NCBI GenBank assembly: GCA_004144175.1
Contig: SEFT01000003.1
Span: 1-64,000, forward strand
Direction of reading: 5' to 3'
Source of the DNA: Sphingobacteriales bacterium
GTDB lineage: Bacteria > Bacteroidota > Bacteroidia > Chitinophagales > Chitinophagaceae
Length of the DNA: 64,000 nt
The translations under genes were made by a program, and so were the position numbers. The stretch's first letter is position 1. The number at the start of each line of letters is the position of its first letter. Below are positions 1 through 64,000 of this stretch, piece after piece. The notes under the pieces were generated by a model. It saw only the letters and a program-made list of their open reading frames with translations. It searched no databases and was not told the origin of the DNA.

Positions 1-557
1 TACTTCAGATGATTATCCTCGGTATACAGTACCCAGTCGATATTGGGATATACGTTCTTATATATTACCCTGCTATATGCAGCAGCAGCGCCTTTGTACT
101 GCGGCAGATAGTAGTTCTCCCCGTACTGTTGTTTGTTCTCCTCTATTACCTGAGCCGCTTTGTTTGCACCTAACAATACCACATCCATGCGGTATGTTTC
201 TGTCTTAGTACCCGCATTCATAAAGGTCTCGAAAGCAGCACGGGCTTTTTCTCTGTCCGGCTCAATGCCGGCTTCAGGCGGTGTAGGTTGGCTGACCGAT
301 TTGCTCCACTGGTAGTGTATCTGCCCATCTCCTACAAAGATGCTCATACCCGGTGCAGACATTTTAAAGTCGATGTCCTTACGGGCTTTATTGAACTGGT
401 CTGTAATCTGGCCTTTATTTTCAATAAATGATAATGTAGACGGAGCTCCGGACAATGACTGCATTAATTTTTCATCGCCTGTTTTTGCCTTCAATTGTAA
501 TGGTTGAGTAGCCAATAGCAACGAAAACGCACTCACGAGGGGTACAAGTAATTTCAT
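1..557 (-). CDS. Exported protein with ENKGQ-type N-terminal domain (DUF7948-like), truncated by the window edge
   Basis: Only the first 185 codons are inside the window; the gene continues beyond base 1. The start is the ATG at 557, followed by a hydrophobic signal peptide (residues 1 to about 24). The mature part contains FIENKGQ (about residues 44-50), then an aromatic beta-rich stretch, and YPNIDWVLY near the edge. This combination is typical of the N-terminal domain of large Bacteroidota surface proteins (DUF7948, often followed by SBBP repeats, PKD domains and a T9SS sorting signal). The C-terminus is not visible, so T9SS export is inferred from the family. It is divergent from the helix-hairpin-helix gene at 655. 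The exact function is unknown. Confidence 0.7.
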   Translation of the reverse strand, partial: MKLLVPLVSAFSLLLATQPLQLKAKTGDEKLMQSLSGAPSTLSFIENKGQITDQFNKARKDIDFKMSAPGMSIFVGDGQIHYQWSKSVSQPTPPEAGIEPDREKARAAFETFMNAGTKTETYRMDVVLLGANKAAQVIEENKQQYGENYYLPQYKGAAAAYSRVIYKNVYPNIDWVLYTEDNHLK

Positions 558-654
558 AGAAGGAGGAATTAAATATCTTAGTGAAAATAATAAATAATCA
601 TCATCTTTTAATAGAATTTTATCATCTGTAACTCTTGGTTTATATTCGGCTTTC

Positions 655-1326
655 ATGAAAAGATTGCTAATGGCATACCTAAGCTTTAATAAAACGGAGC
701 GGTGGGGACTGATAGGGTTACTGGCAATTTTGTCATTAATAATCATCATCAGGATATGCCTTCCCTTTTTTGCTTCAGTGGAACCTGATAGTATAAGGAA
801 ACAGCAATTAGTGGATAAATGGGATAATGCAAAACGAAAAAACGTAGGCTCGCAATCGGATACCACCACGGAATACATTAATTATCAACCCATAGCGGCG
901 AACAGCGTATTGAAAGAGGACTTGCTATTCAACTTCGATCCAAATACACTTGACAGCCAAGGATTTATAAAACTGGGGCTGAAGCCAAAGACGGCCTCCA
1001 TTCTACTTCGATGGCGTAGTAAAGGGAAAAGGTTCAGGCATAAAGAAGAATTGCGAAAGGTATACACACTCACGAACGACGACTACTTACGGCTGGAACC
1101 GTATATTAAGATAGCAGCTGACCGTATGAAGACAAAGTTGAATTTGAATACAGCAGATTCATCATCACTAATTATGCTCAATGGCATAGGTCCGAAGCTT
1201 GCCCACAGAATAATAGAGTACAGGAAGAAGAATGGCCCGTTCAAAGCATATGACCAGCTGTATGAGGTATACCGATTTCCTGATAGTGTTTATAAAGAAT
1301 TGACCAACAAAACCTCGATCAATTAA
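655..1326 (+). CDS. ComEA-like helix-hairpin-helix membrane-anchored protein
   Basis: A 223-residue protein. Residues about 17-40 form one hydrophobic helix after a short basic N-terminus, so it is probably anchored in the inner membrane with the rest outside. The C-terminal part carries a helix-hairpin-helix unit: LNLNTADSSSL, then NGIGPKLAHRIIEYR and GPFKAYDQLYEV. The middle region (NFDPNTLDSQGFIKLGLKPK) resembles a second, weaker copy. Such proteins in Bacteroidota are annotated as ComEA-like DNA-binding proteins, and a role in DNA uptake is possible but not shown here. It appears to be a single-gene unit. An inverted repeat lies just downstream at 1351-1394. Confidence 0.75.
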   Translation: MKRLLMAYLSFNKTERWGLIGLLAILSLIIIIRICLPFFASVEPDSIRKQQLVDKWDNAKRKNVGSQSDTTTEYINYQPIAANSVLKEDLLFNFDPNTLDSQGFIKLGLKPKTASILLRWRSKGKRFRHKEELRKVYTLTNDDYLRLEPYIKIAADRMKTKLNLNTADSSSLIMLNGIGPKLAHRIIEYRKKNGPFKAYDQLYEVYRFPDSVYKELTNKTSIN

Positions 1327-1350
1327 AAAGAACGGTGAAAACATACAGCC

Positions 1351-1394
1351 ATTTCGCCATATGTCATATGCAGTCCATTGCGGTATGGCGAAAT
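1351..1394 (+). terminator. Inverted repeat, possible weak terminator
   Basis: An 11-bp perfect inverted repeat (1351-1361 with 1384-1394) encloses a 22-nt loop between the helix-hairpin-helix gene and the acyl-CoA dehydrogenase gene. The loop is long and the T-tract is poor, so termination is uncertain; it could equally be a leader structure of the downstream gene. Confidence 0.35.
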
Positions 1395-1427
1395 TTGAGT
1401 TAAATTGCGCTCGATTTACAAATAACT

Positions 1428-2570
1428 ATGGATTTTAACTATACTGATACCCAGGTGCAGATTGCAGAGATGATCCGCGATTTTGCTAATAAAAATATTC
1501 GTCCGCAAATGATGGAGTGGGACGAGAATCAGAAATTTCCGGTAGACCTGTTCCGCAAAATGGGTGAGCTAGGACTGATGGGTGTACTGGTACCTACCGA
1601 ATATGGCGGTTCAGGCCTTAGCTATTTTGAGTATGTAACTGTGGTAAGCGAGATAGCGAAGGTTTGTGGTTCTATCGGCCTATCGGTAGCTGCACACAAC
1701 TCACTTTGCACCGGCCATATATTATACTTCGGTAACGAAGAGCAAAAGAAAAAGTACCTGCCTAAACTTGCTACAGGTGAATGGATAGGCGCATGGGGAC
1801 TTACAGAAGCCAACACGGGTAGCGACGCCGGCAATATGCGTTGCGTAGCTACTAAAGAAGGTGATGAGTGGGTACTGAATGGTACTAAGAACTGGATTAC
1901 ACACGGTATCAGCGGCGATGCTGCCGTAGTACTGGCGCGTACCGGTGAGCCCAGGGCTAAGAGCAACATCACTGCTTTCGTAGTAGACCGTGGCACTCCG
2001 GGCTTCTCTGCAGGTAAAAAAGAGAACAAACTGGGCATGCGTGCGTCGGAAACAGCGGAGCTGGTATTCGACAACTGCCGTATCTCTGATGCGCAGCGCC
2101 TTGGTGAAGTAGGCGATGGTTTCCGTCAGGCTATGAAGGTGCTGGATGGTGGCCGCATCTCTATCGCTGCACTATCGCTGGGTATTGCAAAAGGTGCTTA
2201 CGAAGCATCTATTAAATATGCAAAAGAGCGTTACCAGTTCGATCAACCGATCGCAAACTTCCAGGCTATATCTTTCAAACTGGCGGATATGGCTACTAAG
2301 ATCGAAGCATCGGAACTGTTGATATACCAGGCGGCTGATCTGAAGAACCGCAACGAGAAAATGACCAAAGAGTCGGCAATGGCTAAGTACTATGCATCGG
2401 AAGTGGCGGTGCAGGTATCTACTGATGCAGTACAGATATTTGGCGGCTACGGATACACTAAAGATTTCCCGGTGGAGAAATTCTACCGTGACTCTAAGCT
2501 TTGCACTATAGGCGAGGGAACATCCGAAATACAGAAACTGGTTATTTCACGTTCTGTATTACAGCAGTAA
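1428..2570 (+). CDS. Acyl-CoA dehydrogenase
   Basis: 380 residues, the usual family length. It catalyses FAD-dependent alpha,beta-dehydrogenation of an acyl-CoA in fatty-acid or branched-chain amino-acid breakdown. The three standard domains are visible: an N-terminal helical domain (about 5-115), a middle beta domain (about 120-215, with WGLTEANTGSDAG) and a C-terminal helical domain (about 227-375, with FGGYGYTKDFPVEKFYRD). The segment GEGTSEIQ places the catalytic glutamate at residue 363, as in short-chain (butyryl-CoA) dehydrogenases. Chain-length specificity cannot be read from the sequence. It has its own strong terminator at 2593-2621 and no obvious beta-oxidation neighbours. Confidence 0.93.
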   Translation: MDFNYTDTQVQIAEMIRDFANKNIRPQMMEWDENQKFPVDLFRKMGELGLMGVLVPTEYGGSGLSYFEYVTVVSEIAKVCGSIGLSVAAHNSLCTGHILYFGNEEQKKKYLPKLATGEWIGAWGLTEANTGSDAGNMRCVATKEGDEWVLNGTKNWITHGISGDAAVVLARTGEPRAKSNITAFVVDRGTPGFSAGKKENKLGMRASETAELVFDNCRISDAQRLGEVGDGFRQAMKVLDGGRISIAALSLGIAKGAYEASIKYAKERYQFDQPIANFQAISFKLADMATKIEASELLIYQAADLKNRNEKMTKESAMAKYYASEVAVQVSTDAVQIFGGYGYTKDFPVEKFYRDSKLCTIGEGTSEIQKLVISRSVLQQ

Positions 2571-2592
2571 TTATAAGAATCTTAGTAATAAA

Positions 2593-2621
2593 AACGGAGG
2601 ATACATATTGTATCCTCCGTT
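2593..2621. terminator. Bidirectional intrinsic terminator
   Basis: A 13-bp perfect stem (2593-2605 with 2609-2621) has a 3-nt loop, a T-rich tail on the plus strand and an A-run on the other side. It sits between the convergent acyl-CoA dehydrogenase and lipoprotein genes and probably serves both. Confidence 0.85.
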
Positions 2622-2646
2622 TCTTTTTAGTAGCAGAAGTTATCTT

Positions 2647-3063
2647 CTATTTGAAAGAAGCATCTGTATATATCTTACCAAGCGTCAGGTGCTGCTTCGA
2701 AGGCAAGTAGCCCATGATGCACAGGTCGCGCGTAATCAGATTAGTATAAGATGCTGGGCGCGGATAAAGACACAGATACTCCGATGCCTTTGCAGCATCA
2801 TACTGAAATTTAAAGTATCCATCTATTGCAGTTGTTACAGAAGTATCAGCAGGTTTATAAGTGCCGGAATTCAGCGTAAGCGCTATCTCTTTGCCCGATA
2901 TTGCCTGCTTGGTTTGAGACGACATCAGGTATCCCTCCACTATGCAGTCTACACATGGTTTAGGCTTCATTGCGGGAGCGAGATTTACTATGTCGTCCGT
3001 TTCCTCTTTGCATCCTGTTAATATAGTGCATACTATTACAAGTGTAGTTATGATACGTCTCAT
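2647..3063 (-). CDS. Small lipoprotein of unknown function
   Basis: 138 residues. The N-terminus is a lipoprotein signal peptide with lipobox LTGC (Cys18), followed by an acidic linker. The rest reads like a small beta-sandwich: VEGYLMSSQTKQAISGKEIALTL and DGYFKFQYDA resemble the repeated pattern of carboxypeptidase-regulatory-like domains, where an optional setting is followed by a 'tailored' value. No enzyme motif is seen. It lies 5 nt after the stop of the next lipoprotein gene (3069-3452), so the two are one transcription unit and share the same general plan, suggesting an old duplication. I do not recognise a named family. Confidence 0.7.
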   Translation of the reverse strand: MRRIITTLVIVCTILTGCKEETDDIVNLAPAMKPKPCVDCIVEGYLMSSQTKQAISGKEIALTLNSGTYKPADTSVTTAIDGYFKFQYDAAKASEYLCLYPRPASYTNLITRDLCIMGYLPSKQHLTLGKIYTDASFK

Positions 3064-3068
3064 AGGTT

Positions 3069-3452
3069 CTATAGTTTAGTGAATACTTCTCCGAAGTCGA
3101 GTCCGTAAGGATGTGTACCGGTAGGTGCCGGCCTCGTAGCTATTTCGTATCTTGGATTGTAGGTATACGGACCGGAAAGTCCATTTGGCCAGCATAGTTT
3201 CATTGTACTTCCTTCTTCTATATCAAAGATCGCCATGAAGCGACCATTACTATCTGTTGAAAATGGCATAGACCTTGCTCTTCCGATATAGTCACCATCG
3301 CTATACAGCACAAATGCAGTGTTGCGTATATTTATCTGCGTAACACTATCGATAATACGGCCGATAACAATGGTGCTCGTGATCTTTGGCTCACGTCTTA
3401 GGCAGGAACTGGCAGATATTAGTAATGCAATAAGGTACAAGTATCGTCTCAT
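3069..3452 (-). CDS. Small lipoprotein of unknown function, paired with the 2647-3063 gene
   Basis: 127 residues with a lipoprotein signal peptide ending in lipobox SSC (Cys17). The mature part has the pattern VIGRIIDSVTQINIRNTAFVLY, then FSTDSNGRFMAIFDI, which resembles a small regulatory-like beta-sandwich such as CarboxypepD_reg. It is the first gene of a two-lipoprotein unit with the gene ending at 2647. Upstream lies the terminator of the transketolase gene (3539-3565), so it needs its own promoter in the roughly 85 nt between. No catalytic residues are recognisable. Probable periplasm- or surface-facing outer-membrane lipoprotein. Confidence 0.68.
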   Translation of the reverse strand: MRRYLYLIALLISASSCLRREPKITSTIVIGRIIDSVTQINIRNTAFVLYSDGDYIGRARSMPFSTDSNGRFMAIFDIEEGSTMKLCWPNGLSGPYTYNPRYEIATRPAPTGTHPYGLDFGEVFTKL

Positions 3453-3538
3453 AGGTAAAGTAGCAGCAAACGTGAATATTGATTCTGTTTTAAAGCAAAA
3501 TGAATACCAAAATAGAAAAACAATAGATACATCAAAAA

Positions 3539-3565
3539 AAAGCGCCCGTAAATAACGGGCGCTTT
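3539..3565 (-). terminator. Intrinsic terminator of the transketolase gene
   Basis: An 11-bp perfect GC-rich stem (3539-3549 with 3555-3565) has a 5-nt loop. On the minus strand it is followed by a T-run (A-run 3534-3540 on the plus strand), directly after the transketolase stop at 3586. Confidence 0.88.
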
Positions 3566-3585
3566 CAATTATATTTCAGAAACTA

Positions 3586-4425
3586 CTAGTAATCTCCCAG
3601 AGTCATCTGCATTTGTGCCAGTGCCAGGTCAAGTTGTTTGTCGCTCGGTGCAATGCCATGCCATTCGTGCGTACCTTCCATGAAGTCTACACCCTTGCCC
3701 ATTACGGTATGCATCATGATGCAAATAGGCTTGCCTTTCCCTGCTGCTTTCTTGGCATTGTCCAGCGTGTGTACCACCTGTTCCATATCATTACCGTCCA
3801 TCTCCAGCACATGCCAGCCAAATGCGCTGAACTTATCGCGGATAGAGCCGAGGTTCATAACGGCATTGGTAGGTCCATCGATCTGCTGGCCGTTGATATC
3901 TATCGTTGCTATCAGGTTGTCTATTTTATGATGAGCGGCAAACATAATCGCCTCCCAGTTTTGGCCCTCCTGCAATTCGCCATCGCCGTGCAGCGAGAAA
4001 ACCAGACCATTATCATTGTTCAGCTTCTTGGTCATAGCCGCACCTGCTGCTACACTCATACCCTGCCCTAATGAACCACTGGCGATACGTACACCCGGCA
4101 AATGCTCATGCGTTGTAGGGTGACCTTGCAAACGTGAGTCGAGCTTACGGAAGGTGCTCAGTTCTTCAACAGGGAAGTAACCTGCACGTGCCAGTACGCT
4201 ATAGAACACCGGCGATATATGCCCGTTCGACAAGAAGAACAGGTCTTCGCCTACACCGTCCATATTGAACTCAGGGTTGTGCTTCATTGCATTGAAGTAC
4301 AGAGCCACCAGGAAATCGGCGCAGCCTAAAGAACCACCGGGGTGACCGCTCTGGCAAGCGTGTACCATTCTCACTATATCGCGGCGTACCTGCGACGCCA
4401 TTTGCTGAAGATGATGCAGATCCAT
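3586..4425 (-). CDS. Transketolase, N-terminal (thiamine-diphosphate-binding) subunit
   Basis: 279 residues from the ATG at 4425; the reading frame is open further upstream but that part does not resemble the family and overlaps the mutY leader. It corresponds to the N-terminal half of transketolase: SGHPGGSLGCADFLVALYF, SNGHISPVFY, the IASGSLGQGMSVAAG segment, and the thiamine-diphosphate/Mg motif GDGELQEGQNWEA with DINGQQIDG. HEWHG near the end is also family-typical. The enzyme works in the non-oxidative pentose phosphate pathway but needs the C-terminal half, which split systems encode as a second gene. No such gene is adjacent: the next gene on this strand encodes a lipoprotein. Confidence 0.92.
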   Translation of the reverse strand: MDLHHLQQMASQVRRDIVRMVHACQSGHPGGSLGCADFLVALYFNAMKHNPEFNMDGVGEDLFFLSNGHISPVFYSVLARAGYFPVEELSTFRKLDSRLQGHPTTHEHLPGVRIASGSLGQGMSVAAGAAMTKKLNNDNGLVFSLHGDGELQEGQNWEAIMFAAHHKIDNLIATIDINGQQIDGPTNAVMNLGSIRDKFSAFGWHVLEMDGNDMEQVVHTLDNAKKAAGKGKPICIMMHTVMGKGVDFMEGTHEWHGIAPSDKQLDLALAQMQMTLGDY

Positions 4426-4539
4426 CAGAATAAAAAATTGTGCGGCAAAATTAGGCTTTAGCAGCGAATTTTCAGAGAAAACTTGCCTTGTAGGCGCGCC
4501 TATATATACACATGATGTGGGTTTCGTAAATTGCCGCAG

Positions 4540-5610
4540 ATGGAAACGGACAAAGGACAGAAGGCATTCTTTACCAAAAGACTGATGCAATGGCACGATA
4601 CTGAGAATAACCGCAGCCTGCCCTGGAAGGAAGAGAAAGATCCTTATCGAATATGGCTATCTGAAATAATACTACAGCAAACACGGTCGGAACAGGGCCG
4701 CCCCTACTACTTAAATTTTACCACCACCTACCCTACCATACAAGATCTGGCCGATGCACCCGACGAGGCCGCATTCCGGATATGGCAGGGGTTAGGGTAT
4801 TATAACAGATGCAAAAACATGCTGGCAACAGCCAGGTATATAGCACACGACCTCGGCGGAAAATTTCCGCAAAGCTATGAAGGGCTGCTTGCCCTTAAGG
4901 GCATAGGCCCCTATACTGCGGCAGCTATCGGCTCATTTGCATTCGGGCTGCCACATGCGGTGGTAGATGGTAATGTGTATAGAGTACTGAGCAGATATTT
5001 TGGCATAGAGGTGCCTTCTGATAGTACGGAAGGCAAGAAACTATTCTTTGAGCTGGCAAATGAGCTGCTGGACAAGAAACGAAGCGCTGCATACAACCAG
5101 GCCATCATGGACCATGGCGCTACAGTTTGCACACCTGCTGCGCCTAAATGCCATATATGCCCCGTGCAGGAAAAGTGTGTTGCTTATCATAACGGCCTCA
5201 TAGCCTTGCTGCCTGTGCGCAGCAAGAAACAAGCTGTGCGTAACCGGTACTTCAATTATATACTTTTCACTTCAGGCGACGACGTATGGATCATGAAGCG
5301 TGATGGTAAGGACATCTGGCAAAATCTGTATGAACTATACCTATACGAAAGCGACCAAACGATAACTAAGCAACAGCTTGCAAAGAAAATAAAAGAGTCT
5401 GTCGATATCTCCAGCGAACTGGAATACGAAGGTGTATTAACACAAAGACTAACACATCAACTGATAGAAATCAAGTTCTATTCAATGGAGATTTCGACAA
5501 CCTTAAAACCGCCTGAAAACGAAGGCAGATGGGTGAATCAGAGCATGTTAAAAAATTTTGCATTCCCTAAGAGCATTGTTTCTTTTTTAGAAAAAAAATT
5601 ATACTTTTAG
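4540..5610 (+). CDS. mutY: A/G-specific adenine glycosylase
   Basis: 356 residues from the ATG at 4540; an upstream TTG at 4531 is less likely. It removes adenine mispaired with 8-oxoguanine. Visible features are the catalytic glutamate in WLSEIILQQTR (Glu42), the helix-hairpin-helix LKGIGPYTAAAIGSFAF, the catalytic aspartate in VVDGNVYRVLSR (Asp143), and the 4Fe-4S cluster motif C-x6-C-x2-C-x5-C (Cys197, 204, 207, 213). The C-terminal third is the NUDIX-like domain that reads 8-oxoguanine. It is divergent from the transketolase gene and followed by ssb and gldE, the gene order common in Bacteroidota. Confidence 0.96.
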   Translation: METDKGQKAFFTKRLMQWHDTENNRSLPWKEEKDPYRIWLSEIILQQTRSEQGRPYYLNFTTTYPTIQDLADAPDEAAFRIWQGLGYYNRCKNMLATARYIAHDLGGKFPQSYEGLLALKGIGPYTAAAIGSFAFGLPHAVVDGNVYRVLSRYFGIEVPSDSTEGKKLFFELANELLDKKRSAAYNQAIMDHGATVCTPAAPKCHICPVQEKCVAYHNGLIALLPVRSKKQAVRNRYFNYILFTSGDDVWIMKRDGKDIWQNLYELYLYESDQTITKQQLAKKIKESVDISSELEYEGVLTQRLTHQLIEIKFYSMEISTTLKPPENEGRWVNQSMLKNFAFPKSIVSFLEKKLYF

Positions 5611-5655
5611 AATTATATAAGTTATAGTTTTTGTTAATTGATAAATTGAACTAAA

Positions 5656-6108
5656 ATGAGAGGCGTTAATAGAGTCATGCTGATTGGAAATTTAGGACGC
5701 GACCCGGATCTGCAACACTTAGAAGGAAACATAGCAGTAGCAAAGTTCCCGCTGGCAACTACAGAAACTTTCAAGGACAAAAACGGCAACCTGGTATCGC
5801 AAACAGAATGGCACACAGTAGTATTATGGCGCGGCCTTGCTGAACTGGCTCAAAAATACCTCCATAAAGGCAGCCTTGTTTTTATAGAAGGCAGGCTACG
5901 CACCCGCAACTGGGAAGACAAAGACAAAAACAGACGCTTTAGCACCGAAATAGTTGGCGACAACCTGGTGATGCTTGATAAACGTAAAGATAACGGTGTG
6001 GACTATCAGGCATCAGCTGATGGTCAGCAGGATATGTCTAACTTTTCGTCAGATATAAGCTTCGATAGCGGCGCTGTGAGTGGCACCAAAGATGACCTGC
6101 CATTCTAA
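5656..6108 (+). CDS. ssb: Single-stranded DNA-binding protein
   Basis: 150 residues. The N-terminal OB fold (about 1-110) has the typical MLIGNLGRDPDLQ, TEWHTVVLWRGLAELAQKYLHKG and IEGRLRTRNWEDKDKNRR elements. A flexible acidic linker follows, ending in DDLPF, the tip that recruits partner proteins. It coats single-stranded DNA during replication, repair and recombination. It lies 45 nt after mutY and has its own terminator at 6132-6164. The intergenic region before it is very AT-rich, as is usual for Bacteroidota promoters and translation starts. Confidence 0.96.
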   Translation: MRGVNRVMLIGNLGRDPDLQHLEGNIAVAKFPLATTETFKDKNGNLVSQTEWHTVVLWRGLAELAQKYLHKGSLVFIEGRLRTRNWEDKDKNRRFSTEIVGDNLVMLDKRKDNGVDYQASADGQQDMSNFSSDISFDSGAVSGTKDDLPF

Positions 6109-6131
6109 CCGGGCATAAAATTTCTTGTAAT

Positions 6132-6168
6132 AAGGGAAAGAGTTCAGTAAATGTTCTTTCCCTTTTTT
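6132..6168 (+). terminator. Intrinsic terminator after ssb
   Basis: A 10-bp stem (6132-6141 with 6155-6164) and a 13-nt loop are followed by T's to 6168. It lies between ssb and gldE and argues for the gldE start at 6233 rather than the TTG at 6173, immediately after the hairpin. Confidence 0.75.
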
Positions 6169-6232
6169 ATTTTTGAATGGTAACCAAACAAACGAACACT
6201 TGGCCAGCATACCCGACGGAGAAACGAACTTG

Positions 6233-7558
6233 ATGTTTTTGCTACAGGCAACATCGGGCGGAGTATTCTCTATATCCAATGTTACCGTCCTTATTATCAT
6301 CATACTTACGCTCCTCCTGCTAACGGCCATAACGGCAGGAGCAGAAACTGCATACTTTTCGCTCAATGCAAAAGATGTGAACTACCTGAAGACCAAAGAC
6401 AATACCAGTGCCCGCCAGGCCACTACCCTGCTAGAACAACCAAAACTATTGTTAGCGACAATACTGGTAGCTAACAACTTCATAAACATTGCGATTGTTA
6501 TTACCACCAGTATGCTGCTAAGAGGCTTCCTTATAGGGATGAGTCCTGTGGCCGCCTTTCTGGTACAGATAGTTGCTGTTACGTTTTTGTTGGTTCTGTT
6601 TGGTGAGGTATTACCCAAGGTATATGCTACCCAGAACAATATGCGTATGGCATTATTTGCAGCACCTGTTATTAATGTAATGCAGGGCCTGTTCAAGCCC
6701 ATAAGCAGCATGTTGGTATCATCCAGCACGTTCATTGAAGAAAAGCTGGGTAGCAAGCCTGGTGCGGCGAACTTGAGCAATGAGGATTTTGAACATGCTA
6801 TTGAACTTACTGTGGGGCATACAGCTACGCGTGAGGAGGTAAATATCTTCAAAGGCATTCTCAAATTCAGCAACATTACCGTTCGCCAGATCATGCGGAC
6901 CAGACTGGATGTAAGCGGCATACCATTCGATTACAATTTTAACCAGGTACAGCAGCTAACAATAGATGCGGGCTACTCACGTATGCCGGTGTATCGCGAA
7001 AACCTGGATAAAGTTGCCGGTATGATCTATACAAAAGACTTCCTTCCCTATTCAGAAATTGACAATTTTGACTGGCACACGCTCATACGCCCGGCATATT
7101 TTGTACACGAGGGCAAATTCATCGAAGATCTTTTAAAAGAGTTCCAACACAAACGCATACACTTTGCAGTAGTGGTAGATGAGTTTGGAGGTACGTCCGG
7201 CATTGTTACGCTGGAAGATATCATGGAAGAGATCATCGGCGATATCAAAGATGAATTTGACGAAGAAGATCTTCACTTCAAAAAGATAGACGACCAGAAC
7301 TACATATTTGAAGGCAAGACGCTGATAAATGATGTATGCCGCATGATAGGCGAACAGTCGGATACATTTGAAGAAGTACGTGGCGAGAGTGATTCATTGG
7401 CCGGACTGATCCTTGAAATATCAGGCAAGTTCCCCGCGGTGAACGAAACCGTGAGCTACAAACACTACGACTTTACAGTGCTGAACATCGACAAGATGCG
7501 CATACAGCGGGTGAAGCTAACTATCAATGAACCTGAGAGCGAGAACGCCAAGCCTTAA
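6233..7558 (+). CDS. gldE: GldE-type CNNM/CBS-domain membrane protein
   Basis: 441 residues from the ATG at 6233. The N-terminal part is a CNNM (DUF21) transmembrane domain with about three to four helices and the conserved LLLTAITAGAETAYFSLN and FGEVLPKVYATQN elements. Next comes a CBS pair (VRQIMRTRLDV, YSRMPVYRENLDKVAGMIYTKD, HFAVVVDEFGGTSGIVTLEDIMEEIIGDI) and a C-terminal CorC_HlyC domain. In Bacteroidota, the homologue next to ssb is named GldE and is linked to gliding motility and the GldD/GldG machinery; general family members act in Mg or Co transport. The assignment rests on family plus the mutY-ssb context. No gldD follows: the next gene is a threonine aldolase. Confidence 0.8.
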   Translation: MFLLQATSGGVFSISNVTVLIIIILTLLLLTAITAGAETAYFSLNAKDVNYLKTKDNTSARQATTLLEQPKLLLATILVANNFINIAIVITTSMLLRGFLIGMSPVAAFLVQIVAVTFLLVLFGEVLPKVYATQNNMRMALFAAPVINVMQGLFKPISSMLVSSSTFIEEKLGSKPGAANLSNEDFEHAIELTVGHTATREEVNIFKGILKFSNITVRQIMRTRLDVSGIPFDYNFNQVQQLTIDAGYSRMPVYRENLDKVAGMIYTKDFLPYSEIDNFDWHTLIRPAYFVHEGKFIEDLLKEFQHKRIHFAVVVDEFGGTSGIVTLEDIMEEIIGDIKDEFDEEDLHFKKIDDQNYIFEGKTLINDVCRMIGEQSDTFEEVRGESDSLAGLILEISGKFPAVNETVSYKHYDFTVLNIDKMRIQRVKLTINEPESENAKP

Positions 7559-7581
7559 GGATATTTCCATAAACTGATACA

Positions 7582-8604
7582 ATGCTGAAAAGTTTTGCCA
7601 GCGATAACTACGCAGGCGTATTGCCCGAGGTAATGCAAGCCCTTGCCGAAGCCAATCATGGCCATGCCCGCTCTTACGGAGCCGATGACATTACAGCCGA
7701 TACCACTAGGTTGTTTCGGGAGCTATTTGAGGCAGATGCCAACGTACATTTTGTATTTAATGGCACAGGCGCTAATGTACTTAGCATCAGCAGCGCTACG
7801 CAATCCTATCATGCTGTGCTCTGTGCCGATACTTCGCATATATACAACGATGAATCTTCGGCACCTGAAACATTTACGGGCTGTCGCTTCTTTCCATTGC
7901 CTACTAATGACCAGGGCAAGCTTACGGCGGAGATCATTCAGCAAAGACTGATACGCAAAGGTGATGTACACTACGCGCAAACAAAGCTACTGTCCATAAC
8001 CCAATCAACAGAGTATGGCACTGTGTATACTCCGGACGAAATAAAAGCAATAGCTGAGGTGGCAAAACAGCACGACCTCTTCCTGCATATGGACGGCTCC
8101 CGCTTCTTCAATGCAGCGGCCAGCCTTGATTGCAGCCTTAAGGACATCAGCAATGGTGCCGGTGTAGATATACTATCGCTCGGTGGTACAAAATCAGGTA
8201 TGATGTTCGGCGAGGCAGTGGTGGTTTTCAACAAAAAGTTATCCGAACATATCGCCTACAAGCATAAGCAAAGCATGCAGCTCGCATCTAAGACCAGGTT
8301 TATCGCCGCACAGTTCCGTGCTATGCTGCAAAACGACGCGTGGAGGAAACATGCCTCGCATGCCAATAAAATGGCCCACCTGTTGCACTCATCGCTAAAA
8401 AAATACCCGGAAGTAAAAGTGTCAAAAGCAGTACATGCAAATGCCGTATTTGCAGAGATACCGCTGCATTGGAATGAGCCTTTACAAGCAGACTACCCCT
8501 TCTACGTATGGAAAGAGTCCAATAATGAAGTAAGGCTTATGTGCTCTTTCGACACCACAGAAGAAGACATACAAGCGTTTACAAAGAAGATAGAGCAACT
8601 TTAG
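7582..8604 (+). CDS. ltaE: Low-specificity L-threonine aldolase
   Basis: 340 residues, a fold-type I PLP enzyme that cleaves L-threonine or allo-threonine to glycine and acetaldehyde. FASDNYAGVLPEVMQAL at the N-terminus is typical of the family. The PLP lysine is Lys204 in SLGGTKSGMMFGEAVV and the cofactor-pyridine aspartate is Asp171 in HMDGSRFFNA. It begins 24 nt after gldE and probably shares its transcript. A strong inverted repeat follows at 8656-8695. A broader label would be beta-eliminating-lyase superfamily, but the motif set favours threonine aldolase. Confidence 0.9.
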   Translation: MLKSFASDNYAGVLPEVMQALAEANHGHARSYGADDITADTTRLFRELFEADANVHFVFNGTGANVLSISSATQSYHAVLCADTSHIYNDESSAPETFTGCRFFPLPTNDQGKLTAEIIQQRLIRKGDVHYAQTKLLSITQSTEYGTVYTPDEIKAIAEVAKQHDLFLHMDGSRFFNAAASLDCSLKDISNGAGVDILSLGGTKSGMMFGEAVVVFNKKLSEHIAYKHKQSMQLASKTRFIAAQFRAMLQNDAWRKHASHANKMAHLLHSSLKKYPEVKVSKAVHANAVFAEIPLHWNEPLQADYPFYVWKESNNEVRLMCSFDTTEEDIQAFTKKIEQL

Positions 8605-8655
8605 ATAGGTGGCAGTACAAGACGAATTGCCCTATGTGGTCTAAAGTGCAATAGC

Positions 8656-8695
8656 ATTAAGTAATGCCGCGATCAAGCCTTCGGCATTACTTAAT
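8656..8695. terminator. Bidirectional intrinsic terminator
   Basis: A 14-bp perfect inverted repeat (8656-8669 with 8682-8695) with a 12-nt loop lies between the convergent threonine aldolase and helicase genes. There is a short T-rich stretch after it on the plus strand. Confidence 0.7.
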
Positions 8696-8717
8696 CCTTT
8701 GCACACAACGAACAAAC

Positions 8718-9932
8718 CTACCCGCCCTTCTTTTTTCCGTTTCCTTTGAACTTTCTTTTCTTTTTGAAAGGCGTATCTTCCCTTTCTACCGGCGCAGGGC
8801 CAAAGGCTTCCGGCACGGGCAGCTTTTCAATCGTACGATCAATTAATTTTTCGATACGACGAAACAGATACTGGTCCTTATCGGTGATGAGCGTGTAAGC
8901 AGTGCCGGTACTCGCAGCACGGGCCGTACGGCCTATACGGTGTACATAGTCTTCACCTTCGCGCGGTACATCATAGTTTATCACCACTTCAATATCCTCG
9001 ATATCGATACCGCGGGACAAAATATCAGTAGCTACCAACACTTTCAGTCGTTTGCTTCTGAAGTCGATAAGCACCTGCTCTCTTTGCGCCTGTTCCAGGT
9101 CTGAATGTATCTGGTCGACAGAAAGTTTGGCACGTTTCAGATCTTCGGTCAGTTGCTTTACACTCTGCTTGCTCGAACAGAATATAAGTACACTGGTGTA
9201 CTCCTTTTGAGACAGTATATGCTTTACGACCGGTATCTTCTGATTATCGAATACAATGTAGGCCGCCTGCTGTATCCTCTCAGCAGGTTTCGATATGGCG
9301 ATGCTTATCTCTACGGGATTGTTCAGTATGTTATTTGCCAGCTTCCTGATGCCCGGAGGCATTGTAGCCGAAAAAAGCAAATTTTGCCTTTTCTTAGGCA
9401 TGTGCGATATGATCTTATCGATATCGTCGTAGAAGCCCATATCCAGCATACGGTCGGCTTCGTCCAGTATCAGGTAGCGCAGCTGGTCTAGCTTTACATA
9501 ACCCATATTGAGGTGTGCGATCATCCGGCCCGGTGTACATACCACTATCTCCACACCCGAAACCAACGCTTTCTTTTCGCTATTAAAGAGATTACCGTCA
9601 CCACCTCCGTATACGGCAATAGAGCTTACGGATGTGTAATAGGACATACCTTCCAGCGTCTGTGATATCTGGATGGCCAGCTCCCGGGTGGGCACCAGTA
9701 TCATACAGCATATCTTGTTATGTGGGTGGTTCTCCGTTAAAATCTTGTGTATAACAGGCAGTAGAAACGCAGCAGTCTTACCGGTTCCTGTTTGCGCAGC
9801 GGCTATTATGTCTCTGCCTTCTATTATTGGTGGTATTGCCTTTTCTTGTATCGGGGTAGCGTCTTCATAGCCCATTGCCTCTACCCCATCGAGCAAGCGG
9901 TCGTCGAGACCGAAATCAGTAAAAAAATTCAA
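8718..9932 (-). CDS. DEAD-box ATP-dependent RNA helicase
   Basis: 404 residues of the RhlE/DeaD type. Motifs in order are Q motif (GYEDATPIQEKAIPPI), Walker A AQTGTGKT (46-53), PTRELAIQI (81-89), DEAD (157-160), SAT (188-190) and, in the second RecA domain, HRIGRTAR. The short C-terminal tail is strongly basic (KKKRKFKGNGKKKGG), likely for RNA contact. Such helicases remodel RNA in ribosome assembly, decay or cold adaptation; the specific substrate cannot be read. It starts 72 nt after the UbiA-like gene on the same strand, so it may be read through from the MNIO cluster, but its function looks unrelated. Confidence 0.93.
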   Translation of the reverse strand: MNFFTDFGLDDRLLDGVEAMGYEDATPIQEKAIPPIIEGRDIIAAAQTGTGKTAAFLLPVIHKILTENHPHNKICCMILVPTRELAIQISQTLEGMSYYTSVSSIAVYGGGDGNLFNSEKKALVSGVEIVVCTPGRMIAHLNMGYVKLDQLRYLILDEADRMLDMGFYDDIDKIISHMPKKRQNLLFSATMPPGIRKLANNILNNPVEISIAISKPAERIQQAAYIVFDNQKIPVVKHILSQKEYTSVLIFCSSKQSVKQLTEDLKRAKLSVDQIHSDLEQAQREQVLIDFRSKRLKVLVATDILSRGIDIEDIEVVINYDVPREGEDYVHRIGRTARAASTGTAYTLITDKDQYLFRRIEKLIDRTIEKLPVPEAFGPAPVEREDTPFKKKRKFKGNGKKKGG

Positions 9933-10004
9933 AATACGTTCAGCTTTATTCTTCTAATACAATAAAGATAAGCTTTTAAATACTCTGTTGCTGAATAGCC
10001 GCAT

Positions 10005-10973
10005 CTAAAAGAAAGACATGGCAGTAATACCACATATCGCTTTTACCAGCATCAGGCCATCTATAATGATCAGGTAGTAAAGTATCGACCGCCTCCGGTG
10101 CAAAGAATATGCTACCATGAGCAAGGCAAGAAAAGGCAGGGTATTCAGCGCGATCTTCATGCTACTAAACCCATGGGTAAAGCCATAAGTAAGGAACGTG
10201 CCCAGGCCAAGGATGCAAAGTGGTATGATGATATAAAAGATCGTCTTCCGCAATCCTACTTCTACTACAAATGTCTTTAGCTGATGATTATAGTCCGTAC
10301 CGTAGTCCTTTATATCGAACAGAATACAGAGCACACTTATAAACATAAAGTTCTTGACAAAGAGCAATACCGTAATCAGCCTGACCTCATACGCCAGTCC
10401 ATATTCGATACAGGATATGATAATAGGATACACCGTAACAAGGCCAGCCCATGTAAACCCTATAACAAATGGCTTCAGCCAACCTATCTTCCGGAGATTG
10501 TACCTACCCGACGAACCGTAGTACATAGCTGCTACAACCGGGAAGACTGCCAGCATAACATAATATAAAAATGGCGCTGCGCGTAACCCGCCTAAATGTC
10601 GCAGAACAAACAAGAAGGCACTAACAATAAATGCTCCTGTCAATACAAACTGGCTATACCTGACGAATTGCTTGTGTTCCGCGTACCACATGCTTCGCTT
10701 ATTAGCGATGTTGGTATTGCCCTCGCCAATATAGGCTAATGTATAGTAAAGAACCGTAGCAAAAAATATCAGCACATAAAAAAGCGGCCTGTTCAGCGGG
10801 TACTGCTGTTGCATACTGGCTTCAACAGACAACCCGATGGCACAAATACCGTAAAAGTAGTTGCCAAAAAAGATCGCCTCAACCAGCCTTGTAAACCATG
10901 ACTTTTGCACGCACGCCGTTTGCTGCGAAATTAGCGATGGAACAGGTTCAGAAAAACTCAGGTTTTCTTCCAC
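10005..10973 (-). CDS. Nine-helix membrane protein, UbiA-prenyltransferase-like, last gene of the MNIO cluster
   Basis: 322 residues with about nine hydrophobic helices, as in the UbiA superfamily. The loop after helix six reads ILFDIKDYGTDYNHQ, matching the second Asp-rich motif of UbiA proteins. The first Asp motif, expected after helix two, is not recognisable there (GEGNTNIANKRSMWY has no aspartate). It may therefore be a catalytically altered or inactive relative, or bind a different lipid. Its start overlaps the end of the MNIO gene by 16 nt, so the two are translationally coupled. In this setting it could modify, anchor or transport the lipopeptide encoded upstream, but that is inference. 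Confident as a membrane protein; the UbiA link is moderate. Confidence 0.6.
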   Translation of the reverse strand: MEENLSFSEPVPSLISQQTACVQKSWFTRLVEAIFFGNYFYGICAIGLSVEASMQQQYPLNRPLFYVLIFFATVLYYTLAYIGEGNTNIANKRSMWYAEHKQFVRYSQFVLTGAFIVSAFLFVLRHLGGLRAAPFLYYVMLAVFPVVAAMYYGSSGRYNLRKIGWLKPFVIGFTWAGLVTVYPIIISCIEYGLAYEVRLITVLLFVKNFMFISVLCILFDIKDYGTDYNHQLKTFVVEVGLRKTIFYIIIPLCILGLGTFLTYGFTHGFSSMKIALNTLPFLALLMVAYSLHRRRSILYYLIIIDGLMLVKAICGITAMSFF

Positions 10974-12085
10974 TTCTGCGCTATGCTTATGGCCGTCTCC
11001 AGCATCGCAGGCTTCCAGCGTTCAATATCCCATTCTGTCTTTGCAAGGGATGATTGTTGCAGCTTGCCCAATGCATCGCTATACGAAGATGCATTTTCGA
11101 GAATATCAGAAAGCTCCAGTTGCTGACGATATAGGTTTGCGTCCCCATTTACAGGAAACTCCGGCAGTGGCAAAACAGGAAGGAAATTATTAACCGATGC
11201 GGATATTGCTGAATGATTTTTCGCTTTTACTACAGTATCCATCCTCACAAAGTCTGCATAGAACTGCTGCCTGCTTTCCGTTGTCTTCAGCGCATTGCCC
11301 AGTTGCTCCATCACTACAAACTTCAGGTGCGGGCATTTATCAATTGTCCTTTTCAATAAATAGAATACCTCTTCCGGCACCGCATCATCATGCGTATCGC
11401 GACGTACCTGCCGCCCCGGCTCTATTTCAGAACCTTCCCAACTACCGCCTGAGATGTGTATCTCCCTCACCCTATCCAGCGGATATAGATCTATCAGTTC
11501 ATCAAAAGGAATAGAGAAATTATGTAGCTGGCAATAGAGATTATGCAGGTCCAGTATGATAAAGCCATTTATTGGGCGGAGCAATTCTTCGAGAAATGCT
11601 CCGTGTCGTTTCACTTCATCCAGCGTATAGGAGAACGCCAGGTTTTCCAGCCCCACAGGACATTCGCAGGCGTCGTATATTTTTTTCAGCCTGCTTTGGC
11701 CAATCTGTAAGTTAGTATTGGTGTAAGGTATATTCAGCGGCGCGCCGCTGTGGAAGTCGCGCCCGGTCATAAATCCGAAATGTTCCGTAATATGATCGAA
11801 CCGGAATGTACGCGACAGCATTTTCAGATGGTCTAGCCATGCCTGCTGTCCAACCGACCAGCCGCCTGAAAAAAGCGAAAAAAATACGCCATGCCCAACG
11901 AGCCTGCCCTCATTACTAAATGCGTGTAGCAGTTCATCGAACCACGGCGGTATTTGCCTATGATCGTAGAGCGCATCAAAAGACCATTCAATAGCCTCCA
12001 CCCGCTCTTCCTGCAATAGCGGAAGCGCAGCCGACAACATATCGTTGTCGAGATTACAGGCTATGGATGAAAAGATTTCGTGCAT
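10958..12085 (-). CDS. DUF692-family multinuclear non-heme iron oxygenase (MNIO)
   Basis: 375 residues. A TIM-barrel enzyme related to MbnB, TglH and ChrH, which oxidise cysteine or neighbouring residues of ribosomal peptides. Candidate iron ligands are all in place: His65 (VGHGVFF), His98/Glu101 (DHITEHFGF), Glu147 (GLENLAF), Asp179-His181-Asn182 (ILDLHNLY), His210 (REIHISGG), Asp230-His232 (RRDTHDD) and Glu260 (VMEQ). The catalytic core ends near residue 283. A further 90 residues follow that ordinary DUF692 proteins (about 280-300 residues) lack; these may replace the separate recognition partner (MbnC/TglI type). The gene starts 4 nt after the stop of a small peptide gene ending in CPACGMG, its likely substrate, and overlaps the next membrane-protein gene. 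Confidence 0.88.
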   Translation of the reverse strand: MHEIFSSIACNLDNDMLSAALPLLQEERVEAIEWSFDALYDHRQIPPWFDELLHAFSNEGRLVGHGVFFSLFSGGWSVGQQAWLDHLKMLSRTFRFDHITEHFGFMTGRDFHSGAPLNIPYTNTNLQIGQSRLKKIYDACECPVGLENLAFSYTLDEVKRHGAFLEELLRPINGFIILDLHNLYCQLHNFSIPFDELIDLYPLDRVREIHISGGSWEGSEIEPGRQVRRDTHDDAVPEEVFYLLKRTIDKCPHLKFVVMEQLGNALKTTESRQQFYADFVRMDTVVKAKNHSAISASVNNFLPVLPLPEFPVNGDANLYRQQLELSDILENASSYSDALGKLQQSSLAKTEWDIERWKPAMLETAISIAQKWKKT

Positions 12086-12089
12086 TGGT

Positions 12090-12278
12090 TTATCCCATTC
12101 CGCAAGCGGGACAATTGGCGGGATCAGGATTATTGATAGTTTCCTTATTGTCCGTTTTTGCTTTCTTTTCTTTTACAGGGAGTATCTTGTACTTATCCTC
12201 ATTCTTGCTGCATGATGTAAGTGTCTGAACAGTAATACCTGCCACAATAGCGCCCAATAGCATTTTAGATAGTTTCAT
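12090..12278 (-). CDS. Precursor-like lipopeptide with C-terminal CPACGMG, candidate MNIO substrate
   Basis: 62 residues from the ATG at 12278; the frame is open upstream but the lipoprotein signal peptide begins at this methionine. Residues 1-22 form a signal peptide with basic start and lipobox LTSC, so Cys23 is probably lipidated. The mature 40 residues are highly charged (KYKILPVKEKKAK) and end in NPDPANCPACGMG with Cys56 and Cys59. There is no globular domain. Only 4 nt separate its stop from the MNIO start. Known MNIO substrates are small peptides with cysteines at or near the C-terminus, which fits well. The predicted product is a lipid-anchored modified peptide facing the periplasm or cell surface. 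No leader-cleavage protease is recognised. Confidence 0.75.
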   Translation of the reverse strand: MKLSKMLLGAIVAGITVQTLTSCSKNEDKYKILPVKEKKAKTDNKETINNPDPANCPACGMG

Positions 12279-12348
12279 AATGTCTTTTTTGTGGTTACTA
12301 CAATAAAAGACGAAGGGCAAGTATAAAACCTTGGGCAGCCGCGGGAAA

Positions 12349-14463
12349 TTATTGCGATACTCCTTCCAGCATCAGAAGAAAGGCATAGTCACGCGCGGTT
12401 TCCGTTATCTTGTGGAAGCGGCCGCTGGCGCCGCCATGCCCTGCCTCCATATCGGTATAGAGTAGCAGCTTATTATTATCGGTCTTCAACTCGCGCATGC
12501 GAGCCACCCATTTCGCCGGTTCAAAGTATTGTACCTGGCTATCGTGCAGTCCTGTTGTTACCAGCATATTAGGGTAGCTCTTTTTTGCTACGTTATCGTA
12601 GGGCGAATAGCTCTTCATATAGTCGTAACTCTCCTTTGCTTTTGGGTTACCCCATTCGTCGAATTCGCCTGTCGTGAGAGGTATGCTTTCATCCAGCATT
12701 GTAGTAACTACATCTACAAAGGGCACACCTGCCAATACCCCCTTCCAAAGGTCTGGGCGCATATTTACTACTGCACCCATCAACAGACCGCCCGCGCTTC
12801 TGCCTTCCGCATACAGGTGCTCTTTAGATGTGTATTTGTTTGCTAACAGATATTCTGCTGCATCTATAAAATCGGTAAAGCTGTTCACCTTATGGAACAT
12901 CTTACCCTGCTCATACCATTCGCGGCCCATTTCCTCGCCGCCACGTATATGCGCTATCGCGTAGGCAAATCCACGGTCGATAAGGCTAAGCCTCGCACTG
13001 CTGAAAGAGGGGTCAATGCTTGCGCCGTAGCTACCATAGCCATACAACAGCAGCGGCCGGCTGCTATCTTTCTTAAAGTCTTTCCTGTATAGTATCGTTA
13101 TAGGTATCGATGTCCCATCTTTAGCAGTGGCCCAAAGGCGCTCGGTAATGTATTTGGTCTTATCATACCCGCCCATTATCGGCTGTTCTTTCAGCAGGGT
13201 TTTAGCCTGCGTATTCATGTTATAATCATATACAGACGACGGTGTGGTGAGCGAAGTATATCCGTAGCGTAGTATGTCTGTGTTATACTCAGGATTGTAA
13301 CCGACATAAGCCGTATAGGCGGGCTCCCCGAAGTCAAGATAATGCTCCGGGCATTGTTTATTCCAGGGAAGAATACGAATATGAAGGTTAGCGTTCTTAC
13401 GCTCCTGTACCACCAGGTATTCACTAAATATTTCCATCCGCTCGAACAATACATCGGCACGATGCGGAATAACTTCCGTCCATGCATCTTTATTCGTAGC
13501 ACGCAGGGGCGTCTTCATCAGCCTGAAATTCTTGGCCTGCCAGTTGGTATTGATATACCAGTCATCATTATAGTCTTCCACCGAATAGATATGGTCGGCC
13601 TCGCGAGGGAGAAATACTTTAAATTCGGCACCTGGTGTATTTGCGCTGAGGTATCTCGTTTCGCTACTGAGCGTACTGTAAGCTGTAATGTAAATGAACC
13701 GTTCACTTTTCGACTTGCCTACCGACAGATTGAATGTCTCATCCTTTTCATAATACATCAGGATAGGTGTCCTGCGGCTACCTACACGGTATCTGTTCAC
13801 CTTATCGGTGCGTAATGTCACAACATCTTTCGTAGTGAAGAAAACCGTTTTGTTATCATTGGCCCATATAATGTTGCCTCCTGTATTGGGTATGGCGTCC
13901 GCCAACACTTCCCCGATCTCCAGGTCTTTAAAGTAGATAGTAAACTTATTGCGCCCAACCGTATCAGCGCTATAGGCCAGCGTTTTGTTATCCGGACTAA
14001 TGCTAAGGCTTGCTACGCGATAATACGCATACCCGGCCGCCATTTCATTTACGTTCAGCAATACCTCATCAGGCGCATCCATCGTTCCCTTCTTGCGCAC
14101 ATGGATAGGATATTCCTGCCCGGCCTTGTACCGGGTGATATACCAGTAGCCATTTTTAAAGTAAGGGACCGACTCGTCTGTCTGCTGTATGCGGCTCAGT
14201 ATCTCATCATAGAGTTGTTCGCGCAGGCTGGCCACCGGCCGCATGGCTTCTTCGTAGTACTTATTTTCTTCAGTAAGGTAATCCAGTACCTGACCGCTAT
14301 CCGGCCCTTTCAGCCAATAGTCATTTAACCAGTAGTAGGGGTCATGTCGTTTGTCCCCATGTATCTCCAGTATCTTTTCCTTTTTAGGACAAACAGGTGG
14401 TTGTTGTGCCATAAGCTGACTGCATGCAAAGGTAATGAGCATTAAAGCCGGCAGAAATCTCAT
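12349..14463 (-). CDS. Prolyl oligopeptidase family (oligopeptidase B-like) serine peptidase, exported
   Basis: 704 residues, the usual length of S9A peptidases. A signal peptide (about 1-19) suggests a periplasmic or secreted form. The N-terminal part is the seven-bladed propeller with family-typical DPYYWLNDYW and ENKYYEEAM. The C-terminal alpha/beta-hydrolase domain has the catalytic serine in GRSAGGLLMG (about Ser555), the aspartate in GLHDSQVQYFEPAKW (about Asp642) and the histidine in EAGHGGASGR (about His675). The sequence is closer to protease II (basic-residue specificity) than to prolyl endopeptidase, but specificity is not certain. It lies upstream of the MNIO cluster on the same strand, 70 nt before the lipopeptide ATG, with no clear terminator between. 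A joint transcript is possible. Confidence 0.9.
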   Translation of the reverse strand: MRFLPALMLITFACSQLMAQQPPVCPKKEKILEIHGDKRHDPYYWLNDYWLKGPDSGQVLDYLTEENKYYEEAMRPVASLREQLYDEILSRIQQTDESVPYFKNGYWYITRYKAGQEYPIHVRKKGTMDAPDEVLLNVNEMAAGYAYYRVASLSISPDNKTLAYSADTVGRNKFTIYFKDLEIGEVLADAIPNTGGNIIWANDNKTVFFTTKDVVTLRTDKVNRYRVGSRRTPILMYYEKDETFNLSVGKSKSERFIYITAYSTLSSETRYLSANTPGAEFKVFLPREADHIYSVEDYNDDWYINTNWQAKNFRLMKTPLRATNKDAWTEVIPHRADVLFERMEIFSEYLVVQERKNANLHIRILPWNKQCPEHYLDFGEPAYTAYVGYNPEYNTDILRYGYTSLTTPSSVYDYNMNTQAKTLLKEQPIMGGYDKTKYITERLWATAKDGTSIPITILYRKDFKKDSSRPLLLYGYGSYGASIDPSFSSARLSLIDRGFAYAIAHIRGGEEMGREWYEQGKMFHKVNSFTDFIDAAEYLLANKYTSKEHLYAEGRSAGGLLMGAVVNMRPDLWKGVLAGVPFVDVVTTMLDESIPLTTGEFDEWGNPKAKESYDYMKSYSPYDNVAKKSYPNMLVTTGLHDSQVQYFEPAKWVARMRELKTDNNKLLLYTDMEAGHGGASGRFHKITETARDYAFLLMLEGVSQ

Positions 14464-14543
14464 TAGGCAGGACGTTGGGTATGTAAATAAACGATATCAA
14501 CGTCATATATACAAATTCCCGATTCCGTCGGCTACGCGAAATG

Positions 14544-14777
14544 TTAGAGCGGTACATTCGGCCGGCCACTGCCAGGCGTTGCGGGGGCAGGTGTGATGGT
14601 GCCTTTCTGAGGATTGAGATATAAGTCGTCGCTATCGTCACAATTATTCTCACGTACCGTATCATTTCCCTCATACACGGTAACATCCCAGCAACCTTCT
14701 TTATAATGTGCTACCTTCTTGCGGTTGTTGGAGCAGGCAGCAAGCAATATGGCGCAGGCTATCAAAACATACTTCAT
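14544..14777 (-). CDS. Small lipoprotein of unknown function
   Basis: 77 residues with lipobox LAAC (Cys15). The mature part contains two more cysteines (EGCWDVTVY and NNCDDSDD), an acidic patch and a proline- and threonine-rich tail (ITPAPATPGSG). It starts 1 nt after the stop of the upstream exported protein gene (ends 14779), so the two are translationally coupled. No family is recognised. The CWDVTVYEGNDTV stretch looks like one beta hairpin. It lies about 80 nt upstream of the prolyl oligopeptidase gene on the same strand. Confidence 0.65.
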   Translation of the reverse strand: MKYVLIACAILLAACSNNRKKVAHYKEGCWDVTVYEGNDTVRENNCDDSDDLYLNPQKGTITPAPATPGSGRPNVPL

Positions 14778-14778
14778 A

Positions 14779-15645
14779 CTATTTTACCTCCACCATTTTT
14801 TCCTGCAATACAGTTTCACCTTCCTTCAGCCTTATATAATACTGACCGGCAGGCACGTTCGACGATTCGAAGTTTACGGTAAACCGATGACCCGCTTTGC
14901 CATAAGGTCGATTGCTGAATACTTCCTGTATCATTTTGCCGGTACCATCAAAAACACCTAGCGTCAGTTTTTTCGATTCCGAAAGCACTTGCTCAAACTT
15001 AGCATGTATTTTCAGTGGCTTAGCCACATATACCGGTTGGCCGGGTATAAGGCTCACGGTGTTCGACAAATAGTAGGTCGGCTTTGGTTTACCCGTTATT
15101 TGCACCAGGTAGTCTATCAATTTCTCAGCCTGCATTTCGCGGGTACCGTCGTACACGGTTTCAAGGCCATGGTTATTAGTCACAACCCATACGGCGTCCT
15201 GCCCAAGGTCGTCGAAGAAGAAGTTCTTCTTTACATACTGCAACAACTTCACCAGCGTATCGCTACCGGCACGCGCGTATTTATACGCCAGGTTTTGCAT
15301 GGGCGCCTTATTGGGCGCATCTGCACAAAATGTCTGCACATCCAGTTGGCCATCCTTGAAGGGCTGGAGCGTTATCATTTCTTCCCCTGCACACACCAGC
15401 GGCTGGTAGCCTGCTTCTGTCGGATTGAATATTGCACCCTGATTTATCTTTAGCTGTATAATAGAGCCGCTTTTGTTCACAGCCTTCAAACGCAGTGCGC
15501 GCGACCTATAATTCTGCCCTGTAGCCGCACCGCTCACCTCTACCATATTTACTTTAATCGCTTCACTTAGGGTCATTAGTACAGTATTGGCAAAAGATGG
15601 CAATGATCCGGTTATCAGGACGAATGCTAATAGTATTTTTCTCAT
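14779..15645 (-). CDS. Exported protein of unknown function
   Basis: 288 residues with a signal peptide (about 1-19, ending SFA). The central part has no recognised domain; it contains two widely spaced cysteines (about residues 83 and 106) and a glycine- and tyrosine-containing middle. The C-terminal 80 residues read as a beta-sandwich (GVFDGTGKMIQEVFSN, VPAGQYYIRLKEGETVLQEK) very like the FlgD/T9SS-type C-terminal fold, although the usual YPNP motif at the start of such sorting domains is absent. It may be a relative of T9SS substrates or simply an Ig-like domain. It is translationally coupled to the lipoprotein gene 14544-14777, suggesting a shared complex. Confidence 0.6.
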   Translation of the reverse strand: MRKILLAFVLITGSLPSFANTVLMTLSEAIKVNMVEVSGAATGQNYRSRALRLKAVNKSGSIIQLKINQGAIFNPTEAGYQPLVCAGEEMITLQPFKDGQLDVQTFCADAPNKAPMQNLAYKYARAGSDTLVKLLQYVKKNFFFDDLGQDAVWVVTNNHGLETVYDGTREMQAEKLIDYLVQITGKPKPTYYLSNTVSLIPGQPVYVAKPLKIHAKFEQVLSESKKLTLGVFDGTGKMIQEVFSNRPYGKAGHRFTVNFESSNVPAGQYYIRLKEGETVLQEKMVEVK

Positions 15646-15723
15646 CAGTATTTTGAAATATGATAGCTAAAGTTAGATAACCTTCTTCTAATCTTGTCTT
15701 AAAGTATTCTGCCTCCTATCCAA

Positions 15724-16755
15724 TCAATAGGCCGAGTAAATTTCTTTTATAAGACGCTCATACGTATAGACGTTCGTCGAGCTCCAATGAAAAAATATGA
15801 TGCGACGATAGTCGGGTTGTTCTTTTTTCAAAAGTTCAGCGGCAGCTTGCAGCGAAGCCGCCTCGGGATATTCTGACCTTAACAGATCGCCTTCCCTAAG
15901 ATATTGTCCCTGCCATACGGTATCTTTTGTTACTTGGTATTGCCCTTGCTTCAAAAGACTGAAAGCAGAAGCCGGCAGTTGGGCGGGCATCTCGTATAAA
16001 ATCCCCTTTAACTGCTGCTCTCTAAACCAGACGTGCCAGCCAAATACGGGCAGCGCAATATCAAGTGGTAGCGGATATCTATCCTTCCTGAAATATTTTT
16101 TGAGCTCCGCAAGTTCAAATATGGAGTTATGCGTGCGCTTATCTCTGATCTGACCGAGGTTATAACACATCAGAACACCCTGATCAACGGGCGGTACGCC
16201 CATTTTATCGGAATACTTATAAGGGTACATCCGTATGGTAGCAGATATCTTTATTGAAGGGTTTATCGATTTCAGCTTTTTTAGAAAGGTGAAATATTTT
16301 TCCTTCGACTGTGCTGTCCAGTCGCAGTCTATCTGTATTTCATTAGGCATATCAGTTTTTGGCGATGTCTTTGTCATCTCTTCAGACATCTTATTGATAC
16401 GAATGGATATCTTTTCAGCCAGGGTATCGCACCATGCGTCAGAAATGTTCCGGAATACTTTTTTTGTGATAAATACTACGGGCGTATGCATTACCGGAAT
16501 TTGTCCCGCCCATTGACGAGTCTGCAACTGAGCAATAGGAACTGGTACATGCAAGCGATCATCCCAGCCTACATCCATATAGTGCAAATAAAAATGCTCA
16601 ACACCGAGCGAAGCTGCTCCGGACGAAAAACTATCTGTAGCAGGTGCATTAAACTGCCAATAGTAAAATGAATTTTGCAAAGGCTTTGATTCCCGTGCCG
16701 AACAGGAGCTAAGAACTATCAGGAACAGCAATGCAACAAACCTTGTAAGACACAT
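15724..16755 (-). CDS. Lipoprotein with probable TIM-barrel fold, unknown function
   Basis: 343 residues with lipobox LSSC (Cys18). The body has alternating strands and helices typical of a TIM barrel, with GVEHFYLHYMDVGWDD near the start, PNEIQIDCDWTAQSKEKYF in the middle (Asp-rich, like strand 4 of glycoside-hydrolase-18-like barrels), IKISATIRMYPYKYSD, MCYNLGQIRD, LDIALPVFGWHVWF and a final IIFFHWSS. This order of motifs suggests a glycosidase-like or DUF-type barrel, but no catalytic glutamate can be pinned down. It is a single gene between the exported protein gene and the MATE gene. Surface or periplasmic location is inferred from the lipobox. Confidence 0.6.
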   Translation of the reverse strand: MCLTRFVALLFLIVLSSCSARESKPLQNSFYYWQFNAPATDSFSSGAASLGVEHFYLHYMDVGWDDRLHVPVPIAQLQTRQWAGQIPVMHTPVVFITKKVFRNISDAWCDTLAEKISIRINKMSEEMTKTSPKTDMPNEIQIDCDWTAQSKEKYFTFLKKLKSINPSIKISATIRMYPYKYSDKMGVPPVDQGVLMCYNLGQIRDKRTHNSIFELAELKKYFRKDRYPLPLDIALPVFGWHVWFREQQLKGILYEMPAQLPASAFSLLKQGQYQVTKDTVWQGQYLREGDLLRSEYPEAASLQAAAELLKKEQPDYRRIIFFHWSSTNVYTYERLIKEIYSAY

Positions 16756-16812
16756 GTATAGCCACCAAAAATAGCATTTGATCGGCAGACCGCAGCCTTG
16801 CTAATAAGAGTT

Positions 16813-18150
16813 TTATGGCAACACGGTATGCCGCTTGTACATGGTAAGGAACCGGGTTATGAGAAAGCCCGATGCCAGCGTAAGCCCTATGATGAACCCC
16901 AGCCACATACCCGAAGCTCCAAGCCCGAACTTAAACGCAAGTATATAACCCGCCGGTAGTCCTACCACCCAGTACGCAATGGCAATGAGTACCGTTGGCG
17001 TCTTTACATCTTTAATACCCCGTAGCAGTCCAGCACCAATTGCCTGGGTGCTGTCAGATATCTGGAAGATCGCAGCAAACAGCAGCAGTGTTGCAGCCGC
17101 ACTCAATACAAGCGGGTCATTATTAAAAGCCTTTGGCAGCTGGAAACGGAGCAATGTAAAAACAATAGCACAGAGAATTCCATAAGCCAATGCAGTGAGC
17201 AGAGTGCTCTTACCTATCACGCCGATCAGCGGCCAGTCCTTCCGCCCGAACGTATTACTTACCCTGATAGACCCGGCCTGCGCCAGCCCTAGCGATACCA
17301 TAAAGGTAAATGCCGCGCAGCTCAATGCAATCTGGTGTGCTGCCAGCGCTACCGCGCTGATAGTACCAATGATAATGCCCGACACGGCGAACGCACCTGC
17401 CTCCATTCCTATCTGCAGGCTGCTGGGTACACCTATGTGTAGTAGTTCCTTAATGGTCTTCCATTTTAGCTTCCATTGACGGCTGCTTACCGCTACGTAT
17501 CGCCAGAAGGTCTTATGCCATAGGATGACACTTGCCAGCACGAGGAACATCAGCGTACGGGTAATGAGCGTGGCCCAGCCGGCACCTATCAACTCCAGGC
17601 GTGGAAAACCCCAGTTGCCGTATATCAGCAGCCAGTTGAGCAAGATATTGAGCGGCATACCAACTAGCGACAATGTCATGGCGGTGCGTGTATATTCCAG
17701 CCCATCGGCAAACTGTTTCAGGGTCATGAATAGCAGCATGGGGATGATGGATAATCCCATCAGGGTCATAAAGGGCATGGCATACTGTACCACCTCCGGA
17801 TCCTGATCCATGTGCAGCATGATGCCTCGGCCAAGCACCAGGCCAAGCGATATGACCACCGCCGTAACAGCGCAGAGTACGAAACCGTTGAAAAAGTAAT
17901 GAGACACCTGCTGAGCATCCCGGCGGCCATGCGCCATCGATACCATTTGCGATACCGATATGGTCATACCGATACCCAGCACGAATGGAATGTTCATGGT
18001 ATTGATAACCAATGCGGCAGCGGCCAGCTGTTTGTAGCTCACCTTGCCCACCATCGCAGTATCTATTATATGCAATGCCATCTGCGCCAGTTCGCCTATT
18101 ACTATAGGCAATGCCAGCTTTATCGTCTTCCCTGCTTCCTGTCTCATCAT
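16813..18150 (-). CDS. MATE family multidrug/toxin efflux transporter
   Basis: 445 residues with about twelve transmembrane helices in two six-helix halves, the NorM/MATE plan. Family-typical segments are LPIVIGELAQMALHIIDTAM at the N-terminus, GMPLNILLNWLLIYG in the first half and GSIRVSNTFGRKD at the start of the second half. It exports drugs or cationic metabolites in exchange for Na+ or H+; the substrate is unknown. It is divergent from the region of two short ORFs and terminators at 18328-18586. No regulator gene is adjacent. Confidence 0.92.
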   Translation of the reverse strand: MMRQEAGKTIKLALPIVIGELAQMALHIIDTAMVGKVSYKQLAAAALVINTMNIPFVLGIGMTISVSQMVSMAHGRRDAQQVSHYFFNGFVLCAVTAVVISLGLVLGRGIMLHMDQDPEVVQYAMPFMTLMGLSIIPMLLFMTLKQFADGLEYTRTAMTLSLVGMPLNILLNWLLIYGNWGFPRLELIGAGWATLITRTLMFLVLASVILWHKTFWRYVAVSSRQWKLKWKTIKELLHIGVPSSLQIGMEAGAFAVSGIIIGTISAVALAAHQIALSCAAFTFMVSLGLAQAGSIRVSNTFGRKDWPLIGVIGKSTLLTALAYGILCAIVFTLLRFQLPKAFNNDPLVLSAAATLLLFAAIFQISDSTQAIGAGLLRGIKDVKTPTVLIAIAYWVVGLPAGYILAFKFGLGASGMWLGFIIGLTLASGFLITRFLTMYKRHTVLP

Positions 18151-18327
18151 CGTGCTGCGGTATTACTTAAAAAAGGGCTGCAAATTTATGGAAGTATGGC
18201 ATTGTGCCCGCCATTTATCACAGATTCATTATAATTATATCCGCCATAATCATATCAAATAATTTTTTTTGCCGTTTCAGTTAATCTTACTAGACTTGTA
18301 TTGAATGGAATTCCAATCGATAAATAC
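18151..18327. other. Divergent intergenic region upstream of MATE and short ORFs
   Basis: AT-rich stretch of 177 bases between the MATE start (minus strand) and the first short ORF (plus strand). It probably carries promoters in both directions. No gene or strong hairpin is seen. The whole MATE-to-18617 gap is 466 bases and is otherwise filled by the two ORF-plus-terminator units listed below. Confidence 0.4.
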
Positions 18328-18375
18328 ATGCTGCTGCAATCACACCTCCCGATGGGTGCAGTAATCTGTGTTTAG
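18328..18375 (+). CDS. Very short ORF (15 codons), possible leader peptide
   Basis: ATG at 18328 is preceded by an A-rich stretch typical of starts in this genome, and the reading frame gives MLLQSHLPMGAVICV. It ends 18 nt before a strong terminator hairpin (18393-18416). The peptide has one cysteine near its end. The arrangement (short ORF, then terminator, then a second such unit, then a gene) is what a leader-peptide attenuator or a short transcript would look like, but chance cannot be excluded for 15 codons. Confidence 0.3.
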   Translation: MLLQSHLPMGAVICV

Positions 18376-18392
18376 ACTATAACATTGTTTAC

Positions 18393-18425
18393 GCCCTTCG
18401 GTATCTCCCGGAGGGCTTTTTCTTT
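18393..18425 (+). terminator. Intrinsic terminator 1 in the 18.3-18.6 kb leader region
   Basis: A 9-bp GC-rich stem (18393-18401 with 18408-18416, one G-U pair) and a 6-nt loop are followed by a T-rich tail to 18425. No annotated gene ends immediately upstream on the plus strand, so it must end a short transcript or act as an attenuator. Confidence 0.8.
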
Positions 18426-18443
18426 TAGGCAAAATATAAAAAC

Positions 18444-18530
18444 ATGAATCTGAACAATACGAATACAATGACAAATAATCCCAATTGTTGTAGCAATGTT
18501 ACAGCTCTCTATTCCATGGTGCGATGTTGA
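18444..18530 (+). CDS. Short ORF (28 codons) with Cys-Cys, possible leader peptide
   Basis: ATG at 18444 follows an A-rich leader like those of real genes here. The peptide begins MNLNNTNTMTNN and contains PNCCSN and a final Cys before the stop. It is asparagine- and threonine-rich and has no hydrophobic segment. Its stop lies 26 nt upstream of a strong terminator hairpin (18557-18582). Paired cysteine codons next to a terminator are seen in cysteine-sensing leader peptides of other bacteria, but nothing ties this one to that function. Confidence 0.35.
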   Translation: MNLNNTNTMTNNPNCCSNVTALYSMVRC

Positions 18531-18556
18531 TGCTTTTAATAGCATAATGAACATTC

Positions 18557-18586
18557 AGCCCCGGAATAGAAATTCCGGGGCTTTTT
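18557..18586 (+). terminator. Intrinsic terminator 2, directly upstream of the 18617 gene
   Basis: An 11-bp perfect stem (18557-18567 with 18572-18582) and a 4-nt loop are followed by T's to 18586. It ends 30 nt before the ATG of the 18617 gene. If it is active, that gene needs a promoter within those 30 nt or relief of termination. Confidence 0.85.
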
Positions 18587-18616
18587 CTATTTATCCATCA
18601 AACAAAATCTGAAACA

Positions 18617-19003
18617 ATGAGACACGACAGCAAGTATAAAAAACACATCATATCAAGTTCATTTATCGTAAGCGATAAAGACATCGACCATGAAAAAGCC
18701 CTTTCTATCTGCAACATCCTGCAGGCCATCAACAGCCTGAATGACGAGACCATAGTAGCACTATTTGGCACGCTTGACTATAATAAGATACTGGTAAAAC
18801 ATTTTAATCTCGATATTGTAGGCAAGGCTTTCGCCGACGATACGGTAACTTTATACTCCTACGCCAGCCGGGGAGATGAAGGAACACTGAAGGTTAACAT
18901 TACAGCACTGAGGAAAGACAACCATAAAGAAACTCCTATTGTGAACGGCAGCTTTGTTTTCAATATAGGCGGCAATGTCGACGTACATTATTCATTATCT
19001 TAG
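18617..19003 (+). CDS. Hypothetical protein, possible hotdog-like fold
   Basis: 128 residues, no signal peptide or membrane helix. The second half (VGKAFADDTVTLYSYASRGDEGTLKVNITALRKD) has the rhythm of hotdog-fold acyl-CoA thioesterases, in which a substrate-binding strand is followed by several beta strands. The first half has a long helix (HEKALSICNILQAINSL). The family match is only suggestive. It precedes the peroxiredoxin gene by 35 nt on the same strand, so the two may be co-transcribed. The region upstream holds two short ORFs and two terminators. Confidence 0.55.
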   Translation: MRHDSKYKKHIISSSFIVSDKDIDHEKALSICNILQAINSLNDETIVALFGTLDYNKILVKHFNLDIVGKAFADDTVTLYSYASRGDEGTLKVNITALRKDNHKETPIVNGSFVFNIGGNVDVHYSLS

Positions 19004-19038
19004 TTTATCATTCCTTAACCAATAAAACAAACAGCATT

Positions 19039-19677
19039 ATGTCATTAAGACTTGGAGATACAGCGCCTGATTTCAGGGCACAAACCACCGGCGGCACCAT
19101 TAGTTTTCACGAATTCCTTGGCGACAGCTGGGGCGTGTTGTTCTCTCACCCTGCCGACTATACGCCCGTATGTACTACGGAGCTGGGTAGAACAGCAAAG
19201 CTATCGGACGAGTTCCGGAAACGCAATGTAAAAGTACTGGCCGTAAGTGTGGATGGCCTCGACAGCCATCATGGCTGGGTGAAGGATATAAATGAAACGC
19301 AAAACACTACAGTTGACTTCCCAATCATCGCGGACCCAAACCGTGAAGTGGCAACGCTATATGACATGATACACCCTAATGCATCGGCCACGGCAACAGT
19401 ACGTTCCTTATTCATTATAGACCCCGAGAAAAAGGTAAGGCTCATTATTACTTATCCTGCATCAACCGGAAGAAACTTTAATGAAGTACTTCGAGTTATC
19501 GATTCGCTGCAACTTACATCGGGCTACAGTGTAGCTACACCCGCCGACTGGCAGCATGGCGAAGATGTGATCATAGTGCCATCTGTGAGTACGGAAGCCG
19601 CGCAGGAGAAATTTCCGAAAGGATTAAAGATTGTAAAGCCATACCTGCGGTACACACCACAACCCAATATTGACTAA
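19039..19677 (+). CDS. 1-Cys peroxiredoxin (Prx6 type)
   Basis: 212 residues. It reduces hydrogen peroxide and alkyl hydroperoxides. The peroxidatic cysteine is Cys45 in ADYTPVCTTELG; it is the only cysteine in the protein, so there is no resolving cysteine and an outside thiol is required. The C-terminal extension (about 165-212, with FPKGLKIVKPYLRYTPQP) is typical of the Prx6 subfamily. It may be co-transcribed with the 128-residue protein gene upstream and ends at a clean bidirectional terminator (19682-19709). Confidence 0.94.
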   Translation: MSLRLGDTAPDFRAQTTGGTISFHEFLGDSWGVLFSHPADYTPVCTTELGRTAKLSDEFRKRNVKVLAVSVDGLDSHHGWVKDINETQNTTVDFPIIADPNREVATLYDMIHPNASATATVRSLFIIDPEKKVRLIITYPASTGRNFNEVLRVIDSLQLTSGYSVATPADWQHGEDVIIVPSVSTEAAQEKFPKGLKIVKPYLRYTPQPNID

Positions 19678-19681
19678 TACC

Positions 19682-19709
19682 AAAGCGGGCTTCAATCGAA
19701 GCCCGCTTT
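19682..19709. terminator. Bidirectional intrinsic terminator
   Basis: A 12-bp perfect stem (19682-19693 with 19698-19709) with a 4-nt loop and T's on both strands separates the convergent peroxiredoxin and TRIC-type channel genes. Confidence 0.88.
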
Positions 19710-19710
19710 T

Positions 19711-20322
19711 TCATTCTCTTCTGAATTTAGGAAGCCCCAAATTGAACTTAATGGCCAGCACCCGCACCAATACAATAAATGCACCGGATGCAAAAAAGTT
19801 GATTGGCCTTGGGCAGTTAAAATAATCGAGCAGGAGATAAAGCAAAGCGCCTGTAAAACAAGCAGTGGCATATATCTCTTTGAGGAAGATCACAGGCACC
19901 TCATTCGTCAGCAGGTCGCGGATGACACCACCCATCACTGCTGTGAACATACCCATAATGGCAGCCACGAAAGGATCGGCGCCGAGGTGTAAGGCTTTCT
20001 CCGTACCAATAATGGTAAACATAGCGATGCCCAATGCATCGAAGAGCAAGATGGCCCGCCATAACCTTTGTAGTGTACTAAAGAATATTTTGGCCGCTAT
20101 AATACCCACCAATATGGCATATACGAAGCTTACATCACCAATCCATACCAGCGGATAGCTGCCTAGTAATATATCGCGCAGGCTACCGCCGCCTATGGCA
20201 GTAACAAAACCAATGAAGGTAGCGCCAAACCAGTCAGGATTCGATTTTTCATTGGCTACTAAAGCGCCCGATACTGCAAAGAAAGCAGTGCCTATCAGCT
20301 CGAAATAGTATTGTATCTGCAT
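19711..20322 (-). CDS. TRIC-type (UPF0126) membrane channel
   Basis: 203 residues with about seven hydrophobic helices in two repeats of the same plan, as in prokaryotic trimeric intracellular cation channels. The repeated GG..RD signatures are seen in IGGGSLRDILLG and VMGGVIRDLLTNEVP. Family members conduct K+ or have been linked to glycine transport; the substrate here is not determined. It sits alone between the peroxiredoxin terminator and selO, with the same strand as selO and a 49-nt gap from it. Confidence 0.88.
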   Translation of the reverse strand: MQIQYYFELIGTAFFAVSGALVANEKSNPDWFGATFIGFVTAIGGGSLRDILLGSYPLVWIGDVSFVYAILVGIIAAKIFFSTLQRLWRAILLFDALGIAMFTIIGTEKALHLGADPFVAAIMGMFTAVMGGVIRDLLTNEVPVIFLKEIYATACFTGALLYLLLDYFNCPRPINFFASGAFIVLVRVLAIKFNLGLPKFRRE

Positions 20323-20371
20323 AATATGCTAAAGCATAAGCAAGGTAATAAGCTTTATGCAGTTTCGCCAA

Positions 20372-21928
20372 CTAAGAGCTGCACGACAGCATAGAGCATC
20401 CGGCCTTTTGTCCGGCCCAGTCAGGGCGCTTTACAAAGAACTCGTCAAACTTATCAGAGTATGGGTCTTTGATAGACTCCAGCAGTTTCTTAAATACCGT
20501 ATCCGTCCCTTCGTTTTGTATCTCCTCAATAGCCTGATGCAACAAATAGTTGCGTGGTATAAAGCGCGGATTACTTTTGTTCATCTGCTCGATAGCAGCC
20601 TGCCTGTTATTGCTTTTCGACCGCAACTGACCGTAGCGCTTCATCAGTTCGAATAGCGCCTTTGCATCTTCCGTATTCGAGGTAGCATAGAAGCTCTCTT
20701 TAAAATGCTCCAGTACTTGCTCCGTACTATTCACTTCATCAGGCATTGTTATCAGCAACTGATAGAAGATAGTCATGTCGGGCTTAACTGCGTTTAGCAA
20801 CTTATTCAACTCGACGATGATGTACGTTGCCTCTTCGCTCAGCGCTTCAAAGCCAAGCTTACCGCACATCATTTTATAGTACTTATCCCAGTATAGATCT
20901 TCATACCCTTGCAACACAGCTACTAATCCTTCGGTATTATCAAACAATGGCGCTATAGCTCCCGCCAGGCAGCCAAGATTCCACTGCGAGATAGGCGCCT
21001 GCTGCCCAAATGCGTATCTGCGCCCCGGCAGATCGGTAGTGTTAGGTGTAAATTCAGGATCATATTCATCGAGGAAGGAGAATGGCCCGTAATCGATCGT
21101 AAGTCCAAGAATAGACATATTGTCGGTATTCATTACCCCATGCACAAAGCCTACCCTTGCCCACTCTACCATCAGCGCAGCTGTGCGATCTACCACCTCT
21201 TTGAACCACTGCATCACACGGTCTTCGCCCTGTATATGCGGGTAATTCTTGTCTATCGCCCAGTCAACCAGCTTCCTCAGATTATCTATCTCCTTCCGTG
21301 CATTCAGTATCTCAAAATTGCCAAAACGCAGGAAGCTTGGCGCTACACGCATTACAATAGCACCCGGCTCGTAAGCAGCATTGCCATCATAAAACATATC
21401 GCGCAGCACATCCTCCCCTGTGCCTACCAAGCTAAGCGCGCGTGTAGTAGGCACTCCCAGGTAGTGCATTGCTTCACTCAGCACGTATTCGCGCAATGAA
21501 GAACGGAGTACGGCCCTTCCATCGGCGCGGCGTGAATACGGCGTAAGTCCGGGGCCTTTTAATTGCAGTTCCCACGACTTACCATCAGGCGCAGGCCACT
21601 CTCCCAATGTAATAGCCCGGCCGTCACCCAACTGACCGGCCCAATGGCCAAACTGGTGACCAGCATAACATGCCGCATAGGGCTGCATCGATGGTGTCAC
21701 CAGGTTGCCTGCCAATACACTTACATCATTTTCGCCCGGTTGAGCTATGCCTAGTTGTGTGGCCAGGTCATCAGACCATGCCAATAGCCTAGGTGCTTTC
21801 ACCGGGGTTGGCGATACCAGGCTATATAATACACCGGGTGTTTGCCTTGGCGTGCTATTGCCACTTCTGTCGCCGTCGAAATGTACTGTAAACTCGTTAT
21901 TGAATATGTCCGAACTAAGACTTTTCAT
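20372..21928 (-). CDS. selO: SelO (YdiU) protein adenylyltransferase, cysteine variant
   Basis: 518 residues, full length for the family. This pseudokinase-fold enzyme transfers AMP to protein side chains and is linked to redox balance. Family signatures are AACYAGHQFGHWAGQLGDGRA, ELQLKGPGLTPYSRRADGRA, VLRSSLREYVLSEAMHYLGVP and GFVHGVMNTDNMSILG. The C-terminus ends SMLSCSS, with Cys516 at the position that is selenocysteine in animal SelO, so this is the usual bacterial cysteine form. It is divergent from the endonuclease/phosphatase-family gene at 22058. Confidence 0.95.
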   Translation of the reverse strand: MKSLSSDIFNNEFTVHFDGDRSGNSTPRQTPGVLYSLVSPTPVKAPRLLAWSDDLATQLGIAQPGENDVSVLAGNLVTPSMQPYAACYAGHQFGHWAGQLGDGRAITLGEWPAPDGKSWELQLKGPGLTPYSRRADGRAVLRSSLREYVLSEAMHYLGVPTTRALSLVGTGEDVLRDMFYDGNAAYEPGAIVMRVAPSFLRFGNFEILNARKEIDNLRKLVDWAIDKNYPHIQGEDRVMQWFKEVVDRTAALMVEWARVGFVHGVMNTDNMSILGLTIDYGPFSFLDEYDPEFTPNTTDLPGRRYAFGQQAPISQWNLGCLAGAIAPLFDNTEGLVAVLQGYEDLYWDKYYKMMCGKLGFEALSEEATYIIVELNKLLNAVKPDMTIFYQLLITMPDEVNSTEQVLEHFKESFYATSNTEDAKALFELMKRYGQLRSKSNNRQAAIEQMNKSNPRFIPRNYLLHQAIEEIQNEGTDTVFKKLLESIKDPYSDKFDEFFVKRPDWAGQKAGCSMLSCSS

Positions 21929-22057
21929 ACTACTCCTCCTTATTACGTTTATCCTGCTACTGCAACATTACTGATTATCTCCATCTTCTATAATAATGAG
22001 TGCCTATAACTGCATGGTATCATTTTTATTCGTGTACAAATTGACATAAAAGGGCAT

Positions 22058-23137
22058 TTGAAAGTGATCGCACTATCAACAATAAGCTATATTATTACTA
22101 CCCTGGTGTTCCTGCCACTAGTCAGGAACAACTACTGGATATTCAGGTCATTAGAGTATCCACGTTTCCAAAAGTTCATTTTGGCTATATGCTGCCTTAT
22201 CGTTTGGGGCATATATTCAGCCATATTCCAGCGCTACGATTTGATAGCCATCGCAGTACTGACTGTTGCCACTATATTTCTTACAGCTAAAATTTGGCCT
22301 TATACTAAGCTATGCAGCACCGAGGTGAAATCACTCAAGTCATTTGACAAGAATAGAAGCATCAAGGTGTTCGCAGCTAACGTGTTGCAAGATAACCGAC
22401 AGTACGACCGCATACTGCAACAAATAAAACAAACTGACCCGGACATCGTATTTTTGCTCGAAACGGATAAAGGCTGGGCTGATGGTGTCAAGGAACTCAA
22501 ATCTCTGTACCAATACAGCCTTGAAGAGCCTATCGACAATACATATGGTATGCTCTTCTACTGCCGGTACGAAGTAATAAAAGCAGAAATAAAATACATC
22601 GTAAAAGACGACATCCCCTCGCTCGATGCTATCATAGCACTACCTGACGGCACGCATGTGCAGGTATGGGGGCTACACCCTGAACCACCGGTGCCTAACG
22701 AGAGCCTTACCTCCACCGCAAAAGACAAGGAGCTGATGAAGGTAGCGCTGAAAGCTAAAGACTGCAAACTGCCCGTAATTGTAATGGGAGATCTTAATGA
22801 CGTAGCATGGAGCTACACCACTTCACTCTTCAGGCGCACCAGCAAGCTACTGGATGTACGTAAAGGACGGGGATTTTACAGCACATTCTCGGCGAAAAGT
22901 CGCTTGATAAGGTTCCCGCTCGATTATATTTTTTGCTCTAATGACTTTGGGCTGGTCAACATGGTACGTCTGCCATACAACGGCTCCGACCACTTCCCTA
23001 TACTTACGCACTTAGTGTACCACCCCCCTATAAAGAAAGAACAACCCGAACAGCAGCCGGATGCAGATGACATACAGGATGCCGTAGAAATATCGCAAAA
23101 GCAAGTGGAGCCGGACAGCCAGATGAGAGACAAATAA
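22058..23137 (+). CDS. Endonuclease/exonuclease/phosphatase-family membrane protein
   Basis: 359 residues. The N-terminal third has two to three membrane helices (about 5-25, 40-60, 65-85). The rest is the EEP fold with the metal and catalytic residues in FAANVLQDN, FLLETDKG, WGLHPEPP, VMGDLNDVAWS, DYIFCSN and GSDHFPI. The active site is therefore predicted on one side of the membrane; substrate (nucleic acid, phospholipid or phosphoester) unknown. The tail (about 325-359) is polar and rich in Gln and Glu. No ATG is available: the start is TTG at 22058 or GTG at 22064, and an in-frame stop lies upstream. It converges with the histidine kinase gene with an 11-nt gap. Confidence 0.8.
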   Translation: MKVIALSTISYIITTLVFLPLVRNNYWIFRSLEYPRFQKFILAICCLIVWGIYSAIFQRYDLIAIAVLTVATIFLTAKIWPYTKLCSTEVKSLKSFDKNRSIKVFAANVLQDNRQYDRILQQIKQTDPDIVFLLETDKGWADGVKELKSLYQYSLEEPIDNTYGMLFYCRYEVIKAEIKYIVKDDIPSLDAIIALPDGTHVQVWGLHPEPPVPNESLTSTAKDKELMKVALKAKDCKLPVIVMGDLNDVAWSYTTSLFRRTSKLLDVRKGRGFYSTFSAKSRLIRFPLDYIFCSNDFGLVNMVRLPYNGSDHFPILTHLVYHPPIKKEQPEQQPDADDIQDAVEISQKQVEPDSQMRDK

Positions 23138-23148
23138 GTATGTAGCTA

Positions 23149-25551
23149 TTACATCTCATACAAGTTTGGCAATGTAATAGTAAAGGTTGTGCCCTCACCC
23201 GGTTGCGACGATAGTTGGATAGTGCCGCCAAGCTTATTTACTGTTTCCTTGACTATATACAACCCAAGGCCCGACCCAACTGAATTTGCCGACACCCGGT
23301 AAAACATATCAAAGATCTGTTTGTGGTGCTCTGCAGGAATACCTATCCCATTGTCTGCAACCTTAATAATAGCATCACGCTCAGTCAATACTACACTTAC
23401 CTCTACATAGGGCTTAACCTCATTCAAATTACTGTATCTGATGGCATTTGAAATAAGGTTACTCAGGACGATTGACACCCTGCTCGGATCGGAGTAAAAA
23501 GACATGTGGTCATCTACATGAGTGCGTATTTCCACCCTACTATCGCCATTCATATATTTCAGGTGATTAGCTATCTCCCTCAATAATGCTCCGAAATCCA
23601 TCACCTCCTTTTTAGGCTGCAACCTCGCATTGCGTGAGTAGTCCAGGATGTCCTTTATAAACCCGTCCAGCTTATGTATGCTACCAGTGACCATATCCAG
23701 ATACTCGGTTACCAGATTGGGTGAAGTTTCCAGCCTTATCAAGTCCACTATCCCCAGTATCGAAAGCAGCGGGGCACGCAGGTCATGAGACACACTGTAT
23801 ACAAACCGGTCAAGCTCCATATTCGACTTTTTCAGCTCTTCATTGGAGGCTTGCAAGGCTTGCTCATACTCCTTCTTTTCATTTACATCTCTCAAGTTCG
23901 ATACAAGGCCCTTTATCGCCGGGTCGTGCAGCAGGTTGGTTACTACGCGTTCGCACCATATGTATCTACCATCCTTCTTTTGCCTGCGATAAGTCACCGT
24001 TCGCGATCTGCCAGGCTCTTTCAACACGTCATTCAGTACGGCGTCCATCAGTTCCTGGTCATCGGGGTGCGTAAAGCAAAAACCCTTCATGCCGAGTACC
24101 TCATTGGGCACAAAACCTGTTACTTTATAGATAGACTCACTGGCAAATACCAATTCCAGGTTTTCATTCAATACAGTTATGGCATCGAACGTATTATGTA
24201 TGAGCGCGCGAAATCGATGTTCATTCTCTTTTAGTATTCGTTCATGTTCTTTCCGTTCCGATATATCTCTGAAGTTTATAACAATACCCCTTACAGTTGG
24301 GTCGTCCATAAGGTTGGTGCCGGTACCTTCGCACCACATGTAGCTACCATCTTTTTTCTTCCGGCGATAGGCAAAGTTTATTACGCTTTTCCCGGCAAGC
24401 ACTTCTTCAAATTTCCGGTTGATGCTGGGCTGGTCATTCGGATGCACCGTGTCTATTGACGATGTCCCTAAAACCTCCTCCGGCGTGTAGCCTGTTACTT
24501 TAAATAGCGAATCGCTGGCGAATGTCACCTTCGACTCCAGGTCCATCACCATGATCACATCCGAACTGTTCTTGATAAGCGTGCGGAATTTATGCTCTCT
24601 TTCCTGCAGGTTCTGCTCCGCTTCTTTGCGGCTTGTTATGTCCGATGTTATGCCATAAAGCTTGGTCGAAATACCTTCGGCATTGATAACAGGAGCCAGC
24701 TTCGACTCAACATACCTTACACTGCCCGACTTGTGCCGTATGCGATACTCATAAACAACCGATTTACGCGTCAATGCGCCCAAGAACGTCCTAAGCACCC
24801 TGTCGCGGTCTTCATCCAGTATCAGTGACATACCTAGCTCCGGATCGGCCTCCAGTTCATGCTGAGCATATCCCAGGACCCGCTCACATGCGCCCGATAT
24901 CTGGAGTATTTCGAACGACGCTACATCGATGGTAAAAAAGACTTCCTCCATGTTATCGAACAAAGTGCGCAGTTCCATATGTGCCTGTCGCAGTTGTTCT
25001 TCCGCGGTCCAGCGTTCTGTAATGTCTTGTACTGTGCCTATCAGCATGGAGGGTATACCGGTGTGCTCTTCAAATATGATCTCGCAATGTTGCAACACAT
25101 ACTTCTCACTTCCGTCAGGCATCACCATTCTATGCTCCATCTTTACCACACCATCGCCTTGCATAGCCTTATAGAACACCCCCCGCATCCAAAGCATATC
25201 ATCCGGGTGTACTCTGCCCAGAAATGCATCGCGCGAGAGCCTTACATCGTCAGAATAGCCCAAGATTTCACATAATTCGTCTGACCAGTACACAGGATAC
25301 ATTTCTGACAAATCACCGTCTGGCACTGCAAATTCGTAACTGCCAACTTTGGCTATTTCCTGCGTATGCCTGAAGTGCCGGTCAAGCCCCTCAAACGGTG
25401 TAGATCTTTCAAAACTCTGTCGTTCCAGCCGGTTATACGAGTTATTTACCGCACGTATAAAAGCATCCAATGCCGATGCATCTACGCCTTTAAGGTGTTC
25501 GTCAATCTGCTGCTGCAGCAACTCGTGTAGCATGTGTACGTCGTTGTACAT
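23149..25551 (-). CDS. Multi-PAS sensor histidine kinase
   Basis: 800 residues from the ATG at 25551; the open frame extends upstream but that part looks unlike a kinase N-terminus. There are four PAS units in tandem (about 70-185, 193-310, 320-435, 445-560), three of which end in PAC-type signatures such as GTVQDITERW, GITSDITSRKEAEQ and NFRDISERKEHE. The kinase core has the phospho-acceptor His589 in VSHDLRAPLLS, the N box at about 702 (LISNAIRYS), DNGIGIP and GSGLGLYIVKE. No membrane helix is seen, so it is probably a cytosolic sensor. No response regulator is adjacent; its partner and signal are unknown. Confidence 0.9.
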   Translation of the reverse strand: MYNDVHMLHELLQQQIDEHLKGVDASALDAFIRAVNNSYNRLERQSFERSTPFEGLDRHFRHTQEIAKVGSYEFAVPDGDLSEMYPVYWSDELCEILGYSDDVRLSRDAFLGRVHPDDMLWMRGVFYKAMQGDGVVKMEHRMVMPDGSEKYVLQHCEIIFEEHTGIPSMLIGTVQDITERWTAEEQLRQAHMELRTLFDNMEEVFFTIDVASFEILQISGACERVLGYAQHELEADPELGMSLILDEDRDRVLRTFLGALTRKSVVYEYRIRHKSGSVRYVESKLAPVINAEGISTKLYGITSDITSRKEAEQNLQEREHKFRTLIKNSSDVIMVMDLESKVTFASDSLFKVTGYTPEEVLGTSSIDTVHPNDQPSINRKFEEVLAGKSVINFAYRRKKKDGSYMWCEGTGTNLMDDPTVRGIVINFRDISERKEHERILKENEHRFRALIHNTFDAITVLNENLELVFASESIYKVTGFVPNEVLGMKGFCFTHPDDQELMDAVLNDVLKEPGRSRTVTYRRQKKDGRYIWCERVVTNLLHDPAIKGLVSNLRDVNEKKEYEQALQASNEELKKSNMELDRFVYSVSHDLRAPLLSILGIVDLIRLETSPNLVTEYLDMVTGSIHKLDGFIKDILDYSRNARLQPKKEVMDFGALLREIANHLKYMNGDSRVEIRTHVDDHMSFYSDPSRVSIVLSNLISNAIRYSNLNEVKPYVEVSVVLTERDAIIKVADNGIGIPAEHHKQIFDMFYRVSANSVGSGLGLYIVKETVNKLGGTIQLSSQPGEGTTFTITLPNLYEM

Positions 25552-25748
25552 GATGGTTGATAAGTGTATGCACCCATCCGCACCCTTACACACAAAATAG
25601 AGCGGAAACCGTACGGGGTACAATAAGACAATCAAAAATAGTATCAATCGACACCAGAAACAAGCAAAGGAGCCATACTAATAAATTATTAACCAAATGA
25701 TGTATAAATAGGAATACAATTTATATCTTCCGCCGCCAACCAATACAC

Positions 25749-27188
25749 ATGAATAAAAGCCGAAAACGGGTAATGGCCCTCGCAGGAGGCGCGCTGCTAT
25801 TTGCACTCATGCAGATCGTTAACCCATGGAGTCTTGACCCGAAGGCATGCACCGTAGCCGCAATAGCCGCGCTAATGGTATTTTGGTGGATAAGCGAAGC
25901 CATGCCAATGCCTATGGTTGCGCTGATACCCCTGGTGCTCTTTCCGCTGCTGGGTATCGCAAAGCTGGATGACACAGCTGCGCCCTACGCCAGCCCTATT
26001 ATCTTTCTGTTTATGGGAGGGTTCATGCTGGGCCTCGCCATAGAGAAGTGGAACCTCCACAAACGAATTGCACTAAATATCGTAAAGGTTACCGGCACCA
26101 GCGGCAATCGTATCGTGCTTGGTTTTATTATAGCTACCGGGTTCCTCAGCATGTGGCTGAGCAATACTGCTACTACCATGATGATGTACCCGATAGCTAT
26201 GAGCGTAGTGCATGTGCTGGAAGAAAAGCATAATGCCGGCGAACAGGTGAACAACCTGGGCATCTGCCTGATGCTATCCATTGCCTACGCCAGTAACCTC
26301 GGTGGCTTGGGCACCATTATAGGTACTCCGCCCAATGTGGCCTGGGTAGCCTACCTGGAGAAGCAGCAAGGCTATGTTTTCCCTTTTGTCGATTGGATGA
26401 TTATTTGCACACCGCTTTCTATCATTCTATCAGCGGCTATATACTTTGTTACGGCTAAATGGCTTTACCCAACGAACATAAGCGCCAGCGCCACTGCCAA
26501 TGAAATGATAGATGCAGAGCTGAAGGAAATGGGCAAGATGACGAAGCCGGAAAAACGAGTGTTGTACATCTTTGTATTCACAGCTACGCTTTGGGTGATA
26601 AAAGATGTAATAAACGGCTATCAGACATTGTTTAAACTCGACGACACCATTATAGCTATAGCAGGTGCATCTATGCTATTTATGGCACCGGCCAACGATA
26701 ACGAACGATTACTGGAATGGCCCGATACACAAAAAATGGCCTGGGGCATATTGCTGCTTTTCGGCGGTGGTATAGCGCTGGCCCAGCAGTTGGAGCACGC
26801 TGGCCTTATCGAGAAACTGGGACAATGGATCAGTAGCTACGCTACTAACGGCTTTATGCTGGTGCTCATCATTACGCTGCTTTCCATCTTCATCAGCGAG
26901 GTAATGAGCAATGTGGCGCAGGTAATCGTATTTGCGCCCGTTGTGGCAGGCATAGCCGAAGCATTGCACACAAATGGCCTGCAATTAGGTCTTGCTATGA
27001 CCCTGGGTGCCAGCTGTGCCAGTATGCTGCCCATGGGTACACCACCCAATGCTATTGTATTTGCCAGCGGTAAGCTAAAGCTTAAACACATGCTGGTAAG
27101 CGGCTTTATACTCAACATCATCTCGGCAATCGTTATCACACTGTTTTGCTGGTATGTATTGCCGGCTGTACTGCCTGCTGCACGATAA
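25749..27188 (+). CDS. SLC13/DASS family anion (dicarboxylate) transporter
   Basis: 479 residues with about 12 hydrophobic helices and the two substrate-loop repeats of the divalent-anion:Na+ symporter family: GGLGTIIGTPPNVAW in the first half and GASCASMLPMGTPPNAIVFASG in the second. These mark Na+-coupled import of dicarboxylates such as succinate or malate, or possibly sulfate. It is divergent from the histidine kinase gene with a roughly 200-nt gap. It converges with the exported-protein gene ending at 27240, with a terminator for that gene in between. Confidence 0.93.
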   Translation: MNKSRKRVMALAGGALLFALMQIVNPWSLDPKACTVAAIAALMVFWWISEAMPMPMVALIPLVLFPLLGIAKLDDTAAPYASPIIFLFMGGFMLGLAIEKWNLHKRIALNIVKVTGTSGNRIVLGFIIATGFLSMWLSNTATTMMMYPIAMSVVHVLEEKHNAGEQVNNLGICLMLSIAYASNLGGLGTIIGTPPNVAWVAYLEKQQGYVFPFVDWMIICTPLSIILSAAIYFVTAKWLYPTNISASATANEMIDAELKEMGKMTKPEKRVLYIFVFTATLWVIKDVINGYQTLFKLDDTIIAIAGASMLFMAPANDNERLLEWPDTQKMAWGILLLFGGGIALAQQLEHAGLIEKLGQWISSYATNGFMLVLIITLLSIFISEVMSNVAQVIVFAPVVAGIAEALHTNGLQLGLAMTLGASCASMLPMGTPPNAIVFASGKLKLKHMLVSGFILNIISAIVITLFCWYVLPAVLPAAR

Positions 27189-27214
27189 CCGGACACTGTC
27201 CTATACCCAAAAAA

Positions 27215-27236
27215 GAAGGCGCCTGATGGCGCCTTC
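27215..27236 (-). terminator. Intrinsic terminator of the C10 protease operon
   Basis: A 9-bp perfect GC-rich stem (27215-27223 with 27228-27236) has a 4-nt loop and a T-run on the minus strand. It lies just after the stop of the 158-residue exported protein gene and also faces the SLC13 gene from the other side. Confidence 0.82.
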
Positions 27237-27239
27237 CTA

Positions 27240-27716
27240 CTATTTAACAGTTTTACACGTAGTCTTTAATCGTTTTTTGCTTATCAGCTTGTTCAACTCC
27301 TTCTTAGGGCTCTTATAACTGCTGCGCAAACCACATTCACACATTGCAGCAATCGGATCTTTATCAACGATCATGGCATACATTTCTGCAGTAGATGGAG
27401 GTGCAGACAGTGCGGCATACTCTGAATATGTCATTCTCAAAAATGCCACATTCTTGTTGATACCACGGTTATCCAGCAAATATCCTTTTTTCAGCTGCGT
27501 TGGTGTGGCCAATTTATCATCTATCTTAACATCGGATGGATGAGGGTATGAAACGATCTGCGATTTATCTTCCGATAAAGTTACAGGTACCAGTTTGTTA
27601 TAATCCTTCTTTGTTTTGTAAACTATAGCCTGCGGACCCGTTACATACGATTGAGCTATTACATTCTGACTTACCATTACCAAAGCTGCAAATAAAAAGC
27701 CTTGTTTTAATCTCAT
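27240..27716 (-). CDS. Small exported protein, overlaps the C10 protease gene
   Basis: 158 residues with a signal peptide (about 1-21, VIAQ). The mature part has no recognised catalytic motif; it contains KTKKDYNKLVPVTL, IVSYPHPSDVKI, GYLLDNRGINKNVAFLRMTY and MCECGLR and is basic at the end (KELNKLISKKRLKTTCK). I have seen this plan in unnamed Bacteroidota proteins but do not know its function. The start ATG overlaps the protease stop in an ATGA junction, so the two are made together. By analogy with streptopain/Spi and with bacteroidal C10-protease inhibitor operons it might control the protease, but the sequence is not a clear inhibitor family. Confidence 0.75.
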   Translation of the reverse strand: MRLKQGFLFAALVMVSQNVIAQSYVTGPQAIVYKTKKDYNKLVPVTLSEDKSQIVSYPHPSDVKIDDKLATPTQLKKGYLLDNRGINKNVAFLRMTYSEYAALSAPPSTAEMYAMIVDKDPIAAMCECGLRSSYKSPKKELNKLISKKRLKTTCKTVK

Positions 27717-29554
27717 TTATTGATTGAAATTTTCTTTGTTATTATTACTGTTTCGGTAGCAATACGCACGAAATACGTACCGCTCGCAATAGCCCCAAGA
27801 TCCATTGCAACCACGTCGTTATCAGCAACAGCTACGTTCGTTATAATACGGCCCTGAACATCTGTAAGGCTTACTGACGAAGCTTTAGTGCCATTAAGTA
27901 CAATATTCAACATATTAGTAGCAGGATTAGGATATATGGCTACGTCTTCCATAGACGTAATCTCTGATACCCCGGTTGTGATATCCGTAACTGTAATATC
28001 CAGTTGGTAAGTACCATAGGTGCCCAAGGTAAAAGGTACAACCTTGAAGTAAACAGATGTATTGCCGGCTGCATTAATTGGTTTAGCCAGTAGCGTATCG
28101 TTAAATGTATTCAGGGCAAGTTTACTCGTGTTTCCAGCGAACTTTGCATCAATTGTGTAGGTCTTGCTATTATTGGCAAACTTCTTATCCTGCATACGCG
28201 CAGTAACACGGTACTGATGATTATCGTTTGGCGTAACTATCTCGTAGTAATCTTCGTCAGAAGCATTGTGGATAGATGCAGAAAGCGATGTATTACCTTT
28301 ATGATTTACGATTGCAGGTGTCGGAACCTTCTTTGCATCAGCAACGGTATTATTCGCTTCGTAAGCATCTGCAGGCACGCTCGAAGCCGGTTGAATACCT
28401 ATCAGCACCTGTTGGCCCAGGTCGAAACCATCTCCCGATCCACCACCTGTACCTACAGCTGAAGGATCAAGATTGCTCACGAGAAAATTACCATCCGACA
28501 TACCGCCCCAGCCCCAGTTCATGTGGAAAAAATCGCTGGCATCATAGCCATCGCACACCCATGCATGTCCGCTGCTCGGCGGTGGTGTATAGCCTACATA
28601 CATGATCGGACGTCCCGCGTCCAATTCTTTCTTAATAATAGCTTTCCATGCACTCTCAGACGGAACATTATCGCGCTCTTCAGAGCTGATGCTTGCATCA
28701 TAACCAAAGAATCTTACAAACGCATCCTGAGAACACGGACTTCCCTTGTCAATAACCCACGCACCACTTGAATTCACGCCGTATTGCATCTCTACAGATA
28801 CGCCAACGTGCCACATCAACGTAGCCACTGCAGTTTTAGCCGCAGTAGAGCTACCGGGGAGCGCTGTTCCTAAAGGCATTACCGCCCAGTTATAGGTCGT
28901 AGCACCAAAGTTGACAGTTTGTGTTGCAAAGCCCGACGGGTTGTATGTATGTGTACCAATACCTTTTAGCGGATAATTCCAGAACTTCATGATCTGTGCC
29001 ATCGAGGTTGCCACACATCCGGTTACAGCCTGGCCCATACCATTGGTAGGACAAAGAAGATTTTCATATGGCCCTTGGTTCCATTTGGTCTTCACAAGCG
29101 GGCTAACCGCAGTTGTTTTATTGGCACCCGAAGCTTTACCGTTTAACAGTATGTGCCATTGCGCTGCTGCTTCAGTCGATGCTGTTATGGTTTGCTCGAT
29201 AGCACGACGTATCTGTCCTTCATAGTTTTTAAGCCATGCACTTGTTGCCGGAGCGACATTGCCGGGAGTAAACAGACCCTCATTTGAATATCCAAACACT
29301 GGTAGCACGACATCGTCGGCAGATACCATCACAAATCCGGCGTTACCTGCATTGAAAACGTAGTAAAAGTTTGATGACTTGTCAGCTGCTGTATATACTA
29401 GTTGCAGATCTTCTGCTTTTGTCAACGCGTCTGCATTCAACTTGCTCACAAGAAAATTGAATCCTACTTTTTTAGCAGTCGTCACATCGACTTGCTTTGC
29501 ATGCATCTGGCCGCTTAATGCCAATGCAGAGAGAATCAGGTAAAGTTTTTTCAT
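27713..29554 (-). CDS. C10 (streptopain-type) cysteine protease with T9SS sorting domain
   Basis: 613 residues. A signal peptide (1-19) is followed by a propeptide of the Spi type (about 21-150), which keeps the enzyme inactive until removed. The catalytic domain has Cys180 in VTGCVATSMAQIMKFW and His330 in SSGHAWVCDGYDA, with the WGWGG loop after it, all as in SpeB. Residues about 390-520 form a beta-sandwich of bacterial pre-peptidase C-terminal type (SLSASIHNASDEDYYEI). The end is a T9SS type A sorting domain (VAIYPNPATNMLNIVL, ending KKISINK). Thus it is a secreted or surface protease. A paralogue of nearly the same length lies at 55097-56941. It is translationally coupled to the 158-residue protein gene. 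Confidence 0.93.
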   Translation of the reverse strand: MKKLYLILSALALSGQMHAKQVDVTTAKKVGFNFLVSKLNADALTKAEDLQLVYTAADKSSNFYYVFNAGNAGFVMVSADDVVLPVFGYSNEGLFTPGNVAPATSAWLKNYEGQIRRAIEQTITASTEAAAQWHILLNGKASGANKTTAVSPLVKTKWNQGPYENLLCPTNGMGQAVTGCVATSMAQIMKFWNYPLKGIGTHTYNPSGFATQTVNFGATTYNWAVMPLGTALPGSSTAAKTAVATLMWHVGVSVEMQYGVNSSGAWVIDKGSPCSQDAFVRFFGYDASISSEERDNVPSESAWKAIIKKELDAGRPIMYVGYTPPPSSGHAWVCDGYDASDFFHMNWGWGGMSDGNFLVSNLDPSAVGTGGGSGDGFDLGQQVLIGIQPASSVPADAYEANNTVADAKKVPTPAIVNHKGNTSLSASIHNASDEDYYEIVTPNDNHQYRVTARMQDKKFANNSKTYTIDAKFAGNTSKLALNTFNDTLLAKPINAAGNTSVYFKVVPFTLGTYGTYQLDITVTDITTGVSEITSMEDVAIYPNPATNMLNIVLNGTKASSVSLTDVQGRIITNVAVADNDVVAMDLGAIASGTYFVRIATETVIITKKISINK

Positions 29555-29692
29555 CGAATAGTATCGTTAGGATGTTTTTTTTGAGTGTATGCAAGTTATG
29601 AAAATATTACAAGATTATTTTTCATATTAGTAACCGATTAACAGAAATAAGTGTATTTTTTTCCTTCGTGGATTACCAATTGACGGAATTAT

Positions 29693-30646
29693 TTAGTTTC
29701 TGAAATTTTGAGTGATCATAAGGCCATGGATGCCACCTGAAAGCACTGCAATACCCACCCTGCCGTAGGCCGGATTCAGTATGTTGGCGCGGTGGCCTGG
29801 CGAGTTCATAAGGCCGCGGTGTGCCATAAGCAATGTGGGTGCAAGTGCCAGGTTTTCGCCTGCAGACTCAAACTTTACATTTCCATCTTTCATTCTTCCA
29901 AATGGATTTTTACCCTCGGGGCTAACATGAGCGAAGTAACCCCTTGCCAACATATCAGCCGAATGTTTACGCGCAACAATAGCCATTTCGGGATCAGCCG
30001 CCAGTGGCCTAAGTCCTTTTACGGTACGCTCCCGATTCACTAGCTTCAGCATTTCTGCTTCCAGCTCCTGCTGTGAGGTAGCCTGCTTTATGGTAAACGG
30101 AAGTTTCACAAATTCTTCAGAGCCTGGCTGGGTAGTAATCTTAATTTGTGGTTCGTATATGAGGCGGTCTATGTCCTTGCCCGTAATTCGTTTCAGGCGA
30201 GTCACCTGATCTTTGAACCGGTTAGCTATTTTGCTTTCTTCAGCCTCCTTGGGCAATCCATTCCATAGTGGAAGGATCGAAATAAGGATTGCTATGACAG
30301 CAGCCCACACCAATCCATTAAACAAACCAGGCAGTGCTCCGGCAATTTTATTTAACATACTGCGATGTACAGGCCTTGGGAACTCACTGCCAACCTTGTT
30401 GAGCGATAAACCCAGTAAGGTACCTACAACGATAAAGCTGGCAACAAAAGCAACCGGGCCTGTCCATGGCCCTGACCGCAAATATTTGTCGGCATATGGT
30501 GCAAGATGCGGATATAGCACAAACGTGATTACAACGGCACCTAACCAACTGATGACGCCAAGCAGCGTGTTGATAAAGCCATTGCGGATGCCCTGCCATA
30601 CCGACCCAACTATAAAGATTGCGAGCGCTAAATCTACGTAGTTCAT
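29693..30646 (-). CDS. CvpA-domain membrane protein fused to a CAP/SCP domain
   Basis: 317 residues. Residues 1 to about 165 form a CvpA unit with four hydrophobic helices (MNYVDLALAIFIVGSVWQGIRNG start, GVISWLGAVVITFVLYP). Residues about 195-317 form a CAP (SCP/PR-1) domain: VNRERTVKGLRPLAADPEM, ARKHSADMLARGYFAHVSP, SAGENLALAP, GLMNSPGHRANILNPAYGRVGIAV. The N-terminal half anchors the protein in the inner membrane and should place the CAP domain in the periplasm. CvpA proteins affect envelope homeostasis and, in other bacteria, colicin V production; CAP domains often bind or cut peptide or lipid ligands. The role of the fusion is unknown. Confidence 0.88.
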   Translation of the reverse strand: MNYVDLALAIFIVGSVWQGIRNGFINTLLGVISWLGAVVITFVLYPHLAPYADKYLRSGPWTGPVAFVASFIVVGTLLGLSLNKVGSEFPRPVHRSMLNKIAGALPGLFNGLVWAAVIAILISILPLWNGLPKEAEESKIANRFKDQVTRLKRITGKDIDRLIYEPQIKITTQPGSEEFVKLPFTIKQATSQQELEAEMLKLVNRERTVKGLRPLAADPEMAIVARKHSADMLARGYFAHVSPEGKNPFGRMKDGNVKFESAGENLALAPTLLMAHRGLMNSPGHRANILNPAYGRVGIAVLSGGIHGLMITQNFRN

Positions 30647-30706
30647 CTAACCGACCAATTGTGCACTGCTAAGGTAATGACTATGACATCCTGCCCGATG
30701 AAAAAA

Positions 30707-33427
30707 TCATCTCAGCAGCGTTATACTGCCCGACTTCGTCGATTTAGATCCATCTATGAATACGGCGCTCAGAACATAGGCATAGGAATCAGGGCGTTGT
30801 GGAACGCCCTTATAAGTACCATCCCAGCCTTGCTTTATGTCGCGTGTCTCAAAAACCATTTGTCCCCATCTATTGTATATGCGCAGATGTACTTCTGTAG
30901 CAGCCCCGCCGTAGATATACAGCACATCGTTGGCACCGTCGCCATTCGGCGTAAAGGCGCCCGGCATATCTACCGATAGATTTGCCAGCGCATCTATCGG
31001 CTTGCAGATGGTGTCAGGGCAATTGCCGGCATTCCGTACTTCAAGACATACCTTCATCTTGCCGGATTTATAAAATAAATGGCTTGGGTTCTCATCTGTA
31101 CTTGACCTGCCATCGCCAAAAACCCATTGCCATTTTACAGCATCAGGAGATTTGCTGTAAAACTGAACAGGCACGTTCAATTCCGGCTCTATGGGCAAGA
31201 AAATAAAATCCGCAGTTGGATGCTCCCTCATACTAACATTGATCGTCACAATAGAGTCGCAACCGGTATTCGTTTTAAAGTGATGCGTATAGGTTCCGGA
31301 CTCCTTGATCTGCAAACCTCCAAAAGGAAATACAGAGTCCACGCACATCGAAAAGCTATAGTCCTGTATAACCGTATCACCAACATTCACTACCACTTTT
31401 GCTTTACCGATGCATCCATCGGCAGATACTGCGGTCACCTCATAAACAATCGTTTCTTTTGCCGTTGTACTAACATTAGCGCCACTGGTTGCCGATAAAT
31501 ACGTAACAGGGTTCCAGGTATATTTGGCACCGCCGGAGGCAGTAAGGGCAATGGTAGTTCCGGGGCATTTCGTAATCACGGTATCCGGCTGGATCTTTAC
31601 ATTAGGTAGCGTTTTGATCTCAACAATGGCAGAATCTATATTAGTGCATTCATTTTCGAGAAAACCTTTTACATAATATTTTGTCCGGGTAAGGGGACTT
31701 GCCGAATAAACCCCGCCAATGGTAGTATCAATGTTGCTTTCAGGCCACCACACAAGACTGTCAGCTCCTGAAGCTTTGAGTTCCATCGCCTCTCCCGGGC
31801 ATATGTATGATACCCTCGGAGTAGCATTTAGGATGGGGCGCGGGTTAACGGTAAGGTCCACTTCAGACGTGCCGGTACATCCATTTGCATTCATCGTAAG
31901 TTTATATACACCCGAAGCACTTGTCGGAGCCGGATAAATAAATGGCTTATAGCTGCTGCTCCTGAAACCACTTGGTCCGATCCATGCATATCTGGCAGAC
32001 GTGATGTTATGTGTAAACAGCTGTACAGAATCGTTTTGGCATAGTGGTGTATTTGTCCATACGATAGGTGCAATATTACCATAGTTGCTAAAATATCCGT
32101 ACCTGGCGCCGACTGTGCTATCGCCATTCAACATGCCCAGGTGAAACATCATGGCTGTATTCGTAACTGTTACTGCCGATCCAACGCCTACATTATTCAT
32201 TTCTATGCTGGCTGTATAGTATTGACCGCCGGTATTCGGCACAACCGTAAAAAGGCCCGGGGTTATTACGTTCGGTGCACCATCAACTAAAAAGCCTCCC
32301 TGTCCACCATTTCTGGTAAGCAGTGTAACAATAAATGGCTGATTGGATGACCGTGAGAATGCAACAGAATAGCTACCCGTACAACCTAAAGAAGGCAGTA
32401 TCGTAGATCCAACCTCGCATCCCACACCGCTTAGCTGCAACACACTTATCGGGTTTGATGCAGTCACATATGTCGACGGGCCATTTATGGTTAACATCTC
32501 GGTCTCTCCAAGGTTTATCGTGTTTATCAAAACATTATCCTGGTATATCGCCGTATTGTTCCGGGTAGCGGTTACGAATAACCTGTCTTTTATAGACAGC
32601 CTGCCCTGCATGGCAATGTACTCGGTGCCTAAAAGCCTCAACGGCACCAATTGATCGCCGGTGAGGTCGGCACCGGCACACTTGGGCCCTGACGATACGT
32701 ATACCAAATCATCTTTCAATGTTATTGCTACCGGCTTGTCAGAAACAACGGTAGAGCCAGCGAAGTGGTCGCTGGCCAGCCCGCCAACGGCTGCTGCGGA
32801 GTAGACTTCCCCTGCATTAAGCGTTACGTTATATGGTACACCAATGGCTGCGTGTCCTACCAATGCTTTCGCGGGTGTTATAGTAACTGTTGTGCTATTC
32901 TGTGTGGCAACGATGTCGAATGAAGACGTAGGCTTAGGGGCATATATAGGAGAGTTATCTGCCAGCGTTTGCGACGGTATCATGAATGAGGTCCCCAGCG
33001 CATTAATTCCTTTTAATACAAAGATTTCCGGATTGCATTTACATAGCTCACTTACTACTTCATAATACACGGCTATTGGAGCTGTTGATTTAATAAGCAA
33101 ACCTGTCTTCAATACTACATCGGGAGGCCCTGATTCCACGGACGTCATCCGCGGAGTAAGGTCCACTATACCCGTGCTGTCTCTAGGTATGGTTATGATT
33201 ATCGGTGCGAGGGCCGGTTGTGCGGGGTGTGAAACAGTTACTTCAGCCTTCTGCCCAAATGTAGAGATGAATAGCTTGATAGGCCTGTCGAAATCTGACG
33301 TGCTGCGACTGACTTCGGGCGGAGCAAACCAAAACTCCTTGTCGACCTGGGCATATGCACTACTGGTAAGCATAACGCCGATGAACAGAAAAAGGACAAC
33401 GCGAAAAGCAGACATAAGAAGGGGCAT
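30707..33427 (-). CDS. Large T9SS type B protein with IgGFc-binding-like N-terminus and PKD domain
   Basis: 906 residues from the ATG at 33427; ATG at 33415 is a close alternative and upstream codons are not ATG. A signal peptide is followed by an IgGFc_binding-type domain (KEFWFAPPEVSRSTSDFDRPIKLFIST, VYYEVVSELCKCNPEIFVLKGI, to about residue 430), then repeated beta-sandwich modules (each with Cys-rich NGC and CPG turns), then a PKD domain (VKWQWVFGDGRSSTDENPSHLF). The C-terminus is the type B sorting domain: AFTPNGDGANDVLYIYGG, then VHLRIYNRWGQMVFETRD and SITLLR. This architecture is typical of gliding-associated or adhesive surface proteins. Its ligand is unknown; the IgG reference is a family name, not a claim. 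Confidence 0.9.
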   Translation of the reverse strand: MPLLMSAFRVVLFLFIGVMLTSSAYAQVDKEFWFAPPEVSRSTSDFDRPIKLFISTFGQKAEVTVSHPAQPALAPIIITIPRDSTGIVDLTPRMTSVESGPPDVVLKTGLLIKSTAPIAVYYEVVSELCKCNPEIFVLKGINALGTSFMIPSQTLADNSPIYAPKPTSSFDIVATQNSTTVTITPAKALVGHAAIGVPYNVTLNAGEVYSAAAVGGLASDHFAGSTVVSDKPVAITLKDDLVYVSSGPKCAGADLTGDQLVPLRLLGTEYIAMQGRLSIKDRLFVTATRNNTAIYQDNVLINTINLGETEMLTINGPSTYVTASNPISVLQLSGVGCEVGSTILPSLGCTGSYSVAFSRSSNQPFIVTLLTRNGGQGGFLVDGAPNVITPGLFTVVPNTGGQYYTASIEMNNVGVGSAVTVTNTAMMFHLGMLNGDSTVGARYGYFSNYGNIAPIVWTNTPLCQNDSVQLFTHNITSARYAWIGPSGFRSSSYKPFIYPAPTSASGVYKLTMNANGCTGTSEVDLTVNPRPILNATPRVSYICPGEAMELKASGADSLVWWPESNIDTTIGGVYSASPLTRTKYYVKGFLENECTNIDSAIVEIKTLPNVKIQPDTVITKCPGTTIALTASGGAKYTWNPVTYLSATSGANVSTTAKETIVYEVTAVSADGCIGKAKVVVNVGDTVIQDYSFSMCVDSVFPFGGLQIKESGTYTHHFKTNTGCDSIVTINVSMREHPTADFIFLPIEPELNVPVQFYSKSPDAVKWQWVFGDGRSSTDENPSHLFYKSGKMKVCLEVRNAGNCPDTICKPIDALANLSVDMPGAFTPNGDGANDVLYIYGGAATEVHLRIYNRWGQMVFETRDIKQGWDGTYKGVPQRPDSYAYVLSAVFIDGSKSTKSGSITLLR

Positions 33428-33555
33428 TATAAGTTTCGATGGATACTTTACTAAAGATAACAAATTATGAAAAGCAACAAACGGGCCATATTCATTTTAT
33501 CATAAGATCTGGTTGAAAAGAATTTAAAAAAAAATCTGGGGAGCGTCCAAAAAAA

Positions 33556-33581
33556 ATCAGGGCCGGAAGCCCGGCCCTGAT
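33556..33581 (-). terminator. Intrinsic terminator of the giant beta-helix gene
   Basis: An 11-bp perfect GC-rich stem (33556-33566 with 33571-33581) has a 4-nt loop and is followed on the minus strand by a T-run (A-run 33549-33556 on plus). It lies just after the 2233-residue protein stop. Confidence 0.9.
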
Positions 33582-33605
33582 CTCAATTCTATTAAACGTT
33601 GATGA

Positions 33606-36600
33606 TTACCTCACCACTCTGAACGGTTTGGATATAACCTTACCATCCGCAGTATTAGCTCTTATGAAATAGTGTCCATCAGCCAGCATACGGATGTCGA
33701 AGGTGCGGCTCTTGGTATTTGTACCAGGTTCGCGTACTACAACTTGTCCGATGGTGTTCACGATCACTACATCGTTGAACTGAGCTTCGCCGTACACCTG
33801 AAGTGTAATGCTGCTCTTAGCCGGGTTAGGATACAATTCAAATTCGCTGCGGCTTGTTACATCTTTTACCGTAGCTGGCAGTTCCAGCGTTGTAGTATCG
33901 CTACCGCAACCATTGAACACAACCAATTTCAGCGTAAATGTACCGCCATTGTATTCATGCAGGATGCTGCTCGTTGTATCGGTACTGCCATCTCCAAATA
34001 TCCACAGATAGCTTTCTACATCTTTCGCACCTGAAGGTTCAAATTTGTAGGTATTGCCAAACTGACGGATAGAAGATATACCGTTAACCTGAGGCATCGG
34101 AGATATTGTAACCTCTATGGTATCTTTTGCAATACAGTTAACACCTGCATCAACATGCACTGCTATCCTGTGTGTACCATACTTCGATATTGTAATCGTC
34201 TGCGTTGTTTCACCCGTGCTCCACAAATAAGTAGCGCCAGGGTTTAGAGCATCCAGGTTAAGCGGTGCCGAAGTACAGAAGGAAGTATCATTACCCAGAT
34301 TAACACTTACCGGACCCTGAACGATCGTTAACGGATTTGACAGATTGGTACAGCCGATATTCTTAACCTTTACAGAATAAGTACCGCCTGAGTTAACCAG
34401 GTAAGATGAAGAGCTAGCACCAGGTATGTCAACACCATTCAGCATCCACTGATAAGTAAGGCTGCTACCACTACCAACGTTCAGCGTAACATTATTACCT
34501 GTACATATAGTAGTAGGACCATTTGCAGTAACGAATGCAGCAGGTGAAGAAACGATCGTTACGGCTACAGCATTTGACAGAGCTGTATTGCTCGACGAAG
34601 TTTCTGTAACGCGCACCGAGTAGTCACCGCTCATTACGGCTGTGTAGCTAGGGGCATTTGCGCCTGGTATGTTAGTACCATTCAACAACCATTGGTGTGT
34701 ATAACCGGTATTGCTAAAGCCAGACTGCAGCGTAACGCTACCACCAGGGCAGAATACTACCTGAGCAAGTGGTTTGATGTTAGCTGAGAATATACCGCCA
34801 TTTTCGATACCGGTGAAATAACCGAGACCTGTAAGGGTAGGGCCTACAAGTGTATTGCGACCTGTGTTTACAAGGCTTGTTGTACCGTTATATGCAGTCC
34901 AAGGAGTAACCGGAGATTCTTTCCTGATCATACGGATGTTTCCTTCATTTGCAGCAGGTATCTTACCAGTCCAAGGATCTTTATAGTATATGTCCACATC
35001 GCTGATGTATGTAACTGGTACTGCATCCAGATCAGTGTAGAAATACATGTGGTTAGCTACTGGGAAAGATGGAGGTACAGTACCAGTCCATTGACGGATA
35101 GTAACTGAAGCCGGAACATAAGTATTAGCATCCCACTTGATCCTTGCTACTGTATCTTGTCCGAAAGTGAATACTTGCGTAGCACCCGGAGCAACAGTTG
35201 CAGGTATAGCTTTAGCTGCCGGTGGTATTGTCTGAGGAGTAAACTCATAAGCACCGATATCAGGCACACCATCTGCACGGTTTACCACACGTGTATTACC
35301 AGCATAGTCTTTGTCATTGCCTGTAGCATGTATACCACGACCATTCAGCGACCAGCTTGCAGGATTGTTCACATCCGGAATCGGATTGAGCGAACTTGTA
35401 AAACCAGGATCGTAAGATATAGAGTTCAGATCTCTACCATACTGTATACGCCATCTTGTAAGGGTATCTGCAGTTGCAGTACCGCCAATCAGCGTAGCAC
35501 CAGTAGTATAGTAGTTATTGTAGTCCATTGTAGTGGTTGCATTCGGTGCAGTTTGCACATAAGACGCATTACCTCCATTGAAGTGAGCAAAAACGTTGTT
35601 CTTGATATCGATATTCTGATCGTTACCGCTATAGTTGTAAAGTACTAAAGCAGAGCCACCCGAAGCAGATATTGCGATTGAGTTATTGTATACATTACTG
35701 AAAGAAGAGTATACGCACAATCCACCATAACCGGCATTGAATGAGTTAGGACCAGCCATTATGATAACGTTATTACGTATGTTGTATGGCGTAGCAGCTG
35801 TATTGCTATAGTCATAGCAGTACATACCGTATCCATAAGCGTAGTTATTCATCAACGATATTTTGTTGCCAATGATATCTGCACCTTTCGACATATTAAT
35901 ATACATGCCATAGTAAGCCGCGTAAGTAGATGTAACCTCGTTACCTCTCACCTTCATATTACCTGAGTAATAGGTGTAGAAAGGATAATACATCTGGTTT
36001 TGGAACAGGTTATTATCAAACACGCAGTTCGTCATACCCAGCTGGTTTGTAGCTGTGCCGTTATAAGCATAAGCATAGATACCATAACCACCACCTGTAA
36101 GTGTTGAATTGGTAAGAGAGAACCTGTCTATTACAGCCGCAGGGCTATTGACGCGTATCACGTACGCACTGCTACCTGTAGGCGCGCTGAGCACACAACC
36201 ATTGATTGAATCCCTCAAGTTTGCACTTGTGAGGTTCACAGTCTGGCCGGATGTACCTGTCATTACAACAGACAGCTTATTAAGTGTGAAGTTCGACGCA
36301 TTCGCGATGAAATCGAATACATAACCACCATTTGTAAGCGTCACATCAGAAGCATTTTTAGTTTCGCTTTGGATAGTCACCCTGTTAACAGTGCTCATAC
36401 CTTGCACGTTTTCCAGGCGGTATTGGCCAGTGTAAGTACCACTTCTCATATTGAACCAAACTGGTCCGCAAACACCAAACAGTTTCATGTCGGCAAGTGC
36501 AGCTGTCAGTGTAGGCCAGTCAGGGTTTGTACCACCAACGGTGTATTCACCAGACAAACCAGGTCCCCATCTCAGGTTGATAGTGTCATCACCAGGCACC

Positions 36601-39600
36601 GGATCGATCACGTTGTTCGGCATAGATGTCCAAATCTTGATCCATTTTGGCTTGCTGGCAAATGTTATAGAACCCAATGTAACATTCGCAGTATTTGTAC
36701 CCGCTATAGAAGTAGGTATAGGCGTTGTGTAGCTCATTGTAGATATCGGGCCACCGTCTATTTGCCATCCTATCTGTACGTTGTTCAGTGTATTGTTACC
36801 GAGGTTACCTATTTTGGCTGTTAGCGTGTAAGTACCTGCGCAGAACAAAGGCTTAGGCGTCACAATCTCCAGAGCACCAGCATTATTTGCGATGTCTGTA
36901 CCTGTAAGCCAGCCAAAGTTGGTAAGTGCATTTTTGTAGATAAAATTGCGTGTGGCATTAGCGCCGCTCGAAGTGTGCGGGTGTGCTACCCACGCAGCAC
37001 TACCATCTTTCTGAGCCATACGAAGCGCAGTTTTTGCAGTAGAACCGGTCCAAGGATCTTTGAAGAATATTCTTGAATCTGTGGTGAACGGTGCAGTACC
37101 TGTAGGTTGTGCATCTACATAGAAATACATGAACGTAGAGCCAAGTGCAGTGATGCCGGGAGCCGCAGTACCTGTATATTGCCTTACAGCAAGATCAGTA
37201 GGAAGGGTACCCGTAGCAGGCCAATCAACTGTCATTACGGTGTCCTGGCCCAGCAGGTATACAGATGTAGTACCAGCAGTTGGCGTTGTCGTAGCAGTAT
37301 ATGCCAGTGGCGGTACGCTTGTAGGTACAAACTCGTATGCACCAAGGTCAGGTACACCTGCAGTTTTCAAAGTAACCCTCGCATTACCAAGTATGTCCTT
37401 ATTATTGGTAGCATCGTGTACGCCACGGCCATTAACAGACCATGATTCAGAACGCGCAGGATTTGGACGCAGGTTGGTCATAGAGTCTATGTAACCCGGG
37501 TTATAAGCCAGCGAACCGAAGTCCATACCTGTAAGATTTCTCCAGGCTTGCAGCGTACGAGAACCTGTATTATTTACGTACCACCATGAAGATATCTGTG
37601 TTACAGGATATATAGCAGCAGTATTGTTTGAATAGTAGTTGTTATAATCCATGTCGCAAACGATACCTGGCTCCAGGGTCGACATCATAACTGAAGGAGA
37701 AGCCGACCTTGTGTTACTGAAGATGTTGTTGCGCCATGTAGAGCTGTTTCCGTTTGGAGTAAAGCCAGGATAGTGGTAAAGATATAATGCTTTACTACCT
37801 GTATTGGCACCGTTGTTATTAAAAGTATTATTAATATACTTCGGATTATTCAACGGATAGTTGCAATACATCGCATAAGTAGTACCCGTAGTATTAGTTG
37901 AGACAGCATTGTTCTTTGTCTCACCACCGGCATGGTAGTATTCCATGATGCCATATACAGTACCAGAACCACTCGTTGCCTGTACATCATTATTATTGAG
38001 CGTATCGTTTACACCCATATAAGGCTGCCAGTATAATCCATATACTGTGTTTGAACCTCCGTTAGTAGTACGTATAACGTTATTGTTGGTAACAGTACGG
38101 CCGAGTGTGATGTTAGGATAATAGTATCTGTACAAATACATACCATAGGTAGTACCAGAGTTAGTACCGGTCCTTGTTGTTGTTACAGTATTGTTGTTTG
38201 CCCATACACTGTTATCATACCCTGAAGAGTAGTAATATGCGTATATGTAGAAACCGTAAGTAGTACCCGTGCTGTTCTGTGTAGTTGTTATTGTGTTACC
38301 ATTAGCATTAGTCTTCATACCATACCACTGGTAGATATAAGCGCCATACAGCGTGCTACCGCCGGTAGATACTACCTGGTTGTTATTAAACTCTACATCG
38401 CCATAGCTGTAATAACCAAGATAGTAAACACCATATACAGTACTGTTAGTAGTAGATATTGTAGTTATCTTGTTATTGTTGAATTTGAATGGCTTTGCCG
38501 TAGTGTTTGAAACGTAGAAATTGTAGTTGTAGTAATAACCTGGGTACATCATACCATAGGTAGTAGTGGTACCTGTGCTGCTGATCTCGTTATTAGATAT
38601 CTCAACGCCATCGTTATAGTAGCCACCCATATACTGAGAGCTGTAGATAGTGCTGTTACCAGTTTGCGTTAGTTTGTTGCCGGTGAACTTCACATTTGCG
38701 TTGTACATATAACCGCAATAGTTGAAGCCATACAGTGCCGCAGAACCGGTTGAACTGACGGTTGTCGTGTTGTTCGATATTGTATTGTTATTAGCGTAGT
38801 AATAAATACAATAGTTGTACGGATAAATAGCGCCACTACCTGTACGTGTAATGCTGGTAGTATTGTTATTCATCAGGTTATTGTTCGCATACCAGTACAT
38901 ACAGTAGCTAAAGCCATAAACCTGGCCGGTACCTGTACCGCCAACAGTCAGCGTATTGTTGCTGATGTTGTTATTATTACTGTAGTTAGATGCCGCATAA
39001 TACCATCCGTATATTGTACCACTGCCGTTACCTGTAAAGTTCAGGGTATTACCCGTGAATACACAGTTATCGCTGTAATAAGCAGCATTATACATACCAT
39101 AGTTAATACCGCTGCTGGTAGTAGTGTAGTTGAATGTATTGTTTGTAAACGTAGTGTTGTGGCAGTAGCTATTGGCCGGATAGGTCCAGATAGCACCTGC
39201 GTTGGTAACGGTAAATGTGTTTGCAGTTATTGTATTGTAGGTGCTGCTGCTTGTGTTGTATATCGGGTAAATGCTGCTGCTTGTAGATGTAGCAGTACCG
39301 CTAACGGTATTGCCCGATACAGTATAGTAAGAGCTGGTGCTGCCCAGGTATAAATGATACTGAGAACCCGAAGAGGTACTCATCGTTACAGTATTATTAT
39401 TTACCGTACCTCTCAGCGCGCTGTTGGTAGAGCTACCTGTAGAGCTTACGATATATATACCATAGTGCGTAGAAGATGTACCTGTAAGGCTGATCGTGTT
39501 ATTGTTAACACGAAGTGCATCATTACACAAATAGAAATAGGCCGCATTATACGTTGTAGTATTGCTTGCTTTTGTAATTGTGTTATTCGTTACGTTAAGG

Positions 39601-40307
39601 TCTTTCAGATAATAGAAGTACGTACCAAAGTAATATTGATTGGTAATGGTATTAGCTGATACTACAGTACCCACGGGATATGTAGTGGAAGAACCAAAAA
39701 GGTGAACACCATAAGCACCGTTCGTGATAACGTTGTTGTAGATAACGTTATTATTACCTGTAAAGCCATTACCATATACTAGCGCCGATGTATTGCTGGT
39801 AGTAGTGGTAGCCGGCGCATTCAGGTTACAGTTGTACACACTGTCTTTATTGGCGCTGCCGGCGATCTCTATCAAACGCGAGTTTGTAGCATCAGTACTG
39901 GCCAGCGTCATGTTGCGTACAGTAATGTTCTGTGCACCGTTAAACTTAAAAATAAAGTTTACGGTCGAGCTGTTAGCATTAGAGATGGTTACATCTGCCT
40001 TATTACCGCTTTCAGACTGGAAGGTCACGCGGTTGTTTGGGTCAGAGGCACCAACATAGGTACCATTAATGTCTGCCACCCAGTTTGTAGTGCTGCTGTA
40101 GGTACCGGTCCTGATATTGAACCATACCTTACCGCTCACACCTTTCGTGTTCAGGTCGGCAACGGCAGCGGCAAGGGTTGCATAACTAGGGCTGGTACCA
40201 CCAATGGTGTACACCCCGTTAAGCGGCTGTGCCAGGGCTGTCGCGCCTGCTGCTAATACCAACAGGGGTATTAATAACAACTGCTTTAGAAGGTTAAAGT
40301 GTTTCAT
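33606..40307 (-). CDS. Giant secreted beta-helix protein with T9SS sorting domain
   Basis: 2233 residues with a signal peptide (about 1-26). From residue 30 comes a module beginning YTIGGTSPSYATLAAAVADLN and then a very long right-handed beta-helix rich in Tyr, Asn, Thr and Ser, with repeats such as NNNTISLTG and YGMYLYRYYY, to about residue 1000. A related module starts near residue 1259 (EYTVGGTNPDWPTLTAALADM) with its own shorter helix. Towards the end are Ig-like units (TYQWMLNGVDIPGASSSSY), a PKD domain (about 2080-2140, SYLWIFGDGSTD) and a T9SS type A sorting domain (about 2155-2233, LYPNPAKSSITLQVYG). The helix is probably a surface or matrix scaffold or a carbohydrate lyase-like fold without visible catalytic residues. 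Its tandem paralogue lies just upstream. Confidence 0.9.
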   Translation of the reverse strand: MKHFNLLKQLLLIPLLVLAAGATALAQPLNGVYTIGGTSPSYATLAAAVADLNTKGVSGKVWFNIRTGTYSSTTNWVADINGTYVGASDPNNRVTFQSESGNKADVTISNANSSTVNFIFKFNGAQNITVRNMTLASTDATNSRLIEIAGSANKDSVYNCNLNAPATTTTSNTSALVYGNGFTGNNNVIYNNVITNGAYGVHLFGSSTTYPVGTVVSANTITNQYYFGTYFYYLKDLNVTNNTITKASNTTTYNAAYFYLCNDALRVNNNTISLTGTSSTHYGIYIVSSTGSSTNSALRGTVNNNTVTMSTSSGSQYHLYLGSTSSYYTVSGNTVSGTATSTSSSIYPIYNTSSSTYNTITANTFTVTNAGAIWTYPANSYCHNTTFTNNTFNYTTTSSGINYGMYNAAYYSDNCVFTGNTLNFTGNGSGTIYGWYYAASNYSNNNNISNNTLTVGGTGTGQVYGFSYCMYWYANNNLMNNNTTSITRTGSGAIYPYNYCIYYYANNNTISNNTTTVSSTGSAALYGFNYCGYMYNANVKFTGNKLTQTGNSTIYSSQYMGGYYNDGVEISNNEISSTGTTTTYGMMYPGYYYNYNFYVSNTTAKPFKFNNNKITTISTTNSTVYGVYYLGYYSYGDVEFNNNQVVSTGGSTLYGAYIYQWYGMKTNANGNTITTTQNSTGTTYGFYIYAYYYSSGYDNSVWANNNTVTTTRTGTNSGTTYGMYLYRYYYPNITLGRTVTNNNVIRTTNGGSNTVYGLYWQPYMGVNDTLNNNDVQATSGSGTVYGIMEYYHAGGETKNNAVSTNTTGTTYAMYCNYPLNNPKYINNTFNNNGANTGSKALYLYHYPGFTPNGNSSTWRNNIFSNTRSASPSVMMSTLEPGIVCDMDYNNYYSNNTAAIYPVTQISSWWYVNNTGSRTLQAWRNLTGMDFGSLAYNPGYIDSMTNLRPNPARSESWSVNGRGVHDATNNKDILGNARVTLKTAGVPDLGAYEFVPTSVPPLAYTATTTPTAGTTSVYLLGQDTVMTVDWPATGTLPTDLAVRQYTGTAAPGITALGSTFMYFYVDAQPTGTAPFTTDSRIFFKDPWTGSTAKTALRMAQKDGSAAWVAHPHTSSGANATRNFIYKNALTNFGWLTGTDIANNAGALEIVTPKPLFCAGTYTLTAKIGNLGNNTLNNVQIGWQIDGGPISTMSYTTPIPTSIAGTNTANVTLGSITFASKPKWIKIWTSMPNNVIDPVPGDDTINLRWGPGLSGEYTVGGTNPDWPTLTAALADMKLFGVCGPVWFNMRSGTYTGQYRLENVQGMSTVNRVTIQSETKNASDVTLTNGGYVFDFIANASNFTLNKLSVVMTGTSGQTVNLTSANLRDSINGCVLSAPTGSSAYVIRVNSPAAVIDRFSLTNSTLTGGGYGIYAYAYNGTATNQLGMTNCVFDNNLFQNQMYYPFYTYYSGNMKVRGNEVTSTYAAYYGMYINMSKGADIIGNKISLMNNYAYGYGMYCYDYSNTAATPYNIRNNVIIMAGPNSFNAGYGGLCVYSSFSNVYNNSIAISASGGSALVLYNYSGNDQNIDIKNNVFAHFNGGNASYVQTAPNATTTMDYNNYYTTGATLIGGTATADTLTRWRIQYGRDLNSISYDPGFTSSLNPIPDVNNPASWSLNGRGIHATGNDKDYAGNTRVVNRADGVPDIGAYEFTPQTIPPAAKAIPATVAPGATQVFTFGQDTVARIKWDANTYVPASVTIRQWTGTVPPSFPVANHMYFYTDLDAVPVTYISDVDIYYKDPWTGKIPAANEGNIRMIRKESPVTPWTAYNGTTSLVNTGRNTLVGPTLTGLGYFTGIENGGIFSANIKPLAQVVFCPGGSVTLQSGFSNTGYTHQWLLNGTNIPGANAPSYTAVMSGDYSVRVTETSSSNTALSNAVAVTIVSSPAAFVTANGPTTICTGNNVTLNVGSGSSLTYQWMLNGVDIPGASSSSYLVNSGGTYSVKVKNIGCTNLSNPLTIVQGPVSVNLGNDTSFCTSAPLNLDALNPGATYLWSTGETTQTITISKYGTHRIAVHVDAGVNCIAKDTIEVTISPMPQVNGISSIRQFGNTYKFEPSGAKDVESYLWIFGDGSTDTTSSILHEYNGGTFTLKLVVFNGCGSDTTTLELPATVKDVTSRSEFELYPNPAKSSITLQVYGEAQFNDVVIVNTIGQVVVREPGTNTKSRTFDIRMLADGHYFIRANTADGKVISKPFRVVR

Positions 40308-40972
40308 TTACTTATTGGTTTAAATTTTGGTTACTAATTTGTTTTTATATTCCTGCGTTTTGTCGTAATAACCGTTAATAATAGTCCACTCTTAATAGCA
40401 AGCACCAGGGTAGCATCCGTTTTTTAATCCACATAACATATCTGCAAAAAGCAGGGTTCCAATTCAGAGGTAACAGCGGTCTATATAGGAGATAGGAGGT
40501 CAATTTATTGTAAATAAATAATGACTTTCGTGTTACGGAAGTCAGGAAAAAAATATTTACAACTTCTTAAAGTTAGCCATTATATCGAAAAAACAATCGT
40601 TTTGTTAATTTTTTTTGTTCACGTTTTCTTCACAAAATAATTATGTATGCACAGGCATACTCTTTGTTACCACCATCACCGCACGACAATCAACACCTTA
40701 AATATCAAACAGTTACGCAAAGCCAACCAACAATATATCCCTTTTTAACCGAACACATCAAATTAAAAACAATCAACAATTATCCAACTTTTAAAAATAC
40801 GGGGCTTTCTATTATAATGGGATAAAAAATTGACGAATCGGGAAAATGATGTGACGAGTAGGTGATTAGCGTCTATAACCATCAATTAAAATCAGCTTAA
40901 TGTTTATAAACGAAAAGCGAGCCATAGAGGCCCGCTTTCGCAATTAATGGAACTTAAAAGCTGTTTTTAAGC
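40308..40972. other. Intergenic region between the tandem beta-helix genes
   Basis: 665 bases, strongly AT-rich from about 40500 on. It holds the promoter and leader of the 2233-residue protein gene on the minus strand. An imperfect hairpin (40914-40923 with 40929-40938) lies just after the 40973 stop and may terminate the upstream gene, but its T-tail is weak. One 60-codon frame on the plus strand (40643-40825) has no protein-like features. I see no convincing gene. Confidence 0.4.
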
Positions 40973-43900
40973 TTATCTCACTATCCTGAACGGTTTGGAG
41001 ATGACCATATTATCGCTTGTATTAGCACGGATGAAATAGTGTCCATCAGCCAGCCCCCTGATATCAAAAGTTCTAGCCTTCGTATTTGTCCCAGCCTGAC
41101 GATATACTATTTGTCCCACACTATTAACGATCACTGCATCATTGAACTGTGCACCACCGGAAACCCTCAGCGTTAAAGTTTCTGTTGCAGGGTTAGGATA
41201 CAGGTCGAATGTGCTGTTAGCTGTGATATCCTGCACGCTCAACGGCAACTCCAGCACTGCCGTATCGCTACCGCAGCCATTAAATACCACAAGTTTCAGT
41301 GTGTAGAGCGTACCATCATATACGTGTGTTTGAGTCCTTGCGGTGTCCGTAGTGCCGTCACCAAATATCCACAGGTAGTTATCTGCATTTTTCATACCTC
41401 CTGGCTCAAATATATACGTGTTGCCATTCCTTAAAGAAGAGATACCAACGATTTCGGGCAGGGGATCTACATGCACGTTTATCGTGTCTGCAACAGTACA
41501 ACCAGGTCCGGCATCTACAGTTACCCAATACTTACCCGAGGTAGAGCTCACATTAATCGTCTGAGTTGTGTCACCGGTATTCCATAGATATTTAGCCCCT
41601 TCATTTTGCGCGTCTAATGTAAGCGTAGACTTTGCGCAATAAGAAGTATCAGCACCCAGAGCTGCAAATACAGGACCTACAACAATAGAAATAGGAGTGG
41701 AGATATTAGAGCAACCAATATTCTTCACCTTCAGTTCGTAGTTACCAGCCTGGCTTGCCGTATAGGTCAAACCATTAGCGCCCGGTATATCTGTACCATT
41801 CAGCATCCACTGGTAAGTTTGATTACTACCACTTTGAGCATTAAGCGTTACCGAGCTGCCGGGGCAAAAACGGCGTGGACCGCTAAGTGTAACTGCCGAA
41901 CTTGGGGTAGCAACGATCGTAACCGCAACGTCCATAGACCTGGTAGTATTATTTCCTGCGTCGGTAATGCTAACGGAATAGTCGCCCGAATTGGTAACTA
42001 AGTAAGTCGGGTTATTCGCGCCGGGTATATTAACACCGTTAAACAGCCATTGATAGGTGTAAGGTGCATTCGGATTTGTGTTTGCATTCAACGTAACCGC
42101 GCCACCTGTACAGAATACCGTTGTAGATGCCGGCTTGATGTATGCAGAAAAAAGAGCGTCGTTCTCGATACCCGTAAAATATCCGAGACTTGTAAATGTA
42201 TTACCCGACAGTATATTAAGACCTGCATTTGTTGTATTCACTACATCATTGTAAGCTACCCAGCTGTTAGACGGCTTCTCTTTTTTAACGACTCTCAGAT
42301 CACTTTCGGTTGATATCTTACCCATCCAAGGATCTTTGTAATATATTTTTGCATCAAGGTCGTAAGTAGCATGCAGGCAGTTAACGTCTGTATAGAAATA
42401 CATATGATTGCTTACCGGGAATTGTGGAGGCACCGTACCTGTGTATTGCCTAACTGCAACTGATGGCGGTGCAGGCACTGTGGCCTTCCAGTTGATAACG
42501 CCAACAGTATCGCCGCCAAAAGTAAATACCTGCGTGATACCTGAAGCCGGCTGAGCAGGGTATGCTTTGGCTACAGGCGGTGTAGATGTAGGTGTAAATT
42601 CGAAAGCACCGATATCAGGCACACCATCTTCTATGTTTTCTATACGTGTAGCGCCTAATTTGTCGACAGTATTACCAGGCATGTGTACCGCCCTTCCGTT
42701 TACCGACCACGATGCAGGATTTGCAGGATCAGGACGAAGGTCATTTGCTGAAGTAAAGCCAGGGTCGTAAGATATAGAGTTCATATCTTTTCCTGAGCTA
42801 ATACGCCAGTGACTAAGACTATCAAAACCGCCTGAATTACTGTTTACCAGTTTAGCACCTACCGTGTGCAGGTTGTTATAGTCCATCATGATTGACGCAC
42901 TGGTTGCATCTGAGATAAACATAGCCGGACCACCACCCGTATTGGCAAATACGTTATTATGCACATACACGTCGTCAGCCCAATTGAGGTTAAGAGCGGC
43001 AGTGTTGCTGGCAAGTGTAGACGGAACATTTACGCTATTATTATAGATATCGATATACCCGCCGCTCATGCTGATACCATACGCCGAGCTCCATTGCTGG
43101 CTACCGTCGATGATCAATTCATTATTATATATTTTTACAGGGCTAAATGAGCTACCGTACAGGCTCCAGGATTCAATGCCGGCACCGCCATTACTGATCT
43201 TAACCCTGTTACGCGCGATCTCCACATTATCTCCGCAATAGTTTGCAGCGATACCTGTGTGGTAAGTATTGATAAAGCCACTAGCTGTAGATGTTGTGCT
43301 TATAACGTTATCCGTTAGCGTCAGGTTGTATATATCTGACAATCCCATCGATTGGCTATAGGCATCCAGTATCGTATTATTCTTAATAATTACGTTCTCC
43401 TGGTATCCCCACATAGACATGCCATAATCTCCACCGGTAAGGCTATTATTCAAAAAGACGTTATCGCCACCATATATACCGTCCCAAGTTGAGATATTCT
43501 CTGCACCCCAGTTGGCTGTTGACGATATAGAGAGCTTATTGTTGAATACTGAGTCGTTCGAAATATCACCATTCATTTCCAATACGCGACCATACCCGCC
43601 TGTAGCAGTCGACTTGATAGTCAGGTATTTCAATGTAATATTAGAAGCATCATTGAGTTGGAAAACATAGTTATTGTTTAATGCACTGGTAGTGCCGTAT
43701 TGAATCGTTACATCGTTCGCATTTTCAGTTTCAGATTTAAATGTAATCCTGTTCACCGTGCTTGATCCGAATATATCGTTTAGCACTACCTTGCCTGTGT
43801 ATGTACCCGAGCGCACCTTCATTGTAACAGGGCCGCAAACTCCAAAGTTATTCAGGTAGTTAGCCGCATCCACCACATTCGGGAAGTGAGGGGTGGTACC

Positions 43901-44815
43901 GCCAACCGTATATTCACCACTAAGCCCTGCGCCAAGGTTGTAGATGCGAACATTAGTACCGGTAGCCGCAGTATTTACTACGCCATTCGGGCTAAGGATA
44001 GTCACTTCTATAGTATGGCGGAAGTTGGGCGCTACGAACGATACATTACCGAGCGTAATGGTTGCCTCGTTGCTGCCGGGTGTAGGTGTTATTACAGGTA
44101 TGGGTGTAGTATAGTTTATGGCTGTTTGCGGTACGCCATCCAGCGTCCATGCAATCTGCACATTATTGATCACATTATTACCAGTATTCGCCACCTTTAC
44201 CTGCACAGGGTACGTGCCTTCGCAAAAGTTGAGTGGTGATACCAGGCTGCCGGGTACTGAGCTGTTGGCAACAGATGGCATCACGAAGAAATCGTAATCT
44301 TCCACCTCACCAAAATCCGCGTAGTCGCATGAGCCCCCCAGGAAGCCAAAACCCGACCGCACCCGTAACCGGGTTTGACCAACAACAGCGCCTGCCGGTA
44401 CTGTAAAGCTACCTGTTGCAGTACCACCGGCTGCAATTCGGCTACCCGAGCTGTATACCTGTTCACCCGCATCTACAAAGTCTCCGTCCTGGTTCCAGTC
44501 TACCCATATCTTGTAAAACTCGTCGAAGTCCGGATTGTTATTGATCTCGAAATCGACAACATCGCCGTGCGTAGCCGTATGGCGCTGGCCGGAATAATAG
44601 ATGTAATTGTCCCAATTGCCATTACAGCCAGTAGAGAGATTGCTGATGTTGGCAGTACCGCCTGTAGTACTGAATCCATCGATATCGTCGCCTGTACAAT
44701 ACGGATTCCAGTGAAAGTTAGATGTGCAGTACTGCGCTTTGGCAGCAATACCCGGCAAGACCGCCAGGGATAGGAGCATTAAACTTTTGAGAAAAGTAGA
44801 ATTTTTCAGATTCAT
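40973..44815 (-). CDS. Large secreted beta-helix protein with GEVED and T9SS sorting domains
   Basis: 1280 residues from the ATG at 44815; upstream in-frame codons are not ATG. After the signal peptide (about 1-27) a GEVED domain follows (about 30-180, with WVDWNQDGDFVDAGEQVY and CDYADFGEVEDYDFFV). Next is the module EYTVGGTTPHFPNVVDAANYLN with a shorter parallel beta-helix (NNKLSISSTANWG, NNSLTGGDYGM, to about residue 700), then Ig-like units (YTYQWLFNGVNIPGANNPTY, QTYQWMLNGTDIPGANGLTY), a PKD domain (NYLWIFGDGTTDTARTQTHVY) and a T9SS type A signal (LYPNPATETLTLRVSG). The second half closely follows the 2233-residue neighbour, so the pair arose by tandem duplication with different N-termini. 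Likely a surface or secreted scaffold protein; function unknown. Confidence 0.9.
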   Translation of the reverse strand: MNLKNSTFLKSLMLLSLAVLPGIAAKAQYCTSNFHWNPYCTGDDIDGFSTTGGTANISNLSTGCNGNWDNYIYYSGQRHTATHGDVVDFEINNNPDFDEFYKIWVDWNQDGDFVDAGEQVYSSGSRIAAGGTATGSFTVPAGAVVGQTRLRVRSGFGFLGGSCDYADFGEVEDYDFFVMPSVANSSVPGSLVSPLNFCEGTYPVQVKVANTGNNVINNVQIAWTLDGVPQTAINYTTPIPVITPTPGSNEATITLGNVSFVAPNFRHTIEVTILSPNGVVNTAATGTNVRIYNLGAGLSGEYTVGGTTPHFPNVVDAANYLNNFGVCGPVTMKVRSGTYTGKVVLNDIFGSSTVNRITFKSETENANDVTIQYGTTSALNNNYVFQLNDASNITLKYLTIKSTATGGYGRVLEMNGDISNDSVFNNKLSISSTANWGAENISTWDGIYGGDNVFLNNSLTGGDYGMSMWGYQENVIIKNNTILDAYSQSMGLSDIYNLTLTDNVISTTSTASGFINTYHTGIAANYCGDNVEIARNRVKISNGGAGIESWSLYGSSFSPVKIYNNELIIDGSQQWSSAYGISMSGGYIDIYNNSVNVPSTLASNTAALNLNWADDVYVHNNVFANTGGGPAMFISDATSASIMMDYNNLHTVGAKLVNSNSGGFDSLSHWRISSGKDMNSISYDPGFTSANDLRPDPANPASWSVNGRAVHMPGNTVDKLGATRIENIEDGVPDIGAFEFTPTSTPPVAKAYPAQPASGITQVFTFGGDTVGVINWKATVPAPPSVAVRQYTGTVPPQFPVSNHMYFYTDVNCLHATYDLDAKIYYKDPWMGKISTESDLRVVKKEKPSNSWVAYNDVVNTTNAGLNILSGNTFTSLGYFTGIENDALFSAYIKPASTTVFCTGGAVTLNANTNPNAPYTYQWLFNGVNIPGANNPTYLVTNSGDYSVSITDAGNNTTRSMDVAVTIVATPSSAVTLSGPRRFCPGSSVTLNAQSGSNQTYQWMLNGTDIPGANGLTYTASQAGNYELKVKNIGCSNISTPISIVVGPVFAALGADTSYCAKSTLTLDAQNEGAKYLWNTGDTTQTINVSSTSGKYWVTVDAGPGCTVADTINVHVDPLPEIVGISSLRNGNTYIFEPGGMKNADNYLWIFGDGTTDTARTQTHVYDGTLYTLKLVVFNGCGSDTAVLELPLSVQDITANSTFDLYPNPATETLTLRVSGGAQFNDAVIVNSVGQIVYRQAGTNTKARTFDIRGLADGHYFIRANTSDNMVISKPFRIVR

Positions 44816-45552
44816 AAACGGAGACTTTGCTATTTGCAAAAAATTATAGTGGTCTAATATTCAATTATTCTTGTCGCATGATCTTGTCGCTTTTGAGGCA
44901 AGCTTCTTTGCTGATATGCGGGAACCGTGTAAACCTATTTAAAGTTTATATGTCAGTAGAACTGCCAGGTAGGACCAGAACGTGGTTTCACAATAATAGT
45001 CATAAATAAAGGTTCGTTTGGAGGCTGTTTGCACTGTATGCAGATGCCTCTATCTGCTGCATAATTACTATATATATTCCGGATAGACAATAATTTTTGC
45101 TTATAGGTTGGCTTTGAACATATATATAATTCTCGGCCATTAATATTTCGAACAATATTAATCGCGCTGGTGCATGACATTTTTCTAACAATAAATTCCA
45201 TCGTCACAGGTCTATGCCTATTGACAGTATTCTTAAATAAAAGATGCGGCGTTAAGCAAAATTTTATGTTGACTACCGCTAATAGCAATTGTAATGAGCT
45301 AACCTTATCTTGAACAGATTTTAATCCCGGGTGATAAGTGAGACGCACAAAAAAAGGGCATAAGCCCGCACTAGCATACCTAATAAGTTAGCAGTCGACA
45401 ACAGCTTAGCAATCAGCAGATAAAAGAGTAGTGGCAGAAATATTTGCACTATATGGCAAAAAACCTTTAATAAAGTTGATTAAATAAAACCCTGCATGTA
45501 CTTTTGGCACATCATTTGGAATCAAACAACATTAAAATCTAAACTTCGACTT
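44816..45552. other. Intergenic region, no convincing gene
   Basis: 737 bases with low GC. It carries the leader and promoter of the 1280-residue protein gene and of the EGF-like lipoprotein gene. A 131-codon frame with GTG start runs on the minus strand (44953-45348); it has no recognisable domain, no good start context and AT-rich codon use, so I do not call it. No strong terminator or RNA gene is seen. Confidence 0.4.
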
Positions 45553-46065
45553 ATGAAATCAATCCGCAACATTGCTTTTTCCGTTCTGCTTACTCTTGGC
45601 GCTTTTTCAGCTGTAACCTACACATCTTGTAGCAAAGACGAGTGTAAAGATGTAGTATGTAACAATGGTGGTACTTGTAATGAAACCGACGGTAGCTGTG
45701 CATGCCCTACTGGGTATACTGGTACGCTTTGTGAAACTGAAGTGCGTGCTAAGTTCATTAAATCATGGAGTGCTATAGACCGTAAAACAGGCAGCACTAC
45801 TGACATCGTTTACGCGAGCCCAATCGTAGCTGGTACAGCTGTTACCGAAGTTAAAATCGGTAATTTCTCAGATCTATTTGAGACAGCTGTAACAGCAACA
45901 GTTAATGGAAATACTATCACCATCCCGTCTCAGGAGCCAGATAAAGATGGCTATAAAATTTCTGGAACTGGAACTTATAACGAAACAGACAAGTCTATTA
46001 GCTGGACTTACAACCTGGTTAACCCAACTAATGCGACTCAAGGCTATACTGGTACTTGGAAATAA
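45553..46065 (+). CDS. Lipoprotein with a single EGF-like domain
   Basis: 170 residues from the ATG at 45553; a longer frame upstream does not fit a signal peptide. The lipobox is TYTSC (lipid Cys26). Right after it comes a six-cysteine EGF-like domain (Cys31 to Cys60) with spacing C-x4-C-x5-C-x6-C-x1-C-x8-C and the CPTGYTGTLC end, which is the classical EGF signature. The remaining 110 residues are a beta-rich domain (SWSAIDRKTGS, VTATVNGNTITIP, YKISGTGTYNETDKSISWTY) of a lipocalin-like kind common in small Bacteroidota lipoproteins. It is likely surface-exposed. The gene stands alone and ends at a strong bidirectional terminator. Confidence 0.8.
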   Translation: MKSIRNIAFSVLLTLGAFSAVTYTSCSKDECKDVVCNNGGTCNETDGSCACPTGYTGTLCETEVRAKFIKSWSAIDRKTGSTTDIVYASPIVAGTAVTEVKIGNFSDLFETAVTATVNGNTITIPSQEPDKDGYKISGTGTYNETDKSISWTYNLVNPTNATQGYTGTWK

Positions 46066-46089
46066 TTACTCATAATATCAATAAAAAAA

Positions 46090-46109
46090 GGCCCGATAAT
46101 TATCGGGCC
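46090..46109. terminator. Bidirectional intrinsic terminator
   Basis: An 8-bp GC-rich stem (46090-46097 with 46102-46109) with a 4-nt AATT loop is flanked by A-runs and T-runs on either side. It serves the convergent EGF-like lipoprotein gene and the 147-residue lipoprotein gene. Confidence 0.9.
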
Positions 46110-46116
46110 TTTTTTA

Positions 46117-46560
46117 TTACCTATTCTTTAGTTTGTCCTCCTTACGCTTGGCGCTGTTCTCCGGATTATCGTTGAACCTATCTTCTTTCTTATCAGTGTT
46201 TGTCGCTTTATCATTAAAACGATCGTCCTTTCTGTTGCCGGTTGTACCTTCTATCTGAGCAGCTCTACCGGTTTGAGTAGTCGTGGTGTTAGTCGCTGGT
46301 TTGCTAGCGGTTGTACGTGGCTTAGGAGCCTGGCCTTTCATAGCAGCGCACATTGAGTCTGCTTTGTACAGCGCCATTTCGTTTATCAACGAGTCGTTCT
46401 GCATCATCAGTTCCATTCTCATTTCTTCTACACGTGCATTTACTGCTGAGTCGATAGATGCCTGAGACATTTCGTTATTTGTAGTAGTACTAGTCTCGCT
46501 GCTGCAAGATGCAAGGGCCATCATACCGCCTGCAATAAATAATAGTGCTTGCCTTTTCAT
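46117..46560 (-). CDS. Small lipoprotein with charged C-terminal repeats
   Basis: 147 residues with lipobox LASC (Cys19). A Ser/Thr linker is followed by an amphipathic helix (about 30-75, SIDSAVNARVEEMRMELMMQ), then a Thr/Ala linker, and a charged tail in which the unit K-D-D-R-F-N-D recurs three times in varying form (KDDRFNDK, KEDRFNDN, KEDKLKNR). The helix could form a coiled coil or trimer. No enzymatic motif. This resembles small outer-membrane lipoproteins of unknown function. It ends at a shared terminator with the EGF-like gene. Confidence 0.65.
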   Translation of the reverse strand: MKRQALLFIAGGMMALASCSSETSTTTNNEMSQASIDSAVNARVEEMRMELMMQNDSLINEMALYKADSMCAAMKGQAPKPRTTASKPATNTTTTQTGRAAQIEGTTGNRKDDRFNDKATNTDKKEDRFNDNPENSAKRKEDKLKNR

Positions 46561-46656
46561 TGTGTCGTTTTTAGTTGTTTGGGTGTAAAAATATTATTGT
46601 TGGAAAACAATAACAAAGAAAATGCCATTTTATACCGTTAATCGCACAAAAAACGA

Positions 46657-46684
46657 AAGCAGCCTGCATGTTAGCAGGCTGCTT
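46657..46684 (-). terminator. Intrinsic terminator of the outer-membrane barrel gene
   Basis: An 11-bp perfect stem (46657-46667 with 46674-46684) with a 6-nt loop, just after the barrel gene stop at 46710. On the minus strand a T-containing stretch follows. Confidence 0.75.
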
Positions 46685-46709
46685 CATATTTTCACGGTTT
46701 AAGAATTAA

Positions 46710-47474
46710 TTATCTTTCAAACATATAACCTACGGTCAGCAGGTAGCTGATATTTTTACCGCTTGCATTTGTTGAAGGGATTACACTGGTAACGTTGCTG
46801 GTTTTACCACCTGAGAACACGTTACGCAGACCTGCTTCTACGGTACCTTTAATATACCAGTTGTTGTTCAGTTCTACACCCAGCAGACCTTGCACACCAT
46901 AGTCCATACGGGTAATGTCATCCTGGCCGGCAGTATTACCGATAGCCAGTTTGCCTGATCCGTCAGCTTTTACTTCTACGTCGCTTTCGTTTGCCACTTT
47001 AGTGGTCATCTCTTCTTTAAATTTGGTACGTGCATCAACCAGTGCTGCAGCATAACCACCTGCACCTATGAAGAAGCCACCGTTCTCGCCACCAAATTTG
47101 TAAACCAGGTTAACTGGCAACGATACATAGTTCAGCGTTACTTTATCTTTGCGCTCATAACGCATAGTACCACCAGTTATCAGTGTTTCGTTGCTACGCT
47201 CGTTCTGTCCGCCTTTCATGATGTAGCGCAGGCCTGGTTGCAGGTACACATGCGATGTAAGCAGTACATCTGCTACGAAACCGGCGTGTACGCCCACTTT
47301 CAGTTGGTTGGATACTGTCTCGCCCTGGTAGTTGTTGAGCATGTTATTCAGGTTTCCGCCAAACTCAACGCCAAACATTGGCTCGCGTTTACCCACCTTC
47401 ATGTCACTTTGCTCTTGTGCATTTGCCTGACCCATTATCATTAGAGCACATCCGAATAATACATACTTTTTCAT
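46710..47474 (-). CDS. Outer-membrane beta-barrel protein (PorT-like family)
   Basis: 254 residues with a signal peptide (1-19, ANA). The rest alternates amphipathic strands and ends in an aromatic residue pattern (ISYLLTVGYMFER), as outer-membrane barrels do. MFGVEFGGNLNNML, VYLQPGLRYIMKGGQ and YVSLPVNLVYKFG match the PorT/outer-membrane-beta-barrel family common in Bacteroidota. Its role (porin, lipid binding or structural) cannot be assigned. It is a single-gene unit with a terminator after it and a 459-nt region before it. Confidence 0.85.
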   Translation of the reverse strand: MKKYVLFGCALMIMGQANAQEQSDMKVGKREPMFGVEFGGNLNNMLNNYQGETVSNQLKVGVHAGFVADVLLTSHVYLQPGLRYIMKGGQNERSNETLITGGTMRYERKDKVTLNYVSLPVNLVYKFGGENGGFFIGAGGYAAALVDARTKFKEEMTTKVANESDVEVKADGSGKLAIGNTAGQDDITRMDYGVQGLLGVELNNNWYIKGTVEAGLRNVFSGGKTSNVTSVIPSTNASGKNISYLLTVGYMFER

Positions 47475-47933
47475 ATCAATTCACATTTAGTTTTATACTT
47501 CTCCTCTAAAAAAAGTCCATGCCAGCGTACGCTACATGCCTTTACGGGTAGGCATTTCATGGTATAGCCAAAAACTATTGCACTCGCTTGTCATCAACTA
47601 TACTTCATTCAATTTCAACTACTAACAACAACATTACCGTCAGCCAATTTTATTTTTTCGCAGCTCCACAAATTGTTGCACGTCTATGTTAGCAACCTGC
47701 TTTAATCGTCTGATTCTCTTTACTATGAAGAAAAAGCTGGGTATTCCCCATTTCCATTACGTTAAATAACGCCATATTATTTTCAGCAAATGCATTAAGC
47801 AGCCGACAACGGGACAATCAGACCTCAGATTGAAGACATAGGTATATACCAAAGCCAAAACCCGGCAAATAGCCGGGCTTGCTTAAGATAATCGGGTATT
47901 AATATGCGCCTACAGAGTCGATCTTATATTATA
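47475..47933. other. Intergenic region upstream of the outer-membrane barrel gene
   Basis: 459 bases. The left part is the promoter and leader of the barrel gene on the minus strand. The right end holds the terminator of the SRPBCC gene (47861-47877). No ORF of note, no tRNA and no repeat are seen between them. Confidence 0.5.
47861..47877 (-). terminator. Intrinsic terminator of the ArsR-SRPBCC operon
   Basis: A 6-bp GC-only stem (47861-47866 with 47872-47877), 5-nt loop, followed on the minus strand by a T-containing stretch. It lies about 57 nt after the SRPBCC stop. Confidence 0.6.
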
Positions 47934-48779
47934 TTATTCTCCTTCGGCCACTTGTTTCATCAGTACTATGGCATTGTCCCACATCGGCTCCATACCTTCT
48001 ATATGTTTTTTGCGCAGCGGCCCGGCTTCAATTTGTAGCACTACCCCGCTATCTTTCTCCGTTACCTTATAGCGCTCGATGTATATATGCAAAGGATCGT
48101 CACTGCCAACGCCATCATCTTCAAACATCACTTCCAGCAGCACCGGCTTATTCATGTTCAATATCTTTCCTTTCGCAGCTATGTTACCATCAGCCGTCCT
48201 CCATACCATACCCGAACCCTCTTTCCAGTCCGACTCTGCATACGTACCTTCATAGAAGGCATTAGCCCAGCGCTTCACTTTTGCATCATTGGTCAGCATA
48301 TCCCATACTTCTTCCTTGCTCGCATCCACCACGGCCGTCTTTATGATCGTTCCTGTTTCTACATACGCGGGTAGCAATTCACCGATTAGCGCATTCCAGC
48401 CTCCGGCAAAGCTGCCGCGTGCAAAGCTCGGGTTGTCTTGAGGGAACGATTCTAAGCCATCGTGCGTTACCTTCAGCCTCGTCTTATTACCTTCTTCAAA
48501 CAACTCGAACGTCAGTACTGAATAACCTTCATAACCTTCATAGCTCCAGCTGTAGCTTAGTTTTTCATTGGGTATCGCTTCCAGCACCTTGCATATATGC
48601 TTGTAGTTTTCGCCTTCTTGCCCTGTACCACTAAACTCAAACTCATATCCTACCTCGGGCTTAAAACCGGAAACATCAAAATACCACTCCTTCATCTGGG
48701 CTTTATCCGTTATAGCTTTCCATACACGCGCCACGGGCGCATTCAAAGTACGTTCGATAACAAATGGTTCTTGCTTCAT
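47934..48779 (-). CDS. Tandem SRPBCC (AHSA1-like) domain protein
   Basis: 281 residues made of two START/Bet v 1-type domains. The first starts IERTLNAPVARVWKAITDKAQMKEWYFD and contains LSYSWSYEGYEGYSVLTFELF; the second starts IIKTAVVDASKEEVWDMLTNDAKVKRWANAF. Such proteins bind hydrophobic ligands or, in AHSA1-type, act as co-chaperones; the ligand is unknown. Its ATG overlaps the stop of the ArsR gene (ATGA), a frequent pairing in bacteria where the regulator controls the ligand-binding protein. There are more SRPBCC genes downstream at 51958 and 52946, so the region is enriched in this fold. Confidence 0.9.
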   Translation of the reverse strand: MKQEPFVIERTLNAPVARVWKAITDKAQMKEWYFDVSGFKPEVGYEFEFSGTGQEGENYKHICKVLEAIPNEKLSYSWSYEGYEGYSVLTFELFEEGNKTRLKVTHDGLESFPQDNPSFARGSFAGGWNALIGELLPAYVETGTIIKTAVVDASKEEVWDMLTNDAKVKRWANAFYEGTYAESDWKEGSGMVWRTADGNIAAKGKILNMNKPVLLEVMFEDDGVGSDDPLHIYIERYKVTEKDSGVVLQIEAGPLRKKHIEGMEPMWDNAIVLMKQVAEGE

Positions 48780-49135
48780 TTATTCCTTGTTTTTTTAGAT
48801 GATGATTTTTGTTTAGTGGCATCGGCTTGCTCATCGCGCTCCAGGAAGCGCTCCAGCGAATCCAGCTTATGGTTCCAGAAGTTGCGGTACTGCTCTACCC
48901 ATTCCGATACTTCGCTAAGCTTTTTTAATTGCGCCTCACAGTAGCGCTCCCTACCCTCCTGCCTTATCACAATGAGCCCGCACTCTGTAAGTATCTTAAT
49001 ATGCTTCGATATGGCAGGGCGGCTTATCTCGAATTGCGCTGCAATGGCATTCAGGTTCAGCGACTGATGAGATACCATTTGGATGATATCCCTCCGGGTA
49101 GGGTCGGCAATGGCTTGAAATACGTCTCTTCTCAT
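48776..49135 (-). CDS. ArsR-family winged-helix transcriptional regulator
   Basis: 119 residues. Winged-helix domain with ADPTRRDIIQMV, NLNAIAAQFEISRPAISKHIKILTECGLI (recognition helix) and RQEGRERYCEAQ (wing). No cysteine pair for metal sensing is present, so it belongs to the non-metal group often coupled to SRPBCC proteins. The C-terminus is basic (RDEQADATKQKSSSKK). It likely autoregulates the two-gene operon; an operator is not recognised by eye. A 110-nt gap precedes the DUF4342 gene stop on the same strand. Confidence 0.92.
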   Translation of the reverse strand: MRRDVFQAIADPTRRDIIQMVSHQSLNLNAIAAQFEISRPAISKHIKILTECGLIVIRQEGRERYCEAQLKKLSEVSEWVEQYRNFWNHKLDSLERFLERDEQADATKQKSSSKKTRNK

Positions 49136-49245
49136 TATTATGTAACCGTTCGGTTACGAATATAGGAGAAAACCTTGCGTATAAAAAAATAAGTTACTGC
49201 ACCCTGAAGCACAGCAACTTAAAATATAATGATTGGCAGATAAGA

Positions 49246-49545
49246 CTACGACCCTACCGGTATGTCAACAACAGTACTGGTTTTATCGCCTTTATCCGTT
49301 TTATTATCATCATCACGCTCTACCGACAGTGTATATTCGCCTACCAATGCAGCTATTGCGCCAACAGCAGCAAACACAGGCGCCAGCAATGCCCCTACTA
49401 CACCCACCGTCAGCGGAAACGACATCAGCTCCTTACCAGCTTTGTCTTTGATCGTTATCTTCCGCACATTCCCTTCTTCTACCAGTTCCTTTACTTTCTT
49501 CAGGAGGCTTTCTCCGTTTATTGAAAATGATTCGTGCTTTGCCAT
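49246..49545 (-). CDS. DUF4342-domain protein
   Basis: 99 residues from the ATG at 49545; the longer frame has no better start. The family pattern is visible: LLKKVKELVEEGNVRKITIKD, then ELMSFPLTVGVVGALLAPVFAA and EYTLSVER. The central hydrophobic segment (about 40-62) could be one membrane helix, so the protein is probably membrane-associated. The function of DUF4342 is unknown. It is followed by a 45-nt gap to the OsmC gene stop upstream on the same strand, so both may be one unit. Confidence 0.85.
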   Translation of the reverse strand: MAKHESFSINGESLLKKVKELVEEGNVRKITIKDKAGKELMSFPLTVGVVGALLAPVFAAVGAIAALVGEYTLSVERDDDNKTDKGDKTSTVVDIPVGS

Positions 49546-49590
49546 AGTTGCTTGTTTTACAGTACACACAAAAAAATAACGCCAGATCAC

Positions 49591-50079
49591 CTAAACCGTT
49601 TCCGCCTTCTGCCACAGCTTGCATACGGGCTTATGCAGCACCGGGAAGTTCACCGAATTGGCAATAAAGCATTTCTTATGCGCATCATCGTGCAGCGCTA
49701 TCGCCTTCTCTATCATCCATTCCTCCGTCACCTTCATTTCGGGGTGCAGCACTACTTCTGTAAAATGTCCACAGCCTCGGTCCGATGTATCTACCATTGT
49801 CCCTGTGGCCTTATCTATATATTCCATTACGATGACGCCCGCATCGGCGCACAGGTGCAGGTACCAAAGCATATGGCAGGACGATAAGGAAGCCAGCAAC
49901 ATATCTTCGGGATTATGCCTTGTCTTATCACCACGAAAAGGAGTGTCGGACGAACCAAGGATATCTACTTTCTGCTCAGCCGTTATGGTATGACTCCGCT
50001 CATAGTCGGCATACCCCGTAGTGCCTTCTCCTTTGTTGCCCGTCCATGTTATAGTTACTGCATACGCATGTGCTCCCAT
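49591..50079 (-). CDS. OsmC-family peroxide-detoxifying protein
   Basis: 162 residues. OsmC/Ohr-type thiol peroxidase-like fold; two cysteines are in the expected places, one in LLASLSSCHMLWYLHLC and one in DDAHKKCFIANS (the Ohr/OsmC pair that reduces organic hydroperoxides). HPEMKV between them is also family-typical. It lacks a signal peptide and is cytosolic. It lies directly upstream of the DUF4342 gene on the same strand and is divergent from dedA. Distinguishing OsmC from Ohr would need a tree. Confidence 0.88.
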   Translation of the reverse strand: MGAHAYAVTITWTGNKGEGTTGYADYERSHTITAEQKVDILGSSDTPFRGDKTRHNPEDMLLASLSSCHMLWYLHLCADAGVIVMEYIDKATGTMVDTSDRGCGHFTEVVLHPEMKVTEEWMIEKAIALHDDAHKKCFIANSVNFPVLHKPVCKLWQKAETV

Positions 50080-50159
50080 AGCTCAAGAATTGATTTATAA
50101 TCATGAAGTTAGCATTTTCGTATATCACATCGGGCACGCTTTTATAGCGATAACCAGTT

Positions 50160-50771
50160 ATGGTTTTACTATTCCAATCTGCCGATATCATCGAATGGGG
50201 TGGCATCCTGATCATCGCCATCCTCATCTTTGCCGAGACAGGACTGCTGCTTGGCCTTGTAGTACCGGGCGGTGAAACATTAGTGTTTACGGCGGGCCTG
50301 CTGGTAAGTACAGGCACGCTTAATATCAGCATCATACCCTTGCTCATTATACTGATCGCCTGTAGCCTGGCTGGCGATACATTGGGCTTCTTTATAGGCC
50401 GCAAGCTTGGGCACAAGCTGCACCATAAAAAAGACACCTGGTACTTTAAAAAGAAATACCTGCACCTTACCGAAGACTTCATTAAGAAGCACAGGAAGCG
50501 CTCTATAATAATGGGCAAATTCCTACCGATCATAAGGCCATTTATGCCATTCATTTCAGGATCAACCCGAATAAAACCTTTGGTATTTCTGTCACTCTCC
50601 TTGATCGCCTCTGTACTGTATATGAGTGCATTCATACTGGCCGGTTATTTCCTCGGCAGCCAGTTTCCGGCTATCAAAAAGTACCTGGGCTGGATCATCC
50701 CCATCAGCATCATCGTGGCGCTGATACCGGTAGTGCAGCAATTGAGAAAAGCAAAGTCAGAACCTTCTTAA
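50160..50771 (+). CDS. DedA-family membrane protein (VTT domain)
   Basis: 203 residues with about five hydrophobic segments. FAETGLLLGLVVPGGETLVFTAG at the first helix pair and GRFLPIIRPFMPFISGSTR-like segment (MGKFLPIIRPFMPFISGSTR) at the second match the DedA/VTT fold, with the conserved arginine in the latter. DedA proteins are flippase-like transporters for undecaprenyl phosphate or phosphatidylethanolamine and affect envelope stress. The gene is divergent from osmC and ends at a bidirectional terminator. Confidence 0.93.
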   Translation: MVLLFQSADIIEWGGILIIAILIFAETGLLLGLVVPGGETLVFTAGLLVSTGTLNISIIPLLIILIACSLAGDTLGFFIGRKLGHKLHHKKDTWYFKKKYLHLTEDFIKKHRKRSIIMGKFLPIIRPFMPFISGSTRIKPLVFLSLSLIASVLYMSAFILAGYFLGSQFPAIKKYLGWIIPISIIVALIPVVQQLRKAKSEPS

Positions 50772-50809
50772 ATGAAAATGCCTGCTGTTTCCGGCAGGCA
50801 TTTTCATTT
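50770..50809. terminator. Bidirectional intrinsic terminator
   Basis: A 16-bp perfect inverted repeat (50770-50785 with 50794-50809) with an 8-nt loop, overlapping the dedA stop codon, and T-rich arms. It separates dedA from the convergent GlxA-type regulator gene. Confidence 0.9.
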
Positions 50810-50824
50810 ATATTGTCCTATAGC

Positions 50825-51811
50825 CTATGCAACCGACAGTTCTACCTCGCGGTAATATTTACTGCGGTATTGCAAAGGCGATAGCCCTGTTATTTTCTTA
50901 AACGTAGTACGGAATGCCTTAGGATCGGTATATCCGATGTTATACATTACTTCATTCACATTCTCGCGCGACGATTCGAGGCTCATTTTAGCGGCCTCAA
51001 TCTTTACCCGCTGCATATACTCCACTATCGAGTTTGAAGTTGCCTTCTTAAATCTCCGCTCCAGGTTACGCCTGCTGATGGCAAACTTTGTCACCAGTTG
51101 ATCTACCGTTATGCGGTCTTGTACGTTCTGTTCTATGTGTTCCTGTACCTGCACCATCAGGTCGTCGCCATGGGCTTTCTGCCCTTGGAATATCATAAAC
51201 GGAGACTGACTCTCGCGCTGTATGTCTATCTGGAATGCCTTAGACATAAATACGGCTACATTACGCCCCGCATATTTTTCTATCAGGTATAGCACCAGGT
51301 TAAGGTAAGAGAACGCACCACCACTGGAGTATACTCCCTGCTCGTCGGTAATCACCCTATCCTCCACCAGGTTCACCTTCGGAAACATCCTTCTGAAGTC
51401 ATTCGCCGCCATCCAGTGTGTAGCGCATTTGCGACCGTCTACGAGGCCCGTAGCCGCCAGCATAAAGGCACCCACGCAAAGGCTGGCGACTTCCGTACCC
51501 TTGTTGTGCTGGTCTATTATCCATGGCATAAATTCCTTGTTATCTTCCAGCACAGTAGGCATGTCGCCGTCCAGCGCAGGTATAATGATGAGGTCTGTAT
51601 GTTTTATTTCATCTATTACCGCATCGGCAAAGATGTTGTAACGGCCGCCACATACAGGTGTTTCTTTAGAAAGCCCCACCAATTGTATCTTAAACAATGC
51701 CGGTTTACCCAGGCTATTCACAAACTTATTGACCTCGGTAAAGACCTGGCGTGGCCCTTCTACACTACCCAGGATAGCATATTTCGGTACAAGGATGGAT
51801 ACATGTTTCAT
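50825..51811 (-). CDS. GlxA-family transcriptional regulator (DJ-1/PfpI plus AraC HTH)
   Basis: 328 residues. Residues 1 to about 190 are a DJ-1/PfpI-like domain (IIPALDGDMP, EVASLCVGAFMLAATGLVDGRKCATHW, with the nucleophile-position Cys in SLCVGA). Residues about 225-320 are an AraC-type double HTH (VDQLVTKFAISRRNLERRFKKAT, VNEVMYNIGYTDPKAFRTTFKKITGLSPLQYR). It would regulate genes in response to a small ligand. The gene ends at the terminator shared with dedA. It is divergent from the SRPBCC-DinB operon, which is a likely target, but no operator is recognised. Confidence 0.92.
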   Translation of the reverse strand: MKHVSILVPKYAILGSVEGPRQVFTEVNKFVNSLGKPALFKIQLVGLSKETPVCGGRYNIFADAVIDEIKHTDLIIIPALDGDMPTVLEDNKEFMPWIIDQHNKGTEVASLCVGAFMLAATGLVDGRKCATHWMAANDFRRMFPKVNLVEDRVITDEQGVYSSGGAFSYLNLVLYLIEKYAGRNVAVFMSKAFQIDIQRESQSPFMIFQGQKAHGDDLMVQVQEHIEQNVQDRITVDQLVTKFAISRRNLERRFKKATSNSIVEYMQRVKIEAAKMSLESSRENVNEVMYNIGYTDPKAFRTTFKKITGLSPLQYRSKYYREVELSVA

Positions 51812-51957
51812 AGTATATAAAGATAAGTTTTGGCCCTGTCGTAATCACCCCCCTCTTTGCCGTGTTTACACCCCGCATCTTAATGCAAAGGTTTTCACCT
51901 TTGTATGGCAGGCACAGAGGATAGTGTACTGCAAAGTAAAACCAAAAAACACGAAAC

Positions 51958-52922
51958 ATGGCTACGCAAAAATAAAGAAATCGGTAAGGCTGAACAGCCC
52001 GAAAGAAAAAGTCTGGGAGGTGCTAACGGCCGATAATTATACCCGCCAGTGGTATGCCGTATTTATGGAAGGCAGCCATGCCGATACCGACTGGCAGGTG
52101 GGCAGCAAAGCCTTGTTTACAGATGCTGCCGGTGACGGCATAGCAGGCAAGATAGCTATAAGTAACCCAGGCGAACTGCTGGATATCGAATATTACGGAA
52201 TTGTTACCAAAGGCAAAGAAGACTACGAGAGCGAAACGGCGCAAAAGGTAAAAGGCGGCCACGAGATATACAAACTGATAAGCGAAAACGGATACACTAA
52301 CCTATCGGTAGAATTGGATATGGATGGCGAGTGGATGGACATGATGGACAAGCAGTGGGATGAGGCGATAAAGAAGATCAAAGAATTATCCGAAACACCC
52401 GCCGGCAATAACAGATTCAGCCTGATACAAGATTTGCTCAACACAAAGTACGAGTTGCTAAAAGCATTCAATGCCTTTAACGAGGAGGATGTAAACCGCG
52501 TACCTTTCAGCGGCAGCTGGACGCCCGCACAGGTAATGGAGCACATACGCAAAGCTGATGGCGGCGTAGCAGAAGTACTACAAGCACCGGCTAAGCCCAT
52601 CGGCCGCCAGCCGGATGAAAAAGCCGGGATACTCAAAGGAATCTTCCTGAATATGGATGCCAAGTACCAGTCGCCCGAAGATGTGGTACCTGAGCAAAAA
52701 AATTACGACAAATATTTATTGGTTGATGCTTTAGAGTCTACATTCGACTCTTTAACTACCTCCGTCCGCGACTTGAATTTGAATGAAGCTGTAACTGCAT
52801 TTGAAATACCGGGCGTAGGTGAAATGACAAGGCAGGAGTTCATTCTCTTTGTCATCTACCATACACAACGCCACGCGCACCAGCTGAAAAACATCTACAA
52901 CAACATTAACAATCAGAATTAG
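51958..52922 (+). pseudogene. SRPBCC-DinB fusion gene with an apparent one-base frameshift at its start
   Basis: The reading frame of the protein body is open from far upstream, across the start of the divergent regulator gene, and has no plausible start there. An ATG at 51958 in a good A-rich context would start it (ATG GCT ACG CAA), but the A-run at 51968-51972 has five A's and this frame hits TAA at once. A sixth A would join it to IKKSVRLNSPKEKVWEVL. Body: an SRPBCC domain (about 1-155), then a DinB-like domain (VNRVPFSGSWTPAQVMEHIRK, YHTQRHAHQLKNI, with the His residues of a metal site). It is the first gene of the operon to 55014. It may be a sequencing slip, a slippage site or a broken gene. 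Confidence 0.6.
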
Positions 52923-52945
52923 TAACAACTCCAAAAAAACACAAA

Positions 52946-53500
52946 ATGAATATGTTCACAAAAATTCTCATCGCAGTCCTCATCATCATTGCTGTGCCAC
53001 TCATTATGGCTTTGTTCATACAGAAAGAATATGCAATTAAGCGCGAGATCGTAATCGACAAACCAAGCATTGAAGTATTCAATTACATAAAATACCTAAA
53101 GAACCAGGACCAATACAACAAATGGGTACAGATGGACCCGAATATGAAAAAAGACTTCAGGGGTACTGATGGCACTGTGGGGTTTGTATATGCTTGGGAC
53201 GGCAACGACAAGGCGGGCAAAGGCGAACAGGAAATTAAAAAAATTACCGAAGGCAAGAGAATAGATCTCGAGCTGCGCTTTAAAAAGCCTATGGAAAGTA
53301 CGGCGAGTTCGTACATGGCTACCGAGACTGTGTCGCCTACGCAGACCAGGGTAAAATGGCAGATGGCAGGAAACAGCCGCTACCCGATGAACCTGATGCA
53401 CCTCTTTATGGATAAGCTGCTGGGCACCGACCTGCAAACAAGCCTGGGTATGCTAAAAGATAACCTGGAGAATAAACAACTATCTAAGAACGCAAATTAA
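52946..53500 (+). CDS. Membrane-anchored SRPBCC-family protein
   Basis: 184 residues. One N-terminal membrane helix (about 5-25) anchors the protein. The rest is a polyketide-cyclase-like SRPBCC domain (IVIDKPSIEVFNYIKYLKNQDQYNKW, ELRFKKPMESTASSY, TQTRVKWQMAGNSRYPMNLM). It would bind a hydrophobic ligand at the membrane surface. It starts 24 nt after the SRPBCC-DinB gene and 6 nt before the VOC gene starts, so it is an internal operon gene. Confidence 0.88.
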   Translation: MNMFTKILIAVLIIIAVPLIMALFIQKEYAIKREIVIDKPSIEVFNYIKYLKNQDQYNKWVQMDPNMKKDFRGTDGTVGFVYAWDGNDKAGKGEQEIKKITEGKRIDLELRFKKPMESTASSYMATETVSPTQTRVKWQMAGNSRYPMNLMHLFMDKLLGTDLQTSLGMLKDNLENKQLSKNAN

Positions 53501-53505
53501 TACCT

Positions 53506-53943
53506 ATGCCTTTTATCAACCCGTATCTCAACTTCATGGGCAATACCGAGCAGGCGTTTAACTTTTACAGGTCGGTATTTGGTGGCGAATTTCTGTCCCT
53601 GCAGCGCTTTAAAGACACACCCGAAGCTGACAAACTACCGGCTGAAGACCAGGATAAGATCATGCACATTGCCCTGCCTATTGGTAACGGCGACATCCTG
53701 ATGGCTACTGATGCGCTGGAGTCGATGGGGCAAAGGCTGAATAAAGGAAACAACTTTTATATCGCGGTCAACGCTGTAAGCAAAGAAGAAGCCGACCATC
53801 TATACCGCGGCCTTTCTGAAGATGGTTCTATTGAAATGCCAATTCAACATGCCTTCTGGGGTGCATACTTCGGTATGTTCAGCGACAAATTCGGTGTTCA
53901 ATGGATGATCAGCTTCGACCCGTCTTACCTAAAAGCAAACTAA
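53506..53943 (+). CDS. VOC-family (PhnB-like) protein
   Basis: 145 residues. Glyoxalase/bleomycin-resistance fold of the PhnB type: NPYLNFMGNTEQAFNFYRSVFGGEF at the N-terminus, MHIALPIGNGDILMATDA in the middle, and WGAYFGMFSDKFGVQWMISFD near the end. These proteins bind metal or small hydrophobic compounds; the catalytic activity is often unknown. It starts 6 nt after the membrane-anchored SRPBCC gene, so the two are tightly coupled. Part of the six-gene operon 51958-55014. Confidence 0.9.
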   Translation: MPFINPYLNFMGNTEQAFNFYRSVFGGEFLSLQRFKDTPEADKLPAEDQDKIMHIALPIGNGDILMATDALESMGQRLNKGNNFYIAVNAVSKEEADHLYRGLSEDGSIEMPIQHAFWGAYFGMFSDKFGVQWMISFDPSYLKAN

Positions 53944-53965
53944 CTACAACGAAAAATCTCCATAA

Positions 53966-54358
53966 ATGAAAAAGACAAAGATCACATATTGGATACTGAC
54001 CGGCCTGCTGGCGGTACTTATGACATTTTCATCCATACCCGATATTGTACCCACTAAAGAAGCAGTCGACTTTGTGACCGGGCACCTCGGCTATCCTGAA
54101 TACTTTCTACGGTTCATAGGCATAGCCAAAATGCTTGGCGTCATTGCTATAATTGTACCCGGATTCCCGCGCCTTAAAGAATGGGCGTATGCCGGTTTGG
54201 TATTCGACCTAATAGGCGCTATGTATTCCATGGCTGCCGTTGGCGACCCGGTGAGCCAGTGGTTTCCGCTTATCATCGGCCTCGGGCTCATTGTTGCATC
54301 CTATATATTTTACCACAAGTTGCAGAAGCAAAGACCACTACACCCGGCCATGGCCTGA
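53966..54358 (+). CDS. DoxX-family small membrane protein
   Basis: 130 residues with about four hydrophobic helices and the DoxX-like pattern (GYPEYFLRFIGIAKMLGVIAIIVPGFPRLKEWAYAGLVFDLIGA). DoxX-like proteins belong to a broad family linked to redox or membrane stress; the specific role here is unknown. It is 23 nt after the VOC gene and 9 nt before the next small ORF, so it is internal to the operon. Confidence 0.9.
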   Translation: MKKTKITYWILTGLLAVLMTFSSIPDIVPTKEAVDFVTGHLGYPEYFLRFIGIAKMLGVIAIIVPGFPRLKEWAYAGLVFDLIGAMYSMAAVGDPVSQWFPLIIGLGLIVASYIFYHKLQKQRPLHPAMA

Positions 54359-54366
54359 TACATTCT

Positions 54367-54588
54367 ATGACTATGAAAACAGTAGAAGTATTTAAAACCA
54401 ATGTGGGAGCAGCTGATGCAGCAAAGCGGGTCATAGCTTTGCTGCATCAGCATTATCCCGATAGCAGAATAACGATCGATCTGGAAGACTGCGACAAAGT
54501 ACTGAGAATAGAGGGCCGTAACCTTATACGCAACCGGGTAATATCAGTAGTTTCAGGCACAGGACATCACTGCGATATGCTGGAATAA
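54367..54588 (+). CDS. Small protein with HMA-like fold, unknown function
   Basis: 73 residues from the ATG at 54367, which is the first methionine after the DoxX stop. The pattern VEVFKTNVGAADAAKRVIALLHQHYPDSRITIDLEDCDKVLRIEG has the beta-alpha-beta-beta-alpha rhythm of the heavy-metal-associated fold, but lacks the CxxC of metal binding (it has isolated Cys in LEDCDK and GHHCDM). It may be a small adaptor or sensor. It is followed by DUF1801 in the same operon. Real gene status is supported by tight spacing. Confidence 0.6.
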   Translation: MTMKTVEVFKTNVGAADAAKRVIALLHQHYPDSRITIDLEDCDKVLRIEGRNLIRNRVISVVSGTGHHCDMLE

Positions 54589-54627
54589 GCACGACCTCAT
54601 AACTTAGCACACTACAACCATAAGCCA

Positions 54628-55014
54628 ATGGCAACAACGAAGAAAGCTAAAGCACCCAAACCTACCGACGAAGAGCTGGTAAAAGAATACATGGATAAGC
54701 TGGATCATCCGCTCAAAGCAGAAATAGAAGCCATACGGTTGATCATAAAAGGCGCCGATAGCAAGATATCGGAACGCATCAAGTGGAATGCCCCCAGCTA
54801 CTATACCAATGCAGACCTGGTAACATTCAACCACCGCGACCAGAAGCGCGTACATGTTGTATTCCACCACCCTGCCATCGTACAGATATCATCCCCATTG
54901 CTGGAGGGCGACTATAAGGATAGGCGTATGCTTTATCTGGAAAACATGACTGCTGTAAAATCGCATAAAAAAGAGCTGGAGCGTATCATGAAAGAGCTTG
55001 TGGCTCTTGCCTAG
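54628..55014 (+). CDS. DUF1801-domain protein
   Basis: 128 residues. The signature is clear: VKEYMDKLDHPLKAEIEAIRLIIKG, then SERIKWNAPSYY, and VHVVFHHPAIVQISSPLLEGDYKDRRMLYLENM. The N-terminus is basic (MATTKKAKAPKP), as often in this YdhG-like family. Function unknown; the family is frequent next to VOC and SRPBCC genes. It is the last gene of the operon and is followed by a strong terminator (55037-55081). Confidence 0.9.
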   Translation: MATTKKAKAPKPTDEELVKEYMDKLDHPLKAEIEAIRLIIKGADSKISERIKWNAPSYYTNADLVTFNHRDQKRVHVVFHHPAIVQISSPLLEGDYKDRRMLYLENMTAVKSHKKELERIMKELVALA

Positions 55015-55036
55015 GGATAACCGGAAAATCTGATCA

Positions 55037-55081
55037 TAAAATACACGCGCCGCTCATGTTAGAGCGGCGCTTGTATTTTAT
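55037..55081. terminator. Bidirectional intrinsic terminator
   Basis: A long inverted repeat of about 20 bp with one mismatch (55037-55056 region with 55062-55081 region), GC-rich centre and A/T-rich arms. It ends the SRPBCC-DinB operon and the convergent C10 protease gene. Confidence 0.85.
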
Positions 55082-55096
55082 GATTTTAAGAACGTG

Positions 55097-56941
55097 TTAT
55101 TTAGAGATCGTCACTTGCTTGCCAATGCTCACCACACCAGCCTGTATAGCCACAAAGTAAGTACCCCGCGCCATATTACTTACATTCATATCAACTGTAG
55201 ATTTTCCTTTTATATCCATATTCACCACGATACGGCCTGTTACATCTGTCAATACTACTCTATCAGCAATCAAGCCCGCGAGGTCGATGTGTAAAATATC
55301 AGCTGCCGGGTTAGGATATATGCGCACATCATTTACGGAAGACACTTCTGCAACACCGGTAGCAATATCAGTAATGGTCACTTCCAGCAGGTAGGTACCC
55401 TTTGCACCGGCAGTAACCGGGATCACTTTAAAGAAGGCACTGCTGCCACCATTTACCGTCATCGGGTTCGCAAGCGTCACGTCGTTATAGCTATTCAGCG
55501 ACAGTTTAGACGTATTCGCGGCAAATTTTGCATCAACACTATACGTTTTTCCATTTGCGCTGCTTTTGCTGTCGTGTACGCGTGCAGTTACTTTATACCG
55601 GCTTCCGTTTGCAGGCATATCTACTTCGTAGTAGTCTTCATCTGATGCATTGTGGAAGTTAGCATCCAGGTTTGCTACACCTTTATTGTTAGACATACCG
55701 GGTGCTGGCACCACCTTAGCAGTTGCAGATGCATTATTCGATTCATAGTTGTCGGGCACGATAGCGCCTGGTGCCTGTATACCTACAATAGCCCTTTGGT
55801 TGGAGGTATAGTTACCCGTACCGCCTCCTGTACCACCGGTACCCGGCGCCAGGTTATCTACACTGAAGTAGCCATTATACATGCCACCCCAGCCCCAGTT
55901 CATATGGAAGTTCTGCGTAGCGTCATAACCATCGCAAACCCAGGCATGTCCTGCGCCTGCACTAGGGTCGGTACCTGCATAGTATACAGGTCTGCCTTCG
56001 TCCAGTTCTTTGGTCAGTTTACTTTTCCATTGCGCGGTGCTAAAGTCGCTGCGTTTCAATCCGGCTGCACCTGTATAACCAAAATATGTTTTCAAAGCAT
56101 GCTCTGCCGAGGGCGCACCACTATAGTACTCCAGCGATTGTGCAGCACTACCGCTTACACCATAGTTCATCTCTACAGCTATACCGGCATGAAGCATCAA
56201 CGTACCAACAGCCTGCAATTCCGCCGCTGTGCTGGTAGCGGAAAGCTGACTCGGCATATTTGCCCATGCATAAGTAGTGGCTGCATAATTGGCCGAAAGT
56301 GTACCGAAAGAGGCGTGATTATATGATGAACTGCCAATACCCTTCGTAGGGTAGCTCCAGTAGTTCATCAACTGCGCCATGGTAGTAGCTACGCAACCGG
56401 TAACTGTAGATTGCGAACCGGACTTAGGGCATAGTGAATTATAGTACGGATTCTGATTCCATTTTGTAGTAAGCAGAGGGCCGGCTATTGTTGTTTTGTT
56501 TTGTGCACCGGTGGATTGGCCGGCCAGCAAATAGGTCCACGCGCCGGTTACTTCCCCGTCGGCTTTCAGGTTGTTCGTTATTACGTATGCTATCTGATCT
56601 GCATATTGTTGCAGCCACCATCCTGCATGCGCAGGTATATTATTGGGTTCAAATATACTTTCTGTAGAGTAGCCCAGTACAGGCTTTACCTGGTCATCTG
56701 CCGATACGATCACAAAACCGCCACTGCCGGCATTGAACACGTAAAAACAACTGGTAGCAGACGCCTGCGATCTGTTTGTATATACCAGTTGAAGGTCTTC
56801 AGCTTTTGTAACGCCTTCCGGCACTTTTGCTGCCATGAAATTGTAGCCGGCTTTTTGAGCGGTAGCTACATCGACAGATTTTGCAAATGCGTCTGAGCCT
56901 AGTGCACCAAGCGCAAGGAAAAACAAGTAGAGCTTTTTCAT
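55097..56941 (-). CDS. Second C10 (streptopain-type) cysteine protease with T9SS sorting domain
   Basis: 614 residues, a paralogue of the 27713-29554 protein. Signal peptide 1-20; Spi-type propeptide to about residue 150 (AGSGGFVIVSADDQVKPVLG). Catalytic Cys183 in VTGCVATTMAQLMNYW and His332 in GAGHAWVCDGYDA, followed by the WGWGG loop. After about residue 390 comes a beta-sandwich (NLDANFHNASDEDYYEVD) and a T9SS type A signal (VRIYPNPAADILHIDL, ending GKQVTISK). Unlike the first protease, no small partner gene follows; the next element is a terminator. The two proteases differ in the linker region, so they may have different substrates. Confidence 0.92.
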   Translation of the reverse strand: MKKLYLFFLALGALGSDAFAKSVDVATAQKAGYNFMAAKVPEGVTKAEDLQLVYTNRSQASATSCFYVFNAGSGGFVIVSADDQVKPVLGYSTESIFEPNNIPAHAGWWLQQYADQIAYVITNNLKADGEVTGAWTYLLAGQSTGAQNKTTIAGPLLTTKWNQNPYYNSLCPKSGSQSTVTGCVATTMAQLMNYWSYPTKGIGSSSYNHASFGTLSANYAATTYAWANMPSQLSATSTAAELQAVGTLMLHAGIAVEMNYGVSGSAAQSLEYYSGAPSAEHALKTYFGYTGAAGLKRSDFSTAQWKSKLTKELDEGRPVYYAGTDPSAGAGHAWVCDGYDATQNFHMNWGWGGMYNGYFSVDNLAPGTGGTGGGTGNYTSNQRAIVGIQAPGAIVPDNYESNNASATAKVVPAPGMSNNKGVANLDANFHNASDEDYYEVDMPANGSRYKVTARVHDSKSSANGKTYSVDAKFAANTSKLSLNSYNDVTLANPMTVNGGSSAFFKVIPVTAGAKGTYLLEVTITDIATGVAEVSSVNDVRIYPNPAADILHIDLAGLIADRVVLTDVTGRIVVNMDIKGKSTVDMNVSNMARGTYFVAIQAGVVSIGKQVTISK

Positions 56942-57068
56942 TATCAGGAAATGACTAAAAATTGAATTTGGGAAAAGGTAAATATAACGAAAGACAACGA
57001 TACATTCAATATATCAGCCCGCTATGGCTGGCTTGGTATTTTTAAATGCTTGAGAAAATGATCTGTGT

Positions 57069-57200
57069 ATGGAACGGGATTCTATAAAAAACATCAAACG
57101 TGTAAAAGCAATTTTTGGGGTAGTAACAGCCCTATTCAGTCTGGCAATTGCCATCCAGCAGGTATATCACCTGAAGAAGGGCGATATGTCACAGGCTTAG
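57069..57200 (+). CDS. 43-residue single-span membrane protein
   Basis: ATG at 57069, TAG at 57198. The peptide has a charged start (MERDSIKNIKRVK), one hydrophobic helix (AIFGVVTALFSLAIAI) and a short basic tail (QQVYHLKKGD). A 63-codon frame overlapping in another frame is less protein-like. The gene is bracketed by upstream space and a strong terminator (57206-57248) that fits its end, which supports a real gene. The orientation rule (positive residues inside) is ambiguous because both ends are basic. The role is unknown; small single-span proteins often regulate larger membrane complexes. Confidence 0.65.
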   Translation: MERDSIKNIKRVKAIFGVVTALFSLAIAIQQVYHLKKGDMSQA

Positions 57201-57205
57201 TCAGA

Positions 57206-57248
57206 AAAGGTCCTTGCTTGTCGAAAACATTGACAAACAAGGACCTTT
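57206..57248 (+). terminator. Intrinsic terminator after the 43-residue ORF
   Basis: A 17-bp stem (57206-57222 with 57232-57248, one mismatch) and a 9-nt loop are followed by a short T-rich tail. It ends the transcript of the small membrane protein. Confidence 0.82.
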
Positions 57249-57334
57249 CTCTTTAACGGCCGTTTAATATGTCATTAGCATGACAATTGCGGTGTGTAAA
57301 TAACAGAACTTATCGGTGTATTAGAAAGCTACCG

Positions 57335-58060
57335 ATGGGTCTTGCCAATTACATCCCGATTGCTACCGGCTTGTTCTGCGCGTTCTTCTTTGTTGAGATA
57401 TTTCAACACTGGCAAAAGCACAGGCAATCCCTCCACCTACTGTGGTGGACGGCCGGGATATTCTTCTACGGCGCGGGTACCATCCCGGAGAGTATTCATA
57501 CGTTGTCAGGATACCATCCCGCCAACTTCAAAGCCTGGTATATACTTGGAGCTATATTAGGAGGCGCACCGCTGGCGCAAGGTACCGTATATCTGTTGAT
57601 GAAGCGCAAAACGGCGAACCTGCTCTCGATCATATTGATACTCGTATTTATCGCCAGTTCTATACTGGTCATTCTGTCGCCTTTAAAACCGGTTGACGAT
57701 AGATTCATCAAATTGAGTGGTAAGCTTTTTGAGTGGCAGTTCATTCGCTACATCACACCATTTATCAATCTGTACGCATTCATCTTCCTGGTGGGTGGCG
57801 CTATTTATTCAGCCTTCCTATATTCAAAAAGCAGCATCGACAAAAGCAGGTTTTGGGGAAATGTGCTCATAGCCATCGGTGGCCTGCTTCCCGGGCTCGG
57901 CGGCTCGTTATCCAAGGTGGGCGGTCATATCGAGATCCTGCACATTACAGCGCTATTGGGCATATCCTGTATACATGCCGGTTATCAGACCATCCGGTCG
58001 AGCAGTTTGCCATCTATATATGCAGCACAGGCCAAGCCCGACCAATCGGAGCTTAGCTAA
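57335..58060 (+). CDS. Polytopic membrane protein of unknown function
   Basis: 241 residues from the ATG at 57335; the frame is open upstream but the first residues are not membrane-like. There are seven to eight hydrophobic helices (for example YIPIATGLFCAFFFVEIF, WWTAGIFFYGAGTI, NLLSIILILVFIASSILVIL, YITPFINLYAFIFLVGG, ILIAIGGLLPGLGGSLSK, ITALLGISCIHAGY). No family motif is recognised. Its helices and loops resemble seven-helix sensor-type domains (7TMR-like) without an attached signalling domain. It is downstream of the small membrane protein and its terminator, so it is likely an independent gene. Confidence 0.65.
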   Translation: MGLANYIPIATGLFCAFFFVEIFQHWQKHRQSLHLLWWTAGIFFYGAGTIPESIHTLSGYHPANFKAWYILGAILGGAPLAQGTVYLLMKRKTANLLSIILILVFIASSILVILSPLKPVDDRFIKLSGKLFEWQFIRYITPFINLYAFIFLVGGAIYSAFLYSKSSIDKSRFWGNVLIAIGGLLPGLGGSLSKVGGHIEILHITALLGISCIHAGYQTIRSSSLPSIYAAQAKPDQSELS

Positions 58061-58078
58061 TCATGTTAGTGCATATAA

Positions 58079-58330
58079 CTATTCTGCTGCGCTTATACTA
58101 CAATCTGCGGTGCCCAACAAGCCGAAAAAACTTTTATATACATCTTCAGAGCCTTTGCAGCGGTCTTTTGCTTCCTTCTTTTTTGCATCGTCTATATCCG
58201 TCACAAACGTTGTATCCAGTTGAGCGAGGGGAACCTTAATATTACAAGTACACTTATAGTCTTTTTTGCAGGAGGAAAATGCGGAAACCGCAAACAGGCC
58301 AAGTATAGATATTAAGGCAAAGTTTTTCAT
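58079..58330 (-). CDS. Small lipoprotein of unknown function
   Basis: 83 residues with lipobox FSSC (Cys21). The mature part is KKDYKCTCNIKVPLAQLDTTF followed by a charged helix (DIDDAKKKEAKDRCKGSEDVY) and a hydrophobic end with a cysteine. Four cysteines in about 60 residues suggest one or two disulfides. The KKDYKCTC start is common in small Chitinophagia lipoproteins. It converges with the polytopic membrane protein gene with an 18-nt gap. Function unknown. Confidence 0.75.
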   Translation of the reverse strand: MKNFALISILGLFAVSAFSSCKKDYKCTCNIKVPLAQLDTTFVTDIDDAKKKEAKDRCKGSEDVYKSFFGLLGTADCSISAAE

Positions 58331-58482
58331 ATAAGTGCTTGTAGTTATGAGGTGTAAGATAGCTATGGTTTTCCAAACCGCAAATAGCAGGCTGACAACG
58401 AGCTACTCATAAAACGAAGCAATACAGCAATAACTACGGTCTCTATTTTAAATGCTAATATGCACTTTCAATTACAGGCAAT

Positions 58483-59520
58483 ATGGAATTCGGCATCAGC
58501 ACCTTTGGAGAAATAGTACCCGACAAGTCGGCAGGCAATGCTGTTAATGCACACCGGCGCATACAGGAATTGATAGAAGAAGCAAAACTGGCCGATCACA
58601 TTGGCCTGGATGTATACGCACTGGGCGAACATCACCGCGAAGACTACGTAGTGTCGGCGCCTGAAGTGGTGTTGGCAGGTGCAGCCGCCGTTACCAAAAA
58701 CATCAAGCTATCGAGTGCAGTTACGGTACTTAGCTCAGCAGATCCCGTACGTACCTTCCAGAACTTTGCAACCCTCGACCTGATATCAAGCGGACGTGCC
58801 GAGATAATGGCCGGCCGCGGATCGTTTATAGAGTCGTTCCCCCTGTTCGGCTACGATCTGGACGATTACAATGAACTCTTTACAGAAAAGCTGGGAATGC
58901 TCCTGGCCATTAACAAACAGGAAAAGCTATCCTGGAAGGGACAATTCAGGACCGGCTTCTCCCAAACAGGCATCTACCCCCGCCCCTACCAGCAGCAGCT
59001 ACCCGTGTGGATAGCCGTTGGCGGAACACCGGCATCTGTTGCAAGGGCGGGCGCTTTAAACCTGCCATTGACGATTGCCATACTAGGCGGCAACCCGAGG
59101 CAGTTCGCGAGCCTTACGCAGCTATACCGCAAAGCAGCGGCTGAAGCAGGGCATGAGGTGAGCAAGCTACAGCTGGCCATCAACGAACATATGTACCTGG
59201 CCGAGACGGGAGAAAAAGCCGCTAATGAATTTTGGCCCATCTACGAGAAGATTATGAATAAGGTAGGCCGCGAGCGCGGCTGGTCGCCCATGAGCCGCCA
59301 GCAATTTGAGTATATGCGCTCACCCGATGGTCCGCTTCTGGTAGGTAGTCCCGAAGAGGTAATAAATAAGCTTGCAGACCAATATTCCTATTTCAACAAT
59401 ACCCGCTTCCTGGCCCAGACTATATCCGGAGATATACCGCACGAGAAGTTGCTCAACTCAATAGAATTATTTGGCACAGTAGTAGCACCTGCCGTACGCA
59501 AGCGTTTGGAGACAGCATAG
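58483..59520 (+). CDS. Luciferase-like (LLM class) flavin-dependent oxidoreductase
   Basis: 345 residues. TIM-barrel flavin monooxygenase of the bacterial luciferase family: FGISTFGEIV at the start, DVYALGEHHREDYVVSAPE, SSAVTVLSSADPVRTFQNFATLDLISSGRAEIMAGRGSF and WIAVGGTPASVARAG. It should use reduced FMN and oxygen, or act as an F420-type reductase; substrate unknown. It has no signal peptide. The downstream mnmH gene begins 51 nt after its stop on the same strand, so the three genes to selD may share transcription, but this one is functionally distinct. Confidence 0.93.
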   Translation: MEFGISTFGEIVPDKSAGNAVNAHRRIQELIEEAKLADHIGLDVYALGEHHREDYVVSAPEVVLAGAAAVTKNIKLSSAVTVLSSADPVRTFQNFATLDLISSGRAEIMAGRGSFIESFPLFGYDLDDYNELFTEKLGMLLAINKQEKLSWKGQFRTGFSQTGIYPRPYQQQLPVWIAVGGTPASVARAGALNLPLTIAILGGNPRQFASLTQLYRKAAAEAGHEVSKLQLAINEHMYLAETGEKAANEFWPIYEKIMNKVGRERGWSPMSRQQFEYMRSPDGPLLVGSPEEVINKLADQYSYFNNTRFLAQTISGDIPHEKLLNSIELFGTVVAPAVRKRLETA

Positions 59521-59571
59521 GCAAACTATTACATAGCCATTGCTTGCCTGTCGTATCTTTACAGGCAAGTA

Positions 59572-60606
59572 ATGATCAGGAGTATAACGATAGAAGACTT
59601 TTTTACCATACCCGACGCGCCTGTGCTGCTCGACGTCCGCACGCCGGATGAATACAAGCATGGCCATGTACCGGGCGCGCGCAACCTGCCGTTGTTCAGC
59701 AATGAAGAAAGAGTGCAGGTAGGCACCACCTACAAGCAAGTGGGCCGCGAACAGGCCATCCTCCTGGGCTTCGACCTGACAGGACCAAAATGGTCGGGCT
59801 TCATACAGCAGGCACTGGAAATAGCGCCCGATAAAAAAGTGGCAGTACACTGCTGGCGTGGCGGTATGCGCAGCGGCGCCATGGCCTGGGCGCTCGACCT
59901 GTATGGGTTTGAAGTACACCTCATTAAAGGAGGTTATAAGGCATATCGCAAATGGGTACACCAGCAATTTGAGCTACCCTACAACCTGGTAGTGCTAAGT
60001 GGCAAAACAGGATCAGGTAAAACAAGACTACTGCAGGCGATAAGAGCACAGGGCGAACAAGTAATAGACCTGGAAGACCTAGCACAGCACCAAGGCTCCT
60101 CTTATGGCAGTATGAACCAGATGGTGCAGCCAACACAAGAACAATTTGAAAACATTTTTGCTGCGCAGCTGGAGTCGCTAAATAAAGAAACCCGCACATG
60201 GGTAGAGGACGAAAGCCTGAACATCGGCAAGCGTTTTATCCCGAGGCCATTCTGGCAACAGATGCGCGAAGCCACGCTCATCGACCTGCAGGTACCCATG
60301 GAGCTACGCATCGACCTTCTGGAAGATGAATACGGCCCGCTGGATAAAAACTTTCTGGTAGCATGTACCGAACGCATACAAAAACGGCTGGGGCCAGAGC
60401 AAACAAAGTTTGCGATAGCAGCTATACTTGACGACCGTATGCGAGACTTTGTCAGGCAAGTGCTGATGTACTATGACAAGACCTACAAGACCGGCCTCGC
60501 TACTCGAAATAATCGAAACATTTTTCCGCTGGAACTGAACAACAATAACATTGCAGAAAACGCCGCCATTATACTCAGCTATATGAACCGCCTGCCTGCA
60601 CAATAA
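59572..60606 (+). CDS. mnmH: tRNA 2-selenouridine synthase
   Basis: 344 residues. The N-terminal rhodanese domain has the active-site Cys94 in AVHCWRGGMRSG; the C-terminal P-loop part has GKTGSGKT (144-151). The enzyme replaces sulfur with selenium at the wobble uridine (mnm5s2U to mnm5Se2U) and uses selenophosphate. Its selenium donor is made by the gene 16 nt downstream (selD), so substrate maker and user are adjacent. The length and motif order are normal for the family. Confidence 0.96.
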   Translation: MIRSITIEDFFTIPDAPVLLDVRTPDEYKHGHVPGARNLPLFSNEERVQVGTTYKQVGREQAILLGFDLTGPKWSGFIQQALEIAPDKKVAVHCWRGGMRSGAMAWALDLYGFEVHLIKGGYKAYRKWVHQQFELPYNLVVLSGKTGSGKTRLLQAIRAQGEQVIDLEDLAQHQGSSYGSMNQMVQPTQEQFENIFAAQLESLNKETRTWVEDESLNIGKRFIPRPFWQQMREATLIDLQVPMELRIDLLEDEYGPLDKNFLVACTERIQKRLGPEQTKFAIAAILDDRMRDFVRQVLMYYDKTYKTGLATRNNRNIFPLELNNNNIAENAAIILSYMNRLPAQ

Positions 60607-60621
60607 AAAAGCACAACTATA

Positions 60622-61668
60622 ATGGACACCGTAACGACAGAAGTAAAACTCACACAATACTCGCACGGCGCAGGCTGCGGCTGTAAGATAAGCCCTGCCA
60701 TACTGGATAAGATACTGCACAGTAATATAGCAGCCATACCCGACGCCCGCCTGCTGGTAGGCAACGATAAGCGCGACGATGCTGCTGTGCTGGACATGGG
60801 CAATGGCACGGCGCTCATCTCCACTACCGACTTCTTTATGCCAATCGTCGACGATGCTTACGACTTCGGGCGTATAGCTTCCGCCAATGCCATTAGCGAT
60901 GTGTACGCTATGGGCGGCAAGCCCGTACTAGCCATCGCTATACTCGGCTGGCCGATTGATAAGCTACCACCAGAAGTAGCGCAACGTGTGCTGGAAGGCT
61001 CGAGGGCCGTATGTGCAGAAGCAGGCATCACACTCGCAGGTGGCCATAGCATTGATTGCCCCGAGCCGGTATTTGGATTGGCGGTAAATGGCATTGTCGA
61101 CATACCCAAGCTGAAACAAAACTCTACCGCTACAGCCGGGTGTAAGCTATACCTGACAAAAGCACTGGGTGTAGGCATCCTATCGACTGCGCAGAAGAAA
61201 GGCTTGCTGCGCGAAGAAGATGCTGCTATTGCATTAAAGAGCATGACCACGCTTAACAAGCTGGGCGAAGTGTTTGGGCAAATGCCGTACATAAAAGCCA
61301 TGACCGATGTAACAGGTTTTGGGTTGCTCGGGCACCTGTCTGAAATGTGCGAGGGCAGCGGTGTATCGGCAGTAATTGAATTTGATAAAGTGCCGGTAAT
61401 AGCTTCACTACCCTATTACCTCGAAAAGAAATGCTTCCCCGGCGGTACTACCCGCAACTGGAATAGCTACGGCCACAAAATAGGCGCTGTGACGGATGAG
61501 CAAAAATACATACTCGCCGACCCGCAAACCAGCGGCGGATTGTTGGTAGCAGTAGCGGAAGATCATGCAACGGAATTTGAAGAGACAATGCGCGGCCATG
61601 GGTATGAGATGCGATCTTTCGGTAAACTAGTACAGCTGCAAGAAAGCAGTTTGATAGAAGTGATGTAG
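60622..61668 (+). CDS. selD: Selenophosphate synthase
   Basis: 348 residues. It makes selenophosphate from selenide and ATP. The active-site segment SHGAGCGCKISP contains Cys19 (the position that is selenocysteine in some homologues) and Lys22. TDFFMPIVDDAYDFGRIASANAISD and FGLAVNGIV follow as in the AIR-synthase-like fold. It is co-transcribed with mnmH. No selA, selB or selenocysteine tRNA is seen in the window, so the visible use of selenium is tRNA selenouridine. It ends at a terminator hairpin (61699-61744). Confidence 0.97.
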   Translation: MDTVTTEVKLTQYSHGAGCGCKISPAILDKILHSNIAAIPDARLLVGNDKRDDAAVLDMGNGTALISTTDFFMPIVDDAYDFGRIASANAISDVYAMGGKPVLAIAILGWPIDKLPPEVAQRVLEGSRAVCAEAGITLAGGHSIDCPEPVFGLAVNGIVDIPKLKQNSTATAGCKLYLTKALGVGILSTAQKKGLLREEDAAIALKSMTTLNKLGEVFGQMPYIKAMTDVTGFGLLGHLSEMCEGSGVSAVIEFDKVPVIASLPYYLEKKCFPGGTTRNWNSYGHKIGAVTDEQKYILADPQTSGGLLVAVAEDHATEFEETMRGHGYEMRSFGKLVQLQESSLIEVM

Positions 61669-61698
61669 TGCAGAATTTATAGCTGTACGTATAAGAGC

Positions 61699-61744
61699 AA
61701 AGACATGTTTCGTCGAATGAAGTAGGCAGAAACATGTCTTTTTT
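61699..61744 (+). terminator. Intrinsic terminator after selD
   Basis: A 12-bp perfect stem (61699-61710 with 61730-61741) has a 19-nt loop and a T-run to 61744. The loop contains the sequence cgtcgaatgaagta, which recurs almost exactly at 61753-61766. Confidence 0.8.
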
Positions 61745-62076
61745 CGTCTATTCGTCCAATGAAGTAAAAAAAGCAGCATATAAGTCGGAGTATTGTATCA
61801 TCAAATAAGCGCTACGTTTTTCCGTATACGCTTGTTCTGATAGAAAACCTTTCCTTTTACTACCATAAAACTTATCAATATGCTCCGTTTCTTCTCACCT
61901 GTTTAAACATACAATAAAAGCTTCTGACCATCGCATGCACTTATGCTGCAATCATTGGTTCAGCACTGGCGCATAGATACAATTTACAGCACGCCTGCAA
62001 GCGCTGCTATAGGATCGTTTTGTCTTCCATCATCATACTATCAACCATTATCCAAAAAACCAAAATCCAAAACCTT
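61745..62076. other. Intergenic region before the LamG protein gene
   Basis: About 330 bases, AT-rich in the first part. It includes the second copy of a 14-base direct repeat (61753-61766) and the leader of the LamG-type gene. No ORF of merit, no RNA gene and no strong hairpin other than the selD terminator are seen. Confidence 0.5.
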
Positions 62077-63933
62077 ATGAAAAAAACCTTGTTAGGCTGC
62101 GCACTGGCAGCCATTTCGCTACCCGCGATCGCACAACCGTGCACGCCACCTACACTACTGGCTCACTGGGACTTTACTAACGGAAGCTACGCCGACCAGA
62201 TACAGGGTTGGACCGGGGTGCCAAACGGAGGTTCAATCACCCAAGTAGCCGGTAAAGCCGGTACTGCCAATACCGCTATACATTTTGACGGAGCCAGCTG
62301 GTTGCAGGTTCCACACGATAATGCCATGAACCTGTCATCATGGACGATATCGGCTATAGTAAGGCCCACAGCAATGAATACGGAGCCTTGCCAGGGCAAC
62401 TCTATCATCTGGAGGGCACCGCACACAAGTACAGCCCACTACAACATTCACTTCACTGATAATCCTCAGGACGATGTGAACGGCTCTGCCGATGTATGTG
62501 CGGACAATAGCGGGCATTACACATTCGTAAGCGGGACGGCTATGACATCGCCTATTCCGTCACCATTCCCGGTGACGTCAGCAGAATGGCTTAGCGATGT
62601 TAACGTGAATCCGGCTGTTGCCACAAACCAATGGTACTGTGTAACTGCAAGCTACAATGCAAACACCGAAATGATGGACCTGTATGTAGATGGTACACAC
62701 ATTGTATCTGAATACTGGCCCAACTGGCATGCTGCCGGTACCCACGATCTGTTTATCGGTGCCAGTGATGCTGCAGGTAGTGGCATGTTCGATTACTTCT
62801 TTACAGGCGATATCGACGACATCAAAATATATAGCGGCCCTATCGAATGCAGTGATGACGAGTTCCTGCAAATTTCGAAGATCATTTGTCCTAGCTGTCC
62901 GCCGCGGGTGCCAAAGGAAATTGCACATTGGGATTTCGACGGTGGCAATCTAAATGATGTGGTAAACGGATGGACGCCTTTGCCACTGCCTATGTCGAAC
63001 CCACCATCAACATCTGTTGCAGGTATATTGGGTGCGCCAAACACAGCCATGCATTTCAACCAGGGCGAATTCCTGAGGTTTGCACATGATCCGATGATGG
63101 ACCTTAAATCATGGACGATTGCTGCAACAGTGAGGCCAAACCCGAGGAACTATTGGACGGGACCATGCCAGGGCAACTATATCTTAAACCATAGTGCAAA
63201 CGGCAGCAGCCAGCATTACCACCTGGAGTTCTACGACAATTATCAAAATACAGGACGCGACTGTGATATTAATTTGCCCGATAAACTGTTTGCAGGATTC
63301 CCGGCAGGTACTGCTACCTGGACAGAAGACAAGTGGAACAGCGCCGCAGATCCTGCGTGGGCGTCCTCGCCATTGCGCCAGGCCGACAATCCGTTCATTG
63401 ATAATACACCTCCCGGTAGGTGGTACTGCGTAACGCTGAGCTACGATGCTGCTACGGGTGCACTGCAACTGTTTGTAGATGGCGACCGCGTATTTGAGCA
63501 ATTTGTTGCCAACCAATACAGCTATTTCACACCTGAAGATCTGTTCATCGGCGCCAGTGGTTTTGCGGCTCCATTCCAATACTTCTTCGATGGAGACATG
63601 GACGATATCAAACTATATGATGTTGCCTTGATATGCCCGCCTGCATGCGATCGCGAAGGCCGTAAGCCATCCGGCATAGGTAATGCTAATGGTACAATGA
63701 ACAAATTGCTGGTTGCACCAAACCCTGCTACTGACAACATAAATATAACAGTACCTTCAGACTGGGGTAACGGACAAATTGTACTGCTTAACGCTATGGG
63801 TCAGCAGGTGATGTCACAGTCTGTAAGCATCACGGATGTGAAAGTAGATATCAGCAGCCTGCCTGCCGGTTTCTACACGCTGAGAGCACAATTTGGCAGC
63901 CACACTGCATCACAAAAAGTGATCAAGAACTAA
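62077..63933 (+). CDS. Secreted protein with two LamG-like domains and a T9SS sorting domain
   Basis: 618 residues from the ATG at 62077; the upstream in-frame codons do not form a signal peptide. Signal peptide 1-19 (AIA), then two concanavalin-A-like (LamG) domains of about 230 residues each, with matching pairs of segments: AHWDFTNGSYADQIQGWTG and AHWDFDGGNLNDVVNGWTP, WTISAIVRPTAMNTEPCQG and WTIAATVRPNPRNYWTGPCQG, and GDIDDIKIYSGP and GDMDDIKLYDVA. The C-terminal T9SS type A domain has VAPNPATDNINITVP and GFYTLRAQFGS. The LamG pair probably binds carbohydrate or another surface ligand. It ends at the terminator at 63953-63993. Confidence 0.9.
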   Translation: MKKTLLGCALAAISLPAIAQPCTPPTLLAHWDFTNGSYADQIQGWTGVPNGGSITQVAGKAGTANTAIHFDGASWLQVPHDNAMNLSSWTISAIVRPTAMNTEPCQGNSIIWRAPHTSTAHYNIHFTDNPQDDVNGSADVCADNSGHYTFVSGTAMTSPIPSPFPVTSAEWLSDVNVNPAVATNQWYCVTASYNANTEMMDLYVDGTHIVSEYWPNWHAAGTHDLFIGASDAAGSGMFDYFFTGDIDDIKIYSGPIECSDDEFLQISKIICPSCPPRVPKEIAHWDFDGGNLNDVVNGWTPLPLPMSNPPSTSVAGILGAPNTAMHFNQGEFLRFAHDPMMDLKSWTIAATVRPNPRNYWTGPCQGNYILNHSANGSSQHYHLEFYDNYQNTGRDCDINLPDKLFAGFPAGTATWTEDKWNSAADPAWASSPLRQADNPFIDNTPPGRWYCVTLSYDAATGALQLFVDGDRVFEQFVANQYSYFTPEDLFIGASGFAAPFQYFFDGDMDDIKLYDVALICPPACDREGRKPSGIGNANGTMNKLLVAPNPATDNINITVPSDWGNGQIVLLNAMGQQVMSQSVSITDVKVDISSLPAGFYTLRAQFGSHTASQKVIKN

Positions 63934-63952
63934 CACACACAATTGATGATGG

Positions 63953-63993
63953 AAACAAAAAAACACCTCCCTTGCGGAGGTGTTTTTTTGTTT
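63953..63993 (+). terminator. Intrinsic terminator after the LamG gene
   Basis: An 18-bp perfect inverted repeat (63953-63970 with 63976-63993) with a 5-nt loop and A/T-rich arms, immediately after the LamG gene stop. It is probably bidirectional, but the next gene is outside the window. Confidence 0.88.
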
Positions 63994-64000
63994 AAGAGTG

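Follow-up and report, generated by a model that had tools for sequence, protein, structure and literature searches.

The window, by which we mean the whole stretch of 64,000 nucleotides analysed here, contains three adjacent minus-strand genes in the order precursor peptide, MNIO (DUF692) enzyme and UbiA-like membrane protein. Coordinates and translations confirm the positions that a preliminary description of the sequence had given for all three. The features of the locus are as follows.

12349..14463, minus strand: prolyl oligopeptidase with an apparent signal sequence (PF02897 and PF00326); cluster membership doubtful.
12090..12278, minus strand: precursor peptide gene, DybA/ChrA-related DAG-RiPP, 62 amino acids, ATG start (translation, NF050125, pairing in relatives).
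12213..12278, minus strand: signal peptide, residues 1–22 (MKLSKMLLGAIVAGITVQTLTS), unusually conserved; proposed second role as a leader.
12210..12212, minus strand: codon of the lipobox Cys23, predicted diacylglycerol site (LTSC, residues 20–23; pattern only).
12090..12113, minus strand: core motif CPACGMG (residues 56–62) and stop codon, predicted MNIO modification site (translation, pattern match).
10958..12085, minus strand: MNIO (DUF692) enzyme of the ChrH/DybH type, 375 amino acids (PF05114, NF050165, AlphaFold model).
10970..11140, minus strand: C-terminal helices of the enzyme, residues 316–372, beyond the TIM barrel (secondary structure of the model; published subfamily feature).
10005..10973, minus strand: UbiA-like membrane protein, probably an incidental neighbour, 322 amino acids, GTG start (start uncertain, GTG at 10973 or 10910).

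The enzyme ORF begins four bases past the stop codon of the peptide gene, as originally noted, and the prolyl oligopeptidase gene lies 70 nt upstream of the peptide gene. The 16 nt overlap described between the enzyme and membrane-protein genes holds for the longest ORF as listed only; as a true gene border it is not established, because the tblastn alignments of UbiA-like homologues (29 homologous loci) start at residues 11–34, mostly 25–30, and because an alternative in-frame GTG at codon 22 (position 10910) would turn the overlap into a 47 nt gap. Scans of the locus for promoters (nine found, shuffle mean 12.2) and terminators (five found, shuffle mean 5.1) gave no excess, and Rfam gave no match there.

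From its N-terminus, the peptide has a short basic segment and then a hydrophobic one, followed by a lipobox-like LTSC and a polar linker that leads to the CPACGMG end. It matches the model NF050125 ('chryseobasin-related MNIO class RiPP peptide') with 77.9 bits against a cut-off of 40 (E 6.9e-22) and scores 18.4 bits, below the cut-off of 50, with NF050124, the model of chryseobasin proper. Lipidation of Cys23 is predicted by homology and by the lipobox pattern. In the genome to which the window belongs, the pattern CxxCGxG followed by TRR has five matches, against two for a reversed control pattern. The four matches other than the window peptide were considered as substrates in trans and rejected, two of them ending in TGG, which is not a stop codon, and two lying inside longer frames in another phase; the window peptide is thus the only convincing gene end of this kind in the genome.

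The enzyme matches PF05114 (100.5 bits, E 1.2e-28). Its best NCBIfam match, NF050165 (MNIO_ChrH), scores 372.1 bits, below the cut-off of 600, so that no curated equivalog model covers it. In the AlphaFold model (pLDDT 88, pTM 0.90) a barrel-like run of strands and helices is followed by helices at residues 316–331, 335–343 and 359–372, which are taken, from secondary structure alone, as the extra C-terminal domain that marks the ChrH/DybH subfamily of MNIO enzymes in the available part of a recent preprint (PMC12636315). The top PDB structure matches of the model are MbnB and TglH. Residues H65, H102, E147, D179, H181, H210, H232 and E260 are invariant in 33 enzyme sequences, and the alignment with TglH, which covers only the second half, lines up the stretches around D179/H181, H210, H232 and E260. 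By analogy to MbnB and TglH, we take these invariant His, Asp and Glu residues to be the iron ligands. The window enzyme is 59% identical to the Dyadobacter crusticola enzyme, 66% identical to a Chitinophaga enzyme and 42% identical to two enzymes whose precursors are without a lipobox. In a 34-row tree, which left out Chryseobacterium ChrH, the window enzyme and 31 others are split (100/100) from the two enzymes with non-lipobox precursors, and the window enzyme groups with enzymes of Chitinophaga, Hymenobacter and Dyadobacter; forks inside this 32-row group have poor support, with 17 of 31 inner branches open, and the exact neighbour of the window enzyme is not placed.

A scan of genome contigs for the enzyme gave 109 relatives, of which the best 80 were kept; the counts of enzyme loci given below all refer to these best 80 of 109. 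They come from Chitinophaga, Taibaiella, Hymenobacter, Pontibacter, Dyadobacter, Fluviicola, Saprospiraceae and others, and include the locus of Dyadobacter crusticola DSM 16708 (L077), the strain of the preprint (PMC12636315). A short ORF ending in CxxCGxG stands upstream of the enzyme in 79 of the 80 loci, the sole exception being one enzyme without a recognisable peptide (L029), and two or three precursor copies are found in ten loci. The peptide therefore does accompany DUF692 genes elsewhere, and conserved C-terminal cysteines in homologous peptides, which like the pairing were a check that the preliminary description had set beforehand, are present in the 79 precursors: the core is CPACGMG in 55, CPGCGMG in 15 and CPACGLG in five, and four other cores occur once each. 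Scripted parsing recognised a cysteine at residues 16–33 that follows G, A or S in 77 of the 79 precursors, and the other two, which are mis-trimmed rows, also have such a cysteine in their full sequence; position −3 to the lipobox cysteine is T, V, A, S or I more often than L in the relatives. All 21 precursors scanned, out of 80, match NF050125 at E 0.001. The distance from the precursor stop to a conserved enzyme codon ranges from 17 to 650 nt (75 of the 79 precursors). The enzyme itself is patchily distributed: a search at E 1e-20 placed it in eight of 147 family genomes, and one with the ChrH model at E 1e-30 in seven of 395 genomes of the class.

Beyond this pair, no third conserved gene was found when 820 ORFs of at least 100 amino acids from the 80 loci were clustered. 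Besides the enzyme, which was counted in 79 of the 80 loci (in L040 it is missing from greedy ORF choice), no ORF family occurs in more than ten loci. The next families, an ECF sigma factor and a SusC-like protein as judged by eye, occur in ten and nine loci, respectively. A downstream neighbour on the strand of the enzyme is present in 34 of the 75 loci in which it is in view, in 20 of these 34 within 100 nt. Among nine flanking proteins from eight relative loci, Pfam found nothing in common but a phosphorylase in two Dyadobacter loci. The prolyl oligopeptidase was considered as a maturation protease, a role suggested for Spirosoma endophyticum in a portion of the preprint (PMC12636315). Its candidacy was left doubtful: tblastn found a homologue in none of the 80 loci, its best match in one genome of the same genus is 27% identical and we judge it to be a neighbour rather than a part of the cluster, the membership of which is doubtful.

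A full-text literature search returned PMC12636315 and PMC10214503 first, and the other matches listed were unrelated to this system. The first of these describes, in the sections available, chryseobasin-related 'DAG-RiPPs', namely DybA/DybH of Dyadobacter and homologues in Chitinophaga and Hymenobacter. According to the same extracts, the CPACGMG motif of DybA loses four hydrogens under the action of DybH, which results in a macrocycle, a hydantoin and one free thiol; the Dyadobacter crusticola DybA/DybH pair gives a −4 Da product that is lipidated at the lipobox cysteine, and the enzymes tested from Chitinophaga, Hymenobacter and Dyadobacter gave −4 Da (PMC12636315). The window cluster resembles DybA/DybH in that a lipobox precursor with a CPACGMG end immediately precedes a ChrH-type MNIO that has a C-terminal helical domain, and in being a minimal cluster of precursor and MNIO with no conserved partner gene. 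It differs from DybA/DybH in belonging to another genus, with 59% enzyme identity, and in being followed by a UbiA-like gene and preceded by a prolyl oligopeptidase gene. With chryseobasin (ChrA/ChrH/ChrI; PMC10214503, seen in excerpt) it shares the CPACGMG core and the MNIO subfamily. ChrA, however, is exported via signal peptidase I and its product is S-methylated (+10 Da), as stated in part of PMC12636315, and the chryseobasin operon has ChrI (DUF1772), ChrE and ChrP (PMC10214503, in the portion available), families to which none of the eight window proteins scanned gave a match. Bufferins and oxazolins (excerpts of PMC12452194; NedA in PMC12636315) are likewise MNIO-modified and exported, some with SPII signals, but differ in their substrate motifs, in having a partner protein (BufC, HvfC) and in a chemistry linked to copper. 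Chryseobasins are also named in the available text of PMC12452194, a paper absent from the matches listed, which shows that the listing is incomplete.

The window cluster is thus a new example of a recently described system, the core of which was described in November 2025. The preliminary description had regarded the system as undescribed, which is not supported, since NF050125 and the accessible part of PMC12636315 already cover this kind of peptide and enzyme. Its assignment of the peptide as the substrate, in contrast, appears to be right by homology (NF050125, the 79 of 80 pairings and the published relatives), and its proposals of Cys56/Cys59 as the modification site and of Cys23 as the lipidation site are likewise favoured by comparison with relatives. 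Given the NF050125 score, the pairing in 79 of the best 80 loci, the clade and the predicted fold, we consider it very probable that the locus is a DAG-RiPP cluster of two genes, related to chryseobasin and of the DybA/DybH type; the structure of the product and its lipidation are read across from the published relatives. In the mechanism that we propose, the C-terminal CPACGMG would enter the iron site of the cytosolic MNIO, which would use O2 for a four-electron oxidation. The two cysteine positions would be joined as a small macrocycle and the backbone that follows would become a hydantoin; one thiol would stay free and the mass would change by −4 Da, without methylation. Lipidation of Cys23 and removal of the signal peptide by the Sec and lipoprotein pathway (Lgt, LspA, Lnt) would come next, so that the end product would be a membrane-anchored peptide with a ring at its end. 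The lipidated ring peptides, still a young family, would in this way gain a further member.

Other outcomes of the modification have to be weighed against this one. A copper- or iron-binding lipopeptide resembling the bufferins or oxazolins would be in keeping with the shared enzyme superfamily and with the lipidated bufferins and oxazolins reported in the text extracts of PMC12636315. We regard such a product as improbable: the published product with the same CPACGMG motif is described there, in the part available, as being without the absorbance feature of the aromatic groups of methanobactin or bufferin (PMC12636315), the window peptide has no EGKCG motif and no match in Pfam, the bufferin domain included, and none of the eight window proteins scanned matched a metal-handling family in Pfam. 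The enzyme could instead S-methylate its substrate as ChrH does (+10 Da), which would make the product a chryseobasin proper. Here the CPACGMG motif is the same and MNIO_ChrH is the best NCBIfam match of the enzyme, yet that match lies below the ChrH cut-off and the enzyme groups, in the tree without Chryseobacterium ChrH, with genera whose enzymes give −4 Da; methylation is accordingly given very little weight.

The UbiA-like protein could in principle be a third working component, either as a membrane partner, as was first proposed for ChrI, or as an enzyme adding an isoprenoid to the free thiol. It is encoded on the same strand, directly downstream and in an ORF that overlaps that of the enzyme as listed, and a membrane partner has a precedent in ChrI (DUF1772; PMC10214503, in excerpt). 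Its AlphaFold model (pLDDT 80) has nine long helices, with which the nine helices of the preliminary description agree. In a Foldseek search five of the nine best rows are of the UbiA type (7bpu, 6m31, 4tq4, 8djk and 4od5; query TM 0.43–0.56), none with E < 0.001, while a sequence search of the PDB gave no match. Pfam, searched at E up to 1, gave a single and weak match, to UbiA (PF01040, 14.7 bits, below the cut-off of 34.2), and thus none to DUF1772, the family of ChrI. UbiA prenyltransferases are defined by two Asp-rich motifs. The second is present, as FDIKDYGTD in the window protein and as a conserved FDIKDYxxDxN in the eleven aligned; inspection by eye shows the first in none of the eleven, where AY-x-x-[ED]...N-x-R stands in its place, and this replacement makes ordinary prenyl transfer, as judged from the motifs, doubtful.

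The distribution of the UbiA-like gene argues further against partnership. Within the flanks of the 80 enzyme loci (up to 6 kb, some shorter), tblastn at E up to 1e-3 found the protein in none. In the family, a UbiA-like match occurs in 102 of 147 genomes, weak ones near 24% identity included, compared with eight for the enzyme, and only in one of these eight, that of the window, does the UbiA-like gene adjoin the enzyme. Six of the other seven have a match that does not adjoin: the two genes are ∼20 kb apart in one genome (G071), the protein (58% identical) lies 3.3 Mb from the enzyme in another (G085) and in the remaining four the genes are on different contigs. Conversely, the enzyme was found in none of the 29 homologous UbiA-like loci (flanks up to 1.5 kb), and one genome of the same genus has no enzyme match. 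Extracts of the preprint report, moreover, that DybH needs no partner protein and that ChrI was later found to be dispensable (PMC12636315). No literature joining MNIO and UbiA was found, and the word UbiA is absent from the main texts of the two MNIO papers searched. The role of partner that the preliminary description had assigned to the UbiA-like protein is therefore very unlikely. As it was not found beside the enzyme in any other locus or genome compared, the position of the gene is most simply put down to chance, although its co-transcription with the enzyme in this strain is possible. The cluster warns against taking its downstream membrane gene for a partner.

One result goes beyond the published view that recognition involves the C-terminus only, namely the conservation of the signal peptide. 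Among 80 precursors (79 relatives and the window peptide; signal lengths 21–26), mean pairwise identity is 0.515 in the signal and 0.246 in the linker. In 400 randomly sampled pairs binned by the identity of the adjacent enzymes, signal identity is 0.470 (0.45–0.55, 82 pairs), 0.477 (0.55–0.62, 238 pairs) and 0.588 (0.62–0.70, 60 pairs), eight enzymes having over-long frames that slightly lower their identity. BamD was taken as an unrelated lipoprotein control because a control from lipoproteins within the loci was too small (14 pairs; signal identity 0.37 at a mature identity of 0.70–0.85 in five pairs and 0.84 above 0.85 in nine). For BamD (45 of 57 loci parsed and twelve not, 990 pairs; 25 of 30 in a smaller set), signal identity binned by mature identity is 0.299 (182 pairs), 0.311 (100) and 0.357 (17), in a comparison with non-independent pairs, one control family, borders set by pattern and two different proteins as yardsticks of divergence.

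With the N-terminus as the anchor of the alignment, a single residue accounts for 75% or more of the precursors at seven of 17 positions (K2, S4, K5, L7, L8, A10 and G14), whereas BamD has no such position among its 17. With the cysteine as the anchor, no position in either set (17 each) gets to 75%, since the distance to the cysteine varies, and 50% or more is reached at three positions in the precursors and two in BamD. It is therefore the N-terminal half of the signal that is conserved rather than the part next to the lipobox. The residues are encoded by varied synonymous codons (four for A10 and for G14, six for L8; K5 is mostly AAA), which places the constraint on the protein. N-termini without a lipobox, with what appears by eye to be a signal peptidase I-like end, occur in two genomes, L192 and L193 (four tandem precursors each), and in a Taibaiella copy (L030). 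In all nine of these precursors position 3 is L, I or V; S4 and A10 are retained in eight each and K2 and L8 in seven each, whereas K5 (none), L7 (one) and G14 (none) are not, so that MK[LI]SxxxLxA is the common part of both kinds of precursor. Shared ancestry by itself could account for some of this.

In its available sections the preprint holds that, with the C-terminal motif being recognised, the N-terminus is likely to be under weaker selection (PMC12636315). This view fits the large cyanobacterial proteins of the preprint, but not the Bacteroidota peptides examined here. The signal conservation may carry no special meaning, a reading that we find quite plausible if somewhat short of even: the precursors may have spread recently between clades, or short genes may diverge slowly. 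The patchiness of the enzyme makes transfer likely, and the lack of any position at 75% in the cysteine-anchored alignment is in keeping with such a reading, whereas the binning by adjacent-enzyme identity, the varied synonymous codons and a linker between signal and core that has fallen to ∼0.25 identity speak against it. Tentatively, and with less confidence, we suggest instead that the cleavable signal doubles as a sequence-specific leader, in which MK[LI]SxxxLxA would hold the precursor for a dedicated binder before export. The binder may most simply be the C-terminal helices of the MNIO near the membrane, the ring being finished before export. In our reading of the accessible text of PMC12636315, the published in-cell GFP test would be blind to such a role because the GFP construct is not exported. 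If true, the leader role would call for a change to the published picture, in which the C-terminal motif is all that counts and selection on the N-terminus is relaxed, and would allow a test of whether modification comes before export. In a bolder variant, the released signal peptide may itself be a product, by analogy with the enterococcal pheromones, which are cut from lipoprotein signals.

Several precursors, short peptides ending in CxxCGxG that by homology are substrates of the ChrH-type enzyme, can share one related locus. In three Taibaiella loci, two or three copies are present per locus, and CPPCGRG and CITCGRG are among their ends:

L030, 5137-5933: precursor copies
L018, 5306-5958: precursor copies
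L071, 4712-5980: precursor copies

One copy in L030 lacks the lipobox, which is kept in its siblings. Two further loci, L192 and L193, each carry four precursors in tandem without a lipobox (at about 180-1400), adjoining a ChrH-type enzyme. The core ends in these arrays differ (CPPCGMG, CPGCGMG, CEACGRG and CGKCGKG), and it is possible that one enzyme there has several substrates.

For two related enzymes no precursor was found nearby. Upstream of the ChrH-type enzyme L029:6001-7122 the search returned no recognisable CxxCGxG precursor; this enzyme is either an orphan or has its precursor encoded elsewhere. The second, L198:410-1282, is also of the ChrH type and lies close to where its contig stops. 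One in-frame TGA was scored inside the stretch that matched, and the available sequence around it yielded no precursor; this enzyme gene may be a degenerate or truncated copy.

In the window, the gene immediately upstream of the peptide encodes a prolyl oligopeptidase that seems to carry a signal sequence (12349-14463, minus strand); such an enzyme is mentioned for the Spirosoma endophyticum cluster in preprint PMC12636315. Further upstream, an ORF of 77 amino acids with a lipobox-like start (LLAAC; 14544-14777) gave no significant match in a Pfam scan. The family of the UbiA-like neighbour (10005-10973, minus strand) conserves FDIKDYxxD, is missing the first Asp-rich motif and has matches in 102 of the 147 genomes of the window's bacterial family.
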